Shown here piece by piece: positions 1-64,000 of a DNA stretch of 64,000 nucleotides. The DNA lies in assembly GCA_019454105.1 (NCBI GenBank), contig CP075364.1, forward strand, positions 1,429,362 to 1,493,361, given 5' to 3'. The stretch's first letter is position 1; every line of letters begins with the position of its first letter. A model generated the notes under the pieces. It searched no databases, was not told where the DNA came from, and saw only the letters and a program-made list of their open reading frames with translations. This stretch comes from Fimbriimonadaceae bacterium. GTDB taxonomy: Bacteria; Armatimonadota; Fimbriimonadia; Fimbriimonadales; Fimbriimonadaceae. A program made the translations under genes and the position numbers.

Positions 1-1088
1 ACCACGACAGTCGTCCATAGTGCCGCGATCTCCAATCGAAACGCGAAGAACACCGAAAGGCCACAGATCAGCGCGACGAGAGCCACAATCCCGTGCCTGG
101 AAGTCCGCTGGCCTAGGTCCCAGTGCTCGGAGGCAAGCCCCAAGAGATAGAGCAGCAGACCGACCAAGCCCACCAGAAGCAGGGATCCAGGAACCACAGC
201 GCAGGCCACCGAAGTTTGGGCAAGAGCGGCCCGACGGGACTCGGTGCCGGCCCTGGGCACGAACGCGAACCACGCATCGTTGGACGCAAAGGCTCGGGAC
301 ACTGCTTTCAAATCGTCCGTTTGCCCAGCATCGCGAAGCTCGCTCAGCATCTGGTTCCTGGCATCTTGGGACGTTCTTGGACTGGCCGCCTCCAAAGGGA
401 TGTTGGCTTGTCTCAGGGCAGCCGACTCGATCAGGCGGGCCCCGATCGTCGCGCCGACGATCGAGCGGGCTCCGTCGCGCATGAGCCGACCATTGAGCAC
501 CGTCTGCACTCGAAGGTGCGTGTCGGACGAATGACGGGCCAAGAGAGCCTGGGCCTGGGAACCGATCCGAGCCGGAACTGCCCAAGACCTTCGGCTCAAC
601 GCGACGGCGAAATGCCAGCTCATGGTCGCGCCCGAGGAGCTGGCCAAGCTCTGCACCTTGTTCATCAGAGACTGCGTCTGGTGGTCGTTCCAAAACGTGG
701 CACGGGAGGCTCTGGCCCAGGCCTGGAGCGCGCCCCTCTCCCCTTTTTGGCCATCGGCGAGAGAGCGGGATATCCAAACAGCTTCCATCTGTGGCCAAAA
801 CGCGTTGTCTGGTTCGCTTTCGGCTCCACGCTGAGCCGTTTCGGCCATCGCCAGGGCCTCGTCGGTCTGCAGCCTCCTGCCCATCGCTTCGCGTTCGGCG
901 GCCGCTTGCAGAAGCATGGCGGCCGACTGGAGGTCTGTGGGTGCGGGCGCAGTGGTGGCTTTAGCCCCCAGGTCGCCAGCATGGCCGACCAATCCGATCA
1001 AAAGATATGGCCGAGAGGCCGGATGAGCGACCAACGCCACCAAGGCACCGACCAACCCGCCGAGGAGAAGTCGGGCCGCGACCGTCAT
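1..1088 (-). CDS. Hypothetical membrane protein, C-terminus beyond the window
   Basis: An open frame runs from the ATG at 1088 to the window edge without a stop, giving 362 visible residues. The N-terminus has a hydrophobic segment (about residues 5-24, LLLGGLVGALVALV) that could be a signal anchor. The middle is soluble, helical and Ala/Arg/Gln-rich. The last 70 visible residues hold two strong membrane helices. It starts 4 nt after the stop of the small membrane protein at 1093-1428 and so is the third gene of the sigma-factor operon. Codon use (GTC, CTC, GCC, GAG) matches neighbouring genes, and the plus-strand ORFs here look like shadows. I recognise no family; a role in signal sensing or in regulating the sigma factor is inferred from position only. 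Confidence 0.7.
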   Translation of the reverse strand, partial: MTVAARLLLGGLVGALVALVAHPASRPYLLIGLVGHAGDLGAKATTAPAPTDLQSAAMLLQAAAEREAMGRRLQTDEALAMAETAQRGAESEPDNAFWPQMEAVWISRSLADGQKGERGALQAWARASRATFWNDHQTQSLMNKVQSLASSSGATMSWHFAVALSRRSWAVPARIGSQAQALLARHSSDTHLRVQTVLNGRLMRDGARSIVGATIGARLIESAALRQANIPLEAASPRTSQDARNQMLSELRDAGQTDDLKAVSRAFASNDAWFAFVPRAGTESRRAALAQTSVACAVVPGSLLLVGLVGLLLYLLGLASEHWDLGQRTSRHGIVALVALICGLSVFFAFRLEIAALWTTVV

Positions 1089-1092
1089 GGGA

Positions 1093-1428
1093 TCAACGGA
1101 TCAAGGCTGGCTCGCTAAGATCCGGAAGTTCGCTCGGAGCCGTTCGCATGGCTTCTTGGCCCTTGAGGGGCTCTGGGTCGCGGTCAGGGGCCGCCAAGAC
1201 TTGGACCAGGGCCAAGATCGCGAGGCCGGTCGCGGCCGCGCCGGCCAAAAACGGGGCCCAGAAACGAATCGTTCGGGCGCTCCGCATCAAGCGAACCTCC
1301 CTGACGACCTGGGACGTGAACGCCTCGTCGCCGTCGTCGTCAAAGGCGCCGCCGACCAAGAACTGACGCATGTCCTCCGGCAGGTCGAAATCTTCTCGTT
1401 CCTTCAACCTGCCATCTCCTCTCGCCAA
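1093..1428 (-). CDS. Small single-pass membrane protein, candidate anti-sigma factor
   Basis: This 111-residue protein overlaps the end of the ECF sigma gene by 25 nt. Its first ~50 residues are charged and would be cytoplasmic. A single membrane helix follows (about residues 55-78, FWAPFLAGAAATGLAILALV), then a short Pro/Glu-rich tail. That layout, directly downstream of and overlapping an ECF sigma gene, is the usual arrangement of membrane anti-sigma factors. However, the zinc-binding H-x3-C-x2-C motif of the ZAS family is absent and I cannot match another anti-sigma family, so the assignment rests on synteny and topology. Confidence 0.65.
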   Translation of the reverse strand: MARGDGRLKEREDFDLPEDMRQFLVGGAFDDDGDEAFTSQVVREVRLMRSARTIRFWAPFLAGAAATGLAILALVQVLAAPDRDPEPLKGQEAMRTAPSELPDLSEPALIR

Positions 1429-1961
1429 ATCGCCCTGAGCCGCTCCCGGGCCGCGTGAAGGCGGGATCGAACCGTCCCCAAGGGAACGCCCATCACCTTG
1501 GAGACCTCGGCATAGCTCATTTGCTCCAATTCTCGGAGAACCAGGGTCATGCGAAGATCTGGAGACAGCGTCTGGAGAAGCCGCTCGACGAGGACTTTGG
1601 CCTCGACTCCCTGTGCGTCACTGGGTTGGACTTTGTCGACCACGGCCGGCGCCGCCCGACGAGACCGCATCCTGTCCATGCACAGCCGGACGCAGATCTT
1701 GTAGAGGTAGCTCGAGAACGCCCTGTCGTCGCGCAGAGCTCCGATGACCCTGAACGCCTTCAAGAACGTTTCCTGGGCGACGTCTTCGGCCTCATGGCGG
1801 TCGTGCAACATGTTGCCTGCGATCCTGATGAGGCGCCGTCGGTGGTTCTTGATGAGTTCGGCGACAGCCGCCTCGTCGCCCTGGCGGGCCCGAGCCAACG
1901 ACTCCGGGTCAGAGCCCAGTACAGAACCAACCATGGAGACCCGTTTGATCACGCTTTCCAT
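1404..1961 (-). CDS. ECF-type RNA polymerase sigma factor
   Basis: This 185-residue protein has the two-domain layout of sigma-70 family group 4. Region 2 lies at about residues 25-95 (LIKNHRRRLIRIAGNMLHDR, then AEDVAQETFLKAF). Region 4 lies at about 120-180 (LVLRELEQMSYAEVSKVMGV, then LGTVRSRLHAARERLR), with the helix-turn-helix that reads the -35 element. Region 3 and region 1 are missing, as expected. It should direct core RNA polymerase to a small regulon. The start is uncertain: ATG 1961 gives MESVIKRVS, and Met10 at 1934 is an alternative. A candidate self-recognised promoter lies just upstream. It is the first gene of a three-gene operon with two membrane proteins and is divergent from an LptD-like gene. 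Confidence 0.93.
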   Translation of the reverse strand: MESVIKRVSMVGSVLGSDPESLARARQGDEAAVAELIKNHRRRLIRIAGNMLHDRHEAEDVAQETFLKAFRVIGALRDDRAFSSYLYKICVRLCMDRMRSRRAAPAVVDKVQPSDAQGVEAKVLVERLLQTLSPDLRMTLVLRELEQMSYAEVSKVMGVPLGTVRSRLHAARERLRAIWREEMAG

Positions 1962-1975
1962 TGTACTTCAATAAC

Positions 1976-2000
1976 GACGGGACCTTTGTCCATAAAGTTC
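1976..2000 (-). promoter_or_regulatory. Candidate ECF-type promoter of the sigma operon
   Basis: Read on the minus strand, GAAC (2000-1997) is followed after 17 nt by CGTC (1979-1976). This resembles the AAC / N16-17 / CGT pattern of many ECF promoters, which are often autoregulated. It lies immediately before the ATG at 1961, which would leave a very short leader. A second GAAC sits just upstream, at 2004-2001. The match is short, so chance is possible. Confidence 0.4.
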
Positions 2001-2024
2001 GTTCGGTAGACTCGTCTGACTCGC

Positions 2025-3545
2025 ATGCTTCCTGCGCCGCTCGTGCCGCCGCCATGGACGATGCGACCACCGACGGCCCAGGACGCCCCGATCGTCCGCC
2101 AGATCGACGACGTCCTCCGGGTCAAGTTCCTGACGAGCGAATTCGACGCTGAGACCGGCGAGACAGCCTTCATCGGTGGTGTCGAAGCGACCTATGGCCC
2201 GACGGTCGTCCGGTGCGAACGCCTGACCATCGATTCGAAAAACTCCCAAGGTCGAGCCACAGGACAAGTCCTCTTGACTGACCCGGAGGGGCGGTTGGAG
2301 GCCCGAGACCTCGAATTCAACTGGCTCGAACGAACGGGATCAGCTTCGAACGTTCTCGTACAGGTCGGAACGGTTCGGATCGAGGCGGAAGCGATCCAAG
2401 TGGAGCCGGAGACTTGGACCCTTGGGCGGGCCACGGGCTATCTGGCACGGGCCTCCAGACCCCCGGTGACGTTCGAGGCAGGCTCCGTGACCCTGAAACC
2501 CGGACGAAGCGGAGTAGCCCGAAGGGTCTTTGTTCATGTTTACGGGACCAAGCTAGGGCCCGTCTCCGCGGTTCCGTTCAGTCTTCGAAAGCGGGTCAAG
2601 GGGATAGGCCTACCGTCTATTGCGAACCGGAAGGGCGTTGGAGTCGGTATCAGTTGGGACGGCCAGATCCCCCTTGGCGATCAGGCTTCCGCCGCCGCGT
2701 TCTGGAACTCGTTCCCCAAACGGCCAAACGGCTTTGGCCTCGAACTGGCCTACAGCCCACTTGACCCCGACTCAGAAACCCTGATTTCTCCGGGGACGGA
2801 CTTGGGAGAACGGGCCGGTGACGGCTGGTTCAACAATGTCGCCGTCCGGTCTCCCGGGCAGGAGTCTTCTGACATCAAGGCCCAACGGCTCTCCTATTCG
2901 ATCGCATCGATCTGGAACCAAGGAACCGTCGCGAGGGGCTCCTTCGCCGAGACTGTCAGCAAGGCCCTGGAGATCACGGCCGAAGCCGGAGGAAGCCGAG
3001 ACGGCTGGGGAGGAAAGGGCTCCGTCCGGCTCCAATCGATCCGAGAGTCGGCAGACGAGCCGTTCGTCTCGCGGTCGGTCGCCCAACTGACGGTCAAACC
3101 TCCGGACTGGACCGTGGGCCGCGACTTTCGGGCCGTCGCCCGCGGCGACGCTTTCGGCACCTTCAGCGACCGCAACTCTTTCGGCTGGGTCCGATTCGAG
3201 GCCGGATTGATCTATCAACCGACGGAGCCGTTCACGTTCGGAGCTGCCTGGGTGACAGGAGGCTCGGCGGGCACCCCCGACTTTAGTTTCGACCGGCTGT
3301 ACTCCAAGAGCGCGGTGCACCTCCGTGCCGACTGGACAAGCGGGCCCTATACCGCCCGTTACCTGGCCAAGTACGACCTCACCCGCAAGCTCTGGTACGA
3401 CCGGGAGTACGAGCTCGCGATCATCGCCAACGTCTTTGAGCCGTATATCCTTTTCAGAGAGTTTCCGGCCGACACGCGTTTCGGCGTCCGTTTCCGGCTT
3501 GACGGGCTTGTCGATAAGCTCAAAGAGCGCCGGCACTCCCGCTAG
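2025..3545 (+). CDS. LptD/OstA-like outer-membrane protein (shorter paralogue)
   Basis: This 506-residue protein has an OstA/LptA-like N-terminal part (about residues 30-130: FLTSEFDAETGETAFIGGVE, then VRCERLTIDS and ARDLEFNW), in which short beta segments repeat. A region follows that resembles the LptD junction (SVTLKPGRSGVARRVFVHVY, then AVPFSLRKRVKGIGLPSI). The rest alternates polar and aromatic residues like a beta-barrel. LptD places LPS or a similar lipid in the outer membrane. The protein shares this layout with the longer protein at 45985-48219. The N-terminus begins MLPAPLVPPPWTM and has no convincing signal peptide. An in-frame TAG lies at 2007-2009, so the start cannot move far upstream; a start-site error or a lost leader is possible. 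It is divergent from the ECF sigma operon and converges on a 69-residue gene with a 4-nt overlap. Confidence 0.7.
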   Translation: MLPAPLVPPPWTMRPPTAQDAPIVRQIDDVLRVKFLTSEFDAETGETAFIGGVEATYGPTVVRCERLTIDSKNSQGRATGQVLLTDPEGRLEARDLEFNWLERTGSASNVLVQVGTVRIEAEAIQVEPETWTLGRATGYLARASRPPVTFEAGSVTLKPGRSGVARRVFVHVYGTKLGPVSAVPFSLRKRVKGIGLPSIANRKGVGVGISWDGQIPLGDQASAAAFWNSFPKRPNGFGLELAYSPLDPDSETLISPGTDLGERAGDGWFNNVAVRSPGQESSDIKAQRLSYSIASIWNQGTVARGSFAETVSKALEITAEAGGSRDGWGGKGSVRLQSIRESADEPFVSRSVAQLTVKPPDWTVGRDFRAVARGDAFGTFSDRNSFGWVRFEAGLIYQPTEPFTFGAAWVTGGSAGTPDFSFDRLYSKSAVHLRADWTSGPYTARYLAKYDLTRKLWYDREYELAIIANVFEPYILFREFPADTRFGVRFRLDGLVDKLKERRHSR

Positions 3546-3751
3546 GCTGCCGCTTCCAAAGGGACGCTTTCCATGGTGATAACCCGATCCAACCTCAGTT
3601 CGCCGAGGTCAGTGATCAGGCAAGGACCATAGAGCGGCAGAAAGCCGATGTCGTAGAGTTCGGCCCGGCGCACCTGGGTCTTGCCCGAGCGGTCGACGAG
3701 CACGATATCGACGAACTGTCCGACGAACTTCTTGGCGTCACTTGAGAGCAT
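3542..3751 (-). CDS. Small hypothetical protein (69 aa)
   Basis: A short soluble protein with a beta-rich look (FVGQFVDIVLVDRSGKTQVR, then RAELYDIGFLPLYGPCLI). Its stop overlaps that of the LptD-like gene by 4 nt, head-on (CTAG shared). No membrane segment or signal peptide is visible and I recognise no family. Codon choice fits the genome, and no competing frame is better here. It may be a small regulatory or house-keeping protein, but nothing in the sequence says which. Confidence 0.5.
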   Translation of the reverse strand: MLSSDAKKFVGQFVDIVLVDRSGKTQVRRAELYDIGFLPLYGPCLITDLGELRLDRVITMESVPLEAAA

Positions 3752-3896
3752 AGGGTCAGCACCAAAGGGACGAGGGCCTAGTTTCGGCCCTGGTCCGACG
3801 AAGAGGAGAGTTCCATGCGTCCGCGGCCTCCCGCGCCAGCATGAGAACGGGATTCATTCCCGAAGCAGGGTTCGAAGGCCTGGTACTTTGCCCGCT

Positions 3897-5810
3897 ATGG
3901 CCGCGTTGACCGATCCAAAACTTTGCCGGGACTACGCAGTCGGGTCCCGCCTTGAGTGGATCCTGACCAACGGGCTAGGCGGCTATGCCATGGGAACTGT
4001 CTCAGGTTCCAACACGAGGCGGTACCACGGCCTCCTGGTCGCTGCGACCTCGCCACCGACCGACCGCATGGTCCTGCTTGCGGCGATGGAGGCCCACATC
4101 TTGGTCGAAGGTAAGCTCTTCGGAGTCTCTACCAACCAATATGTAGGGGCAGTGCACCCACAGGGCTATACTTATCTGCAGTCGTTCCACATCGACGGCG
4201 CCGCGGTCTGGGAGTACAGGCTTGGCGACCATCCGATGCGGAGGACCTTGTCCCTGCACCCCGGCAAGAACGCCTGCACTTTGGTCTACGAGAACTTGGC
4301 TACGGAACCCATGCTTGTGACCTTGAGGCCCTTGGTCTGCCACAAGTTCTATCACGACAACTTCCGTGTGACCGACTTCTATCCTCAGTATCTGGTTTTT
4401 CCCGACGATCGAACCGTGCTCGTGCACAACGATGTCAAGCTGAGCCTCGACCACCCGGGTGCGGACCGGACAGCCACGACCGGGTGGTACTACCGCTTCG
4501 AGCACCCGCGTGAGATCGAACGCGGTCTTGACCCCCTGGACGATCTCTATTGCCCATGTGAACTTCGCTACTATCTGGATCCCGGCGAAAAGGCCATGCT
4601 CGTCGCATCGACCGAAGAAGGCCTCGAACCTTATGTGCCCCAGATGCCTTCCCTGAACGAGGAGCCTTTGGTCTCAAGGCTTGAGCGGGCCGTTGCGAAG
4701 TACCTGGTCTCGACGCCTACCCGCACCACGATCATGGCGGGCTACCCTTGGTTCACCGACTGGGGCCGCGACACGATGGTGTCGCTGCCCGGAGTGTGTC
4801 TGACTACCGGAAAGGTCGAAGAGGCCCGTTCGATTCTCCGGTCATACGCAAGAGAGATGAGTCAAGGGCTCATCCCGAACCGGTTCGCGGACAGAGGCGG
4901 GTCACCCGAATACAACACGGTCGATGCGACCCTGTGGTTCGTCAACAGCGCCTACTTGACTCTTCAATCGGCTTGGGACGAGGCGTTTGCGCTCGAGGTG
5001 ATGGGTTGGATCGCCGAAGTGTACGAATGGCACATGAAGGGAACCCACTATGGGATCGCGGTCGATCCAGAAGACGGGCTACTTCGCCAGGGGGTTGACG
5101 GCTACCAACTCACTTGGATGGATGCCAAGGTCGGGGACTGGGTAGTGACTCCACGCCATGGAAAACCGATCGAAGTCAACGGACTTTGGGTCAACGCCCT
5201 TCGTGTCGGCGAGTGGCTCGCGTCGAAGTTAGGACAGGGAGCCACCCCATATTCGTCTGCAGCCGATCTGGCAGAAAAGCACTTTGAGGAGAAGTACTGG
5301 AAAGCCAGCCTCGGCCACTTCCTAGACACGGTCGATCCGGACGATGGCAGTCTGAGGCCGAACCAGCTCATCGCCATGGCCCTTCCCTTTGCGCCACTGA
5401 AAGGTGAAAAGGCTGAAGCGGCCCTGGCCAAGATCCGGACCCACCTCTTGACTCCGAACGGGCTCCGCACCCTCGGCCCCAACGATCCTGGCTACCACGG
5501 CAAGTACGAAGGAACCATGCCAGAACGAGACGCGGCGTATCACCGGGGCACCGTCTGGCCCTGGCTCATCGGGCCCTACGTGTCGGCTGTCCTGCGTGTG
5601 ACCGGGGACAAAAGTCTGGCCGCGCAGGATTTGAGACAGGTTGACGCATGGCTTGAGCACTATGGTCTCGAGGGAGTCGCCGAGGTCTATGACGGCGACG
5701 AACCGCAATCTCCAGGCGGCTGCCCATGGCAAGCCTGGAGCGTGGCTGAGGCGCTTCGTGCCCTCAAGGAGATCGAGGCCTGGCACGATGCCGAGTTGGG
5801 GAAAACCTGA
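3897..5810 (+). CDS. Glycogen debranching enzyme (amylo-alpha-1,6-glucosidase family)
   Basis: The 637-residue protein matches bacterial GDE-type debranching enzymes. The N-terminal domain begins with WILTNGLGGYAMGTVSGSNT followed by RRYHGLL (about residues 21-47). The C-terminal (alpha/alpha)6 glucosidase domain shows WFTDWGRDTM (about 285) and AAYHRGTVWPW (about 546), which line the active site in this family, and ends with GGCPWQAWSVAE. It removes alpha-1,6 branches of glycogen in the cytoplasm. I chose ATG 3897 (MAALTDPKLC) because homology starts there; the frame extends upstream to 3681, but those 72 residues look non-coding and overlap the small minus-strand gene. No other glycogen gene is nearby. 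Confidence 0.92.
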   Translation: MAALTDPKLCRDYAVGSRLEWILTNGLGGYAMGTVSGSNTRRYHGLLVAATSPPTDRMVLLAAMEAHILVEGKLFGVSTNQYVGAVHPQGYTYLQSFHIDGAAVWEYRLGDHPMRRTLSLHPGKNACTLVYENLATEPMLVTLRPLVCHKFYHDNFRVTDFYPQYLVFPDDRTVLVHNDVKLSLDHPGADRTATTGWYYRFEHPREIERGLDPLDDLYCPCELRYYLDPGEKAMLVASTEEGLEPYVPQMPSLNEEPLVSRLERAVAKYLVSTPTRTTIMAGYPWFTDWGRDTMVSLPGVCLTTGKVEEARSILRSYAREMSQGLIPNRFADRGGSPEYNTVDATLWFVNSAYLTLQSAWDEAFALEVMGWIAEVYEWHMKGTHYGIAVDPEDGLLRQGVDGYQLTWMDAKVGDWVVTPRHGKPIEVNGLWVNALRVGEWLASKLGQGATPYSSAADLAEKHFEEKYWKASLGHFLDTVDPDDGSLRPNQLIAMALPFAPLKGEKAEAALAKIRTHLLTPNGLRTLGPNDPGYHGKYEGTMPERDAAYHRGTVWPWLIGPYVSAVLRVTGDKSLAAQDLRQVDAWLEHYGLEGVAEVYDGDEPQSPGGCPWQAWSVAEALRALKEIEAWHDAELGKT

Positions 5811-5880
5811 GGAGAAATCGGAGCGACCGGCGCCCCTCTTTCATCGTCAGAATTAGAGCCGGAACTCAAGCCTTCTCGAC

Positions 5881-8800
5881 ATGTGCTTCGTCCACCTCCA
5901 CAACCACACCGAGTACTCGCTGCTCGATGGCGCCAACCGCATTCCTGAGATGGTCGCTCGGGCCAAAGAGCTCGGGATGCCCGCCCTGGCGATCACGGAT
6001 CATGGAGCGATGTTCGGGTGCATGGAGTTCTATTTCGAATGCATCAAGCAAGGGATCAAACCGATCCTCGGGATGGAGGCGTATGTCGCTCCGGGAGGCA
6101 TCGAAAAGCGCAACGCGAGGGAGGCAAAGGACAGCTACCACCTTCTGCTCTTGGCGCGGAACGAGGAGGGATATCGGAATCTTTGCCGCCTGCACTCTAT
6201 TGCCGCCCTGGAAGGCTTTTACTACCGGCCGAGAATCGACCATGAGCTATTGAAGAGACACGCAAAGGGCTTGATCGGAAGCACCACTTGCATAGGGAGC
6301 GAAGTGAACCAACTGTTGTTGGAAGGTGACTACGAAGCGGCCAAAGACCGTGCCGCCATGTATCGCGATATCTTCGACGAAGGGTGCTACTTTGTCGAGT
6401 TGCAAGACCACGGACTCCCCGACCAACAGAGGATGAACGAGGGCTTGTTGCAGATCGCAAAGGACCTCAAGTTGCCGTTAGTCGCCACGAACGACTCGCA
6501 CTTCCTTTGTCAATCGGACGCAGAACCTCACGACGTTCTCTTGTGCATCGGCATGGGAAAACTGAGGTCTGAGAACGATCGGATCAAGTTTACTGGTCAA
6601 GAGTTTATCAAGACTCAAGAAGAAATGGCTTCACTGTTCCCAAATCACCCAGAAGCCATCGAAGGAACCTTGGCGTTTGCCGAGTTGTGTCAATTGGAGC
6701 TCGGACAGACACGGAACTTGATGCCGGAACCCGAAATGCCAGAGGGCGAGACTCCTGGGTCGTACCTACGCAACCTAGCCGAACAGGGACTGCGAAGACG
6801 CATAGACAACCCAGCCGACGAAGCCTGGGAAAGGCTCCACTTCGAACTCGACGTGATCCAACGAACTGGGTTCGACAGTTACTTCCTCCTCGTTCGTGAG
6901 TTTGCCGACTTCACGCGCGACCAAGGGATTCAGTTTGGAGTGCGGGGATCGGCGGCTGGCTCCCTGGTCAGCTATACGCTCGGAATCACCGACGTCAACC
7001 CTTTAGAATACGATCTCACCTTTGAGCGTTTTCTCAATCCTGAAAGGGTCTCCATGCCGGACATTGACATGGACTTTGAAGACGCCCGGCGCGACGAAGT
7101 CATTCGCTGGGTTCAAGGCCGGTATGGCCCGGAAAGGGTCGCCCAGATCGTGACTTTCGGAACCTTAGGCTCTAAGGCCGCCATCAAAGACGCAGGGAGA
7201 GTCATGGGACGGCTACCAGCGGAAACCGATCGGATCTGCAAACTGATACCGACTCGACCGGGTGTGACTTTCGAAGGCATCCTTGACAAGCCCAAATCGG
7301 CCGACGAAGACAGCGACGAGCTGCGCCTTTGGCGTGAGACTGCGGAGTTCCGAGCCTTGGTCGAGAGAGAACCTGCCGTTCGAGAGATAGTCGAAAGCGC
7401 CCGAATGATTGAGGGCCTGGCCAGACACGCTGGCGTCCACGCGGCCGGTGTCGTTATTAGTCGAGACCCACTGGCCGAGACTGTTCCGCTCTATCGATCA
7501 AACGACGGCCAACCGGTTACGGCGTACGAAATGGGCATTCTGGAGAAGCTTGGTCTTCTCAAGATGGACTTCCTGGGCCTGTCCAATCTGACAGTACTTG
7601 CTCGCGCTCTCGAAAACGTCGCCGCCACCGACCCATCTTCAGGGCTCAGATCTTGCAACGACATCCCTCCTGACGACGAGAGTGCCTATGAGATGCTGGG
7701 GCGAGGCGAGACCACCGGTGTGTTCCAACTAGAATCAGGCGGCATGAGACGGGCCGTCATGTCCGTGAAGCCCCGAAGCGTCCGCGAACTTGCAGCCCTC
7801 ATTGCCCTCTATCGTCCGGGGCCCCTCCAACACATTCGACAGTACGCCGACGTCAAACATGGCCGCGCCAAAATGGAAGTCCTCCATCCAAAGATGGAAC
7901 CGATCCTTCAAGAGACCTACGGCGTCATCGTCTATCAAGACCAGGTGCTGAAACTCGTCCAGGCTCTCGCAGGATTCACGCTTGGCCGCGCAGACATCCT
8001 TCGCCGCGCGATGGGCAAGAAGGATAAAGCGGTTATGGACTCCATGAAGAACGAGTTCATGACTGGCTGTGGCACAAACGGCATTGAACAAGACGTTGCG
8101 GACAAAGTTTGGCAGCTTCTTCTGCCGTTCGCTGGTTACGCATTCAATAAAGCCCACGCAGTGTGCTACGGGATCCTTGCCTACCAGACAGCATACTTGA
8201 AGGCGAACTACCCTCTTGCTTACATGGCAGCTATGCTCGCTGTCTTCCGCGAAAAGGAAGACAAGGTGACGGCAACAATCGAAGAATGTCGGCGTATGAA
8301 GATTGTCGTCTTTCCTCCGGACGTCAACCTGTCTGATCTAGACTTCACTATCGAGACTCAACGTAAGAAGGGCGTGAGCCAGGGGATCCGCTTCGGACTG
8401 GGGGCCATCAAGGGAGTCGGTGAGGGCCTTGTACGCAAGATTTTAGAAGAAAGGCAAAGCGGCCCGTTCACTCACCTGTTCGAGTTTTGCGAACGACTCA
8501 GGCCATTTGGACTGACCAAGACAGGTCTTGAAGCGCTGATCAAGGCCGGAGCGTTCGACAGCATTGACAAGAATCGAAACACCCTCCTTGACAACCTTGA
8601 GGCGGCACTTGTCTTCGCCGACACTGCAAACAAAGATCGGGCGAGCGGGCAGGAGAACCTTTTCGGCGATGGGACGGAAGAGAGGAAGGTCTACCCCCAA
8701 TTGCCGAGCGTGGCGGCCGCAGACAGAAGCGTCCTGCTTGCTATGGAAAAGGAGGTCATGGGAATTTATGTTTCTGACCACCCCTTGAGAGGATACGAAA

Positions 8801-9411
8801 GAGCACTCACAATTCAAGCCTCCCACACTTGCGCGTCAATTGCCGAACTCGAAGATCAGACTTCCGTCAAGTTGGCGGGTGTTGTCGCAAACTGCCAAGA
8901 GAGGACCAGCAAACGGACGAATGAGAAAATGGCGTCCGTCACATTAGAAGACTTCACTGGGCAAACGTCTTGTTTTGTTTTCGCAAAGACTTACGCGGCA
9001 AAAAAGCAGTTTCTCGCACGTGATTCGATCGTCAAGATTCGAGGAAAGGTGAGCCATCGTGAAAGGTCCGGCGAGAGGACTGTTGAGGTCTTGATCGACG
9101 ATGTGGAGCCTCTCCCAAAACCTGATGGCAACGACACTTCGTACGATAACACTTCAGAAGGCACAGTCATGTTGAGGATCGAAGCAGCGACCGTTGATCA
9201 ACTTACCAAACTGAGAGATGTGGTCCTTCAAAACCCTGGTCCATTCGACCTTGCTTTCCAGATTGGAGATGGCTCGCTTGTGATCCTGGACCGCGTGTCA
9301 GCGGAGGAAGAGACCCTGGCAAAGTTCAAGAAGACTCTACCAAGGTGCTCGGTCGAAATTGTCAGGCACGACGTGGCCGGGTTCGCGACATCCGGACTTG
9401 GAGTACCTTGA
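5881..9411 (+). CDS. dnaE: DNA polymerase III subunit alpha
   Basis: This 1176-residue protein is the replicative polymerase subunit (DnaE type). The N-terminal PHP domain keeps all nine metal-ligand positions: H7, H9, D16, H41, E66, H87, C137, D205 and H207. The polymerase palm has D394, D396 (PDIDMDFED) and D563 (LLKMDFLGL), and the fingers region carries FGVRGSAAGS (about 352). A helix-hairpin-helix region (about 840-900) and an OB domain (about 1000-1070) follow. The length is normal for DnaE. It stands 70 nt after the debranching enzyme gene. Base use in its 3' half is somewhat more AT-rich than its neighbours. Confidence 0.98.
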   Translation: MCFVHLHNHTEYSLLDGANRIPEMVARAKELGMPALAITDHGAMFGCMEFYFECIKQGIKPILGMEAYVAPGGIEKRNAREAKDSYHLLLLARNEEGYRNLCRLHSIAALEGFYYRPRIDHELLKRHAKGLIGSTTCIGSEVNQLLLEGDYEAAKDRAAMYRDIFDEGCYFVELQDHGLPDQQRMNEGLLQIAKDLKLPLVATNDSHFLCQSDAEPHDVLLCIGMGKLRSENDRIKFTGQEFIKTQEEMASLFPNHPEAIEGTLAFAELCQLELGQTRNLMPEPEMPEGETPGSYLRNLAEQGLRRRIDNPADEAWERLHFELDVIQRTGFDSYFLLVREFADFTRDQGIQFGVRGSAAGSLVSYTLGITDVNPLEYDLTFERFLNPERVSMPDIDMDFEDARRDEVIRWVQGRYGPERVAQIVTFGTLGSKAAIKDAGRVMGRLPAETDRICKLIPTRPGVTFEGILDKPKSADEDSDELRLWRETAEFRALVEREPAVREIVESARMIEGLARHAGVHAAGVVISRDPLAETVPLYRSNDGQPVTAYEMGILEKLGLLKMDFLGLSNLTVLARALENVAATDPSSGLRSCNDIPPDDESAYEMLGRGETTGVFQLESGGMRRAVMSVKPRSVRELAALIALYRPGPLQHIRQYADVKHGRAKMEVLHPKMEPILQETYGVIVYQDQVLKLVQALAGFTLGRADILRRAMGKKDKAVMDSMKNEFMTGCGTNGIEQDVADKVWQLLLPFAGYAFNKAHAVCYGILAYQTAYLKANYPLAYMAAMLAVFREKEDKVTATIEECRRMKIVVFPPDVNLSDLDFTIETQRKKGVSQGIRFGLGAIKGVGEGLVRKILEERQSGPFTHLFEFCERLRPFGLTKTGLEALIKAGAFDSIDKNRNTLLDNLEAALVFADTANKDRASGQENLFGDGTEERKVYPQLPSVAAADRSVLLAMEKEVMGIYVSDHPLRGYERALTIQASHTCASIAELEDQTSVKLAGVVANCQERTSKRTNEKMASVTLEDFTGQTSCFVFAKTYAAKKQFLARDSIVKIRGKVSHRERSGERTVEVLIDDVEPLPKPDGNDTSYDNTSEGTVMLRIEAATVDQLTKLRDVVLQNPGPFDLAFQIGDGSLVILDRVSAEEETLAKFKKTLPRCSVEIVRHDVAGFATSGLGVP

Positions 9412-9443
9412 GCGTGGCTAGAACGTCTAAGAATGCGACCCTC

Positions 9444-10151
9444 ATGAAACTGTCTGTAGCTGTTCTCCTCGCGGCCAGTGCTCCAGGGATCTGGGCGGCT
9501 CCCGATCCGTTCGACGTCTATGTCGCCAACATTGAGATTCTTCAAGCAAAGCCCGTTCAATCAGAGTTGAAGATCACGGACGCTCAAAGAGCGGCTTTGA
9601 ACAAGCATGCCGATTGGTACAACGGTCAGACGAAAAAAGTTGTCGACCAGCTCAAGACCACCAAGGGCACCGGGGCCGACCGCCAAAAGGGCATGACCCA
9701 GATCTCGTCCCTCCAAGACCAGTTGAAGGGCAAGGTCATCGGCGAATTATCTAGCTGGCAAGTAAAGAGACTTGGCCAAATCAGTCTTCAACAAGCTGGG
9801 ATCGTCGCCCTCCTGGACAGCAAGGTCGCCAAGAAAGTCGGCATGACCGAAGCACAGATCAAGAAGCTCCGGACAGGCTGGGAGGCTTCCGGGAAGCTGG
9901 TGGCAGAAGCCGAGACCAAGGCCCGCCAGCCTGTCTTTAACAAGTACAAGGACAAGCAGCCAAAGGACGAAAAGGAAGCAAGAGAATTGAGCGAAGCCTA
10001 CAACCGAGAAATGGAGGCAGCTTCAAAGACCCTCGATCCTGTCTTGGCCAAAGCCAAGAAGGACTTTGAGGCGATCGTCGACTCAACCTTGACGCCAGGT
10101 CAAAAGAAAGCCTGGGGAGACCTCAAGGGCCCAACCTTCCGCGCTCAGTGA
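9444..10151 (+). CDS. Secreted helical protein of unknown function
   Basis: The 235-residue product begins with a clear signal peptide (MKLSVAVLLAASAPGIWA, with cleavage likely after AWA or WAA). The mature part is almost wholly helical and rich in Lys, Gln and Ala, with a repeated pattern around ELKITDAQRAALNKHADWYN (about 37), KKVGMTEAQIKKLRTGW (about 130) and LTPGQKKAW (near the end). The I/L-T-x-x-Q pattern is reminiscent of LTxxQ/Spy-type periplasmic helical proteins, but I cannot confirm that family. The frame extends upstream to 9345 inside dnaE; ATG 9444 is preferred because it opens the signal peptide. Its TGA overlaps the gluQ GTG start by 4 nt. Confidence 0.75.
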   Translation: MKLSVAVLLAASAPGIWAAPDPFDVYVANIEILQAKPVQSELKITDAQRAALNKHADWYNGQTKKVVDQLKTTKGTGADRQKGMTQISSLQDQLKGKVIGELSSWQVKRLGQISLQQAGIVALLDSKVAKKVGMTEAQIKKLRTGWEASGKLVAEAETKARQPVFNKYKDKQPKDEKEARELSEAYNREMEAASKTLDPVLAKAKKDFEAIVDSTLTPGQKKAWGDLKGPTFRAQ

Positions 10152-10981
10152 CGGTCACCCGATTCGCGCCATCTCCGACTGGCCTCCTCCACCTTGGCCA
10201 TGCCTTTGCCGCTTGGTTCGCCCGCGAGCATGGCGACTTCATGACGCTCCGCATTGAAGACATCGATCCTACGCGGTGCCGACCCGAGTTTCGAGAGGCG
10301 ATCTTCGAAGATCTTCGTTGGCTCGGAGTTCGCTGGGACGGTGACCCGTGGAATCAGAGCGATCGCACATCCCATTACCAAAGCGCGCTGGACAGGCTTT
10401 GGAGTCTTGGCGTCCTGTACCGGTGCTTTTGTACAAGAAAGGAGATCCTTTCCGAAATCAATCGTGCCGGAGAAGCGCCGCAAGGATCCAGTGCGACTGC
10501 CTACCCTGGCACTTGCCGCTCTCTAGACCCGGACACGGTTCAGCGACGGCTAGAAGAAGGCAGACCCTACGCCCTACGAGTCCACCACGAAAGAGCCCTC
10601 GCCTTGGTGGGAAATCTTGAGTTCACCGACCGTGTGGCAGGACTCACGACCGTCGATCTGACTCAAGAGGGCGATTTTGTCGTAGCCCGAAAGGAAACAC
10701 CGACCAGTTACCATCTGAGCGTCGTCGTGGACGACGCGGCTCAGGGCGTCACACTGGTCACCCGGGGCCAAGACCTTCTTTCGGCTACCCATCCGCAGAG
10801 ACTTTTGCAGGCCCTGCTCGGCCTGCCCGAACCTGAGTACTGGCATCATGGACTTGTCACCGACGGCGATGGCCAACGGCTCGCCAAACGAATTGGATCA
10901 ACCTCGATCCGAGCCCACCGACAAGCTGGCCGCGCTCCTCAAGACGTGATTCGAGAGGCCATCGAAAGAGTCAGGCAGTGA
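10148..10981 (+). CDS. gluQ: Glutamyl-Q tRNA(Asp) synthetase
   Basis: The 277-residue protein is a GluRS-like catalytic core without an anticodon-binding domain, the hallmark of GluQ-RS. It attaches glutamate to the queuosine base at position 34 of tRNA(Asp). The HIGH motif is HLGH (15-18) after RFAPSPTG. The zinc site is C93, C95, Y119 and C123 (RCFC, then AYPGTC), and the KMSKS counterpart is RLAKR (244-248). The start is the GTG of a GTGA overlap with the upstream secreted-protein gene. The last 11 nt overlap the convergent metallopeptidase gene. Confidence 0.94.
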   Translation: MTVTRFAPSPTGLLHLGHAFAAWFAREHGDFMTLRIEDIDPTRCRPEFREAIFEDLRWLGVRWDGDPWNQSDRTSHYQSALDRLWSLGVLYRCFCTRKEILSEINRAGEAPQGSSATAYPGTCRSLDPDTVQRRLEEGRPYALRVHHERALALVGNLEFTDRVAGLTTVDLTQEGDFVVARKETPTSYHLSVVVDDAAQGVTLVTRGQDLLSATHPQRLLQALLGLPEPEYWHHGLVTDGDGQRLAKRIGSTSIRAHRQAGRAPQDVIREAIERVRQ

Positions 10982-11894
10982 GCCAAGCCAGGGCCTTCTC
11001 GTTGACAGTGTCAGCATCCATCCCGAAGCTCTTTTTCAGTGCGGTGTCGACTGCCGGACGCCCTTTGAGCCGTGCCGCGAGGCCAGCCCAAAACCCGAAG
11101 GGCAAGAACCGGTCCAGGCAGTCCCCAACTCCTCTCGTCCCATGCAACGAGGCGAGGTACTCGCCGATCACGTGGGACTGCGTGTATGCCTGGAGGACGA
11201 CTCGCTGGCCCGCGAAGTTCTCTCGGTCTTCTCCAAAGGCGACATCGAGCGCATGAAGGCTGCGCCAAGGATCGTGCCGCTCCCGAAAGCGCCGCCATTG
11301 GGGCCCGTTCCGGGTTCCGTCCGCCAGCATCGCGACAGCCTCGTCGAACCACCTCGGACAAAGTCCTTGAGCCCGGTTCACGGTCATGACGTGGGCGAAC
11401 TCGTGGCGAACCGCGGCTTCAAACTCACCACGGTCGTTCAGTAAATAGTTCGGCAGGCAAACTTTCTCATAAGGGTACATATCGACGCAGTATCCATGGC
11501 GACCTGGAGTCCACGGCGCGTCCGCCGATCGAGCCAACACTGTGAAAAGGGTCGGGGGGCCGACCGCCCATCCAAAGGCCTGACACACTTGGTCACAAGC
11601 GTGACGTATCGCAGCCTCAAGTTCGACGATTGTCCAAGAGGCTTCGGTCGGAATCCACTCGATCTCGAGCCAATCGCCAGAGGACTGGCGGGACGAAGCT
11701 GTCCGGGTCGCCCATTCCGCCTCGATCATTCGATACACACCAAGGCCCCGGGCTAGCGACCCGGCGCCCATGGCCTCCACGAACGCATAGGCAGATTCGA
11801 GCTTGTCGTGGTAATAAAGCTCCAGAGCCTCGTTGAAATCTCCGTACTCGCCAAGCGAGCCGAATCGGGCGCTGTGGGCTTCCCAAGCTGTCAT
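10971..11894 (-). CDS. Zinc metallopeptidase of gluzincin (peptidase MA-like) type
   Basis: The 307-residue protein carries HEFAH (164-168), the HExxH zinc motif. PRWFDEAVAML (180-190) follows, in which E185 is a likely third zinc ligand, as in PxWxxEG-type peptidases. No signal peptide or membrane helix is seen, so it should be cytoplasmic unless the start is wrong. The N-terminal 100 residues are helical and match nothing I know. Its substrate is unknown. It lies 9 nt downstream of the end-to-start junction with the glycosyltransferase at 11904-12617 on the same strand direction, although the peptidase is the downstream partner only in coordinates: transcription runs 12617 to 11904, and the peptidase has its own upstream start at 11894, so the two can share a transcript. 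Confidence 0.8.
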   Translation of the reverse strand: MTAWEAHSARFGSLGEYGDFNEALELYYHDKLESAYAFVEAMGAGSLARGLGVYRMIEAEWATRTASSRQSSGDWLEIEWIPTEASWTIVELEAAIRHACDQVCQAFGWAVGPPTLFTVLARSADAPWTPGRHGYCVDMYPYEKVCLPNYLLNDRGEFEAAVRHEFAHVMTVNRAQGLCPRWFDEAVAMLADGTRNGPQWRRFRERHDPWRSLHALDVAFGEDRENFAGQRVVLQAYTQSHVIGEYLASLHGTRGVGDCLDRFLPFGFWAGLAARLKGRPAVDTALKKSFGMDADTVNEKALAWLTA

Positions 11895-11903
11895 TTCTTC
11901 GGC

Positions 11904-12617
11904 TCAGTCCGGGTCGTGCCACGGCGGTTGCCACCGTCGATATCGCAGCAGCGTCCAAAATGCCTCGGGCGCATCGGTCCATCGGATCTTCTTTCCAGCC
12001 CCTTTCGACCTCGGCGCATAGGAGATCGGTACTTCGTGGATCGGCTCCCCGAGCCGCACGGCTTTCGCAGTCACCTCCGGACAGAACTCAAAGCGCTCAC
12101 ATTCAAGTTCCATCGATTCGAGTAAGTCTCGCCGCACAGCCTTGTAACAAGTCGCTTCGTCCGTGATGGGTCGCCCATAGAGCCAACGGACGAACCACGC
12201 CAAGAGCAGGTTCACGATCTTGTTGGGTACGGCCATTCCTTTGGGGAACCCATTCGTGAACCTTGTCCCAAAGACCACGCCATAAACGCCCTTCAAAATC
12301 GGATCGACCAGCGATGGGATCTCCTCGGGCGAATATTCCAAGTCCGCGTCTTGGATCACGACGACGCGCCCGGACGCGTAAGCAAGAGCCTGACGGATGG
12401 CCGATCCTTTGCCTGTCGGCCGATCGTTCCTCAGCACGACGATCCGTTCACGATACTGGTCCAGTGCTCGGCCAGTGCCGTCTGTGCTCCCGTCGTCGAC
12501 CACGATGACTTGAACCGAGAGCGGAAGGGCCAAGAGGCGCCGGACGATCTCGGCGATCGTCCTATCCTCATTGAGGGCTGGAACGATGACGGTCACGTCC
12601 GGTTGGACTGACGACAT
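11904..12617 (-). CDS. Glycosyltransferase family 2 (dolichol-phosphate mannosyltransferase-like)
   Basis: This 237-residue GT-A protein has VTVIVPALNEDRTI (8-21), the nucleotide-binding DDGSTD (41-46) and the metal-binding QDADLEY (89-95). The spacing and the GTRFTNGFP segment are like polyprenyl-phosphate sugar synthases. No membrane helix follows the catalytic domain. It probably transfers a sugar from a nucleotide donor to a lipid or glycan acceptor at the cytoplasmic face. The upstream aspartyl-protease/PDZ gene ends 26 nt away on the same strand, so the three genes 13804-10971 may be one transcription unit. Confidence 0.88.
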   Translation of the reverse strand: MSSVQPDVTVIVPALNEDRTIAEIVRRLLALPLSVQVIVVDDGSTDGTGRALDQYRERIVVLRNDRPTGKGSAIRQALAYASGRVVVIQDADLEYSPEEIPSLVDPILKGVYGVVFGTRFTNGFPKGMAVPNKIVNLLLAWFVRWLYGRPITDEATCYKAVRRDLLESMELECERFEFCPEVTAKAVRLGEPIHEVPISYAPRSKGAGKKIRWTDAPEAFWTLLRYRRWQPPWHDPD

Positions 12618-12643
12618 GGGCTGGCCGAGGATACCAACCTTCC

Positions 12644-13804
12644 TTACAGACCGTTGACCAGGTAGCGCCGCTCCAACTCGTGGCGGTAGAGAATCCCATC
12701 CCTCGATACCGCGACACTGACTTGACTCCCAGCTTCGCCTTCCATCAGCTGGCGCAGTTGTCGGAAACTCATCGCCCGGAGCTCGTTGCCGTCCACGCCG
12801 AGCAAGTCGTCACCTCGCTTGATTCCGGCTTCGTCGGCCGAACTCCCTGGAGTCACACGCCACACTCGGTTGCGCTTCACGCGCGTGTCGTAAAAGGCAT
12901 AGATCCCGGTGTCGCCGACAGGCGCGGTCGAAGCCTTGCCTGTGAAGTTCTCCAACCAAACCCGTCTTCGGGCCATGTCGATCGTGATGTTGAAGTTGCG
13001 CAAGAACTGGAATCCGACCGTGCCGTCGCCATCGGCCGAGCTCGAAGGAAGGTCGATAATAGACCACACGCTGCTCTCGACCGGCACCCCGAAGACGGTC
13101 AAGCCCTTCAGCACCGTCTGGAAGGACTCGACTGGGCCGGAGGCCACCCAGGAAGTCCCCATGTGCTTGGGCTTCTCCTTTTCCGGCCATAGCCCGACCC
13201 TCACCAAGACGTCGCGATGGGTCGTGGCATAAAAAGCGTTGCCAGTATCTAGGGCGAGCTTCATCCTCTGGCCCGTCGGCGTTTCGACCGGTAGTTCGAT
13301 CGAATTCGTGCCAATTGGGAGCATCCGCAAGAGAAAAGTCCGCTTGTTGTCTGGTTTGCGCTGTGAGATATCGGTCTCGGGCGAATGGAACCGGAACACC
13401 GACCTTTCAAAATTGACCTCAAAGATCTGTCCGATGAACGGTTCGAGTCCGAGGATCCCTTCACAATGAACGCCATAAGACATGGTGTAGCTCTCACCCG
13501 GAATCTGGACGATCTCTTGCCCGGCCACGTTGAGCGACGTCGACCCCAATTTGAGGCTCTTGAGCCCCACCGTTTGAGCGTTGAACTCTCCGACAAAGTC
13601 GCGGAGTCTGACCGAGCCAGAGGGCGGGCCAACATTCAGGTTGCCTGTCAGCTTGACGCTGCCCGAGAAACCTGAGTCGAACATGAGTCCAGTCTTCCGA
13701 CCGTTCACCTGGGCTTCGACGATGATGGCGTTGTCGCCAATCACGAACGGAACCTCCGCTACCGGAGCCGCCAGGGCCAGACTGAAGGACAGGGGGATGA
13801 TCAT
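12644..13804 (-). CDS. Retropepsin-like aspartyl protease with C-terminal PDZ domain
   Basis: The 386-residue protein starts with a short hydrophobic leader (MIIPLSFSLALAAPVAEV) that looks like a signal peptide. Two retropepsin-type halves follow: FDSGFSG (42-48) and ALDTGNAF (184-191), each with the Asp of a D-S/T-G triad. Residues ~305-380 form a PDZ domain (GSSADEAGIKRGDDLLGVDG). Bacterial proteins of this build are thought to be envelope proteases or peptide-binding proteins; the substrate is unknown. The gene is divergent from the Liv-type importer operon, with 143 nt between the starts. Confidence 0.85.
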   Translation of the reverse strand: MIIPLSFSLALAAPVAEVPFVIGDNAIIVEAQVNGRKTGLMFDSGFSGSVKLTGNLNVGPPSGSVRLRDFVGEFNAQTVGLKSLKLGSTSLNVAGQEIVQIPGESYTMSYGVHCEGILGLEPFIGQIFEVNFERSVFRFHSPETDISQRKPDNKRTFLLRMLPIGTNSIELPVETPTGQRMKLALDTGNAFYATTHRDVLVRVGLWPEKEKPKHMGTSWVASGPVESFQTVLKGLTVFGVPVESSVWSIIDLPSSSADGDGTVGFQFLRNFNITIDMARRRVWLENFTGKASTAPVGDTGIYAFYDTRVKRNRVWRVTPGSSADEAGIKRGDDLLGVDGNELRAMSFRQLRQLMEGEAGSQVSVAVSRDGILYRHELERRYLVNGL

Positions 13805-13896
13805 CAGAGGGTCTCTCGTACCTTACATCTAAACGCCTTCCAGCCCAACTCGGTTCTGTCACTCCCAAAATTGCCTGACCCGCTCCACCTTTCCTG

Positions 13897-13902
13897 TATA
13901 CT
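13897..13902 (+). promoter_or_regulatory. Candidate -10 element upstream of the binding-protein gene
   Basis: TATACT lies 45 nt before the GTG at 13948 and is a good -10 match. A TTGCCT at 13871-13876 could be the -35, but the 20-nt spacer is longer than usual. No operator is evident. Confidence 0.35.
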
Positions 13903-13947
13903 GCCCAACTCCAAGCCTGCCTCCAGCAGGCAACAAGGACTCTGACA

Positions 13948-15213
13948 GTGGTGAAGCGAACGATAAACCAGACTTGGGCGGTGCTCGCCCTCGCCGCCAT
14001 CGCGGCGTGTTCGTTGGTCGGATGCAAGGAGCCGGAAACGGCCGGGACAGGCGGTGAGGGCACCGCGAAAAGCTCTGGGAGCGAGACGAGCTCGACAGGC
14101 GTCAGGCGTGCCCTTAAGGTCGACGGCCCGGAGGTCAAGGGCGACAAGATCCTCATTGGACTCGTGGCGGCCCAGAACGGGGATCAAAAGCCATGGGGCG
14201 ACGACAGCGTCAAGGGCGCCCAGCTTGCGGTCGATGCGGCCAACGCGGCCGGGGGCGTGAACGGCAAGCAGATCCAGCTCTTGGTCGGCGACAGCAATAG
14301 CGACCCGGTCGCTGGAAAGAACGCGGCCCAAAAACTGGTCAACGACGGTGTGATCGGCGTGCTGGGTGAAGTCGCGAGCGGCACCACACAACAGATCGCC
14401 CAGGTCACCTACGACGCGGGCGTGCCTCTCATCGCGATCGGCGCCACCCGCACCGACCTCGCCGATATCGGCTCCAACTTTTTCCGCGTCTGCTACACGG
14501 ACGACTTCCAGGGCCCGGTCATGGCCAAGTTCGCCTACGACGACCTCAACCTTCGGAACGTGGCGATCATGACCGACGCCAAACTTCCCTATTCGGTCGG
14601 TCTGAGCGACTCTTTCCGCAAGGCGTTCGAAGCGCGGGGCGGCAAGATCGTCGACGAGCAGAAGTATCAGCAAAAAGAGACGCAGTTCTCCAGTTACATT
14701 TCGAACCTGAAGTCCAAGAACCCGGACGGCGTGTTCTTGAGCGGCTACTTTACCGAGGTCGGCCCGATCGTCAGCCAGTTGCGACAGGCCGGTCTTTCGG
14801 TTCCCGTCTTCGGTGGGGACGGATGGGACAGCTCAGAGCTCATCAGCAGCGGGGGCGAGGCCATCGTCGGCGGGTTCTTTTGCAACCACTACAACAGCAA
14901 GGAGACACGCAAGGAAGTCCAAGACTTCCTGTCTGCTTGGAAGCAGAAGTACGGCGGGGAGCCAGGAACGACGATGGGCGCGCTTGGGTTCGACGCGGCC
15001 AACCTCATGATCGACGCCATCAAGCGCTCGACAAGCCTCAAGGCGAAGGACATCATCGCCGCCATCGACTCGACCGAAAACTTCCCTGGCGTCTCGGGCT
15101 CGATCACTTTGAAGGGCCAGGGCGGCAATCCGTCGAAGCCTGCTCTTGTGGTCAAGGTCACCAAAGACGGCTTCGTCTTCGAAAAGAGCTACTCTCCGGA
15201 AGAGCTGAACTGA
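13948..15213 (+). CDS. Branched-chain amino acid-type ABC transporter, substrate-binding lipoprotein
   Basis: The 421-residue protein has a lipoprotein signal peptide ending in SLVGC (lipobox, Cys26). A Gly/Ser/Thr-rich linker of ~35 residues follows, then a periplasmic binding protein fold of the Leu/Ile/Val family (KILIGLVAAQNGDQKPWGDD, then VKGAQLAVDAAN and GGVNGKQIQLLVGDSNSDPV). It should capture a branched-chain amino acid, amide or similar small solute and deliver it to LivH/LivM. The start is GTG 13948 or the adjacent GTG 13951. It is the first gene of livK-H-M-G; LivH follows after 1 nt. The exact substrate cannot be read from the sequence. Confidence 0.93.
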   Translation: MVKRTINQTWAVLALAAIAACSLVGCKEPETAGTGGEGTAKSSGSETSSTGVRRALKVDGPEVKGDKILIGLVAAQNGDQKPWGDDSVKGAQLAVDAANAAGGVNGKQIQLLVGDSNSDPVAGKNAAQKLVNDGVIGVLGEVASGTTQQIAQVTYDAGVPLIAIGATRTDLADIGSNFFRVCYTDDFQGPVMAKFAYDDLNLRNVAIMTDAKLPYSVGLSDSFRKAFEARGGKIVDEQKYQQKETQFSSYISNLKSKNPDGVFLSGYFTEVGPIVSQLRQAGLSVPVFGGDGWDSSELISSGGEAIVGGFFCNHYNSKETRKEVQDFLSAWKQKYGGEPGTTMGALGFDAANLMIDAIKRSTSLKAKDIIAAIDSTENFPGVSGSITLKGQGGNPSKPALVVKVTKDGFVFEKSYSPEELN

Positions 15214-15214
15214 G

Positions 15215-16375
15215 TTGAGTTCGTCAGCCCTGACGCTGGTGGCAGGATTGGACCTCTCCATCCTGCCACAGCAATTGGTGAACGGCCTCCTTTTGGGGTC
15301 GATCTATGCCCTCATCGCATTGGGCTACACCATGGTCTATGGCGTCCTGCGGCTGATCAACTTCGCCCATGGAGAGGTTTTCATGCTTGGAGCTTACGCG
15401 GCCCTGTTCACCTCATGGGCGCTAGGTTTCGGGCCTGAGTCGAGGGGACAGCCTCCGCAGTCGAGCGCGCTCTACCTCGTCATCATGTTGCTGGTCAGCA
15501 TGGGGGCCTGCGCCTTGATCGGGGCTCTGATCGAACTGCTCGCCTATCGGCCGATGCGCAACCAACCCCGCATCGCCTCTCTGATCACCGCGATCGGGGT
15601 CTCCTTGTTCATCCAGTACGCCGGAGGACTGTTCCTCCCCCAGTCGCCGCCCCCCGCCATCAGCGAGGCCGTCAGTCCATACCGCGGTGTTATGACGGCG
15701 GTCCTCAAGCCCCCACCAGCCGACTTGGCGGCGACGATCGACGAGATTCGAGCCCGAGAACAAGCGGCGAAGTCTCTTGCCGAAGCGGCCAAGGCCGAGA
15801 ACAAACCGGAAGCGAAGGGACTGGAAGAGGAATACAGGAGCATTCAGCGCGACCTTCGAGCGAAGGTCGGCGAAGCTGACTCGCAGACCGTCAGGATCAC
15901 GGTGCCGCACGGCCAACTCATCATGCTCGTGACGACGCTCGTGCTGATGGCCGTGCTCCGCCACATCGTCTTGAAGACCAAGACGGGCCGGGCGATGCGG
16001 GCCGTGTCGCACGACTTTGATTCGGCCGCGCTCATGGGCGTCAATGTCGGTCGCGTCGTGACCCTGACGTTCATCATCGGCTCAGCCCTGGCCGGTGCCG
16101 GGGCCATGATGTACGCCACCGTGCTTCGGACGCCGTTGTCACCTTTCCTAGGGGTGACGCCCGGCATCAAGGCGTTCGTCGCGGCGGTCTTGGGCGGCAT
16201 CGGCAATATCCCCGGGGCCGTCCTCGGCGGATTGCTCATGGGGGTCGTCGAGACTCTGGTCGTCTGGGCCGGGTTCAGCGGGTTCAAGGACGCGGTCGCT
16301 TTCGTCGTCTTGATCATCGTCCTCCTCTTCCGGCCGGGCGGGCTCTTGGGCTCTTCAAAGGTGGAGAAGGTATGA
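15215..16375 (+). CDS. livH: Branched-chain amino acid-type ABC transporter permease, LivH family, with large insert
   Basis: The 386-residue inner-membrane permease opens with LVNGLLLGSIYALIALGYTM followed by VYGVLRLINFAHGEVFMLGA, classic for LivH. The C-terminal half has the conserved cytoplasmic loop (RAVSHDFDSAALMGVNVGRV). LivH is normally about 290-310 residues. The excess comes largely from residues ~145-228, a Pro-rich stretch followed by a strongly charged Ala/Glu/Lys helix (ATIDEIRAREQAAKSLAEAA) that looks like a coiled coil and sits in the loop before HGQLIMLVTTLVL. The start is TTG 15215, one base after the stop of the binding protein. It ends in an ATGA overlap with livM. Confidence 0.93.
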   Translation: MSSSALTLVAGLDLSILPQQLVNGLLLGSIYALIALGYTMVYGVLRLINFAHGEVFMLGAYAALFTSWALGFGPESRGQPPQSSALYLVIMLLVSMGACALIGALIELLAYRPMRNQPRIASLITAIGVSLFIQYAGGLFLPQSPPPAISEAVSPYRGVMTAVLKPPPADLAATIDEIRAREQAAKSLAEAAKAENKPEAKGLEEEYRSIQRDLRAKVGEADSQTVRITVPHGQLIMLVTTLVLMAVLRHIVLKTKTGRAMRAVSHDFDSAALMGVNVGRVVTLTFIIGSALAGAGAMMYATVLRTPLSPFLGVTPGIKAFVAAVLGGIGNIPGAVLGGLLMGVVETLVVWAGFSGFKDAVAFVVLIIVLLFRPGGLLGSSKVEKV

Positions 16376-17589
16376 AGTTCTGGGTCGTCCGGTTGGTCTC
16401 GTTGGCCGTGGCTTTCGGATTCGCCTTCGGTGCCGACGCCTGGATCGCAGGCTCGATGCCGAGCGCTTATCGCCTCGCCGTCCTGGCCGGGTTGTTCGTC
16501 ACTTTGGCCGTCAGCCTGAACCTGATCAATGGGATCACTGGCCAGTTCTCCATCGGCCACGCCGCGTTCTATATGGTCGGCGCCTACACCACGGGGTTCG
16601 TCTCAAACCAGTTCTACGCCCAGCAGCCTCTGGGCCAACCCATGTGGCTGATCGCGATGGCCCTCCTCGGTGCGGCAGCCTCGGCAGTCGCCGGCTTGGT
16701 CGTCGGGTTGCCGTCGTTGCGCCTGCGCGGGGACTATCTGGCGATTGTGACTCTTGGGTTCGGAGAGATCCTCCGGATCGTCACCCAAAACATCAGCCAG
16801 ATCGGCGGTTCCTACGGGATGAACGTCAAGCCGTTCGGCGGACCTGTCCAGACCTTGTGGGTCGTGCTGCTTCTGGCCTTTTTGTGTGTGTCCATCTGCC
16901 GGAACTTGCTCAAAACGGCTCACGGACTACCATTTGTCGCCGTGCGGGACGACGAAGTCGCCAGTTCGGCCATGGGGGTGCGCGTCTCAAGCGTGAAGGT
17001 CACCGCGTTCGTCATCGGGTCCGCGTTCGCAGGGGCGGCCGGGGCGATGCTAGCCCACGCTGAGACTTTCATCTCGCCAGACATGTTCAGGATGGATGTC
17101 TCGTTCATCATCCTCACGATGGTCGTCCTCGGCGGCACCGGTTCCATCACCGGGTCGGTCGTCGCGGCGGTTGTGCTCTTCGGAATCCCCGAGTACTTAA
17201 GAACTCTCCAAGACCCGATCACCAAGCTTCCTCTTGCAGTGCCAGGACAGGCCCTCTTGGGCTCGCTTGTCGCGGTCGGTCTGACGGTCTGGGGCCTCCG
17301 CGAAGTCTCACGCAGGGTTCATGGAAACGTACAAAACAGGGCCGTGGCGTATGGCGGGACACTGCTCGGCGGAGCCGTCGTCGCGTGGCTCTTTTCTGTG
17401 GTCTTCGGTCTCATCCCCCAGATCGCGGCCCTCAAGTTTGACGTGAACATGCTCCGCATGGTCATCTTCGCGCTTACCCTGATCGTCCTCATGCTCCTCC
17501 GACCTCAAGGCATCTTTGGCCACCACGAGTTCAGTTGGCGCTGGTTGGGGGGCCTTCTGGGCCGACGGCCCAGGGAGGCAACGGCTTGA
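16372..17589 (+). CDS. livM: Branched-chain amino acid-type ABC transporter permease, LivM family
   Basis: This 405-residue multi-pass protein shows the LivM signatures LNLINGITGQFSIGHAAFYM, LRLRGDYLAIVTLGFGEILR and AVRDDEVASSAMGVRV (the ATPase-contact loop). It pairs with LivH to form the membrane pore. It is longer than most LivM proteins because of an additional C-terminal section with two or three more hydrophobic segments (about residues 290-385) ending in FRPQG-like MLLRPQGIFG. The ATG overlaps the livH stop by 4 nt, and its own TGA overlaps the livG TTG by 4 nt. Confidence 0.93.
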   Translation: MKFWVVRLVSLAVAFGFAFGADAWIAGSMPSAYRLAVLAGLFVTLAVSLNLINGITGQFSIGHAAFYMVGAYTTGFVSNQFYAQQPLGQPMWLIAMALLGAAASAVAGLVVGLPSLRLRGDYLAIVTLGFGEILRIVTQNISQIGGSYGMNVKPFGGPVQTLWVVLLLAFLCVSICRNLLKTAHGLPFVAVRDDEVASSAMGVRVSSVKVTAFVIGSAFAGAAGAMLAHAETFISPDMFRMDVSFIILTMVVLGGTGSITGSVVAAVVLFGIPEYLRTLQDPITKLPLAVPGQALLGSLVAVGLTVWGLREVSRRVHGNVQNRAVAYGGTLLGGAVVAWLFSVVFGLIPQIAALKFDVNMLRMVIFALTLIVLMLLRPQGIFGHHEFSWRWLGGLLGRRPREATA

Positions 17590-18359
17590 GCCAGACAGTT
17601 CTCGCCCTGCAAGACGCGACGATTCAGTTCGGCGGTCTCGTCGCGGTCAACAAGGTCACCTTCGACCTCAACAAAGGAGACCTCTTTGGCCTGATCGGGC
17701 CGAACGGGGCCGGGAAGACGACCTGTTTCAACCTCATCACCGGCGTCTACAAACCGACGCACGGCTCGATCAAGTTCCATGGCCAAGAGATCGGCGGCCT
17801 CCCTCCGGCCAAGATCGCGACCCGTGGCATCTGCCGCACTTTCCAGAACATCCGTCTCTTTTCCTCGCTCTCAGCTCTTGAGAACGTCGTCGTCGGGGCC
17901 TTCCTCCGTCATCGCACCCCACTTTGGACGGCCCTAGCTTGTTTGCCGCCGGCCTTGAGAGAGACCAAGGCTCTTCGGGAAGAATCGATGCGGCTGCTCG
18001 AGGTCATGGATCTGGCCGACGAGGCCCACACCCGGTCGTCCGATCTGCCCTATGGCAAGCAGCGCCGGCTCGAGATCGCCCGAGCCATGGCCACCCGGCC
18101 CGAACTGATCCTGCTTGACGAACCCGCCGCCGGGATGAACCCCCTGGAAAAGGAAGACCTCCAGTCGACCGTCAAGAAGATCCGCGACAACTTCGACATG
18201 ACCGTTCTTCTCATCGAACACGACATGAGGTTCGTGATGGGGCTCTGCGAAAGGATCGTTGTCCTTGACCATGGCGAGGAAATCGCCCACGGTCCCCCCG
18301 ATGCGATCCGCAACGATCCCAAGGTCATCGAGGCCTATCTTGGCGAAGCCCACTCATAG
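17586..18359 (+). CDS. livG: Branched-chain amino acid-type ABC transporter ATP-binding protein, LivG family
   Basis: The 257-residue ATPase has Walker [13 protein letters not shown] (about 38-49), the signature [14 protein letters not shown] (family usual: [14 protein letters not shown]) and Walker [14 protein letters not shown], with the H-loop in LLIEHDM. It powers the LivHM importer from the cytoplasm. The open frame reaches back to 17535, but TTG 17586 forms a TTGA overlap with livM and gives the standard N-terminus ([16 protein letters not shown]). The expected partner ATPase LivF is not next to it: the following gene is folC on the other strand, overlapping by 6 nt. Confidence 0.93.
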
Positions 18360-19616
18360 TCCGAGCTTCCGACCGACCTCCCCGACCAGGTAGTAGCTTC
18401 CAGTCACTAAGACCAGCCCGGCCCCAGCCGAGAGAGCAGCCTCCAGTCCCTCTTCCAGACTCTTGTGCGCCAGGCTGCGCTCAAAGAGCCAACCGACCTC
18501 TCGCTCAAGCTCCAACGGGTCGCGGGAACGGTGAAAGTCGATCGGAACAAAGTGAGCCTCGTCCACCAAGGTGGCCAATGGCTCATAGAACCCCGAAGCC
18601 GCATGGCCGCTCAACATACCGGTGAGCAGCACCGTCTTGACCGGCCACTCGGGAAGTTCGCGCAACGAGTCGACCAGGGCCTGGGCCGCGTCCTCGTTGT
18701 GCGCCCCGTCGAGCAAGTAGTCATGACCCTGGTGGCTCACTCTTTGGAACCGCCCGGGCAGACTGGCCTTGCCGACACCCAGCCTGACTTTGCTCCGCTG
18801 CTTGATCCTTCCGGCCGCCTCGCAAGCGGCGATGGCCAGGGCCATGTTGTGAGGCTGCCACTTACCTGCGATCCCGGGCACTAGACGCTCGTAGCTTCCT
18901 CCCGGAGTGCTGACCCCCCAACCGTCAAGGCCCCTTGTCAGCACCACCTCGTGACCATAGCGCCAGAGCGGGCTCTCCAATTCCGCCGCGATCCTTGCCA
19001 CTGGTCCCATGGCGATCGGAGGGAGGTCGCCGACGACCACCGGTCGGCCAGGCTTGACGATCCCCGCCTTTTCCACCGCGATCTTGTCAAGGGTGTCCCC
19101 AAGGATCTCGGTATGGTCTAGACCGACGCTCACAATGACGCTGGACGCCGGATCGACGATGTTCGTGGCGTCAAGCCTTCCGCCCAGTCCGACCTCCAGA
19201 GCGACCGCGTCACAACTCGATCGGGACCAGAAGAGGAACCCAAGGCCTGTCTTGAACTCGAACTCTGTCAAACCGCCCCAGGGCTCGTCTTCCAGAGTCT
19301 CGGCCACTGGGATGATCTCCGCGACGAGGCGGGCGAAATCCTCGCGCGGGATCAATCCACGGCCTAGCTGAACACGCTCGCAAAGGTCGTACACATAAGG
19401 GCTAAAGTAGGCGCCCGTCGTCCAACCTTGCTCGACAAGGACGCTTTGGACGATCGCGGTGACGCTACCCTTTCCGTTCGTCCCCGTCACATGGACGAAG
19501 TCGGGCCAATGCTCGATCGGAAGACGGCGGACGAACTCCTGCATCCGGTCCAGCCCAAGCCGCCAGCCCCGGCCCCCATACCGCGACAGCGCCGCGACCG
19601 CCTCGTCGTAGGTCAT
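18354..19616 (-). CDS. folC: Bifunctional folylpolyglutamate synthase/dihydrofolate synthase
   Basis: This 420-residue Mur-ligase-like enzyme has the family P-loop VTGTNGKGSVTAIVQ (about residues 42-56), then AYFSPYVYDLCERVQLGRG, EVGLGGRLDATN and VSVGLDHTEILGDTLDKIA with the metal-binding His. The C-terminal domain contains LLDGAHNEDAAQAL. It adds glutamate to dihydropteroate and folates in the cytoplasm. It is divergent from nuoD (88 nt between starts) and converges on livG. folP, another folate gene, is 20 kb away at 39546-40376. Confidence 0.94.
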   Translation of the reverse strand: MTYDEAVAALSRYGGRGWRLGLDRMQEFVRRLPIEHWPDFVHVTGTNGKGSVTAIVQSVLVEQGWTTGAYFSPYVYDLCERVQLGRGLIPREDFARLVAEIIPVAETLEDEPWGGLTEFEFKTGLGFLFWSRSSCDAVALEVGLGGRLDATNIVDPASSVIVSVGLDHTEILGDTLDKIAVEKAGIVKPGRPVVVGDLPPIAMGPVARIAAELESPLWRYGHEVVLTRGLDGWGVSTPGGSYERLVPGIAGKWQPHNMALAIAACEAAGRIKQRSKVRLGVGKASLPGRFQRVSHQGHDYLLDGAHNEDAAQALVDSLRELPEWPVKTVLLTGMLSGHAASGFYEPLATLVDEAHFVPIDFHRSRDPLELEREVGWLFERSLAHKSLEEGLEAALSAGAGLVLVTGSYYLVGEVGRKLGL

Positions 19617-19703
19617 TCCCGCTCCCCATCATACGGCCCGGGCCGCCTCCAGACCTGGTCCTTGCCGCTGTGCCAGAATCTTCGTAGGAATCCGTCGAGC
19701 CTC

Positions 19704-20924
19704 ATGAGCACCGCCAACCCGTTTATGCCCACCACCGAGACCGTCTTCCAGCGGACGGGCGAGAACACGATGGTGGTCAACATCGGTCCCCAGCACCCCA
19801 GCACCCACGGCGTGCTCAGGCTCGTGGTGGAGCTCGAAGGCGAGGTCATCGTCCAGTGCAAGTGCGTCATCGGCTATCTGCACACCGGCATGGAAAAGGA
19901 GGCCGAGAGCCAGACCTATCAGAAGTGCGTGGTCATGACCGACCGCATGGACTATCTCAACGCCAACGGCAACAACCTCGCCCACGCTTTGGCGGTCGAG
20001 AAGCTCCTTGGGATCGAAGTGCCCCGCCGGGGCAACTATCTCCGCGTCATCCTCGCCGAGCTGAGCCGGATCGCCAGCCACTGCGTCTGGCTCGGCACCC
20101 ACGCGCTCGACCTCGGGGCGATGACCCCGTTCTTCTACATCATGCAGCAGCGGGAGATGGTGCTCGACATGTTCGAGATGTTCTCCGGAGTGCGCATGAT
20201 GCCCTCGTGGATCGTACCGGGCGGCTTGCGGGGCGACATCCCACCTGGATTTGAAGTCAAGCTCCGCACCTTCCTCAGCGAGTTCCCTAAGGAACTTGAG
20301 ACGGTCGAGAACCTCCTAGTCGAGAACCCCATCTGGATGGAGCGCACCCAGAACGTCGGTGTCCTGACCGCAAAGGAGACCCTTGAACTCGGATGCAGCG
20401 GGCCGATCGCCCGCGGCAGCGGTGTCGCTTGGGACCTGCGCAAGAGCAACCCCTACACGAGCTACGAAGAGTTCGACTTCCTGGTGCCGGTGGGCGAGAC
20501 TGGCGACGTCTACGACCGGTTCCTGGTCCGCATCGCCGAAATGAAGGAGTCGTGCAAGATCCTCCAGCAGGCAATCGACGGGTTGCCCGAGGGGCCCTGG
20601 AACACCACAGACCGCAAGGTCGCCCCGCCCGCCCGCGAAGAACTCGACAACTCCATGGAGGCCGTCATCCACCACTTTAAGCTCTGGACCGAGGGGTTCC
20701 GGACTCCAGTTGGCGAGGCCTATGCCGGGATCGAAGGGTCGAAGGGCGAACTCGGCTTCTACATTGTGAGCGACGGGACGAACCGGCCGTACCGTTGGCA
20801 CGAGCGCCCGTCGTCCTTCATGAACCTCAAGTCTCTCGAAGTGCTGGCCAAGGGGAAGTTGATCGCGGACGTGATCGCGATCATCGGATCCATCGACATC
20901 GTGCTCGGCGAGATCGACCGCTGA
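19704..20924 (+). CDS. nuoD: NADH-quinone oxidoreductase subunit D
   Basis: The 406-residue protein is the 49-kDa-type subunit of complex I. It has GPQHPSTHGVLRLVVELEGE near the N-terminus (family mark, quinone-site His), GYLHTGMEKEAE, NALAVEKLLGIEVPRRG-like and a C-terminal IGSIDIVLGEIDR. It forms part of the quinone-binding chamber in the peripheral arm. ATG 19704 (MSTANPFMPT) was chosen; the frame extends 92 codons further into the region opposite folC, where homology ends. nuoE follows after 19 nt. nuoA-C are not upstream, so the complex I genes are split up in this genome. Confidence 0.96.
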   Translation: MSTANPFMPTTETVFQRTGENTMVVNIGPQHPSTHGVLRLVVELEGEVIVQCKCVIGYLHTGMEKEAESQTYQKCVVMTDRMDYLNANGNNLAHALAVEKLLGIEVPRRGNYLRVILAELSRIASHCVWLGTHALDLGAMTPFFYIMQQREMVLDMFEMFSGVRMMPSWIVPGGLRGDIPPGFEVKLRTFLSEFPKELETVENLLVENPIWMERTQNVGVLTAKETLELGCSGPIARGSGVAWDLRKSNPYTSYEEFDFLVPVGETGDVYDRFLVRIAEMKESCKILQQAIDGLPEGPWNTTDRKVAPPAREELDNSMEAVIHHFKLWTEGFRTPVGEAYAGIEGSKGELGFYIVSDGTNRPYRWHERPSSFMNLKSLEVLAKGKLIADVIAIIGSIDIVLGEIDR

Positions 20925-20943
20925 GCAGTAGAATCAAACGAAC

Positions 20944-21552
20944 GTGAGCGAACTCCTTCAGATCGGGGCCCAGCGGCCCAAAGCCCCCGAACCGGACAGC
21001 TTGGAACTCCGGTTCAGCCCGACCGCCGTCGAGGAACTCGAGGCCCTCAAGACGCACTACCCTGACCTGAAGAGTTGCGTCCTGCCAACGCTCTGGATCG
21101 CCCAGCGGGAATATGGCGGGCACTTGTCGCCGGAGGCGATCGCCGAGGTCGCCCACCGACTGTCACGGAGCTACGCTGAGGTCGAGGGCGTCGCGACGTT
21201 CTATTCGATGTACAACACCGCCCACAAGCCGGGCCGTCACCTCATCGAAGTGTGCACCTGCCTCTCGTGCCACATGTGCGGGGCGTACCGGATCGTCGAC
21301 CACCTTGAAGAGAAGCTTGGGATCAAACTTGGCGAGACGACCCCGGACGGTGTGTTCAGCATCCACGAGGTCGAATGCCTGGACGCGTGCGACCGGGCGC
21401 CAGTGCTCCAGGTGGGGGATCAATATGTCGGGCCAGTGACGCCGGAGACGGTGGACGAGTTGTTGGAGCGGCTCCGGTCGAACCCCGACTCGACCGTTGT
21501 CCAACTGGCCGACGCGGTCGTCAAGGTGCATCTGCGGGACGGCAAGGCTTGA
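20944..21552 (+). CDS. nuoE: NADH-quinone oxidoreductase subunit E
   Basis: This 202-residue protein is the 24-kDa [2Fe-2S] subunit of the NADH-dehydrogenase module. The cluster ligands are in VCTCLSCHMCGA (C-x4-C) and EVECLDACDRAP (C-x3-C). The N-terminal helical domain (LKTHYPDLKSCVLPTLWIAQ, then LSRSYAEVEGVATFYSMYNT) is standard. The C-terminus extends ~35 residues beyond the cluster domain. The start is GTG 20944, 19 nt after nuoD. nuoF would normally follow directly but is 2.7 kb downstream, behind a pilin-like block. Confidence 0.95.
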   Translation: MSELLQIGAQRPKAPEPDSLELRFSPTAVEELEALKTHYPDLKSCVLPTLWIAQREYGGHLSPEAIAEVAHRLSRSYAEVEGVATFYSMYNTAHKPGRHLIEVCTCLSCHMCGAYRIVDHLEEKLGIKLGETTPDGVFSIHEVECLDACDRAPVLQVGDQYVGPVTPETVDELLERLRSNPDSTVVQLADAVVKVHLRDGKA

Positions 21553-21640
21553 GCGTCCGGAGTGAACCACCCCTGATTCCAGGTGGCATGCAACCTCACG
21601 GCCTCTCCCTCGACTAACGATCGACGATCCGGTAGGCAAT

Positions 21641-21660
21641 TTCTGAACTTTCGTTCAGAA
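21641..21660. promoter_or_regulatory. Inverted repeat upstream of the pilin-like gene, candidate operator
   Basis: TTCTGAAC, a 4-nt spacer (TTTC) and GTTCAGAA form a perfect 8+8 palindrome. Its centre lies about 37-40 nt upstream of the TATAAT at 21687, where an activator dimer could sit. A small hairpin is the alternative reading. Confidence 0.5.
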
Positions 21661-21686
21661 CGAGTAGCTTCGGGACGACTTGCGCG

Positions 21687-21692
21687 TATAAT
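21687..21692 (+). promoter_or_regulatory. Consensus -10 element of the pilin-like gene
   Basis: TATAAT is a perfect sigma-70 -10 box in a GC-rich genome. No good -35 lies 16-18 nt upstream (the positions read GTAGCT or TAGCTT), which fits activator dependence and the palindrome just upstream. Transcription from here would give a leader of ~140 nt before the ATG at 21838. Confidence 0.5.
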
Positions 21693-21837
21693 AAGGGTGA
21701 AGACCCTCCGAGCCAGCAGCGACGACAATCAATGTCAGGTTACAGGTAAAAATACTAGTTTCCCAACAATGGAGTTCTCGATGAAGACTTGGGAGCCGGC
21801 TTCAGACCATAATGCGTAACCCGGAGAATCATCCGAA

Positions 21838-22856
<1,019 letters not shown>

Positions 22857-22857
<1 letters not shown>

Positions 22858-23048
22858 TGGTGAAGCTTGTACTTCCCGGCCTTGTCCTGATTCTCGGTCT
22901 TGCGCTCTTCGGATGCACGCAAGAAGAGGCGAAAGCCGAGATCAAAGGCGAGATCAAGACTGCCAATGTCGAGCCTGGAGCGAAGACGGGACCACCACCA
23001 GAGCCTGACGGAAAGGACTCCGAACTCGAAGCGATCTACGGAAAGTAG
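22857..23048 (+). CDS. Small lipoprotein (63 aa)
   Basis: The product starts at the GTG that overlaps the pilin-like gene's TAG by one base. The signal peptide MVKLVLPGLVLILGLALFGC ends in a lipobox with Cys20. The short mature part is charged and Pro-rich (EIKGEIKTANVEPGAKTG) and probably unstructured. Its close coupling suggests it works with the pilin-like protein, but this is inference. A strong hairpin terminator follows at 23109-23147. Confidence 0.75.
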
Positions 23049-23108
23049 TCGCTCGGAGCGCCCGAACCTGGACTTTCTGTCGGTGACCGGTGGGTCTGGG
23101 AAGATGGC

Positions 23109-23147
23109 GAAAGAAGGGACGTGCTGATCTGGCACGTCCCTTCTTTC
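23109..23147 (+). terminator. Strong rho-independent-type terminator
   Basis: A perfect 16-bp stem (GAAAGAAGGGACGTGC / GCACGTCCCTTCTTTC) closes a 7-nt loop, 60 nt after the lipoprotein stop. The A-rich 5' arm and T-rich 3' arm (CCCTTCTTTC) are typical of a terminator that could work on both strands. It would end the pilin/lipoprotein transcript. Confidence 0.85.
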
Positions 23148-23315
23148 AAATGCCAGAGTGCTTTTGGGGCGACAAATGAAAGACAAAGTGCCCTTCAGAA
23201 ATTTCTATCCGTAGCTTTCTTGATAGGAACCAGTTATCTCTGATTCCATAAAACTTTCTCTGGTCTACTGGACATCTCAATGTACATGTTGCACAAGACT
23301 TAGTTCTGACCATAC

Positions 23316-24230
23316 TTGCTAATCGCTTTGGCGATTGGCGACGGTGGACTTTTTGCTGCTGGAGGAGTCCACGATGGAAATCCATATCCTATATTTGATG
23401 AGGCGGGACGGTTCACGATCGGAACTGAGAATCCTGCCAAGCTCAACAAGCCCCCCTTTTGGGCCGTTACAAAACCGATTGCGGTAGGCATCAGCAATGG
23501 AGGGCAGGTCTCGGCCGGGCTATCAGGCATACTTGCGCCCGATCGAATGGGCATAGCAGCAGTCTACTGGCCCAACTTTGGCACAACTGGATTCTTGCTC
23601 CTCGGGTATCCAAACATTTACGCGGCAGACGATGCCGCGACGGCTGTCACCATGGACGGGACGAGAATCGTCGGGTACGCGTTCGATGGCCTGCGCAAGA
23701 GAGCTGTCAGATGGCAGCCAGTAACCGGTGTCCCCGCGCCGATTGGCGGCATCTACCAGTCTGGACTCGATGAAGACCGGGCCTCTGATGTTTCGGCAAC
23801 GGGATCGGTCGAAGTGGGTTACTACCGCTTGTCCAACACCAATCGGAACCGCATCTTGCGCGTCGTCGATGGAGTCCGCGTGGAGCACATCTACGCCAAT
23901 CCGAACGATACGCGGAGCTTCACAGCGTTTGGCGTGTCGCCAGACGGAAACTTCACGGTCGGAGTCATATCGGACACTCCCATTAATTTTGAAAAAGTTC
24001 CAGACCTCAATGTCAATCCCAAGGCCTTTCTTACCAAGGGACCCGGGGCTCCCATTGACTTGAAAGGTCGGTTGAATTCACTGGGAGCCAACATTCCATC
24101 TGGCGTGACTCTCCTTGACGCTCAGGACGTGACCGTCGCCGATGGAACTATCTATGTAGTTGGCAACTGCGTCGACATTGCGCAACCGAACGTCGTCCGC
24201 GGATACCGCGCGGCTTTGCCTGTCTTCTAA
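23316..24230 (+). CDS. HAF-like repeat protein, probably lacking its N-terminus
   Basis: The 304 residues contain repeated short motifs of the type AxxVSxDGxxVVGxxxxxxRAxRW (for example ATAVTMDGTRIVGYAFDGLR, then KRAVRWQP; and AFGVSPDGNFTVGVI). These resemble the HAF extracellular-repeat family, in which a beta-propeller-like fold is likely. Such proteins normally begin with a signal peptide; here the frame opens at TTG 23316 with LIALAIGDGGLF, directly after an in-frame TGA at 23307, and no leader is seen. The upstream 160 nt (23148-23315) is AT-rich and carries no gene I can support. The gene may be a 5'-truncated copy or a decaying one. It sits in the block that separates nuoE from nuoF. 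Confidence 0.6.
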   Translation: MLIALAIGDGGLFAAGGVHDGNPYPIFDEAGRFTIGTENPAKLNKPPFWAVTKPIAVGISNGGQVSAGLSGILAPDRMGIAAVYWPNFGTTGFLLLGYPNIYAADDAATAVTMDGTRIVGYAFDGLRKRAVRWQPVTGVPAPIGGIYQSGLDEDRASDVSATGSVEVGYYRLSNTNRNRILRVVDGVRVEHIYANPNDTRSFTAFGVSPDGNFTVGVISDTPINFEKVPDLNVNPKAFLTKGPGAPIDLKGRLNSLGANIPSGVTLLDAQDVTVADGTIYVVGNCVDIAQPNVVRGYRAALPVF

Positions 24231-24243
24231 GCCTATGGTCAAA

Positions 24244-24274
24244 GGGTCGGGCCTCGTACGAAAGGGCCCGACCC
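24244..24274 (+). terminator. GC-rich hairpin between the HAF-like gene and nuoF
   Basis: GGGTCGGGCC and GGCCCGACCC form a perfect 10-bp stem with an 11-nt loop, 14 nt after the HAF-like stop. No T-run follows, so it may stop transcription weakly or act as an RNA 3'-end stabiliser. Confidence 0.55.
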
Positions 24275-24319
24275 GCCCGCCGACTCGATGGTCCAAAAGC
24301 CAGTAGAATGGAGCCAGAG

Positions 24320-25654
24320 ATGCCCGAGACCAAGCTCCTTTTCGAACACGCCCACGACCCCCAGTTCCGGACTCTGGACGGCTACTTGGCCAAAGGCGGT
24401 TACCAGGGCCTGAAAAAGGCCCTCGGGATGGATCGTCAAGCCGTCATCGACCAGGTCAAAGCGAGCGGCCTGCGCGGGCGGGGCGGGGCGGGGTTCCCCA
24501 CCTGGATCAAGTGGAACGGGATCGAGAAGGAGAAAAAGAACCCGCACTATCTGATCTGCAACGCCGACGAGGGCGAACCCGGCACCTTCAAAGACAAGCA
24601 GCTCATGGAGCAGACGCCGTTCCTGCTCATCGAGGGCATGACGATCGCGGGCTATGCCACCCAGGCTGACGCGGGCTACATTTACATCCGCGGCGAGTTC
24701 GTCGACGCGGCCCGGTCCCTCCGGCAAGCCATCGATCAAGCCTACGTCCAAGGCTACCTCGGTAAAAACATCCTCGGTAGCGGCTACGATCTCGACCTCT
24801 ACATCCACATGGGGGCGGGCAGCTATGAGTGCGGCGAGGAGAGCGCCCTGATGAGCAGCCTCATGGGCGAACGAGGCATGCCTCGGCTCAAGTTTCCCCA
24901 CGCTCCCCTCCCGACCGTGGCCGGGCTTTGGGACAAACCCACCGTCATCAACAACGTCGAGACCTACGCCTGCGCCCCCTTCATCTTGGACCGGGGCGGC
25001 GAATGGTACGCGACCCTCGGAGCCTCGACGAAGAACTCGCGCGGAACCAAGCTCTTCAGCGTCAGCGGGCACGTGAACAAACCCGGAAACTATGAGATCG
25101 AATTCGGAACGACCCTCGTGGAACTCCTCGACATGGCCGGCGGCATCAAGGGCGGCAAGCTCAAGGCCTGCATCCCAGGCGGTTCCAGCGTCCCGATCAT
25201 GACCGCAGAGCAAGTCGAGAAGGCAGTGATCGGCTATGAGGAGCTCTGGGACGACTACAAAACGATGGTGGGCTCAGGCGGCTGCATGTTCTTCAACGAG
25301 CACACGTGCATTGTCAGCCTCATCTGGCGCACGGCCCAGTTCTACGCGATGGAGAGCTGCGGCAAGTGCACCCCCTGTCGCGAGGGCACCAAGTGGATGC
25401 TCCAGATCCTGGACCGCATCGTCAGGGGACACGGACAGAAAGGCGACATGGATCTCTTGCTCGACGTCACTAAACAGATCGACGGGCGATCATTTTGCGG
25501 TCTGGGAGACGCCGCCGCTTGGCCCGTAGCCGGGGCCATCCGCGCCTTCCCCGAGGAGTTCGAACACTTCATCGAGCACGGTCGGTCGATGGTCCAGAGC
25601 GAGGAAGCGAAGGCCATGGCTCCTCGCTGGGCCCAACCCGCGTTCTCTCATTGA
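24320..25654 (+). CDS. nuoF: NADH-quinone oxidoreductase subunit F
   Basis: The 444-residue protein is the 51-kDa subunit that binds NADH, FMN and one [4Fe-4S] cluster. It shows GLRGRGGAGFPTWIKW (FMN/NADH site, about residues 51-66), CNADEGEPGTFKDKQL, and the cluster ligands SCGKCTPCREGT (about 348) with a fourth Cys in SFCGLGDAA. The FMN-site motif usually reads FPTG; here it is FPTW. ATG 24320 is preferred over ATG 24308 because GGAG (24310-24313) sits 6 nt before it. It is separated from nuoE by 2.7 kb of unrelated genes. nuoG is not downstream; the next gene overlaps it by 7 nt on the other strand. Confidence 0.95.
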   Translation: MPETKLLFEHAHDPQFRTLDGYLAKGGYQGLKKALGMDRQAVIDQVKASGLRGRGGAGFPTWIKWNGIEKEKKNPHYLICNADEGEPGTFKDKQLMEQTPFLLIEGMTIAGYATQADAGYIYIRGEFVDAARSLRQAIDQAYVQGYLGKNILGSGYDLDLYIHMGAGSYECGEESALMSSLMGERGMPRLKFPHAPLPTVAGLWDKPTVINNVETYACAPFILDRGGEWYATLGASTKNSRGTKLFSVSGHVNKPGNYEIEFGTTLVELLDMAGGIKGGKLKACIPGGSSVPIMTAEQVEKAVIGYEELWDDYKTMVGSGGCMFFNEHTCIVSLIWRTAQFYAMESCGKCTPCREGTKWMLQILDRIVRGHGQKGDMDLLLDVTKQIDGRSFCGLGDAAAWPVAGAIRAFPEEFEHFIEHGRSMVQSEEAKAMAPRWAQPAFSH

Positions 25655-27096
25655 TCGCCGTAGGCGATCGTATAAGTGTTGCCCAAGAACTTGGCTTGGT
25701 CTCCCATTCCAACTTCCGCCCGACTGGTGCCGACAACACGCCAATTGAGCCTGTTCCTCGCAGCCATGCCTGTTAGGTTCGCAACGAAGAGCACAATGTT
25801 AGGCGATTTGCTCCAGAACGTCTTCCCTTCGACCGTATTGTTGACACCCTCCATGGGGTTGGTCGCTTGGAACTCGTTCTTGGGATACTGGATCAGGCCC
25901 TTGAACGTGTTGTTCTTGACGCGGTCGGCAGGCCCTCCTACTGTGCCGATTCCGAGTTCAAGGAACGTGACATTGACGTTCTCTGCCCCATAAAAGGTCA
26001 TGCTCTCGAACGAATTCCCGAAGCTGGCCATGTCGATTGCCTGACCCTCTTTCGTGTTTTCATAGGGAGCCAAGAGTTGGACCAGGCCCTGACCTTCGAA
26101 GTAGATACGGGTGATCCCCCTTGCGTCAGCCGTGATGTTGCGTGTCTTAGTATTGATCGCCCCAAAGTAGGTGAGCGGGCCCGCTGTCCGTTTGGAATAG
26201 ATGTTCTGCACCAGCGAATCCCGGACGCATCGGAATTTGAGAGTGTGTCCCGGCCACAGCCCAGGATTCACGGTCGTTCCCTCGTCGTAGATGTCAGTGA
26301 TCAAGAGGTTCTTGGACCAGCGCGCGTAAAGCGGGTCGCTCGGGGTCGCCAAGTAGAGAACATGGCCGTATTGGCCGTCAGAGTCGTCAGTCTTGGCCCG
26401 GATCCGACGCATCACCATCCCGTCCTGGTTGCTGGCTTGAACCGCAAAGGTGAAACCATCGAACTCGACGTCCTCCATCACGTTGTTCCGAGCAAGCGAC
26501 GTGTCACGGTTCCCGATGAAATGGACGAAGGTGTAGGCCGCCTTTCCTTTCGCCAAACGCTCCGAGACAAACTTGCAGTTCTTGATCAAGGTCCGGTCGG
26601 CGCCGGCACCGGCAATGATCGCCGAAAACGTCGAAGTATTGTAATTGAACGGCACGTTCCAACCCATGATCTGCCGCAACTTGTGCCATGGAATGCTGTC
26701 CAGGTTCCTTGGGTCGGCAGGGCGGGGGCCCGCAAAGACAAAGGTCAGGTTTTCGAAAGTCACACGGTTGGTGTCGACCAAGAGAAACGTCGGTTGTCCA
26801 AATCCCTTCACCCGAATCCGGACGGCGCCTTGGCCCATGATCTTCGTGTTCGACCTCGGCATCACGAACGACTTGCGCGCCCAATTCCCAGTCTCGCGCG
26901 TCTGATCGATCTCATAGGTGCCGGCTGGAACCACCAGGGTGCCACCCGAAGGGAGGGCGGCCAAAGCCCGCTGAAAGGCGGGCATATCGTCGCGCCCGTC
27001 GTTTGGCACGGCCCCAAACTGCGTGACTCTGACAGTCTTGGCCGCGCCGGTGCTGGCCATCGTGGCAAAAAGCAGCGTGGAAACTGTCAAGCTCAT
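25648..27096 (-). CDS. Secreted parallel beta-helix protein, pectate-lyase-like
   Basis: The 482-residue protein has a signal peptide (MSLTVSTLLFATMASTGAAK) followed by the typical start of the Pectate_lyase_3/GH28-like fold: VTQFGAVPNDGRDDMPAFQR, then ALAALPSGGTLVVPAGTYEI. The rest is a chain of short beta turns with Asn and Val/Phe ladders (for example LIKNCKFVSERL, VMRRIRAKTDDSDGQYG), as in a right-handed parallel beta-helix. It probably acts outside the cell on a polysaccharide; catalytic residues cannot be assigned with confidence. A long plus-strand ORF lies opposite but has no protein-like features. Confidence 0.85.
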   Translation of the reverse strand: MSLTVSTLLFATMASTGAAKTVRVTQFGAVPNDGRDDMPAFQRALAALPSGGTLVVPAGTYEIDQTRETGNWARKSFVMPRSNTKIMGQGAVRIRVKGFGQPTFLLVDTNRVTFENLTFVFAGPRPADPRNLDSIPWHKLRQIMGWNVPFNYNTSTFSAIIAGAGADRTLIKNCKFVSERLAKGKAAYTFVHFIGNRDTSLARNNVMEDVEFDGFTFAVQASNQDGMVMRRIRAKTDDSDGQYGHVLYLATPSDPLYARWSKNLLITDIYDEGTTVNPGLWPGHTLKFRCVRDSLVQNIYSKRTAGPLTYFGAINTKTRNITADARGITRIYFEGQGLVQLLAPYENTKEGQAIDMASFGNSFESMTFYGAENVNVTFLELGIGTVGGPADRVKNNTFKGLIQYPKNEFQATNPMEGVNNTVEGKTFWSKSPNIVLFVANLTGMAARNRLNWRVVGTSRAEVGMGDQAKFLGNTYTIAYGDQ

Positions 27097-27289
27097 GTAG
27101 TCAACCTCCGTCCGCGGGCCGTGCCGAAAGGCCGCCTACTAGTATCAACTTGCCACATTCGGGGCTCCCAAGCCCCATGGGTTCTGCCAGGAGGCCCGAT
27201 GAGCTTGACGCCAAGAGCCGTCCAGCGGTTCTTTGATCCCATGACCCGCAAATCAACGAGTCCCAGATTCGGAGTATCATGAGGGGTGT

Positions 27290-27365
27290 CCGGACGTAGC
27301 TCAGTGGATAGAGCGCTTCCCTCCGGAGGAAGAAGTCGGAGGTTCGAGTCCTCTCGTCCGGGCCA
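27290..27365 (+). tRNA. tRNA-Arg (anticodon CCG)
   Basis: A full cloverleaf is readable: acceptor CCGGACG (27290-27296) pairs with CGTCCGG (27355-27361); D stem GCTC/GAGC; anticodon stem CTTCC/GGAAG around the loop CTCCGGA with CCG at positions 34-36; T arm GGAGG-TTCGAGT-CCTCT. Discriminator G and an encoded CCA (27363-27365) end the gene. It reads CGG codons. The helicase gene starts 40 nt later. Confidence 0.97.
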
Positions 27366-27405
27366 TCTCGAACGATCGAGTCCCGCTGAGTCGGACGGGG
27401 CCCCG

Positions 27406-28674
27406 GTGCTTCAACTAGGAACCGACCAGCTCCGAGCCATCGAGGTCTTGGAGGGAGTCCCTGTCGGTTCGATGGTCTTCGTTACTGGCGAAGCCGGGAC
27501 TGGCAAATCGGTTCTCCTTGCTGAGTTCGTACGGCGCACAGCAGGCTCGACGGTCGTCGTAGCCCCAACCGGGCTGGCCGCAGTCCAAGTCGGGGGCCAA
27601 ACCCTTCATAGCTTCTTCGGACTGCCTCTTGGGCCGATTCCAGCATCGAGTGACGAGATCAGGGTCTATCGGCCAGGCCATCCGAAGCAACGGCTCATGC
27701 GAGCGATGACGAACCTGGTCATCGACGAAGTCTCGATGGTAAGGGCCGATGTGCTCGACGCCGTCGACCTCTCCTTGAGGCTCAATCGAGGTTCCAAGGA
27801 ACCATTCGGAGGGGTTCGAGTCGCCGCCTTTGGCGATCTTTGGCAGTTGGAGCCGGTCGTCGAGACCGGGGCCGACCAAGAAATGCTTGCCGACCGCTAC
27901 TCCAGCCCCTTCTTTTTCGACTCCGAAGCCGCCAGGAAGGTCAGCCTCGACGTCGTTAAGCTCCAACAGCCGTTTCGCCAGCAAGATCCTGAATACCTCT
28001 GGGCCTTGAACCATCTTCGACGTGGATCAACGGCTGACCTCGACTACTTCAACGAACGCGTCCACGCCAAATTGGACGGGCCGCCCGTGGTCTTGACGGC
28101 CACCAACCGACGCGCCGTCGAGATCAACCAAAGACAGCTCGCGATGTTGCCTGGGGCCTTGCGGCACTACCAAGCCGAAATGACGGGCAAGTTTGGACCT
28201 CAGTTCCCGGTCGATCCCAGTCTTGGGCTCAAGATCGGAGCCCAAGTCATGTTCGCCCGCAACGGGACGGAGTGGGCGAACGGGACACTCGGTCAGGTCG
28301 TCGCCCTGGAAGAAACAGGAGTCCAGGTTCAGACAGAGTCGGGAACTCACCTGGTCGAACCTGTCAAGTGGGAGAACGTCCGACACATCTACGACTCAGG
28401 TTCGGGCCGGATTGAGCGAGAGATCATGGGCGAGTTGAGCCAGCTTCCTCTTCGGCTCGCATGGGCTATGACTGTCCACAAGGCCCAGGGGCTGACCCTC
28501 GACCGGGTGTTCCTTGATCTGGACATCCGTGGGTTCGCCCACGGGCAGGCCTATGTCGCCCTCTCCAGGTGCCGTTCGATCCAAGGTCTGAGCCTCAAGA
28601 GGGCTCTGCAGCCCGAGGACGTTGTCGTCAACGAGCGGGTCAGTGAGTTCGAGAGGATGGCGGGCCTGGCCTGA
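27406..28674 (+). CDS. Pif1/RecD-like ATP-dependent DNA helicase
   Basis: The 422-residue SF1B-type helicase has motif I FVTGEAGTGKSVLLAEF, motif Ia-like VVAPTGLAAVQVGGQTLHSF, motif II LVIDEVSMVRADVLDAV, motif III FGDLWQLEPVV, and the C-terminal motifs LAWAMTVHKAQGLTLDRVFL and YVALSRCRSIQGLSL. This is the layout of small Pif1 proteins, which unwind DNA 5' to 3'. The open frame reaches back to 27286 across the tRNA, which cannot be coding; GTG 27406 (VLQLGTDQLRAIEVLEG) is the first start after it. The Walker A is then near residue 28. Confidence 0.92.
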   Translation: MLQLGTDQLRAIEVLEGVPVGSMVFVTGEAGTGKSVLLAEFVRRTAGSTVVVAPTGLAAVQVGGQTLHSFFGLPLGPIPASSDEIRVYRPGHPKQRLMRAMTNLVIDEVSMVRADVLDAVDLSLRLNRGSKEPFGGVRVAAFGDLWQLEPVVETGADQEMLADRYSSPFFFDSEAARKVSLDVVKLQQPFRQQDPEYLWALNHLRRGSTADLDYFNERVHAKLDGPPVVLTATNRRAVEINQRQLAMLPGALRHYQAEMTGKFGPQFPVDPSLGLKIGAQVMFARNGTEWANGTLGQVVALEETGVQVQTESGTHLVEPVKWENVRHIYDSGSGRIEREIMGELSQLPLRLAWAMTVHKAQGLTLDRVFLDLDIRGFAHGQAYVALSRCRSIQGLSLKRALQPEDVVVNERVSEFERMAGLA

Positions 28675-28712
28675 CCGGCCCAACGGAAGGGACAAATCCT
28701 CGACCCCATCCG

Positions 28713-29918
28713 TTGATCCATTCGGCAGTGCGAAACTTGACAGCGGCCCTAAGCACGATTCTTGAGAGTTGGAAGCGCTCTGTCCTGAGTTCGGTCGGTG
28801 TCGCTGTTGCCACCGTCGCTATCAGCCTTCTGGTCAGCATCGGCCGGGGGGTCGAGAAAGATATCACGCGCCATGTCGAGGACCTCGGGGCGAACGTCGT
28901 CGTCGTCGTGCCTGGGAGGGTCGATCTCTCCATGGGTTTCAACCCCAATCTTGGCGGCCAGAGCTGGTTCGCGGAAGAGGACGCCGATCGGCTTCGGGCC
29001 GTGCCGGGAGTGGTCCAAGTGGCGACGCTCAGCTTCGCCGGGGGCGGCATCAGGGCTGGCGACCGAGAGGCTTACCCCTTCATGGTCGCCTGCACTCCAG
29101 AGTGGTTCCAGATTCACAAGGTTACACTCGATTCAGGGCGCTTCTTTCTGCCTGAGGCTGCCCATGAGGTCGTTTTGGGGTCAGTGGCGCGTGAATCGCT
29201 CTTTCCAGAAGAAGAGCCGGTCGGAAAGAACGTGGAGATCAACGGCCGGACCTACCAAGTCGTTGGAGTCATTCGCGACGAAAATTCCTCGGGGCCGAGT
29301 CTCTTTCGGATGCAGAGCTTCCAGAACGTTGGCTATATCCCCTACAAGACCCTCAAAGCCGATTCCCAAGCCGCGCAGATCGACCGTTTCATGGTCCAGA
29401 TTTCGCACGAGGCCGAGCCCAAGGCCTTGGTCAGCGGGCTGGAAGCGGCTCTCAACTCTCGGCTAGACCGCCAGCAGTTCAGCGTCCTCACCCAAGAGGA
29501 TCTCTTGGGCGTCGTCTTCCAGGTGGTCGGGATCGTTTCCTACCTCGTGATCGGGCTCACGAGCATCAGCCTGTTCGTTGGGTGCTTTGGCGTCATGACG
29601 GTGATGCTGATCTCAGTCAACGAGAGGCACAAGGAGATCGGAGTGCGCAAAGCGGTAGGGGCGACCAACCGGGACGTCTTCTGGCAGTTCCTCTTCGAGA
29701 GCGCACTCGTGTCGCTCGTCGGTGTCGTAATCGGGCTTGCGGTGAGTCTGGCAGCAGCGACCGCCCTCTCGATCTGGACACCCATTCGTCCAGTCATGAC
29801 TCCGGCCACCGTCGCTTTGGCGACCGTGGCCGGAGTCGGAGTCGGTTGTGTTTTCGGGGTCTTCCCCGCCTTGCGGGCGGCTCGGCAAGATCCAGTGGTC
29901 TCACTCCGGAACGAGTGA
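28713..29918 (+). CDS. ABC transporter permease of the MacB/FtsX type
   Basis: The 401-residue protein has one N-terminal membrane helix (SVLSSVGVAVATVAISLLVS), a large periplasmic MacB-like domain (about residues 50-265), and three C-terminal helices of an FtsX domain with the conserved loop NERHKEIGVRKAVGATNRDV. Such permeases act with a LolD/MacB-type ATPase in exporting lipids, peptides or drugs, or in transmitting force. No ATPase gene is adjacent. The start is TTG 28713 or GTG 28728 (VRNLTAALSTIL); neither has a clear ribosome site. Its stop abuts that of the pseudopilin gene on the other strand without a gap. Confidence 0.85.
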   Translation: MIHSAVRNLTAALSTILESWKRSVLSSVGVAVATVAISLLVSIGRGVEKDITRHVEDLGANVVVVVPGRVDLSMGFNPNLGGQSWFAEEDADRLRAVPGVVQVATLSFAGGGIRAGDREAYPFMVACTPEWFQIHKVTLDSGRFFLPEAAHEVVLGSVARESLFPEEEPVGKNVEINGRTYQVVGVIRDENSSGPSLFRMQSFQNVGYIPYKTLKADSQAAQIDRFMVQISHEAEPKALVSGLEAALNSRLDRQQFSVLTQEDLLGVVFQVVGIVSYLVIGLTSISLFVGCFGVMTVMLISVNERHKEIGVRKAVGATNRDVFWQFLFESALVSLVGVVIGLAVSLAAATALSIWTPIRPVMTPATVALATVAGVGVGCVFGVFPALRAARQDPVVSLRNE

Positions 29919-30257
29919 TTACCGAGAGTGTTTGGTGCAGGTCGCGGGCTCGTTGCCGTTCCCAATCGCGTAGTCGCCATGGGTCGGGCACTTGGGCTCT
30001 TTTTGAAGGATGGTCGGGACGAGATCGTCCCAGTTCGCTGTGTCGTCAGGAGCCTTTCCCTCGTTGATCGCCCAGACCATCTTGGCGTGATCGATCTTCT
30101 TGAGGTTCTCTTGACACGTGTTCGTCCAGGCTCGTTCGCGGGCGCCGACAAAGTTTGGCACCGCGATCCCAAGCAGAATGCCGATGATCAAGACCACGAT
30201 CATGATCTCGACCAAGGTGAAGCCGCCCTGTCGCTTTAGGTCAGGTTTCTTGCACAT
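29919..30257 (-). CDS. Type II secretion-like pseudopilin
   Basis: The 112-residue product has a prepilin signal (KRQGG, then FTLVEIMIVVLIIGILLGIA) with Gly before the cut, Phe at +1 and Glu at +5. A short globular tail follows with Cys residues (NTCQENLKK, KCPTHG, ATCTKH). ATG 30257 is the likely start, because GGAGGAGG (30273-30266) lies 8 nt upstream; the frame continues 19 codons further but without need. The size and the VPNFVGARERAWTNTC motif match GspG/PulG-like minor pilins of Armatimonadota and Planctomycetes. No pilus or secretion gene is adjacent. Confidence 0.9.
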   Translation of the reverse strand: MCKKPDLKRQGGFTLVEIMIVVLIIGILLGIAVPNFVGARERAWTNTCQENLKKIDHAKMVWAINEGKAPDDTANWDDLVPTILQKEPKCPTHGDYAIGNGNEPATCTKHSR

Positions 30258-30265
30258 GTTGGGGG

Positions 30266-30273
30266 CCTCCTCC
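30266..30273 (-). promoter_or_regulatory. Strong ribosome-binding site of the pseudopilin
   Basis: On the minus strand GGAGGAGG ends 8 nt before the ATG at 30257 and decides that start over the upstream in-frame ATG at 30314. Confidence 0.85.
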
Positions 30274-30458
30274 CACGGAGCCCGCAGAGAGATTGTCGTC
30301 ACGCGGGGCCCCATCCTTCAGGCCATCGCCTCCAAATCAAGCCAATCTAGGGGTATGGGAACGCGCTTGAGACGACCGGTCAGGTTGAAAGGCAAGTTTT
30401 GTTGCTGATCTTGATCACAATCGGGTCCAAGTAACGTAGAGTCGCTTAAGGCTGAACG

Positions 30459-32765
30459 ATGACCCGTCCGCTAATTGCCCTCCTTTTCGCGACAGCATGG
30501 CAGGGCCTGGTCGCCGAGCCGCTCAAGATCCAGTGGCAGGACATAGGTCAGCCACTGGTCTCGTCACTTGGGCTTTCGCCGGACGGGGCCGTGCTCGCGA
30601 GCGCCACGCAGCAGGCGATCGTACTTCGGGAGACGGGCTCTGGAACCGTCGTGAGAACCTTGCCGCTCTACGTGCCCTGGCACGGGTGTGAAGTCGCCTA
30701 TTCGCCGAACGGAAGCCTGCTCGCCGCCGCGATCTGGTCAGACGGCCAAGGGGCGCTGAGGGTGTTCGAGACTGCGTTCTACAACAGCTTGGGCCAGACG
30801 GTCGAACGGGACCTCCGGTTTGTGAGAGAGATCAAGTGGAGCGCAGACGGTTCAGCCGTCTTTACCGTTGGATCGGCTGACCGGGCGGAACGCTATGACC
30901 CGGTTCTTGTCCGACGGACCCGCGTCTATCCGACCCAGGGGCGCGAGGCCCTGGATCTTGACGTGTCCCCTGACGGACAATGGCTCGCCTTGGCCCTTCG
31001 GACAGGCTCCGTCGCCTTCTATCAAACCGAGGCAAGCCCCATTGTCTTCGAACTGGAGGATCCGACGGCAGAAGCGAGTTCCGTCCTCTTCGACTCCATC
31101 GGCAACCGGGTTTGGGTCGGACGATCCGATGGAAAAGTCGCCGAGTGGGACTTGACAGTCCGAATCAAGACTCGGGAGATTCAAGTGGGAACGGAGGCCG
31201 TGACCCAGATGGAGCTGTCAGGAGACGCAAGCACGATGGTCTTCGCGACCGAAGACGGTTGGGTCGGGAGTTTGGATCCTGGTTCACTGACGGTCAAGTC
31301 TCTCTCGAAGGGTCACGTCGGACCCATCGATGACGTGGCCGCGTCGCCTGACGGCCGGTCTGCCTACTCTGCCAGTCGATTCTCTGGCTTCAAGTCACGG
31401 CTCGTCTTCTGGGACTTGACGAACGGGAAACCGTTGTTCGACGCGTTCAACCTCGACGGCACCAGCTACTGGCACGCACACACGCCGGACGGCCTCAGGC
31501 TCTTTCAGGGCGTCGATTCACGAAGCCTGATCGAGAGGGACGCCGAAGACGGGAGGATCGTCAAGGAACTGAATCTGGAGGGAGGGTTCCGGACAGCGGC
31601 GATGTCCCCAGACGGGGACTGGATCGCCGTCAGCACCGGATCCCGCTATCCCAACCCGATTCACCTCTTCTCGCTCCCGGAAGGCAGGTTTGAGCGCACT
31701 CTGCCCGGGCAGGACGGGGTTCAGTCCCTCAGCTTCAGCCCCGACTCGTCAGTCTTGGTCTCGGCCGGTTACGACGGCCGCGTCACCGCCTGGAGCACCG
31801 CCTCGGGCGCGAAGCTCTATGAGCGCACAGGTCTTCCCGTATTCTTCGGCAACATCGACCACTCGCCCGATGGCCGCAGGCTCTTGGTCTGCCTCAACGA
31901 CCGGACGGTCATCCTTGATGCGAAAGTCGGGACGACCTTGGCGCAGGTGACGCACCAACAGTCGAGCCTCTTTAACCAGGCGCGCTTTTCCCCTGACGGA
32001 CGCTTACTGGCAGTGGCCAACGGCTCCCAGGTCTTCGTCTATCATTCGAATGGGTATGGGCTGTTGTCGACCCTATCGAGCGGTCCAGGCTTCCCGGCTG
32101 GACTTCGTTTTTCGCGAGACGGCAAGTGGCTCTGGCGGGGATCTGCCGACTTCCCCGGTTCGCTTATAGCTTGGGAGACCGAAACTTTCGCCGCTCCGAA
32201 GCGCTTCGAAGAGTCCTCGCAGGCCTGGGTGATCAATGCGGTCGGCTTTTCGCCAGATGGCCAAAGTTTGACCTTCGCGCGCGAGGACCCGTCCCTTGTC
32301 TCAGCCGATTTGCCGATGTCCGAACCAGCGGTGGCTGTCGCTGCGACCCGTGCCTCCGATGGTGGACCGCTCGATACGGGCCAGCTCGCCCTGGAAGACG
32401 GCTACGCCGCCCAACTGAGGTTGATTCCAGGAAGCTCTATGAGTGAGGCCGTGATGGAAGGGGTCTCCCCACTGTCCAAGCCGCTCTCGCTCCAACTCGC
32501 TCTCCGGGCTCGTTCCATGGTTTCCGCCCTGGCACATGTCTCTGCATTTGACTTTCAAACAAGCCAGTTCGTGCCTTTGGGCCAATGGCGCCTCGGGTCG
32601 TCCTGGGAATCGAAGACATGGACGATAGAGGGCCCGCTCCGTCGGTTCGTCGGCCCTCGGCACCAAGTCCGGGCACGGGTCACTTTCCAGCCTTCAAGAC
32701 CTCTGACGAGCCTTGCCCCTTGGGCCGAACTTGACACCGCGGGGTGGACGGTGGGAATCCGCTAG
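30459..32765 (+). CDS. Secreted WD40-type beta-propeller protein
   Basis: The 768-residue protein has a signal peptide (MTRPLIALLFATAWQGLVA). At least nine repeats of the kind (L/V)xxSPDGxxLAxA follow, spread from residue 40 to 620 (LGLSPDGAVLASATQQ, LDVSPDGQWLALALRTGSVA, LSFSPDSSVLVSAGYDGRVT, AVGFSPDGQSLTFAREDP). That suggests one or two beta-propellers. The last ~130 residues form a separate, possibly beta-sandwich domain (ending LDTAGWTVGIR). It is probably an extracytoplasmic scaffold. No kinase or protease domain is attached. The stop overlaps that of thrS by 4 nt. Confidence 0.85.
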   Translation: MTRPLIALLFATAWQGLVAEPLKIQWQDIGQPLVSSLGLSPDGAVLASATQQAIVLRETGSGTVVRTLPLYVPWHGCEVAYSPNGSLLAAAIWSDGQGALRVFETAFYNSLGQTVERDLRFVREIKWSADGSAVFTVGSADRAERYDPVLVRRTRVYPTQGREALDLDVSPDGQWLALALRTGSVAFYQTEASPIVFELEDPTAEASSVLFDSIGNRVWVGRSDGKVAEWDLTVRIKTREIQVGTEAVTQMELSGDASTMVFATEDGWVGSLDPGSLTVKSLSKGHVGPIDDVAASPDGRSAYSASRFSGFKSRLVFWDLTNGKPLFDAFNLDGTSYWHAHTPDGLRLFQGVDSRSLIERDAEDGRIVKELNLEGGFRTAAMSPDGDWIAVSTGSRYPNPIHLFSLPEGRFERTLPGQDGVQSLSFSPDSSVLVSAGYDGRVTAWSTASGAKLYERTGLPVFFGNIDHSPDGRRLLVCLNDRTVILDAKVGTTLAQVTHQQSSLFNQARFSPDGRLLAVANGSQVFVYHSNGYGLLSTLSSGPGFPAGLRFSRDGKWLWRGSADFPGSLIAWETETFAAPKRFEESSQAWVINAVGFSPDGQSLTFAREDPSLVSADLPMSEPAVAVAATRASDGGPLDTGQLALEDGYAAQLRLIPGSSMSEAVMEGVSPLSKPLSLQLALRARSMVSALAHVSAFDFQTSQFVPLGQWRLGSSWESKTWTIEGPLRRFVGPRHQVRARVTFQPSRPLTSLAPWAELDTAGWTVGIR

Positions 32766-34549
32766 AGCTCAGCCTGAACCTTGGCGAGAAAAGTGTCGAC
32801 CGACATCGCTCCAAGGTCGCCTTCTTCCCGATGACGGACCCCGACTGTCCCGGCCTCGACATCGCGGTCGCCTAGGATCAGCATATAGGGCGATTTCTGC
32901 CGCTGGTTCTCGCGGATCTTCTTCCCGAGGGTCTCGCGGCTCTCGTCGACGATCACTCGCAGCTTTAGGGCCCGCAGCCGCTCTGCCAAAGCTGCGGCAG
33001 CCTCGTTGTGCCTGTCCGCGATCGGCAACACCGCGATTTGCACAGGGGACAGCCAAAGTGGAAACGCGCCCGCATAATGCTCGGTCAAGAGCCCGATCAT
33101 TCTTTCCAAAGAGCCGAACGGTGCACGATGGATCATGATCGGACGATGGGGCTTACTGTCCTCGCCGATGTATTCCAATTCGAATCTTTCTGGGAGGTTG
33201 TAGTCCACCTGGACCGTGCCCATTTGCCAATCTCGACCAAGAGCGTCCTTGACGATCAAGTCAAGCTTCGGTCCATAGAAGGCGGCGTCGCCGGGGGACA
33301 CCATATAGGACATTTCGAGACGCTGGCAAGCCGCCACGATCGCATCCTCGGCCTGCTTCCAGTTTTCCTCATGACCGATGTACTTCGTGCTGGCTGGGTC
33401 GCGAGTGCCAACCCGGACTGTATAGTCCTGCAGTCCGAGCTTCTTGAGCACCAGCATCATGAGTTCGACGACGCCAATGAACTCGTCCAGAAGCTGGTCA
33501 GGCCTGACAAACAGATGAGCGTCGTCTTGCGTGAAGCCGCGGACCCGTAACAATCCTGCCAATTCTCCGCTCTGTTCGTACCGATAGACCGTCCCGAACT
33601 CGGCCAGCCTCACAGGCAGGTCGCGGTATGACCGCAACTGCGAACGATAGATCTCGATGTGGAACGGGCAGTTCATCGGCTTGAGGACGAAGGTCTCCTT
33701 CTCCTCGTCCTCCATGAACGGAAAAAGCTTCTCTCGGAAGGTCAGGATGTGGCCGGACTTCTCATAGAGTTTGATCGATGCGATGTTGGGCGTCACAACA
33801 GGGTCGTAACCTCTCTTCAGCTGCTCTTCCTTGAGGAAGTCGCCCATGGTTTCGCGAAGTGTCGCACCTTTGGGGAGCCATAGCGGCAAGCCCGAACCGA
33901 CGATCGGCGAGAACATGAAGAGGCCGAGTTCTCTCCCCAAGACCCGATGGTCTCGCCGCTTGGCCTCCTCCAGTCGGTGCAAGTACTGGTCAAGCTCTTC
34001 TTGGGACCCAAACGCCGTCCCATAGATCCGAGTGAGCATCTTGTTCTTGACGTCGCCCCGCCAATAGGCCCCGGCTACGTTCATGAGCTTGAAGTGCTTG
34101 ATCTGGCCCGTGTTCTCGACGTGCGGCCCACGGCAAAGGTCGATAAAGACGTGCTCTTTGCCCTGCTTGTCGGTGGCGCGCTGTTCAAAGAAGGTGACCT
34201 CGTCGCCGGCAGGGATGGCCTCGAGGAGTTCGAGTTTGTAGAAGGCGTTCTCTGGCCCCTGGCCGTTCGTCGTCTCTTGGAGGATGATCTGCTTAGCCTC
34301 GTTTCGGTCCGACGCGATCCGCTTGGTGATGGGTTGCTTAAGGTTCGAAAGCTCCCGCATCTTCTGCTCGACTTTCGGCAATTCTTCTTCTCGGAATGGC
34401 TCGGCGAACTCGATGTCGTAGTAGAACCCGTTCTCGATCGGTGGACCGATGGAAAGCTTCGCCCCCGGGTAGAGTTCGGTCACGGCTTGGGCCATGAGGT
34501 GCGCGGCACTGTGCCGAAGCTTGTAGAGGTCGCTCTGTTCGTAATCCAT
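32762..34549 (-). CDS. thrS: Threonyl-tRNA synthetase without an N-terminal TGS domain
   Basis: The 595-residue class II synthetase starts directly in the editing domain (KLRHSAAHLMAQAVTELYPG with HxxxH, residues 13-17, then LCRGPHVENTGQIKHFKLMN). The catalytic core includes the zinc Cys in VLKPMNCPFHIEIYRS, motif 2 RYEQSGELAGLLRVRGFTQD and motif 3 near HRAPFGSLERM. A normal anticodon-binding domain ends the protein. Most bacterial ThrRS are ~635-645 residues and carry a ~60-residue TGS domain first; it is absent here. The in-frame start at 34549 precedes the editing domain by only 10 residues, and upstream sequence gives no TGS. Confidence 0.96.
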   Translation of the reverse strand: MDYEQSDLYKLRHSAAHLMAQAVTELYPGAKLSIGPPIENGFYYDIEFAEPFREEELPKVEQKMRELSNLKQPITKRIASDRNEAKQIILQETTNGQGPENAFYKLELLEAIPAGDEVTFFEQRATDKQGKEHVFIDLCRGPHVENTGQIKHFKLMNVAGAYWRGDVKNKMLTRIYGTAFGSQEELDQYLHRLEEAKRRDHRVLGRELGLFMFSPIVGSGLPLWLPKGATLRETMGDFLKEEQLKRGYDPVVTPNIASIKLYEKSGHILTFREKLFPFMEDEEKETFVLKPMNCPFHIEIYRSQLRSYRDLPVRLAEFGTVYRYEQSGELAGLLRVRGFTQDDAHLFVRPDQLLDEFIGVVELMMLVLKKLGLQDYTVRVGTRDPASTKYIGHEENWKQAEDAIVAACQRLEMSYMVSPGDAAFYGPKLDLIVKDALGRDWQMGTVQVDYNLPERFELEYIGEDSKPHRPIMIHRAPFGSLERMIGLLTEHYAGAFPLWLSPVQIAVLPIADRHNEAAAALAERLRALKLRVIVDESRETLGKKIRENQRQKSPYMLILGDRDVEAGTVGVRHREEGDLGAMSVDTFLAKVQAEL

Positions 34550-34653
34550 CGTTCACCCCCGCAGACAATGCGGTGTCGCTTTCAACCCGTCGGGCCGGGA
34601 TCAAGGATACCAACGGGAACTTTGAGTCCCGAGTGACCCGTCTAAGCCTCTTG

Positions 34654-35403
34654 ATGCGAATCGGCTCGTTGGCGCTTGCGACGTTCACGGCGGTGACGAC
34701 CTCGGCACAATCTCCCGAAGAAACGATGCGGGGCTTGGCCGACCAGATGGGCTTGCTTGGCAAGGGCACGGTCACGACGGTGGCGACCGAAGTCCGTCAT
34801 TCGCGCGAGACGACGATCCGCGTCTCGGCCGCTTTCACTTGTCCTCAAGGCGGCAAGCCTCAGTTGGAGGTCCTCACTACCGTTGACGGGCGCCTCGTCC
34901 AGCGAACGGCCTGTGACGGAGATTCCCTCTGGCTCCATTCCGTCTTGCAGAACACCTATTCTTCCGTGCCGCTTTCCCAAGGGTCGTCCCTCTCGCACGA
35001 CTGGAGGACGAGGCTCTTTCAGACGGTGCAGGCGCGCTCGACCGGCGCGACCGTCTTTACGGTCTCGCTATTGGCCGACGCATTCGGCCGCCGGTTCGCC
35101 GAGGGGGCGCGATGGGAGCCTTGGCACCGGGGCGCTCAAGTGAGCCTCCAAGGGCTCGACCTGACATATCGTGTCGCCTCGCCGACGCCCGCTGTTTTCA
35201 CCTACCACTTGGAACGCGACGAGGACGACAGGCTCCATTGGACCGGGGCCACTTTCGAGTCGCTCTCGGAACCAGGGTCTGAGGGCCATTTCCGTTGGAG
35301 CGCGACCGTCTATCCGGGCCAGGTCCCAGCCGACTTCAATCCGAACTTCGCTCCTCCGAAGGGAGCCAGGCCGGTTTCTGTCGAGCAACCGGCCGCACGC
35401 TAG
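34654..35403 (+). CDS. Secreted protein of unknown function, outer-membrane lipoprotein-sorting-like
   Basis: The 249-residue product begins with a signal peptide (MRIGSLALATFTAVTTSAQS). The mature part has beta-strand character (TVTTVATEVRHSRETTIRVS, GKPQLEVLTTVDGRLVQRTA) and ends in a Pro-rich tail (ADFNPNFAPPKGARPVSVEQ). The strand pattern recalls LolA-like/DUF2092 half-barrels, which is only a guess. GTG 34633 would also give a good signal peptide (VTRLSLLMRIGS). It is divergent from thrS and ends 4 nt inside the convergent gene at 35400-35813. Confidence 0.65.
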   Translation: MRIGSLALATFTAVTTSAQSPEETMRGLADQMGLLGKGTVTTVATEVRHSRETTIRVSAAFTCPQGGKPQLEVLTTVDGRLVQRTACDGDSLWLHSVLQNTYSSVPLSQGSSLSHDWRTRLFQTVQARSTGATVFTVSLLADAFGRRFAEGARWEPWHRGAQVSLQGLDLTYRVASPTPAVFTYHLERDEDDRLHWTGATFESLSEPGSEGHFRWSATVYPGQVPADFNPNFAPPKGARPVSVEQPAAR

Positions 35404-35813
35404 ACAGTGCGAGCGGCCGCCGCCATTTGATCCCAGGCTTCCTCGGTCGCGGGCCCGACCATCAACAACTCGGCTGAAGGACACCAAGCGAAGACTTCTG
35501 GACGAAGTCCGGTCCAGTCTTGCGCCGACCAGCCGACCCGTCCATGCAAGCTTCGTGGGACGACCAACTCGACTTGCTCGGTGTCGCTTGGCTCAATGAT
35601 GACAGAGAGTGGCTCGACCGATTGACCGAACTCACTCCAGAACAATCTGGCCCAGATCTCTTGCGCCGCCCAACTCTCGAGCCCCATGCCGCCGATAACG
35701 GCATGATGAGATCTGGCGTCGGCCTCTCGGCCATCGATCATGACCACCTTGGGTTCGAGAACGGGGGAAAATGACTCGACAGCGCGAGTCGAAAAGGGCG
35801 AGCGCCAAAGCAC
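35400..35813 (-). CDS. Hypothetical protein (137 aa)
   Basis: A soluble, acidic protein (VVMIDGREADARSHHAVIGG, LVVPRSLHGRVGWSAQDWTG, PATEEAWDQMAAAARTV). Codon choice is clearly that of this genome on the minus strand (GTC, GAG, TTG, GCC), and better than the competing plus-strand ORF at 35520-35774. No membrane segment, signal peptide or known motif is visible; several Trp residues are notable. It shares 4 nt with the end of the secreted-protein gene. Confidence 0.6.
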   Translation of the reverse strand: MLWRSPFSTRAVESFSPVLEPKVVMIDGREADARSHHAVIGGMGLESWAAQEIWARLFWSEFGQSVEPLSVIIEPSDTEQVELVVPRSLHGRVGWSAQDWTGLRPEVFAWCPSAELLMVGPATEEAWDQMAAAARTV

Positions 35814-35872
35814 AACGCGGTTTACCGGTTCCCGTGGACTAACGATGGGACACGGCTAGACTGTCTCATAGG

Positions 35873-37279
35873 TTGGCCCTGAAGCAGGAGCGCGTGGAAC
35901 AAGAGAATCCGACCAGGGTCGTTTGGGCTTTGGCCGGGCCCGCCGTGGTACTCAACACGCTCCAGACAGTCAACGCTCTGCTTGACAGCTACTTTGTCCA
36001 GCACCTACCGACTTCTAATCTGACCGCGATCGGAGCCGCGACGAACGTCATCTTCCTGTTCATATCGATGAGCTTCGCTATGGGGGTCGCCTCGACGGCC
36101 CTGGTCAGCCGATCGTTCGGCGCGAAAGACCCGGCCGGGTACCAGTCTGCGAGTCAACGGAGCTTGGCCCTTTCCGTTTGGATCGGTGTCGCCTTCGCGT
36201 TGGTTTGTTGGCCAGGGGCGAGTTTGGCGGCAAGCCTCCTCCTGCCCGTAGAAGCGGTCGATGCGCGCCGTCAAATGACGACCTTCTTGGTCGCATTTGG
36301 GTTCGGGCTACCGGCTTATTTTGTGATCCAATCGCTCGCTGGTTCCTTAAGGGGCATCGGCGACACTCGGAGCCCGATGACGATCAGTGGACTGCAGATC
36401 GTCCTCCATATCCTCTTAAACTTCCTGCTCATCAATCCTCCCCGTCCGACACCTTTCGGCATCGTGATGCCAGGGGCGGGGCTGGGACTCCTCGGGGCCG
36501 GAATCGCCATGACAGTCAGTGCTTGGACCGCCGCCGTTATCTACATGGTTTGGAGCCGTACGACGCCGCTGCGCCTGAGCTGGAATCTGGGTTGGGTGGG
36601 ACTCCAATGGGCTCGCCGGATTTTGAACGTGGCTGTGCCCGCCGCCATGATGGCGATCGTCCGGGTCACCTCTTTGATGGCCTTCACCGGGGTGCTGAAG
36701 CAAGTTCCTCAGGCCGAGGTCGCCATCGCGGCGATCAGGCCAGCTTTCTCGATCGAATCATTGACGTTCATGCCCGCATTTGGCTTGTCTGTCGCAGCGT
36801 CCGCCCTGATCGGTCAAAGCCTGGGAATGGGGAGGCCCGACCGGGCTGAAAGGTTGGGCTGGATCGCCGCTCATCAAGCCGCCCTGATCAGCCTCGTGGC
36901 GTCAGTGGCGTTGCTTTTCTTGGCCCATCCCGTCGCCGTTCTTCTCTTGCCTTCGCAGCCTGAGGTGGCAGAAGTCGCGGCCAGGTTCCTGTTCATCCTG
37001 TGCCTGACCGAATTCCTCTTCGCTTATGGCATGGTGTTCACGGGGGCGATGCAGGGGGCGGGCGACACGGCCCGGCCGTTCTGGATGACATTGGCTTGCA
37101 TGTGGGGTGTGCGCGTGCCTCTCGCGGCATGGCTTGCCTTGCCGAGTTTCGGCCCTGTGGCTGGGCTGGCCCTCGGGGCAGACGGATGTTGGATAGCGAT
37201 GAGCGTGACACAGGCCCTGCAGGGCTTCGCGGCCCTGGTGCTCTTCAAGGCGGGCCACTGGAAGCATCAACAGGTCTAG
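35873..37279 (+). CDS. MATE family multidrug/solute exporter
   Basis: The 468-residue protein has about 12 membrane helices in two related halves, as in MATE (NorM/DinF-type) transporters. Family features include the N-terminal LAGPAVVLNTLQTVNALLDS, SFGAKDPAGYQSA at the first loop, GSLRGIGDTRSPMTIS and the matching GAMQGAGDTARPFWMTLACM in the second half. It exports cationic drugs or metabolites using a Na+ or H+ gradient. The start is TTG 35873; GTG 35894 has AGGAG but only 3 nt away. It ends 4 nt inside the convergent glycosyltransferase gene. Confidence 0.92.
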   Translation: MALKQERVEQENPTRVVWALAGPAVVLNTLQTVNALLDSYFVQHLPTSNLTAIGAATNVIFLFISMSFAMGVASTALVSRSFGAKDPAGYQSASQRSLALSVWIGVAFALVCWPGASLAASLLLPVEAVDARRQMTTFLVAFGFGLPAYFVIQSLAGSLRGIGDTRSPMTISGLQIVLHILLNFLLINPPRPTPFGIVMPGAGLGLLGAGIAMTVSAWTAAVIYMVWSRTTPLRLSWNLGWVGLQWARRILNVAVPAAMMAIVRVTSLMAFTGVLKQVPQAEVAIAAIRPAFSIESLTFMPAFGLSVAASALIGQSLGMGRPDRAERLGWIAAHQAALISLVASVALLFLAHPVAVLLLPSQPEVAEVAARFLFILCLTEFLFAYGMVFTGAMQGAGDTARPFWMTLACMWGVRVPLAAWLALPSFGPVAGLALGADGCWIAMSVTQALQGFAALVLFKAGHWKHQQV

Positions 37280-38454
37280 CCCTTCAGGACTGTTTCGAAC
37301 TGATCTGTGATCGAGTCGATCGCGAAGGCCCTTTCGGCGTACCTCCGCGCGTTCGCCCCCATGGTTCGGCGCGCTTCTGGGTCTGATGCGAGCCGCACCG
37401 CGCCCTCGATGAATCCCTCTTTGTCGGCAGGCGACACGACGATTCCGGTCTGGTTCGTCTGGACGATCTTCGCGCTCAGGTTTTCAAGAGGCACAGCAAG
37501 GAGCATCGGTCTGCCAGCGCAGTGGTAGGTCAGAACCTTCGAGGGCACTGAGAACACGCCGGCGTCCGGTTCAAGGATAGCGACCAAGACGTCGGCAGAG
37601 GCCAGCATCGCGGGAAGTTCCGCGAACGGCTGAAACGGCAGCAGGACCAAGTTTGTGATTCCGAGCTCGTTCGCCCTCTCGCGCAGCCAGTCGATGGAGG
37701 CGCCCTCCGAAGCGACGACCATGACGTGGTCAGGGATCTCCGCGACCCGCTTAGCTAGTTGGATCAACAGCTCCGGGTTGTGCTTCATGCCAAGTGTGCC
37801 GGAGTAAAGGTAGACAAATCGGGCGTCCAGTCCGTGTTTCGTCGACCACGGGTTCACCTTCTCATTGACTGGCACTTCCTCAAGCGGCGCCCAGTTTTCG
37901 ATCACTCTGACCCGGTCACTTGACAAAGGGATTAAGGGCCGGAAGTCCTCGGAGATCACCACGACTTGATCGCTGGCGGCGAGCATCCGCTGTTCAAGTC
38001 CGTCATATATCGATCCGATCCACCCTCCTACAACGGGCACCCGCTCAGGCAAGAGCCTCTTGGCGGCAGGACCGATCAGGTCTTGAACCCAGTAGACAAA
38101 CCTGCGGCTCTTGGCTTTGGACTCCTTCAGGATCTGGCTTTGAGCTTCGAGGGGCGTGTTTGCCGAAAGCACGACTTCCGGCCCGAATGCCTTGATCGCC
38201 TCTACTGCCAGTCGACCGTGCTCGATCTCGAGCTTCCTTCGAGAAAAGAACTTGCCCCGGTCGATCTTTTGGCTCAGGACTAACGGTTGCACCCTGAAGC
38301 CTTCGGGATCGTCTGGCCCCTTGACCATCGCTCCCTGAGGAGTGACGATCGAAGACGAGTAGAGGTGCAAGACTTCATGGCCGCGCCGAGCGAGAGCCCG
38401 ACTCAGTTGAACTTGGAAGGGATGTCCGGCATAATCGTGGACAACGATCCTCAT
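37276..38454 (-). CDS. Glycosyltransferase family 4 (WbuB-like)
   Basis: The 392-residue GT-B enzyme has the N-terminal acceptor domain (MRIVVHDYAGHPFQVQLSRA) and a nucleotide-sugar domain with RFVYLYSGTLGMKHNPELLI and the family E-x7-E region (ILEPDAGVFSVPSKVLTYHC). These match the WbuB/WcaI-like group, which adds amino sugars or other sugars to lipid-linked glycans. It should work at the cytoplasmic face. ATG 38454 (MRIVVHDY) fits the family better than the frame's first ATG at 38475. It follows the GDP-mannose epimerase-like gene by 65 nt on the same strand, which suggests its donor could be the epimerase product. Confidence 0.88.
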   Translation of the reverse strand: MRIVVHDYAGHPFQVQLSRALARRGHEVLHLYSSSIVTPQGAMVKGPDDPEGFRVQPLVLSQKIDRGKFFSRRKLEIEHGRLAVEAIKAFGPEVVLSANTPLEAQSQILKESKAKSRRFVYWVQDLIGPAAKRLLPERVPVVGGWIGSIYDGLEQRMLAASDQVVVISEDFRPLIPLSSDRVRVIENWAPLEEVPVNEKVNPWSTKHGLDARFVYLYSGTLGMKHNPELLIQLAKRVAEIPDHVMVVASEGASIDWLRERANELGITNLVLLPFQPFAELPAMLASADVLVAILEPDAGVFSVPSKVLTYHCAGRPMLLAVPLENLSAKIVQTNQTGIVVSPADKEGFIEGAVRLASDPEARRTMGANARRYAERAFAIDSITDQFETVLKG

Positions 38455-38519
38455 GGCGAGTCCCCGCAAGGGCACCCACAGCTGTCAGCTAGATCGGCCA
38501 TCGCTAAAGGCTCTGACTG

Positions 38520-39509
38520 TTAAGCTTTCGAAGGTACTTTGCTCTGGATCTGATCATAGATCCACTCGTAAGTCTTCGCCATCCCATCTCGCAAGGGAAT
38601 CGATGGCTCCCAGCCGAGTTCCTTCTTGATCAGCTCGTTGTCGCTGCTCCGTCCACGCACTCCTTTCGGTGCGTTGAGATTGTACTTTCGGTTCAGCTTG
38701 ATCCCGGCGATCTCTTCCACGATGTCAACGAGTTGGTTGATGGAGACCATCTCTGCGCTGCCCAAGTTGATCGGATACTCGATGTTGCTTTCCATGATTG
38801 ACTTGCACCCGAGGACACAGTCGTCAATGTACATGAAACTTCTCGTCTGATGACCGTCGCCCCAAATCTCGATGTTGTGGTCTCCGCTCAACTTCGAATG
38901 AATCACCTTACGGCAGATGGCGGCAGGCGCTTTTTCCCGGCCGCCGTCCCACGTGCCATGGGGGCCGTACACGTTATGGAATCGCGCCACTCTCGTCACG
39001 ATCCCAAAGTCCTCCATGAAGTGCCGGCACATGCGCTCGCTGAAGAGCTTCTCCCAGCCGTAACCGTCTTCCGCTAAAGCCGGATAGGCGTCTTCTTCCT
39101 TTAAGCCCGGGTTGTCGACGTCCTTCTGCTTATCGCCGTTGTAGACGCAAGCGCTAGACGCGTAGAAGAACCTCTCGACACCAGCTTCTCGTGAAGCCAT
39201 CAGCATGTGGGTGTTGATCAAAACACTGATCATGCAAAGAGCTTTATTGTTCTCGATAAAGCCCATACCCCCCATGTCAGCGGCGAGGTTATAGACGATC
39301 TTGGCCCCTTTGACCGATTCTTCGCACGCTTCCTTTCCGCGAAGGTCGAGAATCTTGTTCTCAGCATATGGCCACACTTGGTACCATTCGTCGTAGGGTT
39401 TAATGTCAACTGCCACGATGTCCTCGTGGCCGTTCTTTTTCAGGTAATCGACTAAGTGGCCACCAATAAAACCACCAGCTCCGGTGACGACCGTCTTGCC
39501 TCCAGCCAT
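38520..39509 (-). CDS. GDP-mannose 3,5-epimerase-like NAD-dependent epimerase
   Basis: The 329-residue extended-SDR enzyme has the Rossmann motif VVTGAGGFIGGHL (about 8-20), the conserved SSACVYN (118-124) and the catalytic Y150-x3-K154 (GYGWEK). The segments RVARFHNVYGPHGTWDGGRE and KAPAAICRKVI are close to plant GDP-mannose 3',5'-epimerase. That enzyme turns GDP-D-mannose into GDP-L-galactose. Use in a surface glycan is the likely purpose here, as a mannose-1-phosphate guanylyltransferase is encoded at 52005-53075. Met7 of the frame at 39509 (MAGGKTVV) is taken as the start. folP ends 36 nt upstream. Confidence 0.88.
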   Translation of the reverse strand: MAGGKTVVTGAGGFIGGHLVDYLKKNGHEDIVAVDIKPYDEWYQVWPYAENKILDLRGKEACEESVKGAKIVYNLAADMGGMGFIENNKALCMISVLINTHMLMASREAGVERFFYASSACVYNGDKQKDVDNPGLKEEDAYPALAEDGYGWEKLFSERMCRHFMEDFGIVTRVARFHNVYGPHGTWDGGREKAPAAICRKVIHSKLSGDHNIEIWGDGHQTRSFMYIDDCVLGCKSIMESNIEYPINLGSAEMVSINQLVDIVEEIAGIKLNRKYNLNAPKGVRGRSSDNELIKKELGWEPSIPLRDGMAKTYEWIYDQIQSKVPSKA

Positions 39510-39545
39510 TGGAAGGGAGTTTACCATGGGGCCGGGTGGACGGGC

Positions 39546-40376
39546 CTAAGGAGAATTGCGGGGAGCCCGATGAAGAACTGCCGAGGCGACCGTCGAGGCC
39601 CGCTTCGCGGCAAGCACGTCGTGCACCCTCAGCACTCGAGCCCCGAGAGCCTGGGCCAAAGTCTGGGCGGCCAAAGTTCCCTCGATCCTCTCGCCAGGTG
39701 GCGCGTCTTCCGTGAGCTTGCCGATGAACGACTTTCGGCTCACTCCAACGAGGACAGTCCAAGGGCTCTTCGCTAACTCGCCAAGATTGGCCAATAAGTC
39801 AAGGTTATGGTCAAGAGTCTTACCAAATCCTATGCCAGGGTCGATCCAAACTTGACTCGGTTCCAGACCAGCTTCGACGGCCGACTCGGCACGGCTGAAC
39901 AGAAACGCCTTCACTTCAGCGACCACGTCCCCATAAGTTGGGGCAGCCTGCATCGTCCGCGGCTCGCCTTGCATATGCATCAGGCAGACAGTGGCCCCCC
40001 GGTGAGCACACACGTGCCTCATGTCGGGGTCGCGCCAGGCAGTCACATCGTTCACAACCGATGCCCCAGCCTTAAGGCAGGCTTCCGCCACTTCAGCCTT
40101 CGAAGTGTCGACCGAGACGACCACCCCGTTCGCGACCAGGCCCTTCACCACAGGCAAGACCCGGTCGATCTCGGTCGGGGCTGCCACCGGTTCGGCTCCT
40201 GGACGGGTCGATTCGCCCCCCACGTCGACAAGATCGGCTCCTTGGGCCAACATGTCCATCCCCCTGGCCACGGCACGTTCACCCGACCAAACGCCCCCAT
40301 CGCTGAAGCTGTCAGGAGTCACATTGAGGATGCCCATCAGAGCCGGCCTGTCCTCCGGCAATGGAACGAACTTCAT
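39546..40376 (-). CDS. folP: Dihydropteroate synthase
   Basis: The 276-residue TIM-barrel enzyme joins p-aminobenzoate with the pterin pyrophosphate in folate synthesis. The markers are MGILNVTPDSFSDGG (14-28), DVGGESTRPGAEPV (51-64), VSVDTSKAEVAEA, VVNDVTAWRD, WIDPGIGFGKTLDHNL and VGVSRKSFIG. Length is normal. Its ATG overlaps the TGA of the aspartate kinase gene (ATGA, 40373-40376), so the two are translationally linked, an unexpected pairing. Confidence 0.96.
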   Translation of the reverse strand: MKFVPLPEDRPALMGILNVTPDSFSDGGVWSGERAVARGMDMLAQGADLVDVGGESTRPGAEPVAAPTEIDRVLPVVKGLVANGVVVSVDTSKAEVAEACLKAGASVVNDVTAWRDPDMRHVCAHRGATVCLMHMQGEPRTMQAAPTYGDVVAEVKAFLFSRAESAVEAGLEPSQVWIDPGIGFGKTLDHNLDLLANLGELAKSPWTVLVGVSRKSFIGKLTEDAPPGERIEGTLAAQTLAQALGARVLRVHDVLAAKRASTVASAVLHRAPRNSP

Positions 40377-42292
40377 TGTGCGCCCGACAATCCAAATGCG
40401 TCGTGCAGGAGTTGCACCGACCGCCGTAGCTCCGATTCGGGAATGAGGCAGCTCAGGCTGAACTCGCTGTCGCTCGTTTGCAGCACCGGAATCTTGGCCG
40501 CCTCGAGCCTTTCGAGGACGCTCAAGAACACCCCGGGCTCTTGCATCGTGTCCCGGCCGACGACCGACACCATTGTGCAGCCTTCGGCGATCTGGAGAGC
40601 GATGGGCACAGGCCTGCCGAGCGGACCCATCAACTCGCCTTGAGTCTCAGCCCCGACAGTCGGTTGGTTGCCGATTTGTAGAAGATAGATCGACATGCCT
40701 TCACCCTCGATCGGGAGGACCAGACCGTCAAAAGCGTCGCTCACGACAGGGAACTGGTCGCGGGGCAAAGCAAAACCGACCGCTTCCGGACTCAGGTTGA
40801 TCATGTGTAGGTTGACACCGTACTTGGCCAGAGTCTCGAAAAGCCGGGCCGCGAACCGAACCCTGTGCTCTGGCCGGACGCTGGCCAGGCTCGCCTGAAC
40901 CGACACCAGCTTGCCTGAGTGAGTGACCCCGGTCATCCTCCGCCCTGTGGCGCCTTCGCGAGGCACGACCTCGGTCCCCTGGTGTTCGCTGAAGGTGTTC
41001 TTGACCCAGAGCGGAATGCCGAAACGCATTGCGATCTCGGCAGCCCGAGGGTGAAGGACTTTCGCTCCCAAATGGGCAATCTCGGCGACCTCGTCGTACG
41101 TCACTCGATCTAATGTTGGAGCGTCCGAGACGAAGTCGGGGTCGGCCGTCTTGACACCATCGACGTCAGTGTAGATCTCAACCCGATCGGCATTGAGGGC
41201 GGCCCCGAGACCAGCCGCCGTTGTATCGGACCCACCCCGACCAAGGGTCGTGAGTTCCGCCCCGGGCAAGCCGCCCTGAACCCAAACCCCTTGAAAACCG
41301 CAAACGACCGGTACCAGACCCCGTTTGATCGCTTCATGGATCCCAAGCGGATTGATGCCAAGTATCCGGGCGTTCCCATAACGACCGTCGGTCCGGATTC
41401 CAGCTTGGCCGCCCCGAAGTGAGATCGCTGGCTGACCAAGGGACTTGAGAGTGTGCGAGAAAACGACACTGGACAAGATCTCACCGCATGCCATCAGCAG
41501 ATCGAGCTCGCGAGGCTCGGGATCGACGGCTGGATCGATCTCTCGGAGCAAGGACACCAGAGTGTCGGTCGCGTAGGGTTCGCCCTTTCTGCCGATCGCG
41601 CTGACGACGACGACCGGAAAGAAACCCTTTTCGCGGGCTGAAATGACCCTAAGGGCGGCCGCTTGCCGGGCTTCCTTGGTCTTGACGCTCGTGCCTCCGA
41701 ACTTCAAGACAACGATTTGCCCTCCCGGACGACTTGGCGATTGCCTAGCGAGGTTCGGAGCCGGTTCAGCACCGAAAAGCTCTACAAACCGTGACCGCAA
41801 TCTGTCGGCGTTGACTGTCGAAGTGACGATCAGCACCCGGTCGTGCATGTCACTGAGGTGGTCGATCTCGGCGCCACTGGAGATCGTCTCGGCAATGATC
41901 CGGGCGATCAGCCCTTCCTCGTCACGCATGTTGGCCGCGTGCACGAGCACGACCGAGCGGCCCTGGATGACTTCAGACTTCGCACCGACCGAGTTGAGAG
42001 CGGCGGCCGTCTTGCCCGCTTCGTCCTCACTGACAACGAAGGACATGCCTCCTGGCGACATCTTCAGAAAGTCGATGCTGATCGATTGCTTGGCGACTTC
42101 GGAAAGAATCTGGAGCCTCGCCTCCGTCAAACCTCCGGTCAAGCCCGTCACATGGATCGCGCAAAGATCGCCGCGAACTTCGACCTGGTCAATCCCGCGT
42201 CTCCGCTCAAACTCCGTCTCGACTCCGGCCACAGAGTCGAGCGGCTCACTCAGAAGCCTGCTGAACGGTGAGTTTCCAATCTCGACGCTCAC
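40373..42292 (-). CDS. Aspartate kinase with ACT domains at both ends
   Basis: The 639-residue protein has a central amino-acid kinase domain: VVLKFGGTSVKTKEARQAAA (KFGGTSV at 197-203), then TLGRGGSDTTAAGLGAALNA, EIYTDVDGVKTADP and HLGAKVLHPRAAE. The C-terminus holds two ACT domains (about 470-639). Unlike standard aspartokinases of 400-460 residues, ~190 residues precede the kinase domain. They read as two more ACT-like units: LCAIHVTGLTGGLTEARLQI and VVLVHAANMRDEEGLIARII, each followed by beta-alpha-beta-like sequence. It makes aspartyl phosphate for lysine, threonine and methionine. The start is GTG 42292 inside a GTGA overlap with the aldo/keto reductase; the frame extends to 42523, but that part lies within the reductase gene. 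Confidence 0.93.
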   Translation of the reverse strand: MSVEIGNSPFSRLLSEPLDSVAGVETEFERRRGIDQVEVRGDLCAIHVTGLTGGLTEARLQILSEVAKQSISIDFLKMSPGGMSFVVSEDEAGKTAAALNSVGAKSEVIQGRSVVLVHAANMRDEEGLIARIIAETISSGAEIDHLSDMHDRVLIVTSTVNADRLRSRFVELFGAEPAPNLARQSPSRPGGQIVVLKFGGTSVKTKEARQAAALRVISAREKGFFPVVVVSAIGRKGEPYATDTLVSLLREIDPAVDPEPRELDLLMACGEILSSVVFSHTLKSLGQPAISLRGGQAGIRTDGRYGNARILGINPLGIHEAIKRGLVPVVCGFQGVWVQGGLPGAELTTLGRGGSDTTAAGLGAALNADRVEIYTDVDGVKTADPDFVSDAPTLDRVTYDEVAEIAHLGAKVLHPRAAEIAMRFGIPLWVKNTFSEHQGTEVVPREGATGRRMTGVTHSGKLVSVQASLASVRPEHRVRFAARLFETLAKYGVNLHMINLSPEAVGFALPRDQFPVVSDAFDGLVLPIEGEGMSIYLLQIGNQPTVGAETQGELMGPLGRPVPIALQIAEGCTMVSVVGRDTMQEPGVFLSVLERLEAAKIPVLQTSDSEFSLSCLIPESELRRSVQLLHDAFGLSGAQ

Positions 42293-43239
42293 GACTGCAA
42301 CACCTGGTCGATTCTCGCCCAAACGTCCTCGCTGACCTGGGCGCCCGACGCGCCCGCGTTCTCTTCCACTTGCTCGGGCCGTGTCGCCCCAATGATGACC
42401 GAGCTCACGTTCTCTTGCCGCAGGCACCATGCCAAGGCCAGCTGGGCCAAGGTCAGCCCAGCTTCTTGGGCCACGGGCACCAGCTTCTGCACTTTTGTCA
42501 AGGTTTCGTCCGTCATCAGCCAACCCATAAAGGTGTTCGAGCTGTCATCGGAGGCCCGCGTGCCCGGTGGCGCTGCTTGGCCGGGCTTGTACTTTCCGGT
42601 CAAGACGCCTTGGGCCAAGGGCGAGAACACGACCTGTCCCAGGCCGTGCTTCTGACTCGTCGGGATGACGCTGGGTTCGATGTCGCGTTGAAGCATGTTG
42701 TAGACGGGCTGGTTGCTGACCGGGGGGCAGCAGTTCATCGATCTCGCGATCTGGACGGCTTCGGTGATCGCTTCGGCGGGCCATAGGCTTACACCCCAAT
42801 AAAGCACTTTGCCGATCCGGATCAAGTCGTCCATCGCTCGGACGCTCTCTTCGATGGGTGTGTCCGGGTCGAAGCGGTGATACTGGTACAGATCGACGTA
42901 GTCCATTTTCAGGCGCCGTAGAGACCCGTCGATCGACTCATGGGTGTGCTTGCGGCTGTTGCCCCGGTCGTTGGGGGCGTCGCTCATCGGAAAGAAGCAT
43001 TTGGTAGCGATGAAGAGGTCTTGTCGTCGAAGTTCCTTGACGGACTTGCCCAGGGCCACTTCCGCTTCGCCGTGGTTGTATACATCGGCCGTGTCAAAAA
43101 AATTGACTCCAAGGTCGAAGGCTTTTGTCACGACCGAGTCGGTAGATTCCTGAACCAGCGACCGGCCATGAGTCAACCAGCCGCCCAACCCTACTTCGCT
43201 GACCTTGACTCCAGTCCGGCCGAGCCTACGATACTGCAC
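42289..43239 (-). CDS. Aldo/keto reductase (potassium-channel beta-subunit-like)
   Basis: The 316-residue TIM-barrel oxidoreductase starts at GTG 43239 (VQYRRLGRTGVKVSEVGLGG). Catalytic residues appear in FFDTADVYNHGEAEVALG (Asp, Tyr), FIATKCFF (Lys) and YQYHRFDPDTP (His). The phrases WGVSLWPAEAITEAVQIA and NCCPPVSNQPVYNMLQRDIE place it with the Kv-beta/YghZ branch of NADPH-dependent aldo/keto reductases. The substrate is unknown. It is 10 nt downstream of the GT-C-like gene and 4-nt-coupled to the aspartate kinase gene. Confidence 0.93.
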   Translation of the reverse strand: MQYRRLGRTGVKVSEVGLGGWLTHGRSLVQESTDSVVTKAFDLGVNFFDTADVYNHGEAEVALGKSVKELRRQDLFIATKCFFPMSDAPNDRGNSRKHTHESIDGSLRRLKMDYVDLYQYHRFDPDTPIEESVRAMDDLIRIGKVLYWGVSLWPAEAITEAVQIARSMNCCPPVSNQPVYNMLQRDIEPSVIPTSQKHGLGQVVFSPLAQGVLTGKYKPGQAAPPGTRASDDSSNTFMGWLMTDETLTKVQKLVPVAQEAGLTLAQLALAWCLRQENVSSVIIGATRPEQVEENAGASGAQVSEDVWARIDQVLQS

Positions 43240-43249
43240 GGTCGCAAGG

Positions 43250-45169
43250 TTACCTAGCGAACCGGAAGAGCAAGGAGCGTGGGCCTCTTCCAAACGGCTC
43301 GACCATGACAAGGCGGCCCGAGCGGACAGCATCAGCGGTCAGATACCTCCACCAAAGGTTCAAGTCCTGGCGCATTTCCTGGCGTTCTTGATCCGAGTAA
43401 GGCGCGCCCACTGCCAAGCCAGAAGCTTCCAGCCAACGATCTCGAAACCCTCGGTCGATCATGCTTGGATCGAGGTTTATATAGACATGCGAAAAGCCGA
43501 GTTCGAGCATGGAGTCTGCATAAGCGACGCCGCTCTCGAGCCTCTCATACGGAATCCTGGTCGAATGTCCCGGATTCGCCCAGAAGTAAGGTTTGTCCAA
43601 GAAGAATCCGAAAACCTCATCATAAAGAGCGACCTTCACAGCGCCATCGAGACGATTGATCGCTTGGCTCGGGACGAAGAACCCTACGGTCCTTGCCTGG
43701 TAGTCCTCCCTCGAAATGGCCCCGCTGGCGACTTGCAGTTGTCCCAAGGTCTGGAACAAGACGAGGACGGTCGCGGTGATGGCCGCCTGGGCGACAACAA
43801 TCACTTGCCAGACTCTCCGAGCATTCCCACTCTGGTTCATCTCGACCGAAGCGAGGATGAGCGGAATGGCGACGATGGTCAGGTAACGGCTTTGCTGGCT
43901 CAAAAGGAACCAAAGCCCGAGGAGCAGGCCGCAGACCGCCAAAACGAACTTGGCCCGCCCGTTCAACCGTCCGACCGTGACACCGATGGCCGCAGCCAAG
44001 AGCGGAACCATTCCGATGGCGCCGGTCGGAAAACCGAGACCGAGATGTTGTCCCGGATTGACATAGCGTCCTGGCTGATACGAAAGGCCAAAGACGGCAT
44101 GGCCTAAGCCAAGGATCCCAGTGCCGACGCCAAAGGACTTCTGCTCTTCGCGGTAGATCGCGGCTCGCCAGACATCCCACTCACGCCCGTCGAACACCTC
44201 AAAAAGGAAAGGGTAGACCGGGTTGCCTGTCATGACCCAAGACTTCATCCACCAAGGCGTGGCCAGAAGCAACGAAGCAACCAGCGGGGCTGCCCACTGC
44301 CTGACCGGAATCCGCGCCCGTAGCGTCACGACCGTACAAGCGAGACCGAGGGCGAGGGCCACTTGGATTCCGGTGTGCTTGGTGGACATGGCTAGGCCGA
44401 GGCCGGCTCCGGCGAGCCAGGAGCGGTCAGCCCTGCCATCAAGGAGCCATTCGGCCGCAAACACAATGGCCACGCTCGCAAAGAGCCCGTGAGCAACATC
44501 AATGTAGGCCGTCCCAGACTCCCACAAGACGACCGGAATCGAGAATAGGGCCAAGGTCGCGACCCAGGCCGCTCCCGAAGAAGACCTCCGACGGGCGTGA
44601 CCAAAGACAAAGAACGCACCAAACAACAGCCAGGCCAGAGAAAACGCCTTCGCTCCCGTTTGCCCACCCCAAGCCAGGCCGTGGAGGGCCGCCAGTTCTG
44701 CGACAAACGGGAAATTGCTGTGATGGATGCCTGGCACGTAGCCGACTTGTCCCGCTTGCAACCAGAGTTTTGGCACAGCGAGGTGGTAGGCCAGCGTGTC
44801 CCAGTCGCGGGTATCGCTTGGGGCGAGGATGGCGACCAATGGGATCAAGGCAAGAACCGAGCAAGACACGAGTCCTGCCGCCGACCACCCACGGGGCCAA
44901 CTGAACTTCAGTCCCCTGAGTCCGTCACGGCGGGCAGTGTTGAGTGAGACCAAGACGAGGATCAGCGGCCAACCGATGAGCGCCAGTTTCAGTCCGCCTG
45001 GAACCAGACCAAGCAAGAGGGTGACCGTCCCCAACAGCCCCAGGCTGAGGAGTCCGGCAAGTCCCAGCCTCTCGGCCGGATCCAAGTCCGGCGACCAACG
45101 GTCGAGCCATGGCATGGCCGCATAGGACCCTACGAGGGCGAACCCAAGGGCTGCTGCCACCTCCAACAT
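43250..45169 (-). CDS. Polytopic membrane protein, GT-C glycosyltransferase-like
   Basis: The 639-residue protein has 10-13 hydrophobic helices and a soluble tail of ~150 residues. The first large loop contains SDTRDWDTLAYHLAVPKLWL, followed by GIHHSNFPFVAELAALHGLA. The acidic DW-D...H layout resembles the catalytic loop of PMT/ArnT-like GT-C transferases, which use polyprenyl-phosphate sugars on the outer side of the membrane. The C-terminal part (YDEVFGFFLDKPYFWANPGH, MIDRGFRDRWLEASGL) is typical of bacterial proteins of this type. The acceptor is unknown. It heads the minus-strand run that continues to 37276. Confidence 0.72.
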   Translation of the reverse strand: MLEVAAALGFALVGSYAAMPWLDRWSPDLDPAERLGLAGLLSLGLLGTVTLLLGLVPGGLKLALIGWPLILVLVSLNTARRDGLRGLKFSWPRGWSAAGLVSCSVLALIPLVAILAPSDTRDWDTLAYHLAVPKLWLQAGQVGYVPGIHHSNFPFVAELAALHGLAWGGQTGAKAFSLAWLLFGAFFVFGHARRRSSSGAAWVATLALFSIPVVLWESGTAYIDVAHGLFASVAIVFAAEWLLDGRADRSWLAGAGLGLAMSTKHTGIQVALALGLACTVVTLRARIPVRQWAAPLVASLLLATPWWMKSWVMTGNPVYPFLFEVFDGREWDVWRAAIYREEQKSFGVGTGILGLGHAVFGLSYQPGRYVNPGQHLGLGFPTGAIGMVPLLAAAIGVTVGRLNGRAKFVLAVCGLLLGLWFLLSQQSRYLTIVAIPLILASVEMNQSGNARRVWQVIVVAQAAITATVLVLFQTLGQLQVASGAISREDYQARTVGFFVPSQAINRLDGAVKVALYDEVFGFFLDKPYFWANPGHSTRIPYERLESGVAYADSMLELGFSHVYINLDPSMIDRGFRDRWLEASGLAVGAPYSDQERQEMRQDLNLWWRYLTADAVRSGRLVMVEPFGRGPRSLLFRFAR

Positions 45170-45202
45170 GCCGCTCGAGTATACGGCAGGTACGATCTGA
45201 GC

Positions 45203-45988
45203 GTGCGTCGGCTCGCCAGGATCTATCGCGTCTTCTTGGCCTCTTCATTGCAGCGCGAGCTCGAGTTTCGGGCCAACTTTATCGCCAAGGTTCTTCAAAA
45301 CGTCGCTTGGATCGTCGTCTTCACTCTCATCATTGTGGTGATCTATAGCCACACCGATTCAGTCGCTGGTTGGAACCGTGGAGAGGCTTTCGTCCTCGCC
45401 GCCACCATTTTCATGTTGGGTTCTGCATCGTCCGCGCTCTTCTTCTCCTTGGTCGAGATTCCAGAGCAAGTTCGCCGGGGCACATTGGACTTCGTCGTCA
45501 CGAAACCGATCGACTCGCAGTTCTGGGTCAGCTTACGACGCTTCAACTTTGATCAGATCGGAGCCTTTCTCGCTGGTGTCCTACTCCTGGCTTATGGCCT
45601 GGCCAACGCCGGCACCCCAGTCGGTGCTGTGCAGATCCTTTCGTACGCCGTCACCTTTCTTGCGGCCCTCGCTCTGTACTATGGCTTTAGCCTGGCCCTG
45701 ATGACCTTGGGTATCTGGCTGGTTAGAGTCGACAATCTATGGGTTCTTGGCGAGACCGTTCAGCAAGTGGCACGGTATCCGTTGGACATCTATAACGTTC
45801 ACGTTCAGCGGATGCTGACCTACGCATTGCCCTTGGCCTTTCTGGCTACCGTGCCTGCCAAGCAGCTCGTGAAGCAAGTTGATCCAACTTTCGTCTTCTT
45901 GAGTGTTCTCTATGCCGGGATCGCCGTTGTCCTCAGCAGGTCGTTCTGGCTCTTTGCTATGAAGAGATACTCGAGCGCGAGCTCCTAG
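45203..45988 (+). CDS. ABC-2 type transporter permease
   Basis: The 261-residue membrane protein has six helices (for example VAWIVVFTLIIVVIYSHTDS, LSYAVTFLAALALYYGFSLA) and starts RRLARIYRVFLASSLQRELE, as in the ABC-2 (DUF990-like) permeases that come in pairs with an ATPase. Here it stands alone: the upstream gene is divergent (33 nt between starts) and the downstream gene is convergent with a 4-nt overlap. The ATPase and second permease would have to be elsewhere. The start is GTG 45203. Confidence 0.82.
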   Translation: MRRLARIYRVFLASSLQRELEFRANFIAKVLQNVAWIVVFTLIIVVIYSHTDSVAGWNRGEAFVLAATIFMLGSASSALFFSLVEIPEQVRRGTLDFVVTKPIDSQFWVSLRRFNFDQIGAFLAGVLLLAYGLANAGTPVGAVQILSYAVTFLAALALYYGFSLALMTLGIWLVRVDNLWVLGETVQQVARYPLDIYNVHVQRMLTYALPLAFLATVPAKQLVKQVDPTFVFLSVLYAGIAVVLSRSFWLFAMKRYSSASS

Positions 45989-48219
45989 TCGCCAAACCCG
46001 AAGCCACTGCCGACCGCTTGGCCCCTCGTCCCCTGCCCGAAAAGCGATTCTGACGGAAACGCCTTGATCCGAAGGTAGAGGCCGAACGTTCGACCAGAAC
46101 GAAAGCCGATACGGTTGTCGATCACCTCGAATACCGCTTCGGCGCAATGCAAGTCGTAAACGGCTTGATAGTGCTGGGCTTCAAGCTGTTTACTATATCC
46201 GTTGTAGTCAAGGAGCATCCGAAAACCGGTTCGGCCATACCTGGCTCCCACGAGCCTTGCTGACACTCCGGCAAGGCTCTCGTTCGCAAAGTCATACCTG
46301 ACTCCAAGTCCAAGCTCCCAAGGAGACTTGCCCGTCAAAAAGTCAACTCTTAGATTGCTCCATCTCTGATCGATCGTGTCATAGTTCGCGCTGGCGTCAA
46401 GACGAAGTCGAGATCCTGGATCCCACAGGCCGCGCAACCAAATCGACCGCCACGGACTCCCGAACACTCTCTTGTAGTTGAAGTCATATCCTGATTGGGC
46501 GCTCAACAAAACGGCACTCGCAGGTGAGACAGAGAAGTCAAGAGCTAGTGCGTCCGTTTGCCCCGTTTGATCGATACTGACCGGAGAGAAGCCAAACGGC
46601 CGCAGTTGACGGTACTGAACACCCAAGGAGCCCTTTGAACCGATAGACTGCTTGAACGTGGCCTGATGGTTGAGCACGTACTGCGCAGTATCATCGCTGT
46701 ACAAACCCTGTTGAAACTCGGTTGACCAACTCATAGTCGTGGATCGGCCCATCTTTTCAGAGCGCCCAATTTGAGACGCAAAATAGAGCCTCGTCACGCG
46801 ATCTTGTCCAGCAAGGTTGGACAGTTCGCCGATCGAAGCCGACAATCGCACTGGCCAGGTCCGGCCGACTTGAGGATCGATCAACCTCTCTGAGTCTGAG
46901 CGCAATGTCAACATCGGTGTGACATCGTTTCCTGCAAAGACCCTTTCTCCTCTCCCAATGGGCACCGTCCGTGAGTACATCAACTCGGCTTCAAAAGAAC
47001 GGAAGTTCGTAGCAGCCGAATGCCGGACATCGAACCTTTCCAAGACACTGCGACTTGATCCTCCCGTCGATTCGTTTCGTTGAAGGGCCAGATCAAGGTT
47101 AGACCTCAGTGGCCCGATGCTCCGTGAGTCTGAGAGACCGAAACTCTGATCCGCCGCGTTGAACCCAGAAGTTGACGACCCGTATCTTTGATACGTGAGC
47201 CTTGTCGATCCCTGTGTTCGAGGAACAATGTACTGGCCAGACAGGTTCGTGACCGTGCTATCAGGGGCCGTCAAATAGTTTAGCCGCTGATAGGAACCAA
47301 AAGAAGACAGAGTACCGCCGAAAAGTTTGTGCTCGTGACGTGACGTGAGCAGTGTCGATCGACGAACTCCAAACAATCCGTAAAGCGAAAGCAGACCCGT
47401 TAAGGATTTATTGGAGTAGTTATAGTCCCAACCAAGGCCCGTTCCCAAGCGGCTCATCAGATCCAATCGAGTATCGACAAAATTCTCGCCAGGTAACGGG
47501 GTCGTGACTCGAGCCTTTACGTAGTAGCCTTCGTCAGGAGACTGCCCGACCGTTGGTAGCCATCTTTGCGAACCACGCTCAAGGGGGATCGACACCATCG
47601 GTAATCGAATGACGGTCTTTCCCAGTACCGACACGACCACGTTCCGAAGATCTGCTCTCTTCCCTGGAACGACCTTCACCGACTTCGATCGAATCGCGAA
47701 GTGAGGATGTTCCAGGTCACAAGTCGTTGTTTCTGCTTCGATTGCTGTGACCAGGCCAGACTCACCACCACCCTCCTTCGCCTCGACAAACAGGTCGCCT
47801 GGAGTCGGCTTACGGAGCCTCTCAGGTTCCAGCTTGGCGGCACCATTGCTAAAGGCGAACGTTTTTTCGCGAAGGTTGACATCGATGGTGTCCCCTGTGA
47901 CGACTTCGCTTGGCCCATCGACCTTTGCCTTGCCTTCGAGTCGAAACTGCTTGGATTGCCTGTTCCCTGCGATCTTGTCGGCAGTGAGAACGTACTCACC
48001 AAAAAGCATATCGACGCGTCCAACCGCTTCGATGTCGTCGCCTCGGAGAACAAGGTTGTCGGCCGACCGGATTTGCATCCTCTCTTGTCGAGTTTCGACG
48101 GTCATCTCCGGTTTCTTTTGCACTGGAATCTTCTCAAGACAGGCTCGAAAACCAGAGAACCATTCTGCGGCTTGACATGTCGTGCTCATCAAAGCGACTC
48201 CGAGAACGAGAACTCTCAC
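45985..48219 (-). CDS. LptD/OstA-like LPS-assembly outer-membrane protein
   Basis: The 744-residue protein has a signal peptide (VRVLVLGVALMSTTCQA), then an OstA/LptA-type domain (about 40-150: MQIRSADNLVLRGDDIEAVG, VLTADKIAGNRQSKQFRLEG). An LptD-like linker follows (ETTTCDLEHPHFAIRSKSVK, VVPGKRADLRNVVVSVLGKT, then VIRLPMVSIPLERGSQRWLP). The remaining ~480 residues form a putative beta-barrel with many Ser, Tyr and Arg alternations. It would insert LPS-like lipids in the outer membrane. The start is GTG 48219 in a GTGA overlap with the LptF/G gene; the frame's first ATG is inside that gene. The last gene of the five-gene operon. It lacks a C-terminal aromatic residue. Confidence 0.85.
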   Translation of the reverse strand: MRVLVLGVALMSTTCQAAEWFSGFRACLEKIPVQKKPEMTVETRQERMQIRSADNLVLRGDDIEAVGRVDMLFGEYVLTADKIAGNRQSKQFRLEGKAKVDGPSEVVTGDTIDVNLREKTFAFSNGAAKLEPERLRKPTPGDLFVEAKEGGGESGLVTAIEAETTTCDLEHPHFAIRSKSVKVVPGKRADLRNVVVSVLGKTVIRLPMVSIPLERGSQRWLPTVGQSPDEGYYVKARVTTPLPGENFVDTRLDLMSRLGTGLGWDYNYSNKSLTGLLSLYGLFGVRRSTLLTSRHEHKLFGGTLSSFGSYQRLNYLTAPDSTVTNLSGQYIVPRTQGSTRLTYQRYGSSTSGFNAADQSFGLSDSRSIGPLRSNLDLALQRNESTGGSSRSVLERFDVRHSAATNFRSFEAELMYSRTVPIGRGERVFAGNDVTPMLTLRSDSERLIDPQVGRTWPVRLSASIGELSNLAGQDRVTRLYFASQIGRSEKMGRSTTMSWSTEFQQGLYSDDTAQYVLNHQATFKQSIGSKGSLGVQYRQLRPFGFSPVSIDQTGQTDALALDFSVSPASAVLLSAQSGYDFNYKRVFGSPWRSIWLRGLWDPGSRLRLDASANYDTIDQRWSNLRVDFLTGKSPWELGLGVRYDFANESLAGVSARLVGARYGRTGFRMLLDYNGYSKQLEAQHYQAVYDLHCAEAVFEVIDNRIGFRSGRTFGLYLRIKAFPSESLFGQGTRGQAVGSGFGFGD

Positions 48220-49289
48220 TCGAGTTTCCTCATGATAATGCCGGCGACGAGGAGAAACAATGCGTTCGGCGCCCAAGCCGCCAGAATCGGCGACAGCCAA
48301 CCGTTCTTAGCAAAGATGTCACCACTGATCACAAAGAGATTCATGTAAAGCCACACAAACCCGAGACTGACTAGGACTCCAACAAAGGGCCCGGCCTTCG
48401 CAAATCTGACAGCTAGCACGGATCCCACCAATCCGAAGACAAAGCACGACGCTACGACGGCAAAGCGCTGGTGGAACGCAAGCTCAAGCGATGTCGTCGG
48501 TTGGGCCGACTTCTTGGCTTGGGCAATGGCGTTGCCAAGCGAATCAACCGTTTCCTCCTCCGGCATTGGCGGCAAGAAAACATCGCTGATCCTTATTGGC
48601 TCAAGAATCTTGATCGAGTCTTTGCTTTCCAAAGTGTTCAATTGCGAACCCTTCATGTGGAACACGGTCGGACTGACGATGGTCCAGACGCCCTCGCGGA
48701 ACCAACCCGACTCGGAGACTGTCACGACGACCTCGCCTGCTCTCGGACGTTCGATCAAGAGAACATCGCTAAGTCGGACGCTCCCGTCGCCCATCCTCTG
48801 AATACTCCCGAAGCTGGCTGCGAACCGATCTATTTCAAGCAAGACGTTCGACCTGAACTGCGGAATCGAACCCATAAAACCGACTTCGCTGCTCAATCGA
48901 CGATATTCTTTGGTCGCCGGAGGGATCAATCTCTCCACGACGAGATAATTCGCGACAGAAACCAGCCCCCCGGCGACGACAATCGGAAGCAGGATCCGAG
49001 AGACGCGAATGCCCGCCGCCCGCATGGCCGTGATCTCGCTCTCGCGAGCCAGACGCGAGATTGCCAAGGAAGCCCCCAAGGCCATACCAATTGGAAACGT
49101 ATAGTTCATCCAACTGGGTAACTTGTACAAAAGCATCTGGACGATGGCCAGACGGGGTACCGCGTCAACGTTGAAGGTCTTGTAGATCGCGATCAAGTCG
49201 TTGGCGACAAACAACAAGGCGATGACGACAGTCCCGATGAGGAGCGGCACAAGCAGCTCACCCAACAGATAGCGGTCGAGCTTTCTCAC
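48216..49289 (-). CDS. LptF/LptG family LPS-export permease
   Basis: The 357-residue protein has the LptF/G fold: an N-terminal membrane pair (DRYLLGELLVPLLIGTVVIA, then LLYKLPSWMNYTFPIGMALG with ALGASLAISRLARESEITAM), a periplasmic beta-jellyroll (about 130-255), and three C-terminal helices (RFAVVASCFVFGLVGSVLAV). The SRLARESEITAMRAAG segment is the cytoplasmic coupling helix of this family. It moves LPS from the inner membrane to the bridge with LptB ATPase. Only one such permease is present here. The start is GTG 49289, overlapping the upstream TGA; the frame extends upstream only within the neighbouring gene. Confidence 0.92.
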   Translation of the reverse strand: MRKLDRYLLGELLVPLLIGTVVIALLFVANDLIAIYKTFNVDAVPRLAIVQMLLYKLPSWMNYTFPIGMALGASLAISRLARESEITAMRAAGIRVSRILLPIVVAGGLVSVANYLVVERLIPPATKEYRRLSSEVGFMGSIPQFRSNVLLEIDRFAASFGSIQRMGDGSVRLSDVLLIERPRAGEVVVTVSESGWFREGVWTIVSPTVFHMKGSQLNTLESKDSIKILEPIRISDVFLPPMPEEETVDSLGNAIAQAKKSAQPTTSLELAFHQRFAVVASCFVFGLVGSVLAVRFAKAGPFVGVLVSLGFVWLYMNLFVISGDIFAKNGWLSPILAAWAPNALFLLVAGIIMRKLE

Positions 49290-50092
49290 CGGGTTCCCCC
49301 ATGTCCCGACAGCAAATGGACGAACATCACAACCCCGACAGCGATCAAGCCGACCGTAGAACCGACAGCCAAGGGCACGGAGACGGACGCAAGACTGCCG
49401 GCCAAAGGGAGCCCGACCAGCGCGATCAAGGCCAAAGCCCACACTCCGATCAGCTTGTTGGCGGTGTTGGGCCCGAACCAACGGCCACGAGCGAGATCCA
49501 ATATGTGGGCCCGGCCACACGAAGGACACCACACCGTTCCAGCCGTCAGAGGAATCGAGCAACCTATGCAGTGAGCCGGTCGGATCACCGAGGGCCGCAC
49601 AGCCGCTTTCCATTGATCGAACTCTCGGTGTTCAGCTGGAAAAAGCTTTCGAGGCATTTGATCCACCGCTGTTTCTGCGATCTTGAACGCCTGACCCTGC
49701 AGGCCCATGTGATAGGTCAATTGTGCTAACCGCCAAAGAGCACCGGTGTTGCCGGGATTTGTCTTGAGGCCCTCGCAAAGCCGCTGGATCTGTTCAAGAT
49801 CGATCTCCATCATGGCTCTGCGCGTCATGGCTTTTCGGACGAACGGAAACATCAACGTCGTCACCACAGCACCAAGAAAGATCCAGACGCCCAGCCCCGG
49901 GACAGGAGGAGCGATAGTGACCATGCCAAGTCCAATGGCCAAGCCGAGAACGACGATCCCGGTCAAGGCGTCGATCTCGCCCGTGACGATCCATCCGATT
50001 GCGGACAACACCCAGGCAACCACCAAGACCCAGATAAAGCATCCGGCTAAGACAGCCATCGGATCGGTGGCGAGCGAGTGAAGGAGCTTCAC
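49286..50092 (-). CDS. Membrane protein with zinc-ribbon-like motif
   Basis: The 268-residue protein has about five membrane helices: three near the N-terminus (MAVLAGCFIWVLVVAWVLSA, GIVVLGLAIGLGMVTIA, VWIFLGAVVTTLMFPF) and two at the end. A cytoplasmic middle section has TPR-like helices (LCEGLKTNPGNTGALWRLAQ, LTYHMGLQGQAFKIAETAVD) and then a zinc-ribbon-like C-x2-C ... C-x2-C (HCIGCS, WCPSCGR). Function unknown. The start is GTG 50092, overlapping the plsY TGA. Its place between plsY and the LptF/G gene, coupled at both ends, points to a role in lipid or LPS-type export. Confidence 0.75.
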   Translation of the reverse strand: MKLLHSLATDPMAVLAGCFIWVLVVAWVLSAIGWIVTGEIDALTGIVVLGLAIGLGMVTIAPPVPGLGVWIFLGAVVTTLMFPFVRKAMTRRAMMEIDLEQIQRLCEGLKTNPGNTGALWRLAQLTYHMGLQGQAFKIAETAVDQMPRKLFPAEHREFDQWKAAVRPSVIRPAHCIGCSIPLTAGTVWCPSCGRAHILDLARGRWFGPNTANKLIGVWALALIALVGLPLAGSLASVSVPLAVGSTVGLIAVGVVMFVHLLSGHGGTR

Positions 50093-50727
50093 TTGGCCTC
50101 CTCTGTGTTCGACCTCCGCCTGCCAAGTTCCAACCTGGGCTCTTCTCCTCGCAAGAGCCGGCCGATGTTGGCTCGATGCTTCCAAAAGACATAGGCGACC
50201 ATCAGTCCGTAGACTCCTAAGAAAAGACGGCTCTGGCCGGTCAAAACTGCGGCCACAAGCACGGTCGAAGCACCAATGAGGCTCGAAACGCTCACAATCC
50301 GAGTCAAGAGAAAGGCCACGACAAAGCCGCCAAAACCTGCCGTCCCGACGATCGGAGCCGTGCCCAAGAGCGCGCCAAGACCCGTCGCGATTCCCTTACC
50401 CCCCTTGAATCCGACGAACGGCGAAAGCGTGTGCCCGATGATCGCCAGGGCTCCAAAGACCAAAGCTTGATCCGGTTGAGATAGGACGACCACGCTTTCT
50501 GGCGTCAACTTCGGGAAAAAAAGTGCGGGCCCAACCCCCTTCAGCACGTCGAGCGCGAAAACGACGATGCCGTCGCGAGGGCCAAGAACACGGAAGACAT
50601 TGGTCGCGCCGATGTTGCCGCTTCCTTGACTTGTGATGTCAATGCCTCGCGCCAGCGCAACCCATTTTCCAAAGGGGAATGAGCCCACCAAGAATGCGGC
50701 CAAGCTGGCGATAAAAAACTCGATCAA
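50089..50727 (-). CDS. plsY: Glycerol-3-phosphate acyltransferase PlsY
   Basis: The 212-residue inner-membrane protein has the PlsY motifs GSFPFGKWVALARG, DITSQGSGNIGATNVFRVLG and GHTLSPFVGFKGGKGIATGL, with the acyl-phosphate binding GGKG. It makes lysophosphatidate from acyl phosphate and glycerol 3-phosphate, the first step of phospholipid synthesis in many bacteria. The start is TTG 50727, overlapping the upstream TGA by 4 nt (TTGA). A slightly long basic tail (RRRSNTEEAK) ends the protein. Confidence 0.95.
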   Translation of the reverse strand: MIEFFIASLAAFLVGSFPFGKWVALARGIDITSQGSGNIGATNVFRVLGPRDGIVVFALDVLKGVGPALFFPKLTPESVVVLSQPDQALVFGALAIIGHTLSPFVGFKGGKGIATGLGALLGTAPIVGTAGFGGFVVAFLLTRIVSVSSLIGASTVLVAAVLTGQSRLFLGVYGLMVAYVFWKHRANIGRLLRGEEPRLELGRRRSNTEEAK

Positions 50728-51902
50728 GGCCCAAGTCTCTCTGCCACGTGCGCGAAAAGTCTGCGGGCTACCGCTTGGAAACCTTCGAACAATCCGAGGA
50801 ACGCGTTACCGTCGCTCATGCCAAACGATCTTGCCACACGAGAGAGTTTGTCCGGGTTCTCAGGGACCGATTCGGGGCTCATCCCCAGGCACCCGAGTCG
50901 AAGGCGGCATTCCAACAGGAACCGATGGGCATCGATCATGGCCTCGGCCTCGATCGGCGATAGGAGGCCAGAACGGCCCAGAGAGTTGATCCTTGATGGA
51001 GTGTCAATCGGTTCGCGCTCAATGTGGCCCGCAAGAACGGCCAAATCGACTGCCCAGGACACATCGTCCAGATTGACTCGTCGGCGCTCGACCTGGGTTG
51101 GGCTCAATTCCGCTTCGATCAGAGATTTGATCTGTACCAACCGGGACAGTAGCCCCGGGCTCCACCCCGGGCGAGGCACAGTCCAATCGCCATGCAACGT
51201 CTGGTGGCACGCCCAAACGAGGGCCCACCAATCCGATCCCGCCCACGGCGCCTCGACCGACGGATCGTTGGTCAACGCAGTTCGGCCCCTTGACGACTCG
51301 GGTGGGAGCGATACCGTGTACCACGGCCGCTTGCCTGGTTCCTCAATCGCCATGGTGGCGACCATTGAGGGGGGTTCGCCAGGCACCCACTCGCCGCGTG
51401 CCAAAGAGCCGATCGCGATCGTCTCCACCCCAAACGTCGAGATTCGCTGACGCTCCAGGTCACTGGCCAGGCCGATCTCTGAGATTCCAGATTCCAGGGC
51501 TAAGACCCATGCGTCTTCCGACGTCGATGGACGGACAAGGCTAGGATCCGACGTAGACAAACCCGCAAGGATCCCTTGCGCGTCGCGGATCAATCGAGCC
51601 GCTTGTCTCTCTTCGTCGCTCACACCTTGGCCAGTAAGGATCCTTGCCAGGGCGTCAGGTCCTCGATGGGCCCCGATTCGCGCCAAGGTGAGGCCGAGAC
51701 CAGCGGCCGACTCCCAATGGTCAAGGGTGGCCACAGGGTCGGCCGATCGTCGCAGACAAAATTCGAGGGCCTCCAGCGCCTTGTCAGGATCGATCGATTC
51801 ACGCACCCATCCCTCAATAGCCTTCGTGATGGGCCTTTGTCGGATCCGTTGGATCCGTTGCAGCCTCGCTTCAGCCTCGTCGGGTCGAGAAAAGGGCCGC
51901 AT
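50724..51902 (-). CDS. GlnE/GlnD-like protein with a degenerate nucleotidyltransferase motif
   Basis: The 392-residue protein resembles half of a GlnE-type adenylyltransferase. The first ~130 residues are helical. An NTase-like core follows with IAIGSLARGEWVPGEP (about 162-177), where the active family has G-G-x-x-x-R-E-x-x-x-S-D-x-D. A GlnE-like helical domain (PTQVERRRVNLDDVSWAVDL, then LLSPIEAEAMIDAHRFLLEC) closes it. The two metal-binding Asp appear to be replaced (PPSMVATM), so catalysis is doubtful. The true start is probably ATG 51902 (MRPFSRPDEA). It heads the plsY-lpt operon and is divergent from the mannose-1-phosphate guanylyltransferase gene. Confidence 0.7.
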   Translation of the reverse strand: MRPFSRPDEAEARLQRIQRIRQRPITKAIEGWVRESIDPDKALEALEFCLRRSADPVATLDHWESAAGLGLTLARIGAHRGPDALARILTGQGVSDEERQAARLIRDAQGILAGLSTSDPSLVRPSTSEDAWVLALESGISEIGLASDLERQRISTFGVETIAIGSLARGEWVPGEPPSMVATMAIEEPGKRPWYTVSLPPESSRGRTALTNDPSVEAPWAGSDWWALVWACHQTLHGDWTVPRPGWSPGLLSRLVQIKSLIEAELSPTQVERRRVNLDDVSWAVDLAVLAGHIEREPIDTPSRINSLGRSGLLSPIEAEAMIDAHRFLLECRLRLGCLGMSPESVPENPDKLSRVARSFGMSDGNAFLGLFEGFQAVARRLFAHVAERLGP

Positions 51903-52004
51903 AGGAGGATGGGGCGGGCCAAAGCTCTTGACCGCACTCCAAGCATACACCCCCTTTGACGCCCTGCCCAGATTCAGGTGGCTGCCGCCGGTATCGTTGA
52001 ACGC

Positions 52005-53075
52005 ATGGAGCCTTCTCAAGGTGCTTTCCGCCGCTTGGCCGTGATCATGGCAGGCGGCTCGGGCGAGAGGTTTTGGCCCGTTTCGACCAAGGATCGTCCC
52101 AAACAGTTCCTCCGCCTCAGCAACCCCGATCGCACGCTCTTAGGCGAGGCCGTTGACCGCGCTGCCGCAGTCGTCGGGCTGGAAAACGTCCGGATCGCGA
52201 CAGGAAGGCACCTTGCCAAACCAAGCCAGGCCGAGCATCCGGGTCTTGGACAAGGTTCCCTCCTGGCCGAACCGTGTAAGCGAAACACGACCGGGTGTTT
52301 GGCATGGGTGACCGCCCATCTCATCGCAAACGACACAACTGGTTGGGCCCAAACTTCGATCGCGGTCCTCACAGCCGATCATCGTATTGAACCGACCTCT
52401 GAGTTCGTTGCGACGGTCAACGAAGCCCTCGCCACAGCAGAATCGACTGGCGGGCTCGTCACGATCGGAATTCGGCCAGATCGGCCAGCTACGGGCTTTG
52501 GCTACATCGAAACCGGACAGACCGCAGGGTCGGCCCGAGAAGTCTTGCGGTTCACAGAAAAACCGGACAAGCAGACCGCTGAAGCGTTCCTGAGCCGAGG
52601 CAACTATCTTTGGAACTCCGGAATGTTCTTCTGGACCCTCGCCGCGTTCATGGCCGAGCTCGAACAAGCCCAGCCCGAGATTGCGGGCAAAGTGCGTGAG
52701 ATGGCCAGCCTGATCGGAACCGGCGACCTCCCTGCGGCCGAACAAGTCTTCGAGTCGCTGCCGAACCTTTCCATCGACTATGCGCTACTGGAAAAGGCAA
52801 CACGGGTGTTCGTGGTCGAGCCTCGCTTCACCTGGGACGACTTGGGCTCATGGGACGCCCTCAGTCGATCTCTGCCCCAGGACGAAGAGGACAATGTCGC
52901 CGTCGGCAACGCCCGCTATCTTGAGTCGAGCGGAAACGTCGTCTATATCGAAGGGGCCAACGTCCAAGTCTGTCTGCTCGGCGTCTCCGACCTGGTCGTC
53001 GTCGTGACAGACGACACTGTGATGGTCTGCCCCAAGGGCCGCGCCCAAGACGTCAAGCGTTTCCTGACTGACTGA
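52005..53075 (+). CDS. manC: Mannose-1-phosphate guanylyltransferase
   Basis: The 356-residue enzyme makes GDP-mannose from mannose 1-phosphate and GTP. It has AVIMAGGSGERFWPVSTKDR followed by PKQFLRL (pyrophosphorylase signature), LTADHRIEP, GYIETG, FTEKPDKQTAEAFLSRGNYL and WNSGMFFWTL. The C-terminal FTWDDLGSWDALSRSLPQD is also typical. The isomerase domain of ManC/AlgA-type bifunctional enzymes is absent. ATG 52005 (MEPSQGAFRRLAVIM) is preferred over GTG 51978. Its 3' end overlaps the GmhB-like gene by 23 nt on the other strand. Confidence 0.95.
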   Translation: MEPSQGAFRRLAVIMAGGSGERFWPVSTKDRPKQFLRLSNPDRTLLGEAVDRAAAVVGLENVRIATGRHLAKPSQAEHPGLGQGSLLAEPCKRNTTGCLAWVTAHLIANDTTGWAQTSIAVLTADHRIEPTSEFVATVNEALATAESTGGLVTIGIRPDRPATGFGYIETGQTAGSAREVLRFTEKPDKQTAEAFLSRGNYLWNSGMFFWTLAAFMAELEQAQPEIAGKVREMASLIGTGDLPAAEQVFESLPNLSIDYALLEKATRVFVVEPRFTWDDLGSWDALSRSLPQDEEDNVAVGNARYLESSGNVVYIEGANVQVCLLGVSDLVVVVTDDTVMVCPKGRAQDVKRFLTD

Positions 53076-53607
53076 GCCGGTCGATGGCTGCCTTGATCGC
53101 CCCGAGCGGGCCTGATTCGTCGGCTCGAAGGGCCAAAACGCCGAACCTCCGAGCCGCAAGGATGTCGGATTGCTTGTCGCCGACCAAGAACGACCGGTCT
53201 TTGAGGCACGGGAAAAGGGACGAGACGGCCTCAAGCTGGCCCGTGCCAGGCTTTCTGCCTGGGCAGTTCGCGTCCGGCTCATGAGGACAATACGCGACGA
53301 CGCTTATCTCCGGCATTTCGCCAAGCATCCACTCTGTCAGTTGCAGAAAGTCATCCTCCTCGTAGAGCCCCCGTCCGACCCCCGACTGGTTCGTGACGAC
53401 GGCCACGACAAAGCCCATGGAAGCCAACAACTGGACCGAATCGAACGCCGTCGAGGTCCACTCGAAGCGCTCACGTGTGGCAACGTACCCGCGGTCGACA
53501 TTAAGAACGCCGTCTCGATCCAGAAACGCGATGGGACGAGGAACCGGGACCAGTTGCCCTGGCGACTGAGCGCCAGGGCAACCTCTGATGACAACAGCCG
53601 ACCCCAT
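53053..53607 (-). CDS. HAD-IIIA phosphatase, GmhB-like
   Basis: The 184-residue HAD enzyme has AFLDRDGVLNVDRGYV (motif I with two Asp), VVTNQSGVGRGLY (motif II), and CPHEPDANCPGRKPGTGQLE with the Cys/His zinc site of the GmhB family, then FLVGDKQSDILAARRFG (motif IV). GmhB removes a phosphate from heptose bisphosphate in ADP- or GDP-heptose synthesis. The other heptose genes are not in the window, so the substrate could be another sugar bisphosphate or histidinol phosphate. The only ATG is at 53607; the first 20 codons contain a perfect hairpin (53553-53582). Confidence 0.85.
   Translation of the reverse strand: MGSAVVIRGCPGAQSPGQLVPVPRPIAFLDRDGVLNVDRGYVATRERFEWTSTAFDSVQLLASMGFVVAVVTNQSGVGRGLYEEDDFLQLTEWMLGEMPEISVVAYCPHEPDANCPGRKPGTGQLEAVSSLFPCLKDRSFLVGDKQSDILAARRFGVLALRADESGPLGAIKAAIDRLSQSGNA
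53553..53582. repeat. Perfect 12-bp hairpin at the 5' end of the GmhB-like gene
   Basis: GTTGCCCTGGCG and CGCCAGGGCAAC flank a 6-nt loop (ACTGAG on the plus strand), 40 nt downstream of the Wzc-like gene's stop in the transcript. No T-run follows. It could be a terminator-like or attenuator element, or it may merely be coding sequence (residues ~9-18). Confidence 0.55.
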
Positions 53608-53623
53608 GGGGCCGAGCGGCCTG

Positions 53624-55711
53624 CTAGCCCATCCTCTTGGCGCGCTGTGAGGCGACCTTGTCCTTGTTCATGACGAGACCATGGATCTGCCCACCTGCGA
53701 ACTCGATCATGCCGACCGACTCGCGCATCTGCACTTTGGCAGGGGCTTCGAGCTGGACGACCATGACCACGTCCTTCACCGCGTTCACGAGCGACTGCGC
53801 GTCCGCATAACCGTAGGCTGCGGGAGCGTCGACGATGACGATGTCGGCCTCAGCGGTAGCCTTGGCGACCAGGTCCTTCATGGCCTGCGATCCGACCAGT
53901 TCGGTCGAATTGGCTGTGTCGCCGCCTGCGGTGATGACCGTCAAATTGTCAACGTTCCCAGCCTTTCGGGCCTCGTCGAGCGTGACCTTGCCAGCGAGGA
54001 CATCCGTCAGTCCCCGCTCGACCGGTAGTTTGAAGAACTTGTGCTGGACGGGCTTTCGCAGGTTCGCGTCGATCAAGATGGTCCGCTTGCCGTCTAACGC
54101 GAACGCCACCGCCAAGTTGCCAGCGACCGTGCTCTTGCCCTCTCTTGGCAGCGAGCTCGTCACCATGAGAGCCTTGCTCGACCCCGCAGCCAATGCGAGG
54201 CTCGAACGGAGGACCCGGTAGGCCTCGAAGGCTCTCGCCTTCTGGGGATTGGCGATGATAGGCTCGCGAGCAGCGGAGCGCACCGGAATGCGGCTCAGAA
54301 TTTCAGCATCGGCGATCGCCATGGCTTCGTTGGCCGTGTTGACCCGGTCACGGCCAACATCGACGACCAGCGCGACGAGCGCACCGAACAAAGCCCCCAG
54401 GATGAGCCCGAGCGCGAGGTTCACAGTCCAACTGGGGCGCACCTGCTTGGCCGGATAAGTTCCTGTCAAGTCGGTCACGGGGGACTGGAGGGCGTTGTCG
54501 CGCAGCCTGATATCGTTCTGAATGTTGATGAGCCTGAGGATCGACGTTTGGGACTCGTTGAGTTTGGTCTCGAACTCGCGTTGCTTGACGCTGATCGGAG
54601 GCAGTGCCTTGAGCTTGTCGGCCCAAGTGTCCCGAATCCTGCGGAGCCGCTCGACCTTGGCCTCGCCGGCCTGGACACTTGCGACTGCTCCGTTCTCGGC
54701 CCGGATGTACTCCATCACCATCGGGTTCTGAACCTTGCTGGAGACGTCCATACTGCGATCGGACTTCGCTCTCTCAAGGTTCTTGCGCTGGGCTTCGATC
54801 GTCGCATCGAGCCGCTTGATCCTTTCGCTGTCAGGGTGATTGTTGACCAAAAGGGCTTCGCGCTGGATTTCAAGGCTCGTCAACGTGGCCTCCTCTCGGA
54901 CAATCGTATCGCCCTTCGTGATGACCAGCGGATTGTCGATCATCGCAGGCAACGTGGCCTTGGTCCTCTTGATCGATTCCAGGGCTGCGCGAGCTTGGTC
55001 GAGTTCACTCTCAGCCTCCGCCAACGTTCGGTCCGCTTGAGCCAGTTGCCCGACCCGGACATCTTGCTCGGTTCGGCTGTCGACGATGTCGTTCTGGCCC
55101 CGGTAGGCCGCGTAATCCTCCTCGGTTTTGGCCATGGCCGACCGTTCTTCTTCGATCCGGGCCGTGATGAACTCAAAACTCCTCTTGACTTGATCCTTTT
55201 GTGTCTCAAGAATTTTCTCTTCGAAGACCGAGGGAATCATTTGAGTCAGCTTCACCGCCCAAGAGTCCCCATCATCACCTTGGGCTTCGACCGACAACAG
55301 GACGGAGCTTGTCGTTTGGATCTGGTTGACGGTCGCCCGCGGCAGCTTCTGGACGTTTTGTTCCGTCAGCCTAGCTGGCAGCGGGTAGCCGATTCTTTGG
55401 AGCGAAGTAAAGACGACTTCAAAGTTCTCCATAACCTGGATCTGAGTCGGGACGTCAAGCTTGATGCCGCTGTCCGTGATGGCTCCGACAATGTCGTTGG
55501 CCCCGCCCGGATTCGACTGGGTCCGGCCCTCAAGGATCAGGACGCGCTGCGCCTGAAAGGCCTTAGGCAGGATCAAGCCCGCCGCCACTGCGACGGCGAG
55601 TCCGATGATGATGAAGGTCCAAATGATCCATTGGTGCCGCTTGAGCAATGCGAGCACGTCTCGGAAGCTCAGTTCCGTTATCGCCTGGCTGACCGTGTTG
55701 ACTGGGTTCAT
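53624..55711 (-). CDS. Polysaccharide co-polymerase/BY-kinase-like protein (Wzc/ExoP type)
   Basis: The 695-residue protein has an N-terminal membrane helix (about 27-49), a large periplasmic coiled-coil region (Wzz-like, about 55-425), a second helix (LALGLILGALFGALVALVVD, about 428-450) and a cytoplasmic ATPase domain. The ATPase has VTSSLPREGKSTVAGNLAVA (Walker A, about 520) and TILIDANLRKP (Walker A', about 545), then ADIVIVDAPAAYG (Walker B). These are BY-kinase traits. The C-terminal tail (MNKDKVASQRAKRMG) has no tyrosine cluster, which a BY-kinase normally phosphorylates. It should control chain length or export of the polysaccharide. Start ATG 55711 or 55720. Confidence 0.9.
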   Translation of the reverse strand: MNPVNTVSQAITELSFRDVLALLKRHQWIIWTFIIIGLAVAVAAGLILPKAFQAQRVLILEGRTQSNPGGANDIVGAITDSGIKLDVPTQIQVMENFEVVFTSLQRIGYPLPARLTEQNVQKLPRATVNQIQTTSSVLLSVEAQGDDGDSWAVKLTQMIPSVFEEKILETQKDQVKRSFEFITARIEEERSAMAKTEEDYAAYRGQNDIVDSRTEQDVRVGQLAQADRTLAEAESELDQARAALESIKRTKATLPAMIDNPLVITKGDTIVREEATLTSLEIQREALLVNNHPDSERIKRLDATIEAQRKNLERAKSDRSMDVSSKVQNPMVMEYIRAENGAVASVQAGEAKVERLRRIRDTWADKLKALPPISVKQREFETKLNESQTSILRLINIQNDIRLRDNALQSPVTDLTGTYPAKQVRPSWTVNLALGLILGALFGALVALVVDVGRDRVNTANEAMAIADAEILSRIPVRSAAREPIIANPQKARAFEAYRVLRSSLALAAGSSKALMVTSSLPREGKSTVAGNLAVAFALDGKRTILIDANLRKPVQHKFFKLPVERGLTDVLAGKVTLDEARKAGNVDNLTVITAGGDTANSTELVGSQAMKDLVAKATAEADIVIVDAPAAYGYADAQSLVNAVKDVVMVVQLEAPAKVQMRESVGMIEFAGGQIHGLVMNKDKVASQRAKRMG

Positions 55712-55735
55712 TCCATGCACTCCGTTGTCTCAAGT

Positions 55736-55755
55736 CGGCCGACGCCATTCGGCCG
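55736..55755. repeat. Hairpin between the Wzc-like gene and the glycosyltransferase gene
   Basis: CGGCCGA (55736-55742) and TCGGCCG (55749-55755) form a 7-bp stem with a 6-nt loop in the 93-nt spacer. A T-rich stretch follows on the plus strand (CTTTTCATTTTC), while the transcribed minus strand has the A-rich side first. It might be a processing or weak termination site. Confidence 0.35.
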
Positions 55756-55804
55756 CTCCTTTTCATTTTCGGGACGCAGCCCGAGTTCAAAAGGTGCCCG
55801 CATT

Positions 55805-56992
55805 CTACCCAGGCTCCAAATTTGGGTTCTTGGGAACCGGAGCGCCGAGCCCTTCCAGGAGCTCCGCCAGGTAACGGCCTGCCTCATGAATGTCGAATTT
55901 AGCTTCAAAGCAGGCCCTCGCTTTTCGACGCATGGCTGCCTTTTCGACAGGGTCAAGGTCCCGCCACCTGGCGATGAGCCTGTCCGTTCCCTCTTGATCG
56001 TCTTTTTCCACGAGTCCCGCCCCTGATTCCTTGATCTCTCTCCAAATGTTCACCTGGTCTGAAATCAAGGCGGGCGTCCCGCAGGCCAAAGCTTCTGCTA
56101 CTGCTATACCAAAATTCTCCTGGTGAGAAGGCAGAACGAACGCCTCCGCTCCAGCTAACGCGCCCCATTTGTCGACCCCTTTCAACATCCCTTTGTAGAT
56201 GACAGTTCCCTCCAACCCCGAGACTTTGGCCTTCTCTAAAAGCGCGGACATCATTCCTTGTTGGTCAGGCCCGGCAAACACGAGCTTTGGCCCAGGTTTT
56301 CCCCGATAAGCTTGGACAAAGGCATTGACGAGGAGGTCGCATCCCTTCTTTTCGTGAATGCGTCCGAGAAAAATGATATAAGGATCAGCACCCAGGTCAG
56401 GGTTTTGTGCTCGGAACCGCTCACTGAGTGTTTCCGGACTCTCCTCTGGACCTGGCGTCCCGTATTTCACGACGACCTCGTTCGCCTGATAGTTCTTGAA
56501 AGACTCCCGAGCCAACCGTCGTTCCTCCTCGCAGGTGAACAGGACTGCGGTCGCATCCCGAATGACTTTCGACTCGCAAAAAGTCCAGTACAGGGCCTTC
56601 TTCAGATGCTTCAGCGGGTAGTTGCGCTTAAACCAAGGATCCAACATTCCATGAGTGAAAAGAACGTATCGCTTTCCACTTTTCTTCAGACCTTTCCACG
56701 CACCGTAGCTCGCATACGTCCAGATCCCATGGATCACAACCCAGTCATAATCGAGAGCGCGCGCTCCAATCCATCGAGGGAATTCCGTATTCCGAGCGTA
56801 CATCCCTTTCCCTGGCCCAAGTGGATGGACCTTCAGAGGATATTCGGCCACCCAGCTATCGGTCGGGCCATCGAGCGTCGCTACTTCTATCGTATGTCCT
56901 AACGACGTGAGGACAAGTCCCAGTTGCTTCAGCCCCTCGACCGGGCCGCCAAACCTCGGGTCGACTGTGCGGATCACGTGCAGATTGCGCAA
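55805..56992 (-). CDS. Glycosyltransferase family 4
   Basis: The 395-residue GT-B enzyme begins LRNLHVIRTVDPRFGGPVEG, the usual start of family 4. It has the acceptor domain HGMLDPWFKRNYPLKHLKKA, the donor-domain start DPYIIFLGRIHEKKGCDLLV and the E-x7-E motif FVLPSHQENFGIAVAEALAC. It adds a sugar to the growing repeat unit. The start is TTG 56992: AGGGAG lies 8 nt upstream, and the frame's upstream part (to 57094) would run within the asparagine synthase gene. It overlaps that gene's end by 19 nt, suggesting coupled translation. Confidence 0.88.
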   Translation of the reverse strand: MRNLHVIRTVDPRFGGPVEGLKQLGLVLTSLGHTIEVATLDGPTDSWVAEYPLKVHPLGPGKGMYARNTEFPRWIGARALDYDWVVIHGIWTYASYGAWKGLKKSGKRYVLFTHGMLDPWFKRNYPLKHLKKALYWTFCESKVIRDATAVLFTCEEERRLARESFKNYQANEVVVKYGTPGPEESPETLSERFRAQNPDLGADPYIIFLGRIHEKKGCDLLVNAFVQAYRGKPGPKLVFAGPDQQGMMSALLEKAKVSGLEGTVIYKGMLKGVDKWGALAGAEAFVLPSHQENFGIAVAEALACGTPALISDQVNIWREIKESGAGLVEKDDQEGTDRLIARWRDLDPVEKAAMRRKARACFEAKFDIHEAGRYLAELLEGLGAPVPKNPNLEPG

Positions 56993-58809
56993 TGAGCTTG
57001 GCTCCCTGAATGAGTGAACTGTTGGTAAACGATCTTCGCCCATTGACGAAGTGAGTTCTCTGGCTCCCACTCTTCCGACTCTCCGGAAATCCACCGTGTC
57101 ACCGGCACCATGAACCCGCTCTTCGGACGACCTGCGACAGACTCCGGCAACGGTCGAGAAGGAACAGACAGCAAATCCGACTTGCTCCGCCTGTTCTGAG
57201 TGCCAAAAAAGCGAACAGTCTCTCTCCAGAACTCAACGTCCACAAAAGGCACACGCACTTCGAGCGCGTGGGCCATGCTGGCCCAATCCGAATCACGAAG
57301 CAAGCGATCGTGCATGTATGTCGACAACTCCATCACGCTGACCCGGAGCTCGGGGTCCCTGATCCCAGCCAATGATTGGTTGATCGACGCCACTGGGGCT
57401 AGCTGTTCCCAACCCTCTCTCACCAGGTCAGGCTCCATCACCGAAGTGAGCTCCCATGGCATAAACAGTCCTCGACGAAGCAAATAGGCCCCGCCATACG
57501 AGCTGCCGTACTCGATAAGTCCCGCGTATTTCGGTGATAGTTTCCGCTTGATCAGTTGACTGCTCACGATTCTGAAGCCCTTACCAGCCCCAGGGATCCA
57601 TGATAACGCACTGGCCCCGCCTACCAGTTTAGGAATCTGGCTGAATGACGGATAACCACACAACACCTCGTCGGCGCCTAGGCCCGAAAGAGCCACTTTC
57701 AACCCGGCCTCCCGAGTCACTTTGCTCACATAGTATGTGTTGATGCCGTCAACGGTCGGTACGTCCATGGCTTCGAACAGAGAATCCCGTTCATCCTGGA
57801 AGTCTCGTCCGACGATTCTCGCGACATGGTGCTGTGCCCCGTAATAGTTAGCCACCTCACTTGCTAGAGGCACTTCGTCCATTTCGGTGCCAAGGAATTC
57901 ATCAAAGCCTAATGTCACGCACCGAGGAGGTTCTTTCAAAACCTCCATTGAGCACGCCAGCATGGCCGTCGAGTCCTTTCCAGCCGAGAGGAAGATCCCA
58001 ACTGGCACGTCTGACACGAAATGGTGTTTGATGGTGTCGCGGACTGACTGTGAGAATCGTTCTTGAGCTTCGGCAGAGCCCACTGAAGCAGCTTCGCCCA
58101 GAAGATCAGCCGCTTCTTGACTCAAATCAAAGAACCTGTGCTCCCGAACTTGCCTCAAGTGATTGTCGATGACGATAGCTGTTCCCGCCGGCACTTGCGA
58201 CACTCCCTGATGAAGAGTTCGCGTGCTCGGAAGATTCCCCCATACGAGGAAGCCTACATGGCCAGCCGGGTCTGCAGCAGTGTCCACACCTGGACACATG
58301 AGGAGGACTTTACTTAGCGAAGCGAACCAAATCGAATCCTGCGTCCGTGCCCAGTAGAGCGGTTTGATCCCAAACGGATCGCGGGCCAAAACAAGCTGCT
58401 TTTCAACATCGTCGTAAAGAGCCACTGAAAACATCCCTCTGAGCTTCTTAAAGCACTCAAGGCCGTGCTCCTTAAAGAGATGAAGGACGACTTCCGTATC
58501 GCCCTGCGACCTGAAGTTGTGACCTGACTTTTCCAGTTCGGACCGCAACTCCAAGTAGTTGTAGATCTCTCCGTTAAAAGTGATACTGAGGCCGCCTTCT
58601 GACCAGACCATCGGCTGGGCACTGTCTTCTGACAAGTCGATAATTGACAACCGGCGATGCCCAAGCACGACTCCCGCCTGAGGATCCGACCAAAGACCTT
58701 TGCCGTCTGGGCCTCCAGCCCGCATTCGGTCGCACATTCTTTCGACGACTTCTGCGTGCCCGTGGTCAACACCCCGATCGCCCCGGTAGCAGCCTGCGAT
58801 CCTGCACAT
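56974..58809 (-). CDS. Asparagine synthase (glutamine-hydrolysing), EPS-locus type
   Basis: The 611-residue protein has an N-terminal glutamine amidotransferase domain with the nucleophile Cys2 (MCRIAGCYRGD), RMRAGGPDGKGLW, HRRLSIIDLS and FNGEIYNYLELRSEL. The synthase domain follows with the PPi loop LSAGKDSTAML (about 272-282; family usual SGGxDS), ALSGLGADEVLCGYPSF and HALEVRVPFVDVEF. EPS and O-antigen loci often carry such enzymes, thought to amidate sugar uronic acids or make Asn-like products rather than plain asparagine. Ser-Ala-Gly-Lys in the PPi loop is an unusual variant. It begins 6 nt after the Wzy-like gene and overlaps the glycosyltransferase start by 19 nt. Confidence 0.9.
   Translation of the reverse strand: MCRIAGCYRGDRGVDHGHAEVVERMCDRMRAGGPDGKGLWSDPQAGVVLGHRRLSIIDLSEDSAQPMVWSEGGLSITFNGEIYNYLELRSELEKSGHNFRSQGDTEVVLHLFKEHGLECFKKLRGMFSVALYDDVEKQLVLARDPFGIKPLYWARTQDSIWFASLSKVLLMCPGVDTAADPAGHVGFLVWGNLPSTRTLHQGVSQVPAGTAIVIDNHLRQVREHRFFDLSQEAADLLGEAASVGSAEAQERFSQSVRDTIKHHFVSDVPVGIFLSAGKDSTAMLACSMEVLKEPPRCVTLGFDEFLGTEMDEVPLASEVANYYGAQHHVARIVGRDFQDERDSLFEAMDVPTVDGINTYYVSKVTREAGLKVALSGLGADEVLCGYPSFSQIPKLVGGASALSWIPGAGKGFRIVSSQLIKRKLSPKYAGLIEYGSSYGGAYLLRRGLFMPWELTSVMEPDLVREGWEQLAPVASINQSLAGIRDPELRVSVMELSTYMHDRLLRDSDWASMAHALEVRVPFVDVEFWRETVRFFGTQNRRSKSDLLSVPSRPLPESVAGRPKSGFMVPVTRWISGESEEWEPENSLRQWAKIVYQQFTHSGSQAHCAICT
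57001..57007 (-). promoter_or_regulatory. Ribosome-binding site that fixes a TTG start
   Basis: AGGGAGC on the minus strand, 8 nt before TTG 56992, sits inside the 3' end of the asparagine synthase gene. Confidence 0.7.
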
Positions 58810-58815
58810 TCCGCC

Positions 58816-60375
58816 CTATCCAACTGTCGCAGAGTCCGACATTGAACGACGCTCGAACACGAACCGCCCATCGACATGCCTACGAGTGACAGAATTGGCA
58901 AAGATGATCAGTGGCAGCACACTGCCAAGGAACAGCAATGGCCACCAAAGAACGTTGAGAATTTGAGCCTGGATTGTAGCTTCTGAGAAGACCCAGACTG
59001 TAACGAACATAAGGCTTGCTGCAAAAATGTTTCGATGCAGGTTAGGGTTTATCAAGATTGAATACACGGTGTAGAATCCGAAGCCAATCAAGAACGAGAT
59101 GGTAAGAACACCCATCATCCCAAAGGACAGGAATGCGTCCGAGAAGAAGCCCACGGTCGGCTGAGTGTATTGGTCGGAAGCGGTCATCGTTCCTCTTCCC
59201 CGAGCAGCAACGTAGTTGGCCGTTCCCAAAGGAGCTTTGTTAGGATTCAAGAATCTCGGTACGAGCATCTCAAACCCCGGCGTGATCGTGGTCATTCCTG
59301 TGTTGCCACGTACGATCACTCCGTCAATGATCGCATCGACTACAACGATCATAGAGTACCGATCTAAAAGTGGATTAGGCTTTCCGTAGTAGGACAGTCG
59401 GTGGAACTCCCAAGGGTCATTATAGTTGTGCGTCTCGGATTTGGCTTGGTATTTTCCTGGATTCGCAACGACGTCCAGCAGACCGAGAAACGACTTCTGA
59501 AGCCGCTCATCAATGTTGCCATACCTCACGCCTCCTTCCGCTCTTGCATAGAGCGCGTACGGCGAGAGAATAAAGAAGAAAGCGTACGTGACGAGCCCAA
59601 TAGCCGCATAATGCAACACGCGCAGCTTAAATCTGAACGCGATCAGCGTCAGAAAGAAAGTGATGACCGTCAGGGCCATCTCTTGTCGCGTAGCCGAAAG
59701 AATTCCACTCACAATGGCCGGGATCATCGCGATCAAGTTCAAGGGCCCAATGCACCGCTTGCCGTTCGAGGCAAGGATCACATGAGCCGTGCCAGCGGCA
59801 ACACCAAGCGTCGTCAAGAATCCCAGCTGTCGCAGCGGGCCGACAACCCCTCCCACGAAGACGCCGCCACCTTCGAAGACTCCCAAACGCTGGAGAAGCA
59901 CTTCTCGCACGACCGCGAAGACTGTCAGGACAATTGCCAGAATCCTTAGCCGGCCAAGATCCTCCAACGGCGCGACGATTGGACGTACTTTGTTAAGCCC
60001 TAGGGCCTTAAAGAGCACTGCCCCTAAAAACAAGCCAGTTATGCCCGTGCAATAGACGGTCATAGTAGTAATCGGATGAATCAGATTGACGTCGCCTCTT
60101 TCGCCAAACAAGGTCTTAGCCGTTTGTGAGATGACGACGTTTTGGAGCATCAAGACGAAGACACTGGCTCCAAGCAGATTAAAAAGCCCGCCCAAAATCT
60201 GCACCGTGACAGCACCCAGTATTGTGAAATACATCACAAGACCGGTGTAGGCGATGTTGTTCCCTCGCCATAGCATCAATCCACCTAGCACCAAGGTGAA
60301 AACCACCGCAATCGAAACGACGGGCGACACCTTGAACTCTGTGCGACGAGGCAGACTGATTGCAACTGAGGCCAT
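58816..60375 (-). CDS. Polytopic membrane protein, Wzy-like O-antigen polymerase candidate
   Basis: The 519-residue protein has about 11-12 membrane helices and a large hydrophilic loop (about 290-400: GNIDERLQKSFLGLLDVVAN, GKYQAKSETHNYNDPWEFHR, TPGFEMLVPRFLNPNKAPLG). That is the topology of O-antigen polymerases and ligases. Sequence motifs are too weak to separate Wzy from WaaL-type or oligosaccharide repeat-unit polymerases. Position between a flippase gene and EPS glycosyltransferase genes supports the polymerase reading. The gene is more AT-rich than most of the window, usual for polysaccharide polymerases. Confidence 0.72.
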   Translation of the reverse strand: MASVAISLPRRTEFKVSPVVSIAVVFTLVLGGLMLWRGNNIAYTGLVMYFTILGAVTVQILGGLFNLLGASVFVLMLQNVVISQTAKTLFGERGDVNLIHPITTMTVYCTGITGLFLGAVLFKALGLNKVRPIVAPLEDLGRLRILAIVLTVFAVVREVLLQRLGVFEGGGVFVGGVVGPLRQLGFLTTLGVAAGTAHVILASNGKRCIGPLNLIAMIPAIVSGILSATRQEMALTVITFFLTLIAFRFKLRVLHYAAIGLVTYAFFFILSPYALYARAEGGVRYGNIDERLQKSFLGLLDVVANPGKYQAKSETHNYNDPWEFHRLSYYGKPNPLLDRYSMIVVVDAIIDGVIVRGNTGMTTITPGFEMLVPRFLNPNKAPLGTANYVAARGRGTMTASDQYTQPTVGFFSDAFLSFGMMGVLTISFLIGFGFYTVYSILINPNLHRNIFAASLMFVTVWVFSEATIQAQILNVLWWPLLFLGSVLPLIIFANSVTRRHVDGRFVFERRSMSDSATVG

Positions 60376-60440
60376 GAGATGGCGAACTAACCAGGATTCA
60401 TTATGGCACAGTAGCAGCGGACTGTGAGACCCAGAACGAT

Positions 60441-61811
60441 CTAGCTTCTCTTGATCAGGTTCAGCGGGGGGACGATGACTGACGAGATAAAGGCCTTCGG
60501 ACTGTCTTGGGTGATCTTGAACGCCAAGAGGCCGGTCGAAACGACCATGATGAGTTCGCCGACGAGGAGTCCAAGCGCAGCTCCCGTCGTTCCAAAGACT
60601 GCGACCCAGTAGTTCGCAATCAGCAAGCCAATGACCGAGCTTAGGATGAAGGCCACAGCTGTCCCCTTAGCCCGGTTGACGCTCAACGACACTGTCTGAT
60701 GGATCGACCATTGCCCGACAAAGAACGCACCGATGGCCAGAATGGCGAGAGTCCTGGAGTCAAAGTTCTTTTCTCCGGTCCAAACCGAGAAGAACCAGGG
60801 GCCGAAAGCTAGCATAGCCAGCATCAAAGCTCCGCCAAAATAAAGAGTGATTTGATAGCTTCGCCGATGCAGACGTCTCGCATGATCCAAGTCGTTGCGG
60901 GCGATAGCCGCAGAAAGCTCGGCCCAAATCGACCGTGAAAGCGCCGTCGTCGCTTGGACTACTGACCGAACCAAGGTGCGCATAGGGGCGAACTGAGCAA
61001 CTTCCGTCGGGCTCATCCTAATGCCGACCAACAGATTGAAACCTTGCAGGCTCAGAGTTTGAGCTATTGTCATCACAGTCAAACTGAGAGTCGGCCCAAG
61101 AATCGGTCTGAGTTGCTGAACGTTCGCCCCGCTCCATCCAAACCTCATCCAGCTCGTCTTTGACTGTACATCCTTATACATCAAGAGATATGCGACGGTT
61201 CGGATGGCGACCAGGAAGGGGGCCAGCCACAGTGGCTCGAGCCGCCCGACGACGACGACGACATAGGTGGCGACTTCGGCCCCTCTCATCACGGAATCGA
61301 GGGCGATGCCACGGGCGTAATGGCCTCCTGCAAGATAGATAGCCTGGAGAGGCCCTCCAACGAAGCTGACGCAGGCCAACATGACGAAGCCTGTCACGAT
61401 GGACTTCGCCTCTGGCTCAGTGAAGATCCCAATTCCGAGGACTTTTGTGAGCTCGATGCCGTGGACGCCGACGGCTCCAACGAGCCCAAGGAAGATGGCC
61501 AGACCAAAGAGGAGCAACGTCCCGCTACGGAAGAGCCGGTTGGCTTCCTCGACCTTGCCTTGCGCTGCCAGCATCGTCATGGCGCTTCCCATGGACGTGC
61601 CGATCATCAAGTCGCCCGCGCTAAGAAAGACGACGGCGTCGGTCAGGAGAGTCCATTCGCCAAAGAGAGGCTGACCCCAGACTTCATAATAGAACCGAAC
61701 GATGAGGAGCCTGAAGACGAGCGTGACGCCAAATGAGAGCCAATTGGCGCCGACGCCTTTCATGATGCGGCCACGAGCGCCGCTCGCCCGTCCTAACTTG
61801 TCGGAACTCAC
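60441..61811 (-). CDS. Polysaccharide flippase, Wzx/MATE-superfamily type
   Basis: The 456-residue protein has about 12-14 membrane helices in the MOP superfamily pattern (VGANWLSFGVTLVFRLLIVR, GPTLSLTVMTIAQTLSLQGF, then NLLVGIRMSPTEVAQFAPMR, TLVRSVVQATTALSRSIWAE). Such proteins move undecaprenyl-linked oligosaccharide units across the inner membrane. It starts at ATG 61811 with a short basic N-terminus, and the gene is divergent from the UbiA-family gene (125 nt apart). Downstream, the polymerase-like gene starts at 60375. Confidence 0.87.
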   Translation of the reverse strand: MSSDKLGRASGARGRIMKGVGANWLSFGVTLVFRLLIVRFYYEVWGQPLFGEWTLLTDAVVFLSAGDLMIGTSMGSAMTMLAAQGKVEEANRLFRSGTLLLFGLAIFLGLVGAVGVHGIELTKVLGIGIFTEPEAKSIVTGFVMLACVSFVGGPLQAIYLAGGHYARGIALDSVMRGAEVATYVVVVVGRLEPLWLAPFLVAIRTVAYLLMYKDVQSKTSWMRFGWSGANVQQLRPILGPTLSLTVMTIAQTLSLQGFNLLVGIRMSPTEVAQFAPMRTLVRSVVQATTALSRSIWAELSAAIARNDLDHARRLHRRSYQITLYFGGALMLAMLAFGPWFFSVWTGEKNFDSRTLAILAIGAFFVGQWSIHQTVSLSVNRAKGTAVAFILSSVIGLLIANYWVAVFGTTGAALGLLVGELIMVVSTGLLAFKITQDSPKAFISSVIVPPLNLIKRS

Positions 61812-61936
61812 CTGTTGCTTGCCGCCGTGCTTCCCAACATGCTACCTAAGGGCCCCGTATCTAGATCGAACAGCCGGAGCAGGTCGGCCCTGTCCGCCCA
61901 ACGTCTGACCCGAAGACCCGCACGAACCTCATCAAC

Positions 61937-62821
61937 ATGAAGGCTTTGTTCAGACTCCTTCGGCCAAAGCAATGGGCCAAGAACCTCCTCGTCTTTGCCG
62001 CGTGGATCTTTGTCGGCCAATGGTATGACCTTGGGCTACTGGCGAGCACGGCCTTGGCTTTCGCCGCCATGTGCCTGGTCAGCTCGGCGACCTACATCGC
62101 GAACGACGTCCGCGACGTGGAAAAAGACCGCCTCCATCCCAACAAGAAGAACCGACCGTTGGCCAGCGGTCAAGTTCCAACGTCGGTCGCCGTTGTGCTG
62201 TCCGGTGTTCTCGCTGTCGCTGGATTGGGCATCGCTTGGGCTATCAGCCCGACCTCGGGCCAGATCGTCCTCGCGTATCTTGGTCTCCAAGTCGCATACA
62301 ACCTCAAACTCAAGGCGATGCCCGTGCTCGATGTGTTCTGCATCGCGACTGGGTTCATTGTTCGGGCCGTGCTGGGGGCCGCAGCGATCCAAGTGTCGCT
62401 CTCGGGCTGGTTCTTGCTTTGCACAGGGGCCCTCGCCCTGATGCTCGGGTTCGCCAAGCGACGCAACGAGTACATCATTCAACACGAGAACGACGTCGAG
62501 ATCCGCGAAAGCCTCGTGCACTATTCGCTTCAAGCGCTTGACATGCTCGTTGTGCTCTTCGCCGGGCTCGCGGCCATGTGTTACGCGGTCTATTCAGTTG
62601 AGAGCAAAGCGGCACAAGCCCACCCTTCGTTGATCCTGACCGCCCCGTTCGTCGTCTATGGCATCTCTCGGTACGTCCTGTTGGTGTTCCGTGCCAACGA
62701 GGGCGGAGAACCCGCTGACTTGTTGTTCGGCGACAGGCACATCGTTGCGGCCGTCATTGGGTTCATAGCGGCCGCTGCCGCCGTCTTAAGCGGACTGAAC
62801 TTACCGTTCCTCGACCACTGA
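61937..62821 (+). CDS. UbiA-family prenyltransferase, decaprenyl-phosphate phosphoribosyltransferase-like
   Basis: The 294-residue polytopic protein has the first Asp-rich motif NDVRDVEKDRLHPNKKNRPL (about 56-75, N-D-x-x-D) and the second site YNLKLK followed by DVFCIATGFIVRAVLGAAAI. It starts with LFRLLRPKQWAKNLLVFAAW. These features match decaprenyl-phosphate phosphoribosyltransferases (UbiA of mycobacteria), which make a prenyl-phosphate pentose donor. Similar proteins are found in EPS and exosortase loci, where the product could feed glycan synthesis. The donor and acceptor here are not known. It converges on the EpsI gene (10 nt apart). Confidence 0.87.
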   Translation: MKALFRLLRPKQWAKNLLVFAAWIFVGQWYDLGLLASTALAFAAMCLVSSATYIANDVRDVEKDRLHPNKKNRPLASGQVPTSVAVVLSGVLAVAGLGIAWAISPTSGQIVLAYLGLQVAYNLKLKAMPVLDVFCIATGFIVRAVLGAAAIQVSLSGWFLLCTGALALMLGFAKRRNEYIIQHENDVEIRESLVHYSLQALDMLVVLFAGLAAMCYAVYSVESKAAQAHPSLILTAPFVVYGISRYVLLVFRANEGGEPADLLFGDRHIVAAVIGFIAAAAAVLSGLNLPFLDH

Positions 62822-62831
62822 GCCCAGGGTT

Positions 62832-63485
62832 CTAAAGGACGCCGTTGCTCGTCTTATAGGCTTCGTCAATATAGGCTCCGGCGAACGACTTGACGTCCTC
62901 CTCCGTCGCCCCCGGCCATTGGGCAATGAACCGATAGGAGAAACCAATGTGCTTACTGCCAGTCGTCAGTTCGTTCCAGAAAAAGTCACGGCTCGCTGCG
63001 CTGGTCGTCGCGTGATATCCGCTAGGTCCATGAAAGATGAACATCGCAGGGACATCGGACGACATGCCTTCGCGCTTGATTCGAACATAGAACGCTGGAA
63101 CCTGCCCACGGGACTGGGTAGAAACCAGGACTTCCTTCTCTTCGGTGATCGTCCATCCTTGGGCGACAAAGCACCAACGCTGGTCGTGGAACGATTCCAT
63201 CTGGTTTCCAGCGATGACGACGACATTGAAGCCCAAGTTGCCGCGGATATAGTTCTGCTCGCCGATCCCGATCGGGTCGAGCTCGTCGTAAGTCTTTTGG
63301 TCCTGCTTTCTCGTGATCTTTGAGCCTGGGTTGTCCGGAACGAAAAGCCAGTCCCCGACCTTGGTCGGCAGCATGTCGATCAACCAAGACTCCGGCGGAC
63401 GCTTACCCTGAGTCAGGGCGTTCAGGTTGTTGAAGGCTCCAAATCCCAGGAGCAGGGCGAGAAGGACGAACATGCGGGCGTACAT
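62832..63485 (-). CDS. epsI: Exosortase-associated EpsI family protein
   Basis: The 217-residue protein has an N-terminal signal or anchor (MYARMFVLLALLLGFGAF) and then the EpsI/DUF3485 domain, with ESWLIDMLPTKVGDWLFVPD, IVIAGNQ-like VVVIAGNQMESFHDQRWCFV and YVRIKREGMSSDVPAMFIFH. It is extracytoplasmic and linked to exosortase and exopolysaccharide export, mechanism unknown. ATG 63485 starts 2 nt after the exosortase stop, and so the two are one unit. The frame's first ATG at 63536 lies inside the exosortase gene. Confidence 0.85.
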   Translation of the reverse strand: MYARMFVLLALLLGFGAFNNLNALTQGKRPPESWLIDMLPTKVGDWLFVPDNPGSKITRKQDQKTYDELDPIGIGEQNYIRGNLGFNVVVIAGNQMESFHDQRWCFVAQGWTITEEKEVLVSTQSRGQVPAFYVRIKREGMSSDVPAMFIFHGPSGYHATTSAASRDFFWNELTTGSKHIGFSYRFIAQWPGATEEDVKSFAGAYIDEAYKTSNGVL

Positions 63486-63487
63486 GG

Positions 63488-64000
63488 TTACTTGTATCCG
63501 AGTTTCTTGGACATCCATCCGAGGATGAGGAAGCAAAGGAGAAGGGCGATATAGCCGCTGTAGTCGTGGAACTGCATGCCGGCCTCGCTCCCATAGCTGT
63601 TACCGACAATGCCGATCAAGAAGATGCGAATGCCATTGATCAGGACGCTCAGCGGGATGGCCACTGCCGCTAGGATCAAATTGGCCCACCATCGCAACCT
63701 CGCGATCAACATGAAGAAGATCACGGCCGCCGTGATGGCGATCGTCGTTTTGAGTCCGCTGCAAGCGGCAGCCACGTAGAGATGGAAGTTGTCAAGGAAG
63801 ATGACGGTCGGCTCGAACCGGATCGGATTGAACTGGAACACCTTCAGCAGGACATAGGCCACGTTGGTGGACATGATCTGAAGGGGCATGGTCGTCTGGT
63901 CGATGATCCGGTCAAAAATCGGCAACCCGAGTGTCAAGAAGAGCACGGCCGGCAACAGCGCCAGGAGCCACTTCCAACCAGCCACGAAAAGTACGCCCAG
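63488..64000 (-). CDS. Exosortase, N-terminus beyond the window
   Basis: The frame is open to the window edge, so only the C-terminal 170 residues are seen. They hold four or five membrane helices and the catalytic residues of the exosortase family: Cys in VAAACSGLKTTIAI, Arg in LSVLINGIRIFLIGIVGN and His in MQFHDYSGYIALLL (residues 75, 120 and 140 counted from the GTG-like codon at 63985). Exosortases cut PEP-CTERM-type sorting signals at the inner membrane. Full-length proteins are ~270-300 residues, so roughly the first 100 are missing here. No PEP-CTERM protein is seen in the window. The EpsI gene follows. Confidence 0.9.
   Translation of the reverse strand: MGVLFVAGWKWLLALLPAVLFLTLGLPIFDRIIDQTTMPLQIMSTNVAYVLLKVFQFNPIRFEPTVIFLDNFHLYVAAACSGLKTTIAITAAVIFFMLIARLRWWANLILAAVAIPLSVLINGIRIFLIGIVGNSYGSEAGMQFHDYSGYIALLLCFLILGWMSKKLGYK

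Follow-up and report, generated by a model that had tools for sequence, protein, structure and literature searches.

A conserved envelope operon of Fimbriimonadales and, in a Fimbriimonadaceae genome, its GlnE half devoid of active-site motifs

The window analysed here, a stretch of 64,000 nucleotides, corresponds to positions 1429362-1493361 of the 2.74-Mb single-contig genome (G000) of a bacterium from the Fimbriimonadaceae, a group of the phylum Armatimonadota that has received little study. Reading of the sequence together with its list of open reading frames (ORFs) places five minus-strand genes, here called A to E, at positions 45985-51902. According to its sequence, ORF and motif alignment, gene A (50724..51902; 392 aa, ATG start) encodes a GlnE-derived pseudoenzyme. 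Gene B (50089..50727; 212 aa, TTG start) is plsY, encoding a glycerol-3-phosphate acyltransferase (PF02660, TIGR00023), and gene C (49286..50092; 268 aa, GTG start) encodes a membrane protein with TPR and zinc ribbon, as judged from sequence and model. Gene D (48216..49289; 357 aa, GTG start) encodes an LptG-like permease of the LptF/LptG family (PF03739), and gene E (45985..48219; 744 aa, GTG start) a protein homologous to the outer-membrane LPS assembly protein LptD. Consecutive genes overlap by 4 nt, with TTGA at 50724-50727 (A-B) and GTGA at 50089-50092 (B-C), 49286-49289 (C-D) and 48216-48219 (D-E), so that the operon and its NTGA junctions lie exactly where the first-pass annotation had put them. 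Of the five starts, that of C is the most doubtful, an ATG at 50059 being an alternative. Upstream of A, the intergenic region shared with a divergent mannose-1-phosphate guanylyltransferase-like gene (51903..52004) presumably carries the operon promoter; consensus promoters and terminators sought in the operon were no more frequent than expected by chance, and none was found before A. At the other end, a convergent ORF (45203-45988, plus strand), resembling ABC-2-type permeases by eye, shares 4 bases with the end of lptD.

Overlaps of this kind are frequent in the window, where 10 of 20 close same-strand gene pairs show a -4 overlap in a lax count that takes the start nearest to -4. The four overlaps of the operon are therefore ordinary and reflect dense packing rather than a special device, and we discarded them as evidence of special coupling. 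Unlike the overlaps, the conserved gene order exceeds chance. Among loci from 43 genomes of the order Fimbriimonadales, A-B-C-D-E are contiguous in 29, B-C-D-E in five, C-D-E in one and C-D in seven; one further locus is cut by a contig end. The gene order is thus old, and the arrangement described in the first-pass annotation is not confined to one strain; it is conserved at about 25-45% protein identity. The operon is present in named Fimbriimonadaceae genomes and in the 5.23-Mb genome G175, the cultured Fimbriimonas ginsengisoli probably has it in full, and the named relatives of the LptG protein belong to Fimbriimonadaceae and other Armatimonadota. One sequence bearing a Fimbriimonadaceae operon (L230, JADZEW010000035.1) is labelled Methanoregulaceae archaeon SJ84, a label that looks wrong. 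A literature search retrieved no publication on a glnE-plsY operon.

The departures from this order do not affect all junctions alike. The seven loci that retain only C-D all belong to the sister family f2. In G013 glnE has been relocated alone, and in G020 glnE and plsY have been relocated together, leaving C-lptG-lptD in place. C is missing from at least four operons (L237, L246, L302 and L306), in which plsY directly abuts lptG. Adjacency of C and lptG was observed at 43/43 surveyed loci of the order, including those of f2, where all else has moved. When the nearest possible start is taken at each junction of the relatives, an overlap of -4 is found in 19/30 cases for A-B, 9/35 for B-C, 32/43 for C-D and 29/35 for D-E.

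The first-pass identification of PlsY and of LptF/G-LptD is borne out by homology searches. Protein B matches PF02660 (E 1.5e-44) and scores above the cut-off of the TIGR00023 equivalog (142.9 versus 137.2 bits), which identifies it as PlsY. Protein D matches PF03739 (LptF/LptG; E 1.1e-58) over positions 1-352 of the 353 in the profile, hence as a full-length family member. Since its score to the LptG model TIGR04408 (145.7 bits) lies below the cut-off of 240 and above that to the LptF model (103.1 bits), we call it LptG-like only. The match of protein E to Pfam LptD_N is weak, just under cut-off; an alignment of 24 orthologues matches the solved LptD structure 8h1r (E 1.2e-14, profile positions 18-258), covering the N-terminal jellyroll and the start of the barrel, as expected of an LptD homologue. 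LpxC is encoded in 60/61 genomes and LptF/G in 61/61. The genome also contains a second LptF/G permease gene directly beside an ABC ATPase gene, and its LpxC locus additionally holds an LpxD-like gene, an OmpH-like gene and a gene for an Omp85/POTRA protein. The presence of the second permease with its ATPase, of LpxC and of the LpxD-like gene makes it very probable, at the level of gene content, that D and E are part of a functioning system for LPS export. Core genes of LPS have been reported earlier in Armatimonadetes (PMC5007114). The second LptF/G locus (L200:6541-12046) comprises the ABC ATPase, the permease and a DUF3084 protein, preceded by two ORFs that could correspond to LptA/LptC; these candidates have no Pfam match, and neither LptA nor LptC was confirmed in the genome. 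The reduced 1.5-Mb genome G028 gave no match to LpxC, GlnE, PII, GS-I or C and encodes two LptF/G proteins; it may represent an LPS-less family member that still keeps the permeases.

Protein C has no match in Pfam or NCBIfam. Its AlphaFold2 model (pLDDT 90.6) consists of three long N-terminal helices, a TPR-like unit (residues 94-168; 49589..49813), a zinc ribbon (49517..49570) and two C-terminal helices; the whole-length model retrieved no significant fold match with Foldseek. C175, C178, C189 and C192 form two CxxC knuckles and are the only invariant columns across 41 homologues, so that C carries a predicted zinc ribbon and its first-pass description as a TPR/zinc-ribbon membrane protein is correct. 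Positively charged residues that follow the third hydrophobic segment point to a cytosolic location of both the TPR unit and the ribbon. We considered C as a LptC- or LptA-like partner and rejected this candidate, the model being a helical TPR and zinc ribbon devoid of jellyroll.

Members of the C family are detected in 230/251 Armatimonadota genomes, many of the matches being weak. At none of 26 loci outside the order do lpt genes adjoin C, and no neighbour is shared there across families; instead, C occurs in several lineage-bound contexts. Among these, we take it to follow an smpB-like gene in one group and to lie near an ABC transporter region and a HicB-like gene in a second. C was found on no plasmid. 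The order itself harbours a paralogue, C2, elsewhere in the same genomes (G000:C1:186676-187386; L091:7641-8420), in G000 directly after a SpoIIM-family gene; C2 and the sequences from outside the order each form one group in the tree. A FabA/FabZ-like gene lies about 3 kb from C2 in G000. C is likewise absent from LptG loci of other phyla, and it is therefore no core component of the Lpt machinery; a universal Lpt part, another candidate, is ruled out by the same 26 loci and by the four C-less operons. Since C has no lpt neighbours outside the order and has been lost repeatedly, its tie to lptG is order-specific and dispensable. C thus defines a new family of membrane TPR/zinc-ribbon proteins, widespread in Armatimonadota and linked to lptG in a single order.

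Protein A is weakly GlnE/GlnD-like in profile searches (Pfam, NCBIfam). When relatives were searched with A, the matches lay at the C-terminal end of longer ORFs, about 850-1100 codons in length, that occupy the same operon position. These long ORFs encode intact GlnE, with GKLGGxELNYSSDxDL in the N-terminal domain and SDxD and RLRP in the C-terminal one. The SDxD and RLRP motifs of the AT half are kept in 25/25 aligned full-length GlnEs and lost in 5/5 short forms (G000, G008, G009, G010 and G022), which have lost the N-terminal domain as well. In G000 the N-terminal (AR, adenylyl-removing) nucleotidyltransferase domain is deleted and the SDxD and DLRLRPEG motifs of the AT half are lost, in agreement with the first-pass label of a GlnE-like pseudo-enzyme; no PF03710 match was detected in this protein, which lacks the two nucleotidyltransferase domains with SDxD active sites of a GlnE. 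Partial PF03710 matches had raised the possibility that the AT domain is degenerate throughout the GlnEs of the family, which we dismissed, the motifs being intact in every full-length protein. What persists is the C-terminal helical domain (residues 249-390; 50733..51158) with its conserved PENPDKL (50844-50864); this domain is present in all short GlnEs of the family and in almost all full-length ones. About 90 N-terminal residues of GlnE are also kept in G000, G009 and G263, which points to an internal deletion there. Judging from its operon position and from its homologous N- and C-terminal parts, A shares descent with GlnE, and is thus derived from a nitrogen-regulation gene. An endonuclease III-like sequence precedes the dead half in G010, in L229 (a relative of G010) and in G022, the two being fused in frame. 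Fusions of this type were located at L063:8983-10917 (minus strand), at L108:1669-3366 (minus strand), in L229 and in L230. In the L229/L230 pair the endonuclease III-like part has a dN/dS of 0.06, indicating purifying selection as for the GlnE half. A second, 181-codon frame of G004 (G004:C1:439093-439278; L311) matches only the C-terminal region of GlnE, in a genome that also encodes full-length GlnE.

The genomes encoding short forms also differ in the partners of GlnE. PII is absent from all five of them and present in nearly all genomes with intact GlnE. The genomes without PII (G000, G002, G008, G009, G010, G015, G019, G022 and G028) are all also devoid of the GlnE catalytic domain; in the incomplete genome G054, GlnE is present and PII gave no match. 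An adenylylation loop resembling DKDLYELPPEE is found in the glutamine synthetase (GS) of the GlnE-bearing genomes examined, and G000, G009, G010 and G022 encode another GS without this loop. Overall, loop-free GS occurs in seven genomes lacking the GlnE domain (G000:C1:34921-36141, corresponding to L202:1832-3271, as well as L203 and L290-L294; 272 bits to TIGR00653, whose cut-off is 429). The exceptions are G008 and G019, which combine a loop-bearing GS with the lack of a GlnE domain, GlnE being dead and PII gone in G008. On the tree, the GlnE, PII and GS traits each change 5-6 times, and the direction is always the same in independent pairs, of which only two fall on branches with good support, a number too small to be tested formally.

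Is the remaining half of GlnE maintained or on its way to disappearance? According to one explanation, A is a decaying remnant left after the loss of PII and of the GlnE-type GS, whose 3' part lingers because it bears the 5' end of the operon and the TTGA coupling to plsY. The graded series from full-length through short to absent genes would fit such a process, as would the faster evolution of the middle of A and the complete loss of gene A in G015/G265, relatives within the G000 clade. No stop or frameshift, however, interrupts any short form. In the close pair L229/L230 (dS 0.7), dN/dS is 0.02 for the last 145 codons and 0.04 for the preceding 100, compared to 0.05-0.07 for genes B-E, so that over these 245 codons the GlnE half is under stricter constraint than PlsY, LptG or LptD; 81 of the 98 changes in codons 400-645 fall at third positions. 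The values obtained for B and D in another pair, L057/L060, were left out, their reading frames having been extended too far. For G000 the nearest comparable pair is G009/G263, in which the C-terminal region has a dN/dS of 0.26 at saturated dS, and direct evidence of selection is limited to the G010 group. Decay also sits poorly with the retention of the same half in separate lineages. The short forms require four changes on the best tree, and the branch that splits their clades has full support. The clade of 12 to which the G000 group belongs, itself fully supported, leaves out G008, G010 and G022, so that GlnE was probably reduced at least twice independently. Low dN/dS together with the retention of the same half in separate lineages makes protein-level selection on A, directly seen in the G010 group, a better reading than that of a mere leader for plsY. 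We therefore regard decay as unlikely.

Two further explanations concern the operon as a whole and protein C. The first-pass annotation proposed a coupling between lipid synthesis and the export of outer-membrane lipids. The operon could accordingly act as a circuit that controls PlsY activity jointly with LPS export, A and C being new regulatory or structural parts. The conservation of the gene order between divergent proteins, the prevalence of -4 overlaps at A-B, C-D and D-E, and the presence of a dead GlnE half beside plsY in separate lineages, with purifying selection in the single pair that allowed the test, all go in this direction. But the junction between plsY and C, where lipid synthesis meets the export genes, is the loosest of the operon, A-B and C-D-E have parted in G020, f2 has only C-lptG, and C was lost while B, D and E were kept. 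Proximity alone speaks for the coupling, and we consider such a circuit improbable. The same low credence applies to a version in which the C-terminal half of GlnE has a non-catalytic function tied to the operon, for instance regulating PlsY or the Lpt machinery, and forms with C a lineage-specific control layer on envelope lipid supply. C as a needed Lpt part is contradicted by the operons that lack it and by the loci outside the order, where it is never next to lptG. C could rather be a general membrane-biogenesis or sensor protein of Armatimonadota that adjoins lptG by chance of ancestry. Its broad if often weak distribution in the phylum, its lpt-free contexts outside the order, the paralogue C2 and the repeated losses make this a real possibility, if a tentative one; against it, the main copy stays beside lptG at every surveyed locus of the order, even where all else has moved, and overlaps it by -4 in most of them.

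The explanation that we consider rather probable is that of a conserved envelope operon in which a dead GlnE half is kept as a pseudoenzyme, the membership of A being positional and C being an accessory. The operon of Fimbriimonadales consists of plsY, an order-specific copy of C, lptG and lptD, with glnE in front in most genomes, and would be expressed as one transcript with translational coupling. D, together with the ABC ATPase and the second permease, would move LPS to E. In a background without PII and with a loop-free GS, glnE of this genome has ceased to encode an enzyme, by deletion of the AR domain and destruction of the other active site; the dead half most likely still fulfils, without catalysis, some task of the C-terminal GlnE half, protein binding for example. 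A would sit in the operon because glnE already stood there, a matter of position and not of a lipid-LPS control circuit. C would most likely be an accessory inner-membrane protein whose cytosolic TPR/zinc-ribbon domain helps LptG in the order and is dispensable. The pairing of C and D wherever C occurs among the surveyed loci of the order exceeds what loose clustering predicts, and a new envelope role for the dead GlnE half or for C, as first proposed, may exist. The best reading of A is that of a repeatedly retained pseudoenzyme with a putative second function in an otherwise ordinary envelope operon. The locus offers a natural experiment, in which an enzyme stripped of both active sites, of its upstream regulator and, in most cases, of its substrate persists in place in separate lineages, under strong selection where measurement allowed. 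Whether the C-terminal half of GlnE has a second function can thereby be tested directly.

Compared with known systems, the organisation of the operon itself is ordinary; what is unusual is the variant seen in A, a dead GlnE half that has been retained. Relative to the Lpt system (LptB2FG, LptC, LptA, LptD), D corresponds to the LptF/LptG-family permease and E is LptD-like, the difference being that lptG and lptD share here an operon with plsY, C and glnE; B differs from known PlsY only in its genomic context. Residues 94-168 of C superpose on TPR adaptor domains (best Z 10.5, rmsd 1.8 over 69 residues), to which C adds the zinc ribbon and five long helices, three N-terminal and two C-terminal, whose sequences are hydrophobic. 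As for GlnE of Escherichia coli (PDB 1v4a, 3k7d), full-length glnE occupies the position of A in relatives and the C-terminal PENPDKL helical domain is common to both; GlnE structures are the only significant Foldseek matches of the A model (1v4a, 1.6e-5; 3k7d, 6.9e-4), whose alignment includes GlnE sequences. With 392 aa against about 890 aa for GlnE, A lacks the AR domain and the active-site motifs of the AT domain, and, unlike in the usual setting of GlnE, its genome lacks PII and has a GS devoid of the adenylylation loop.
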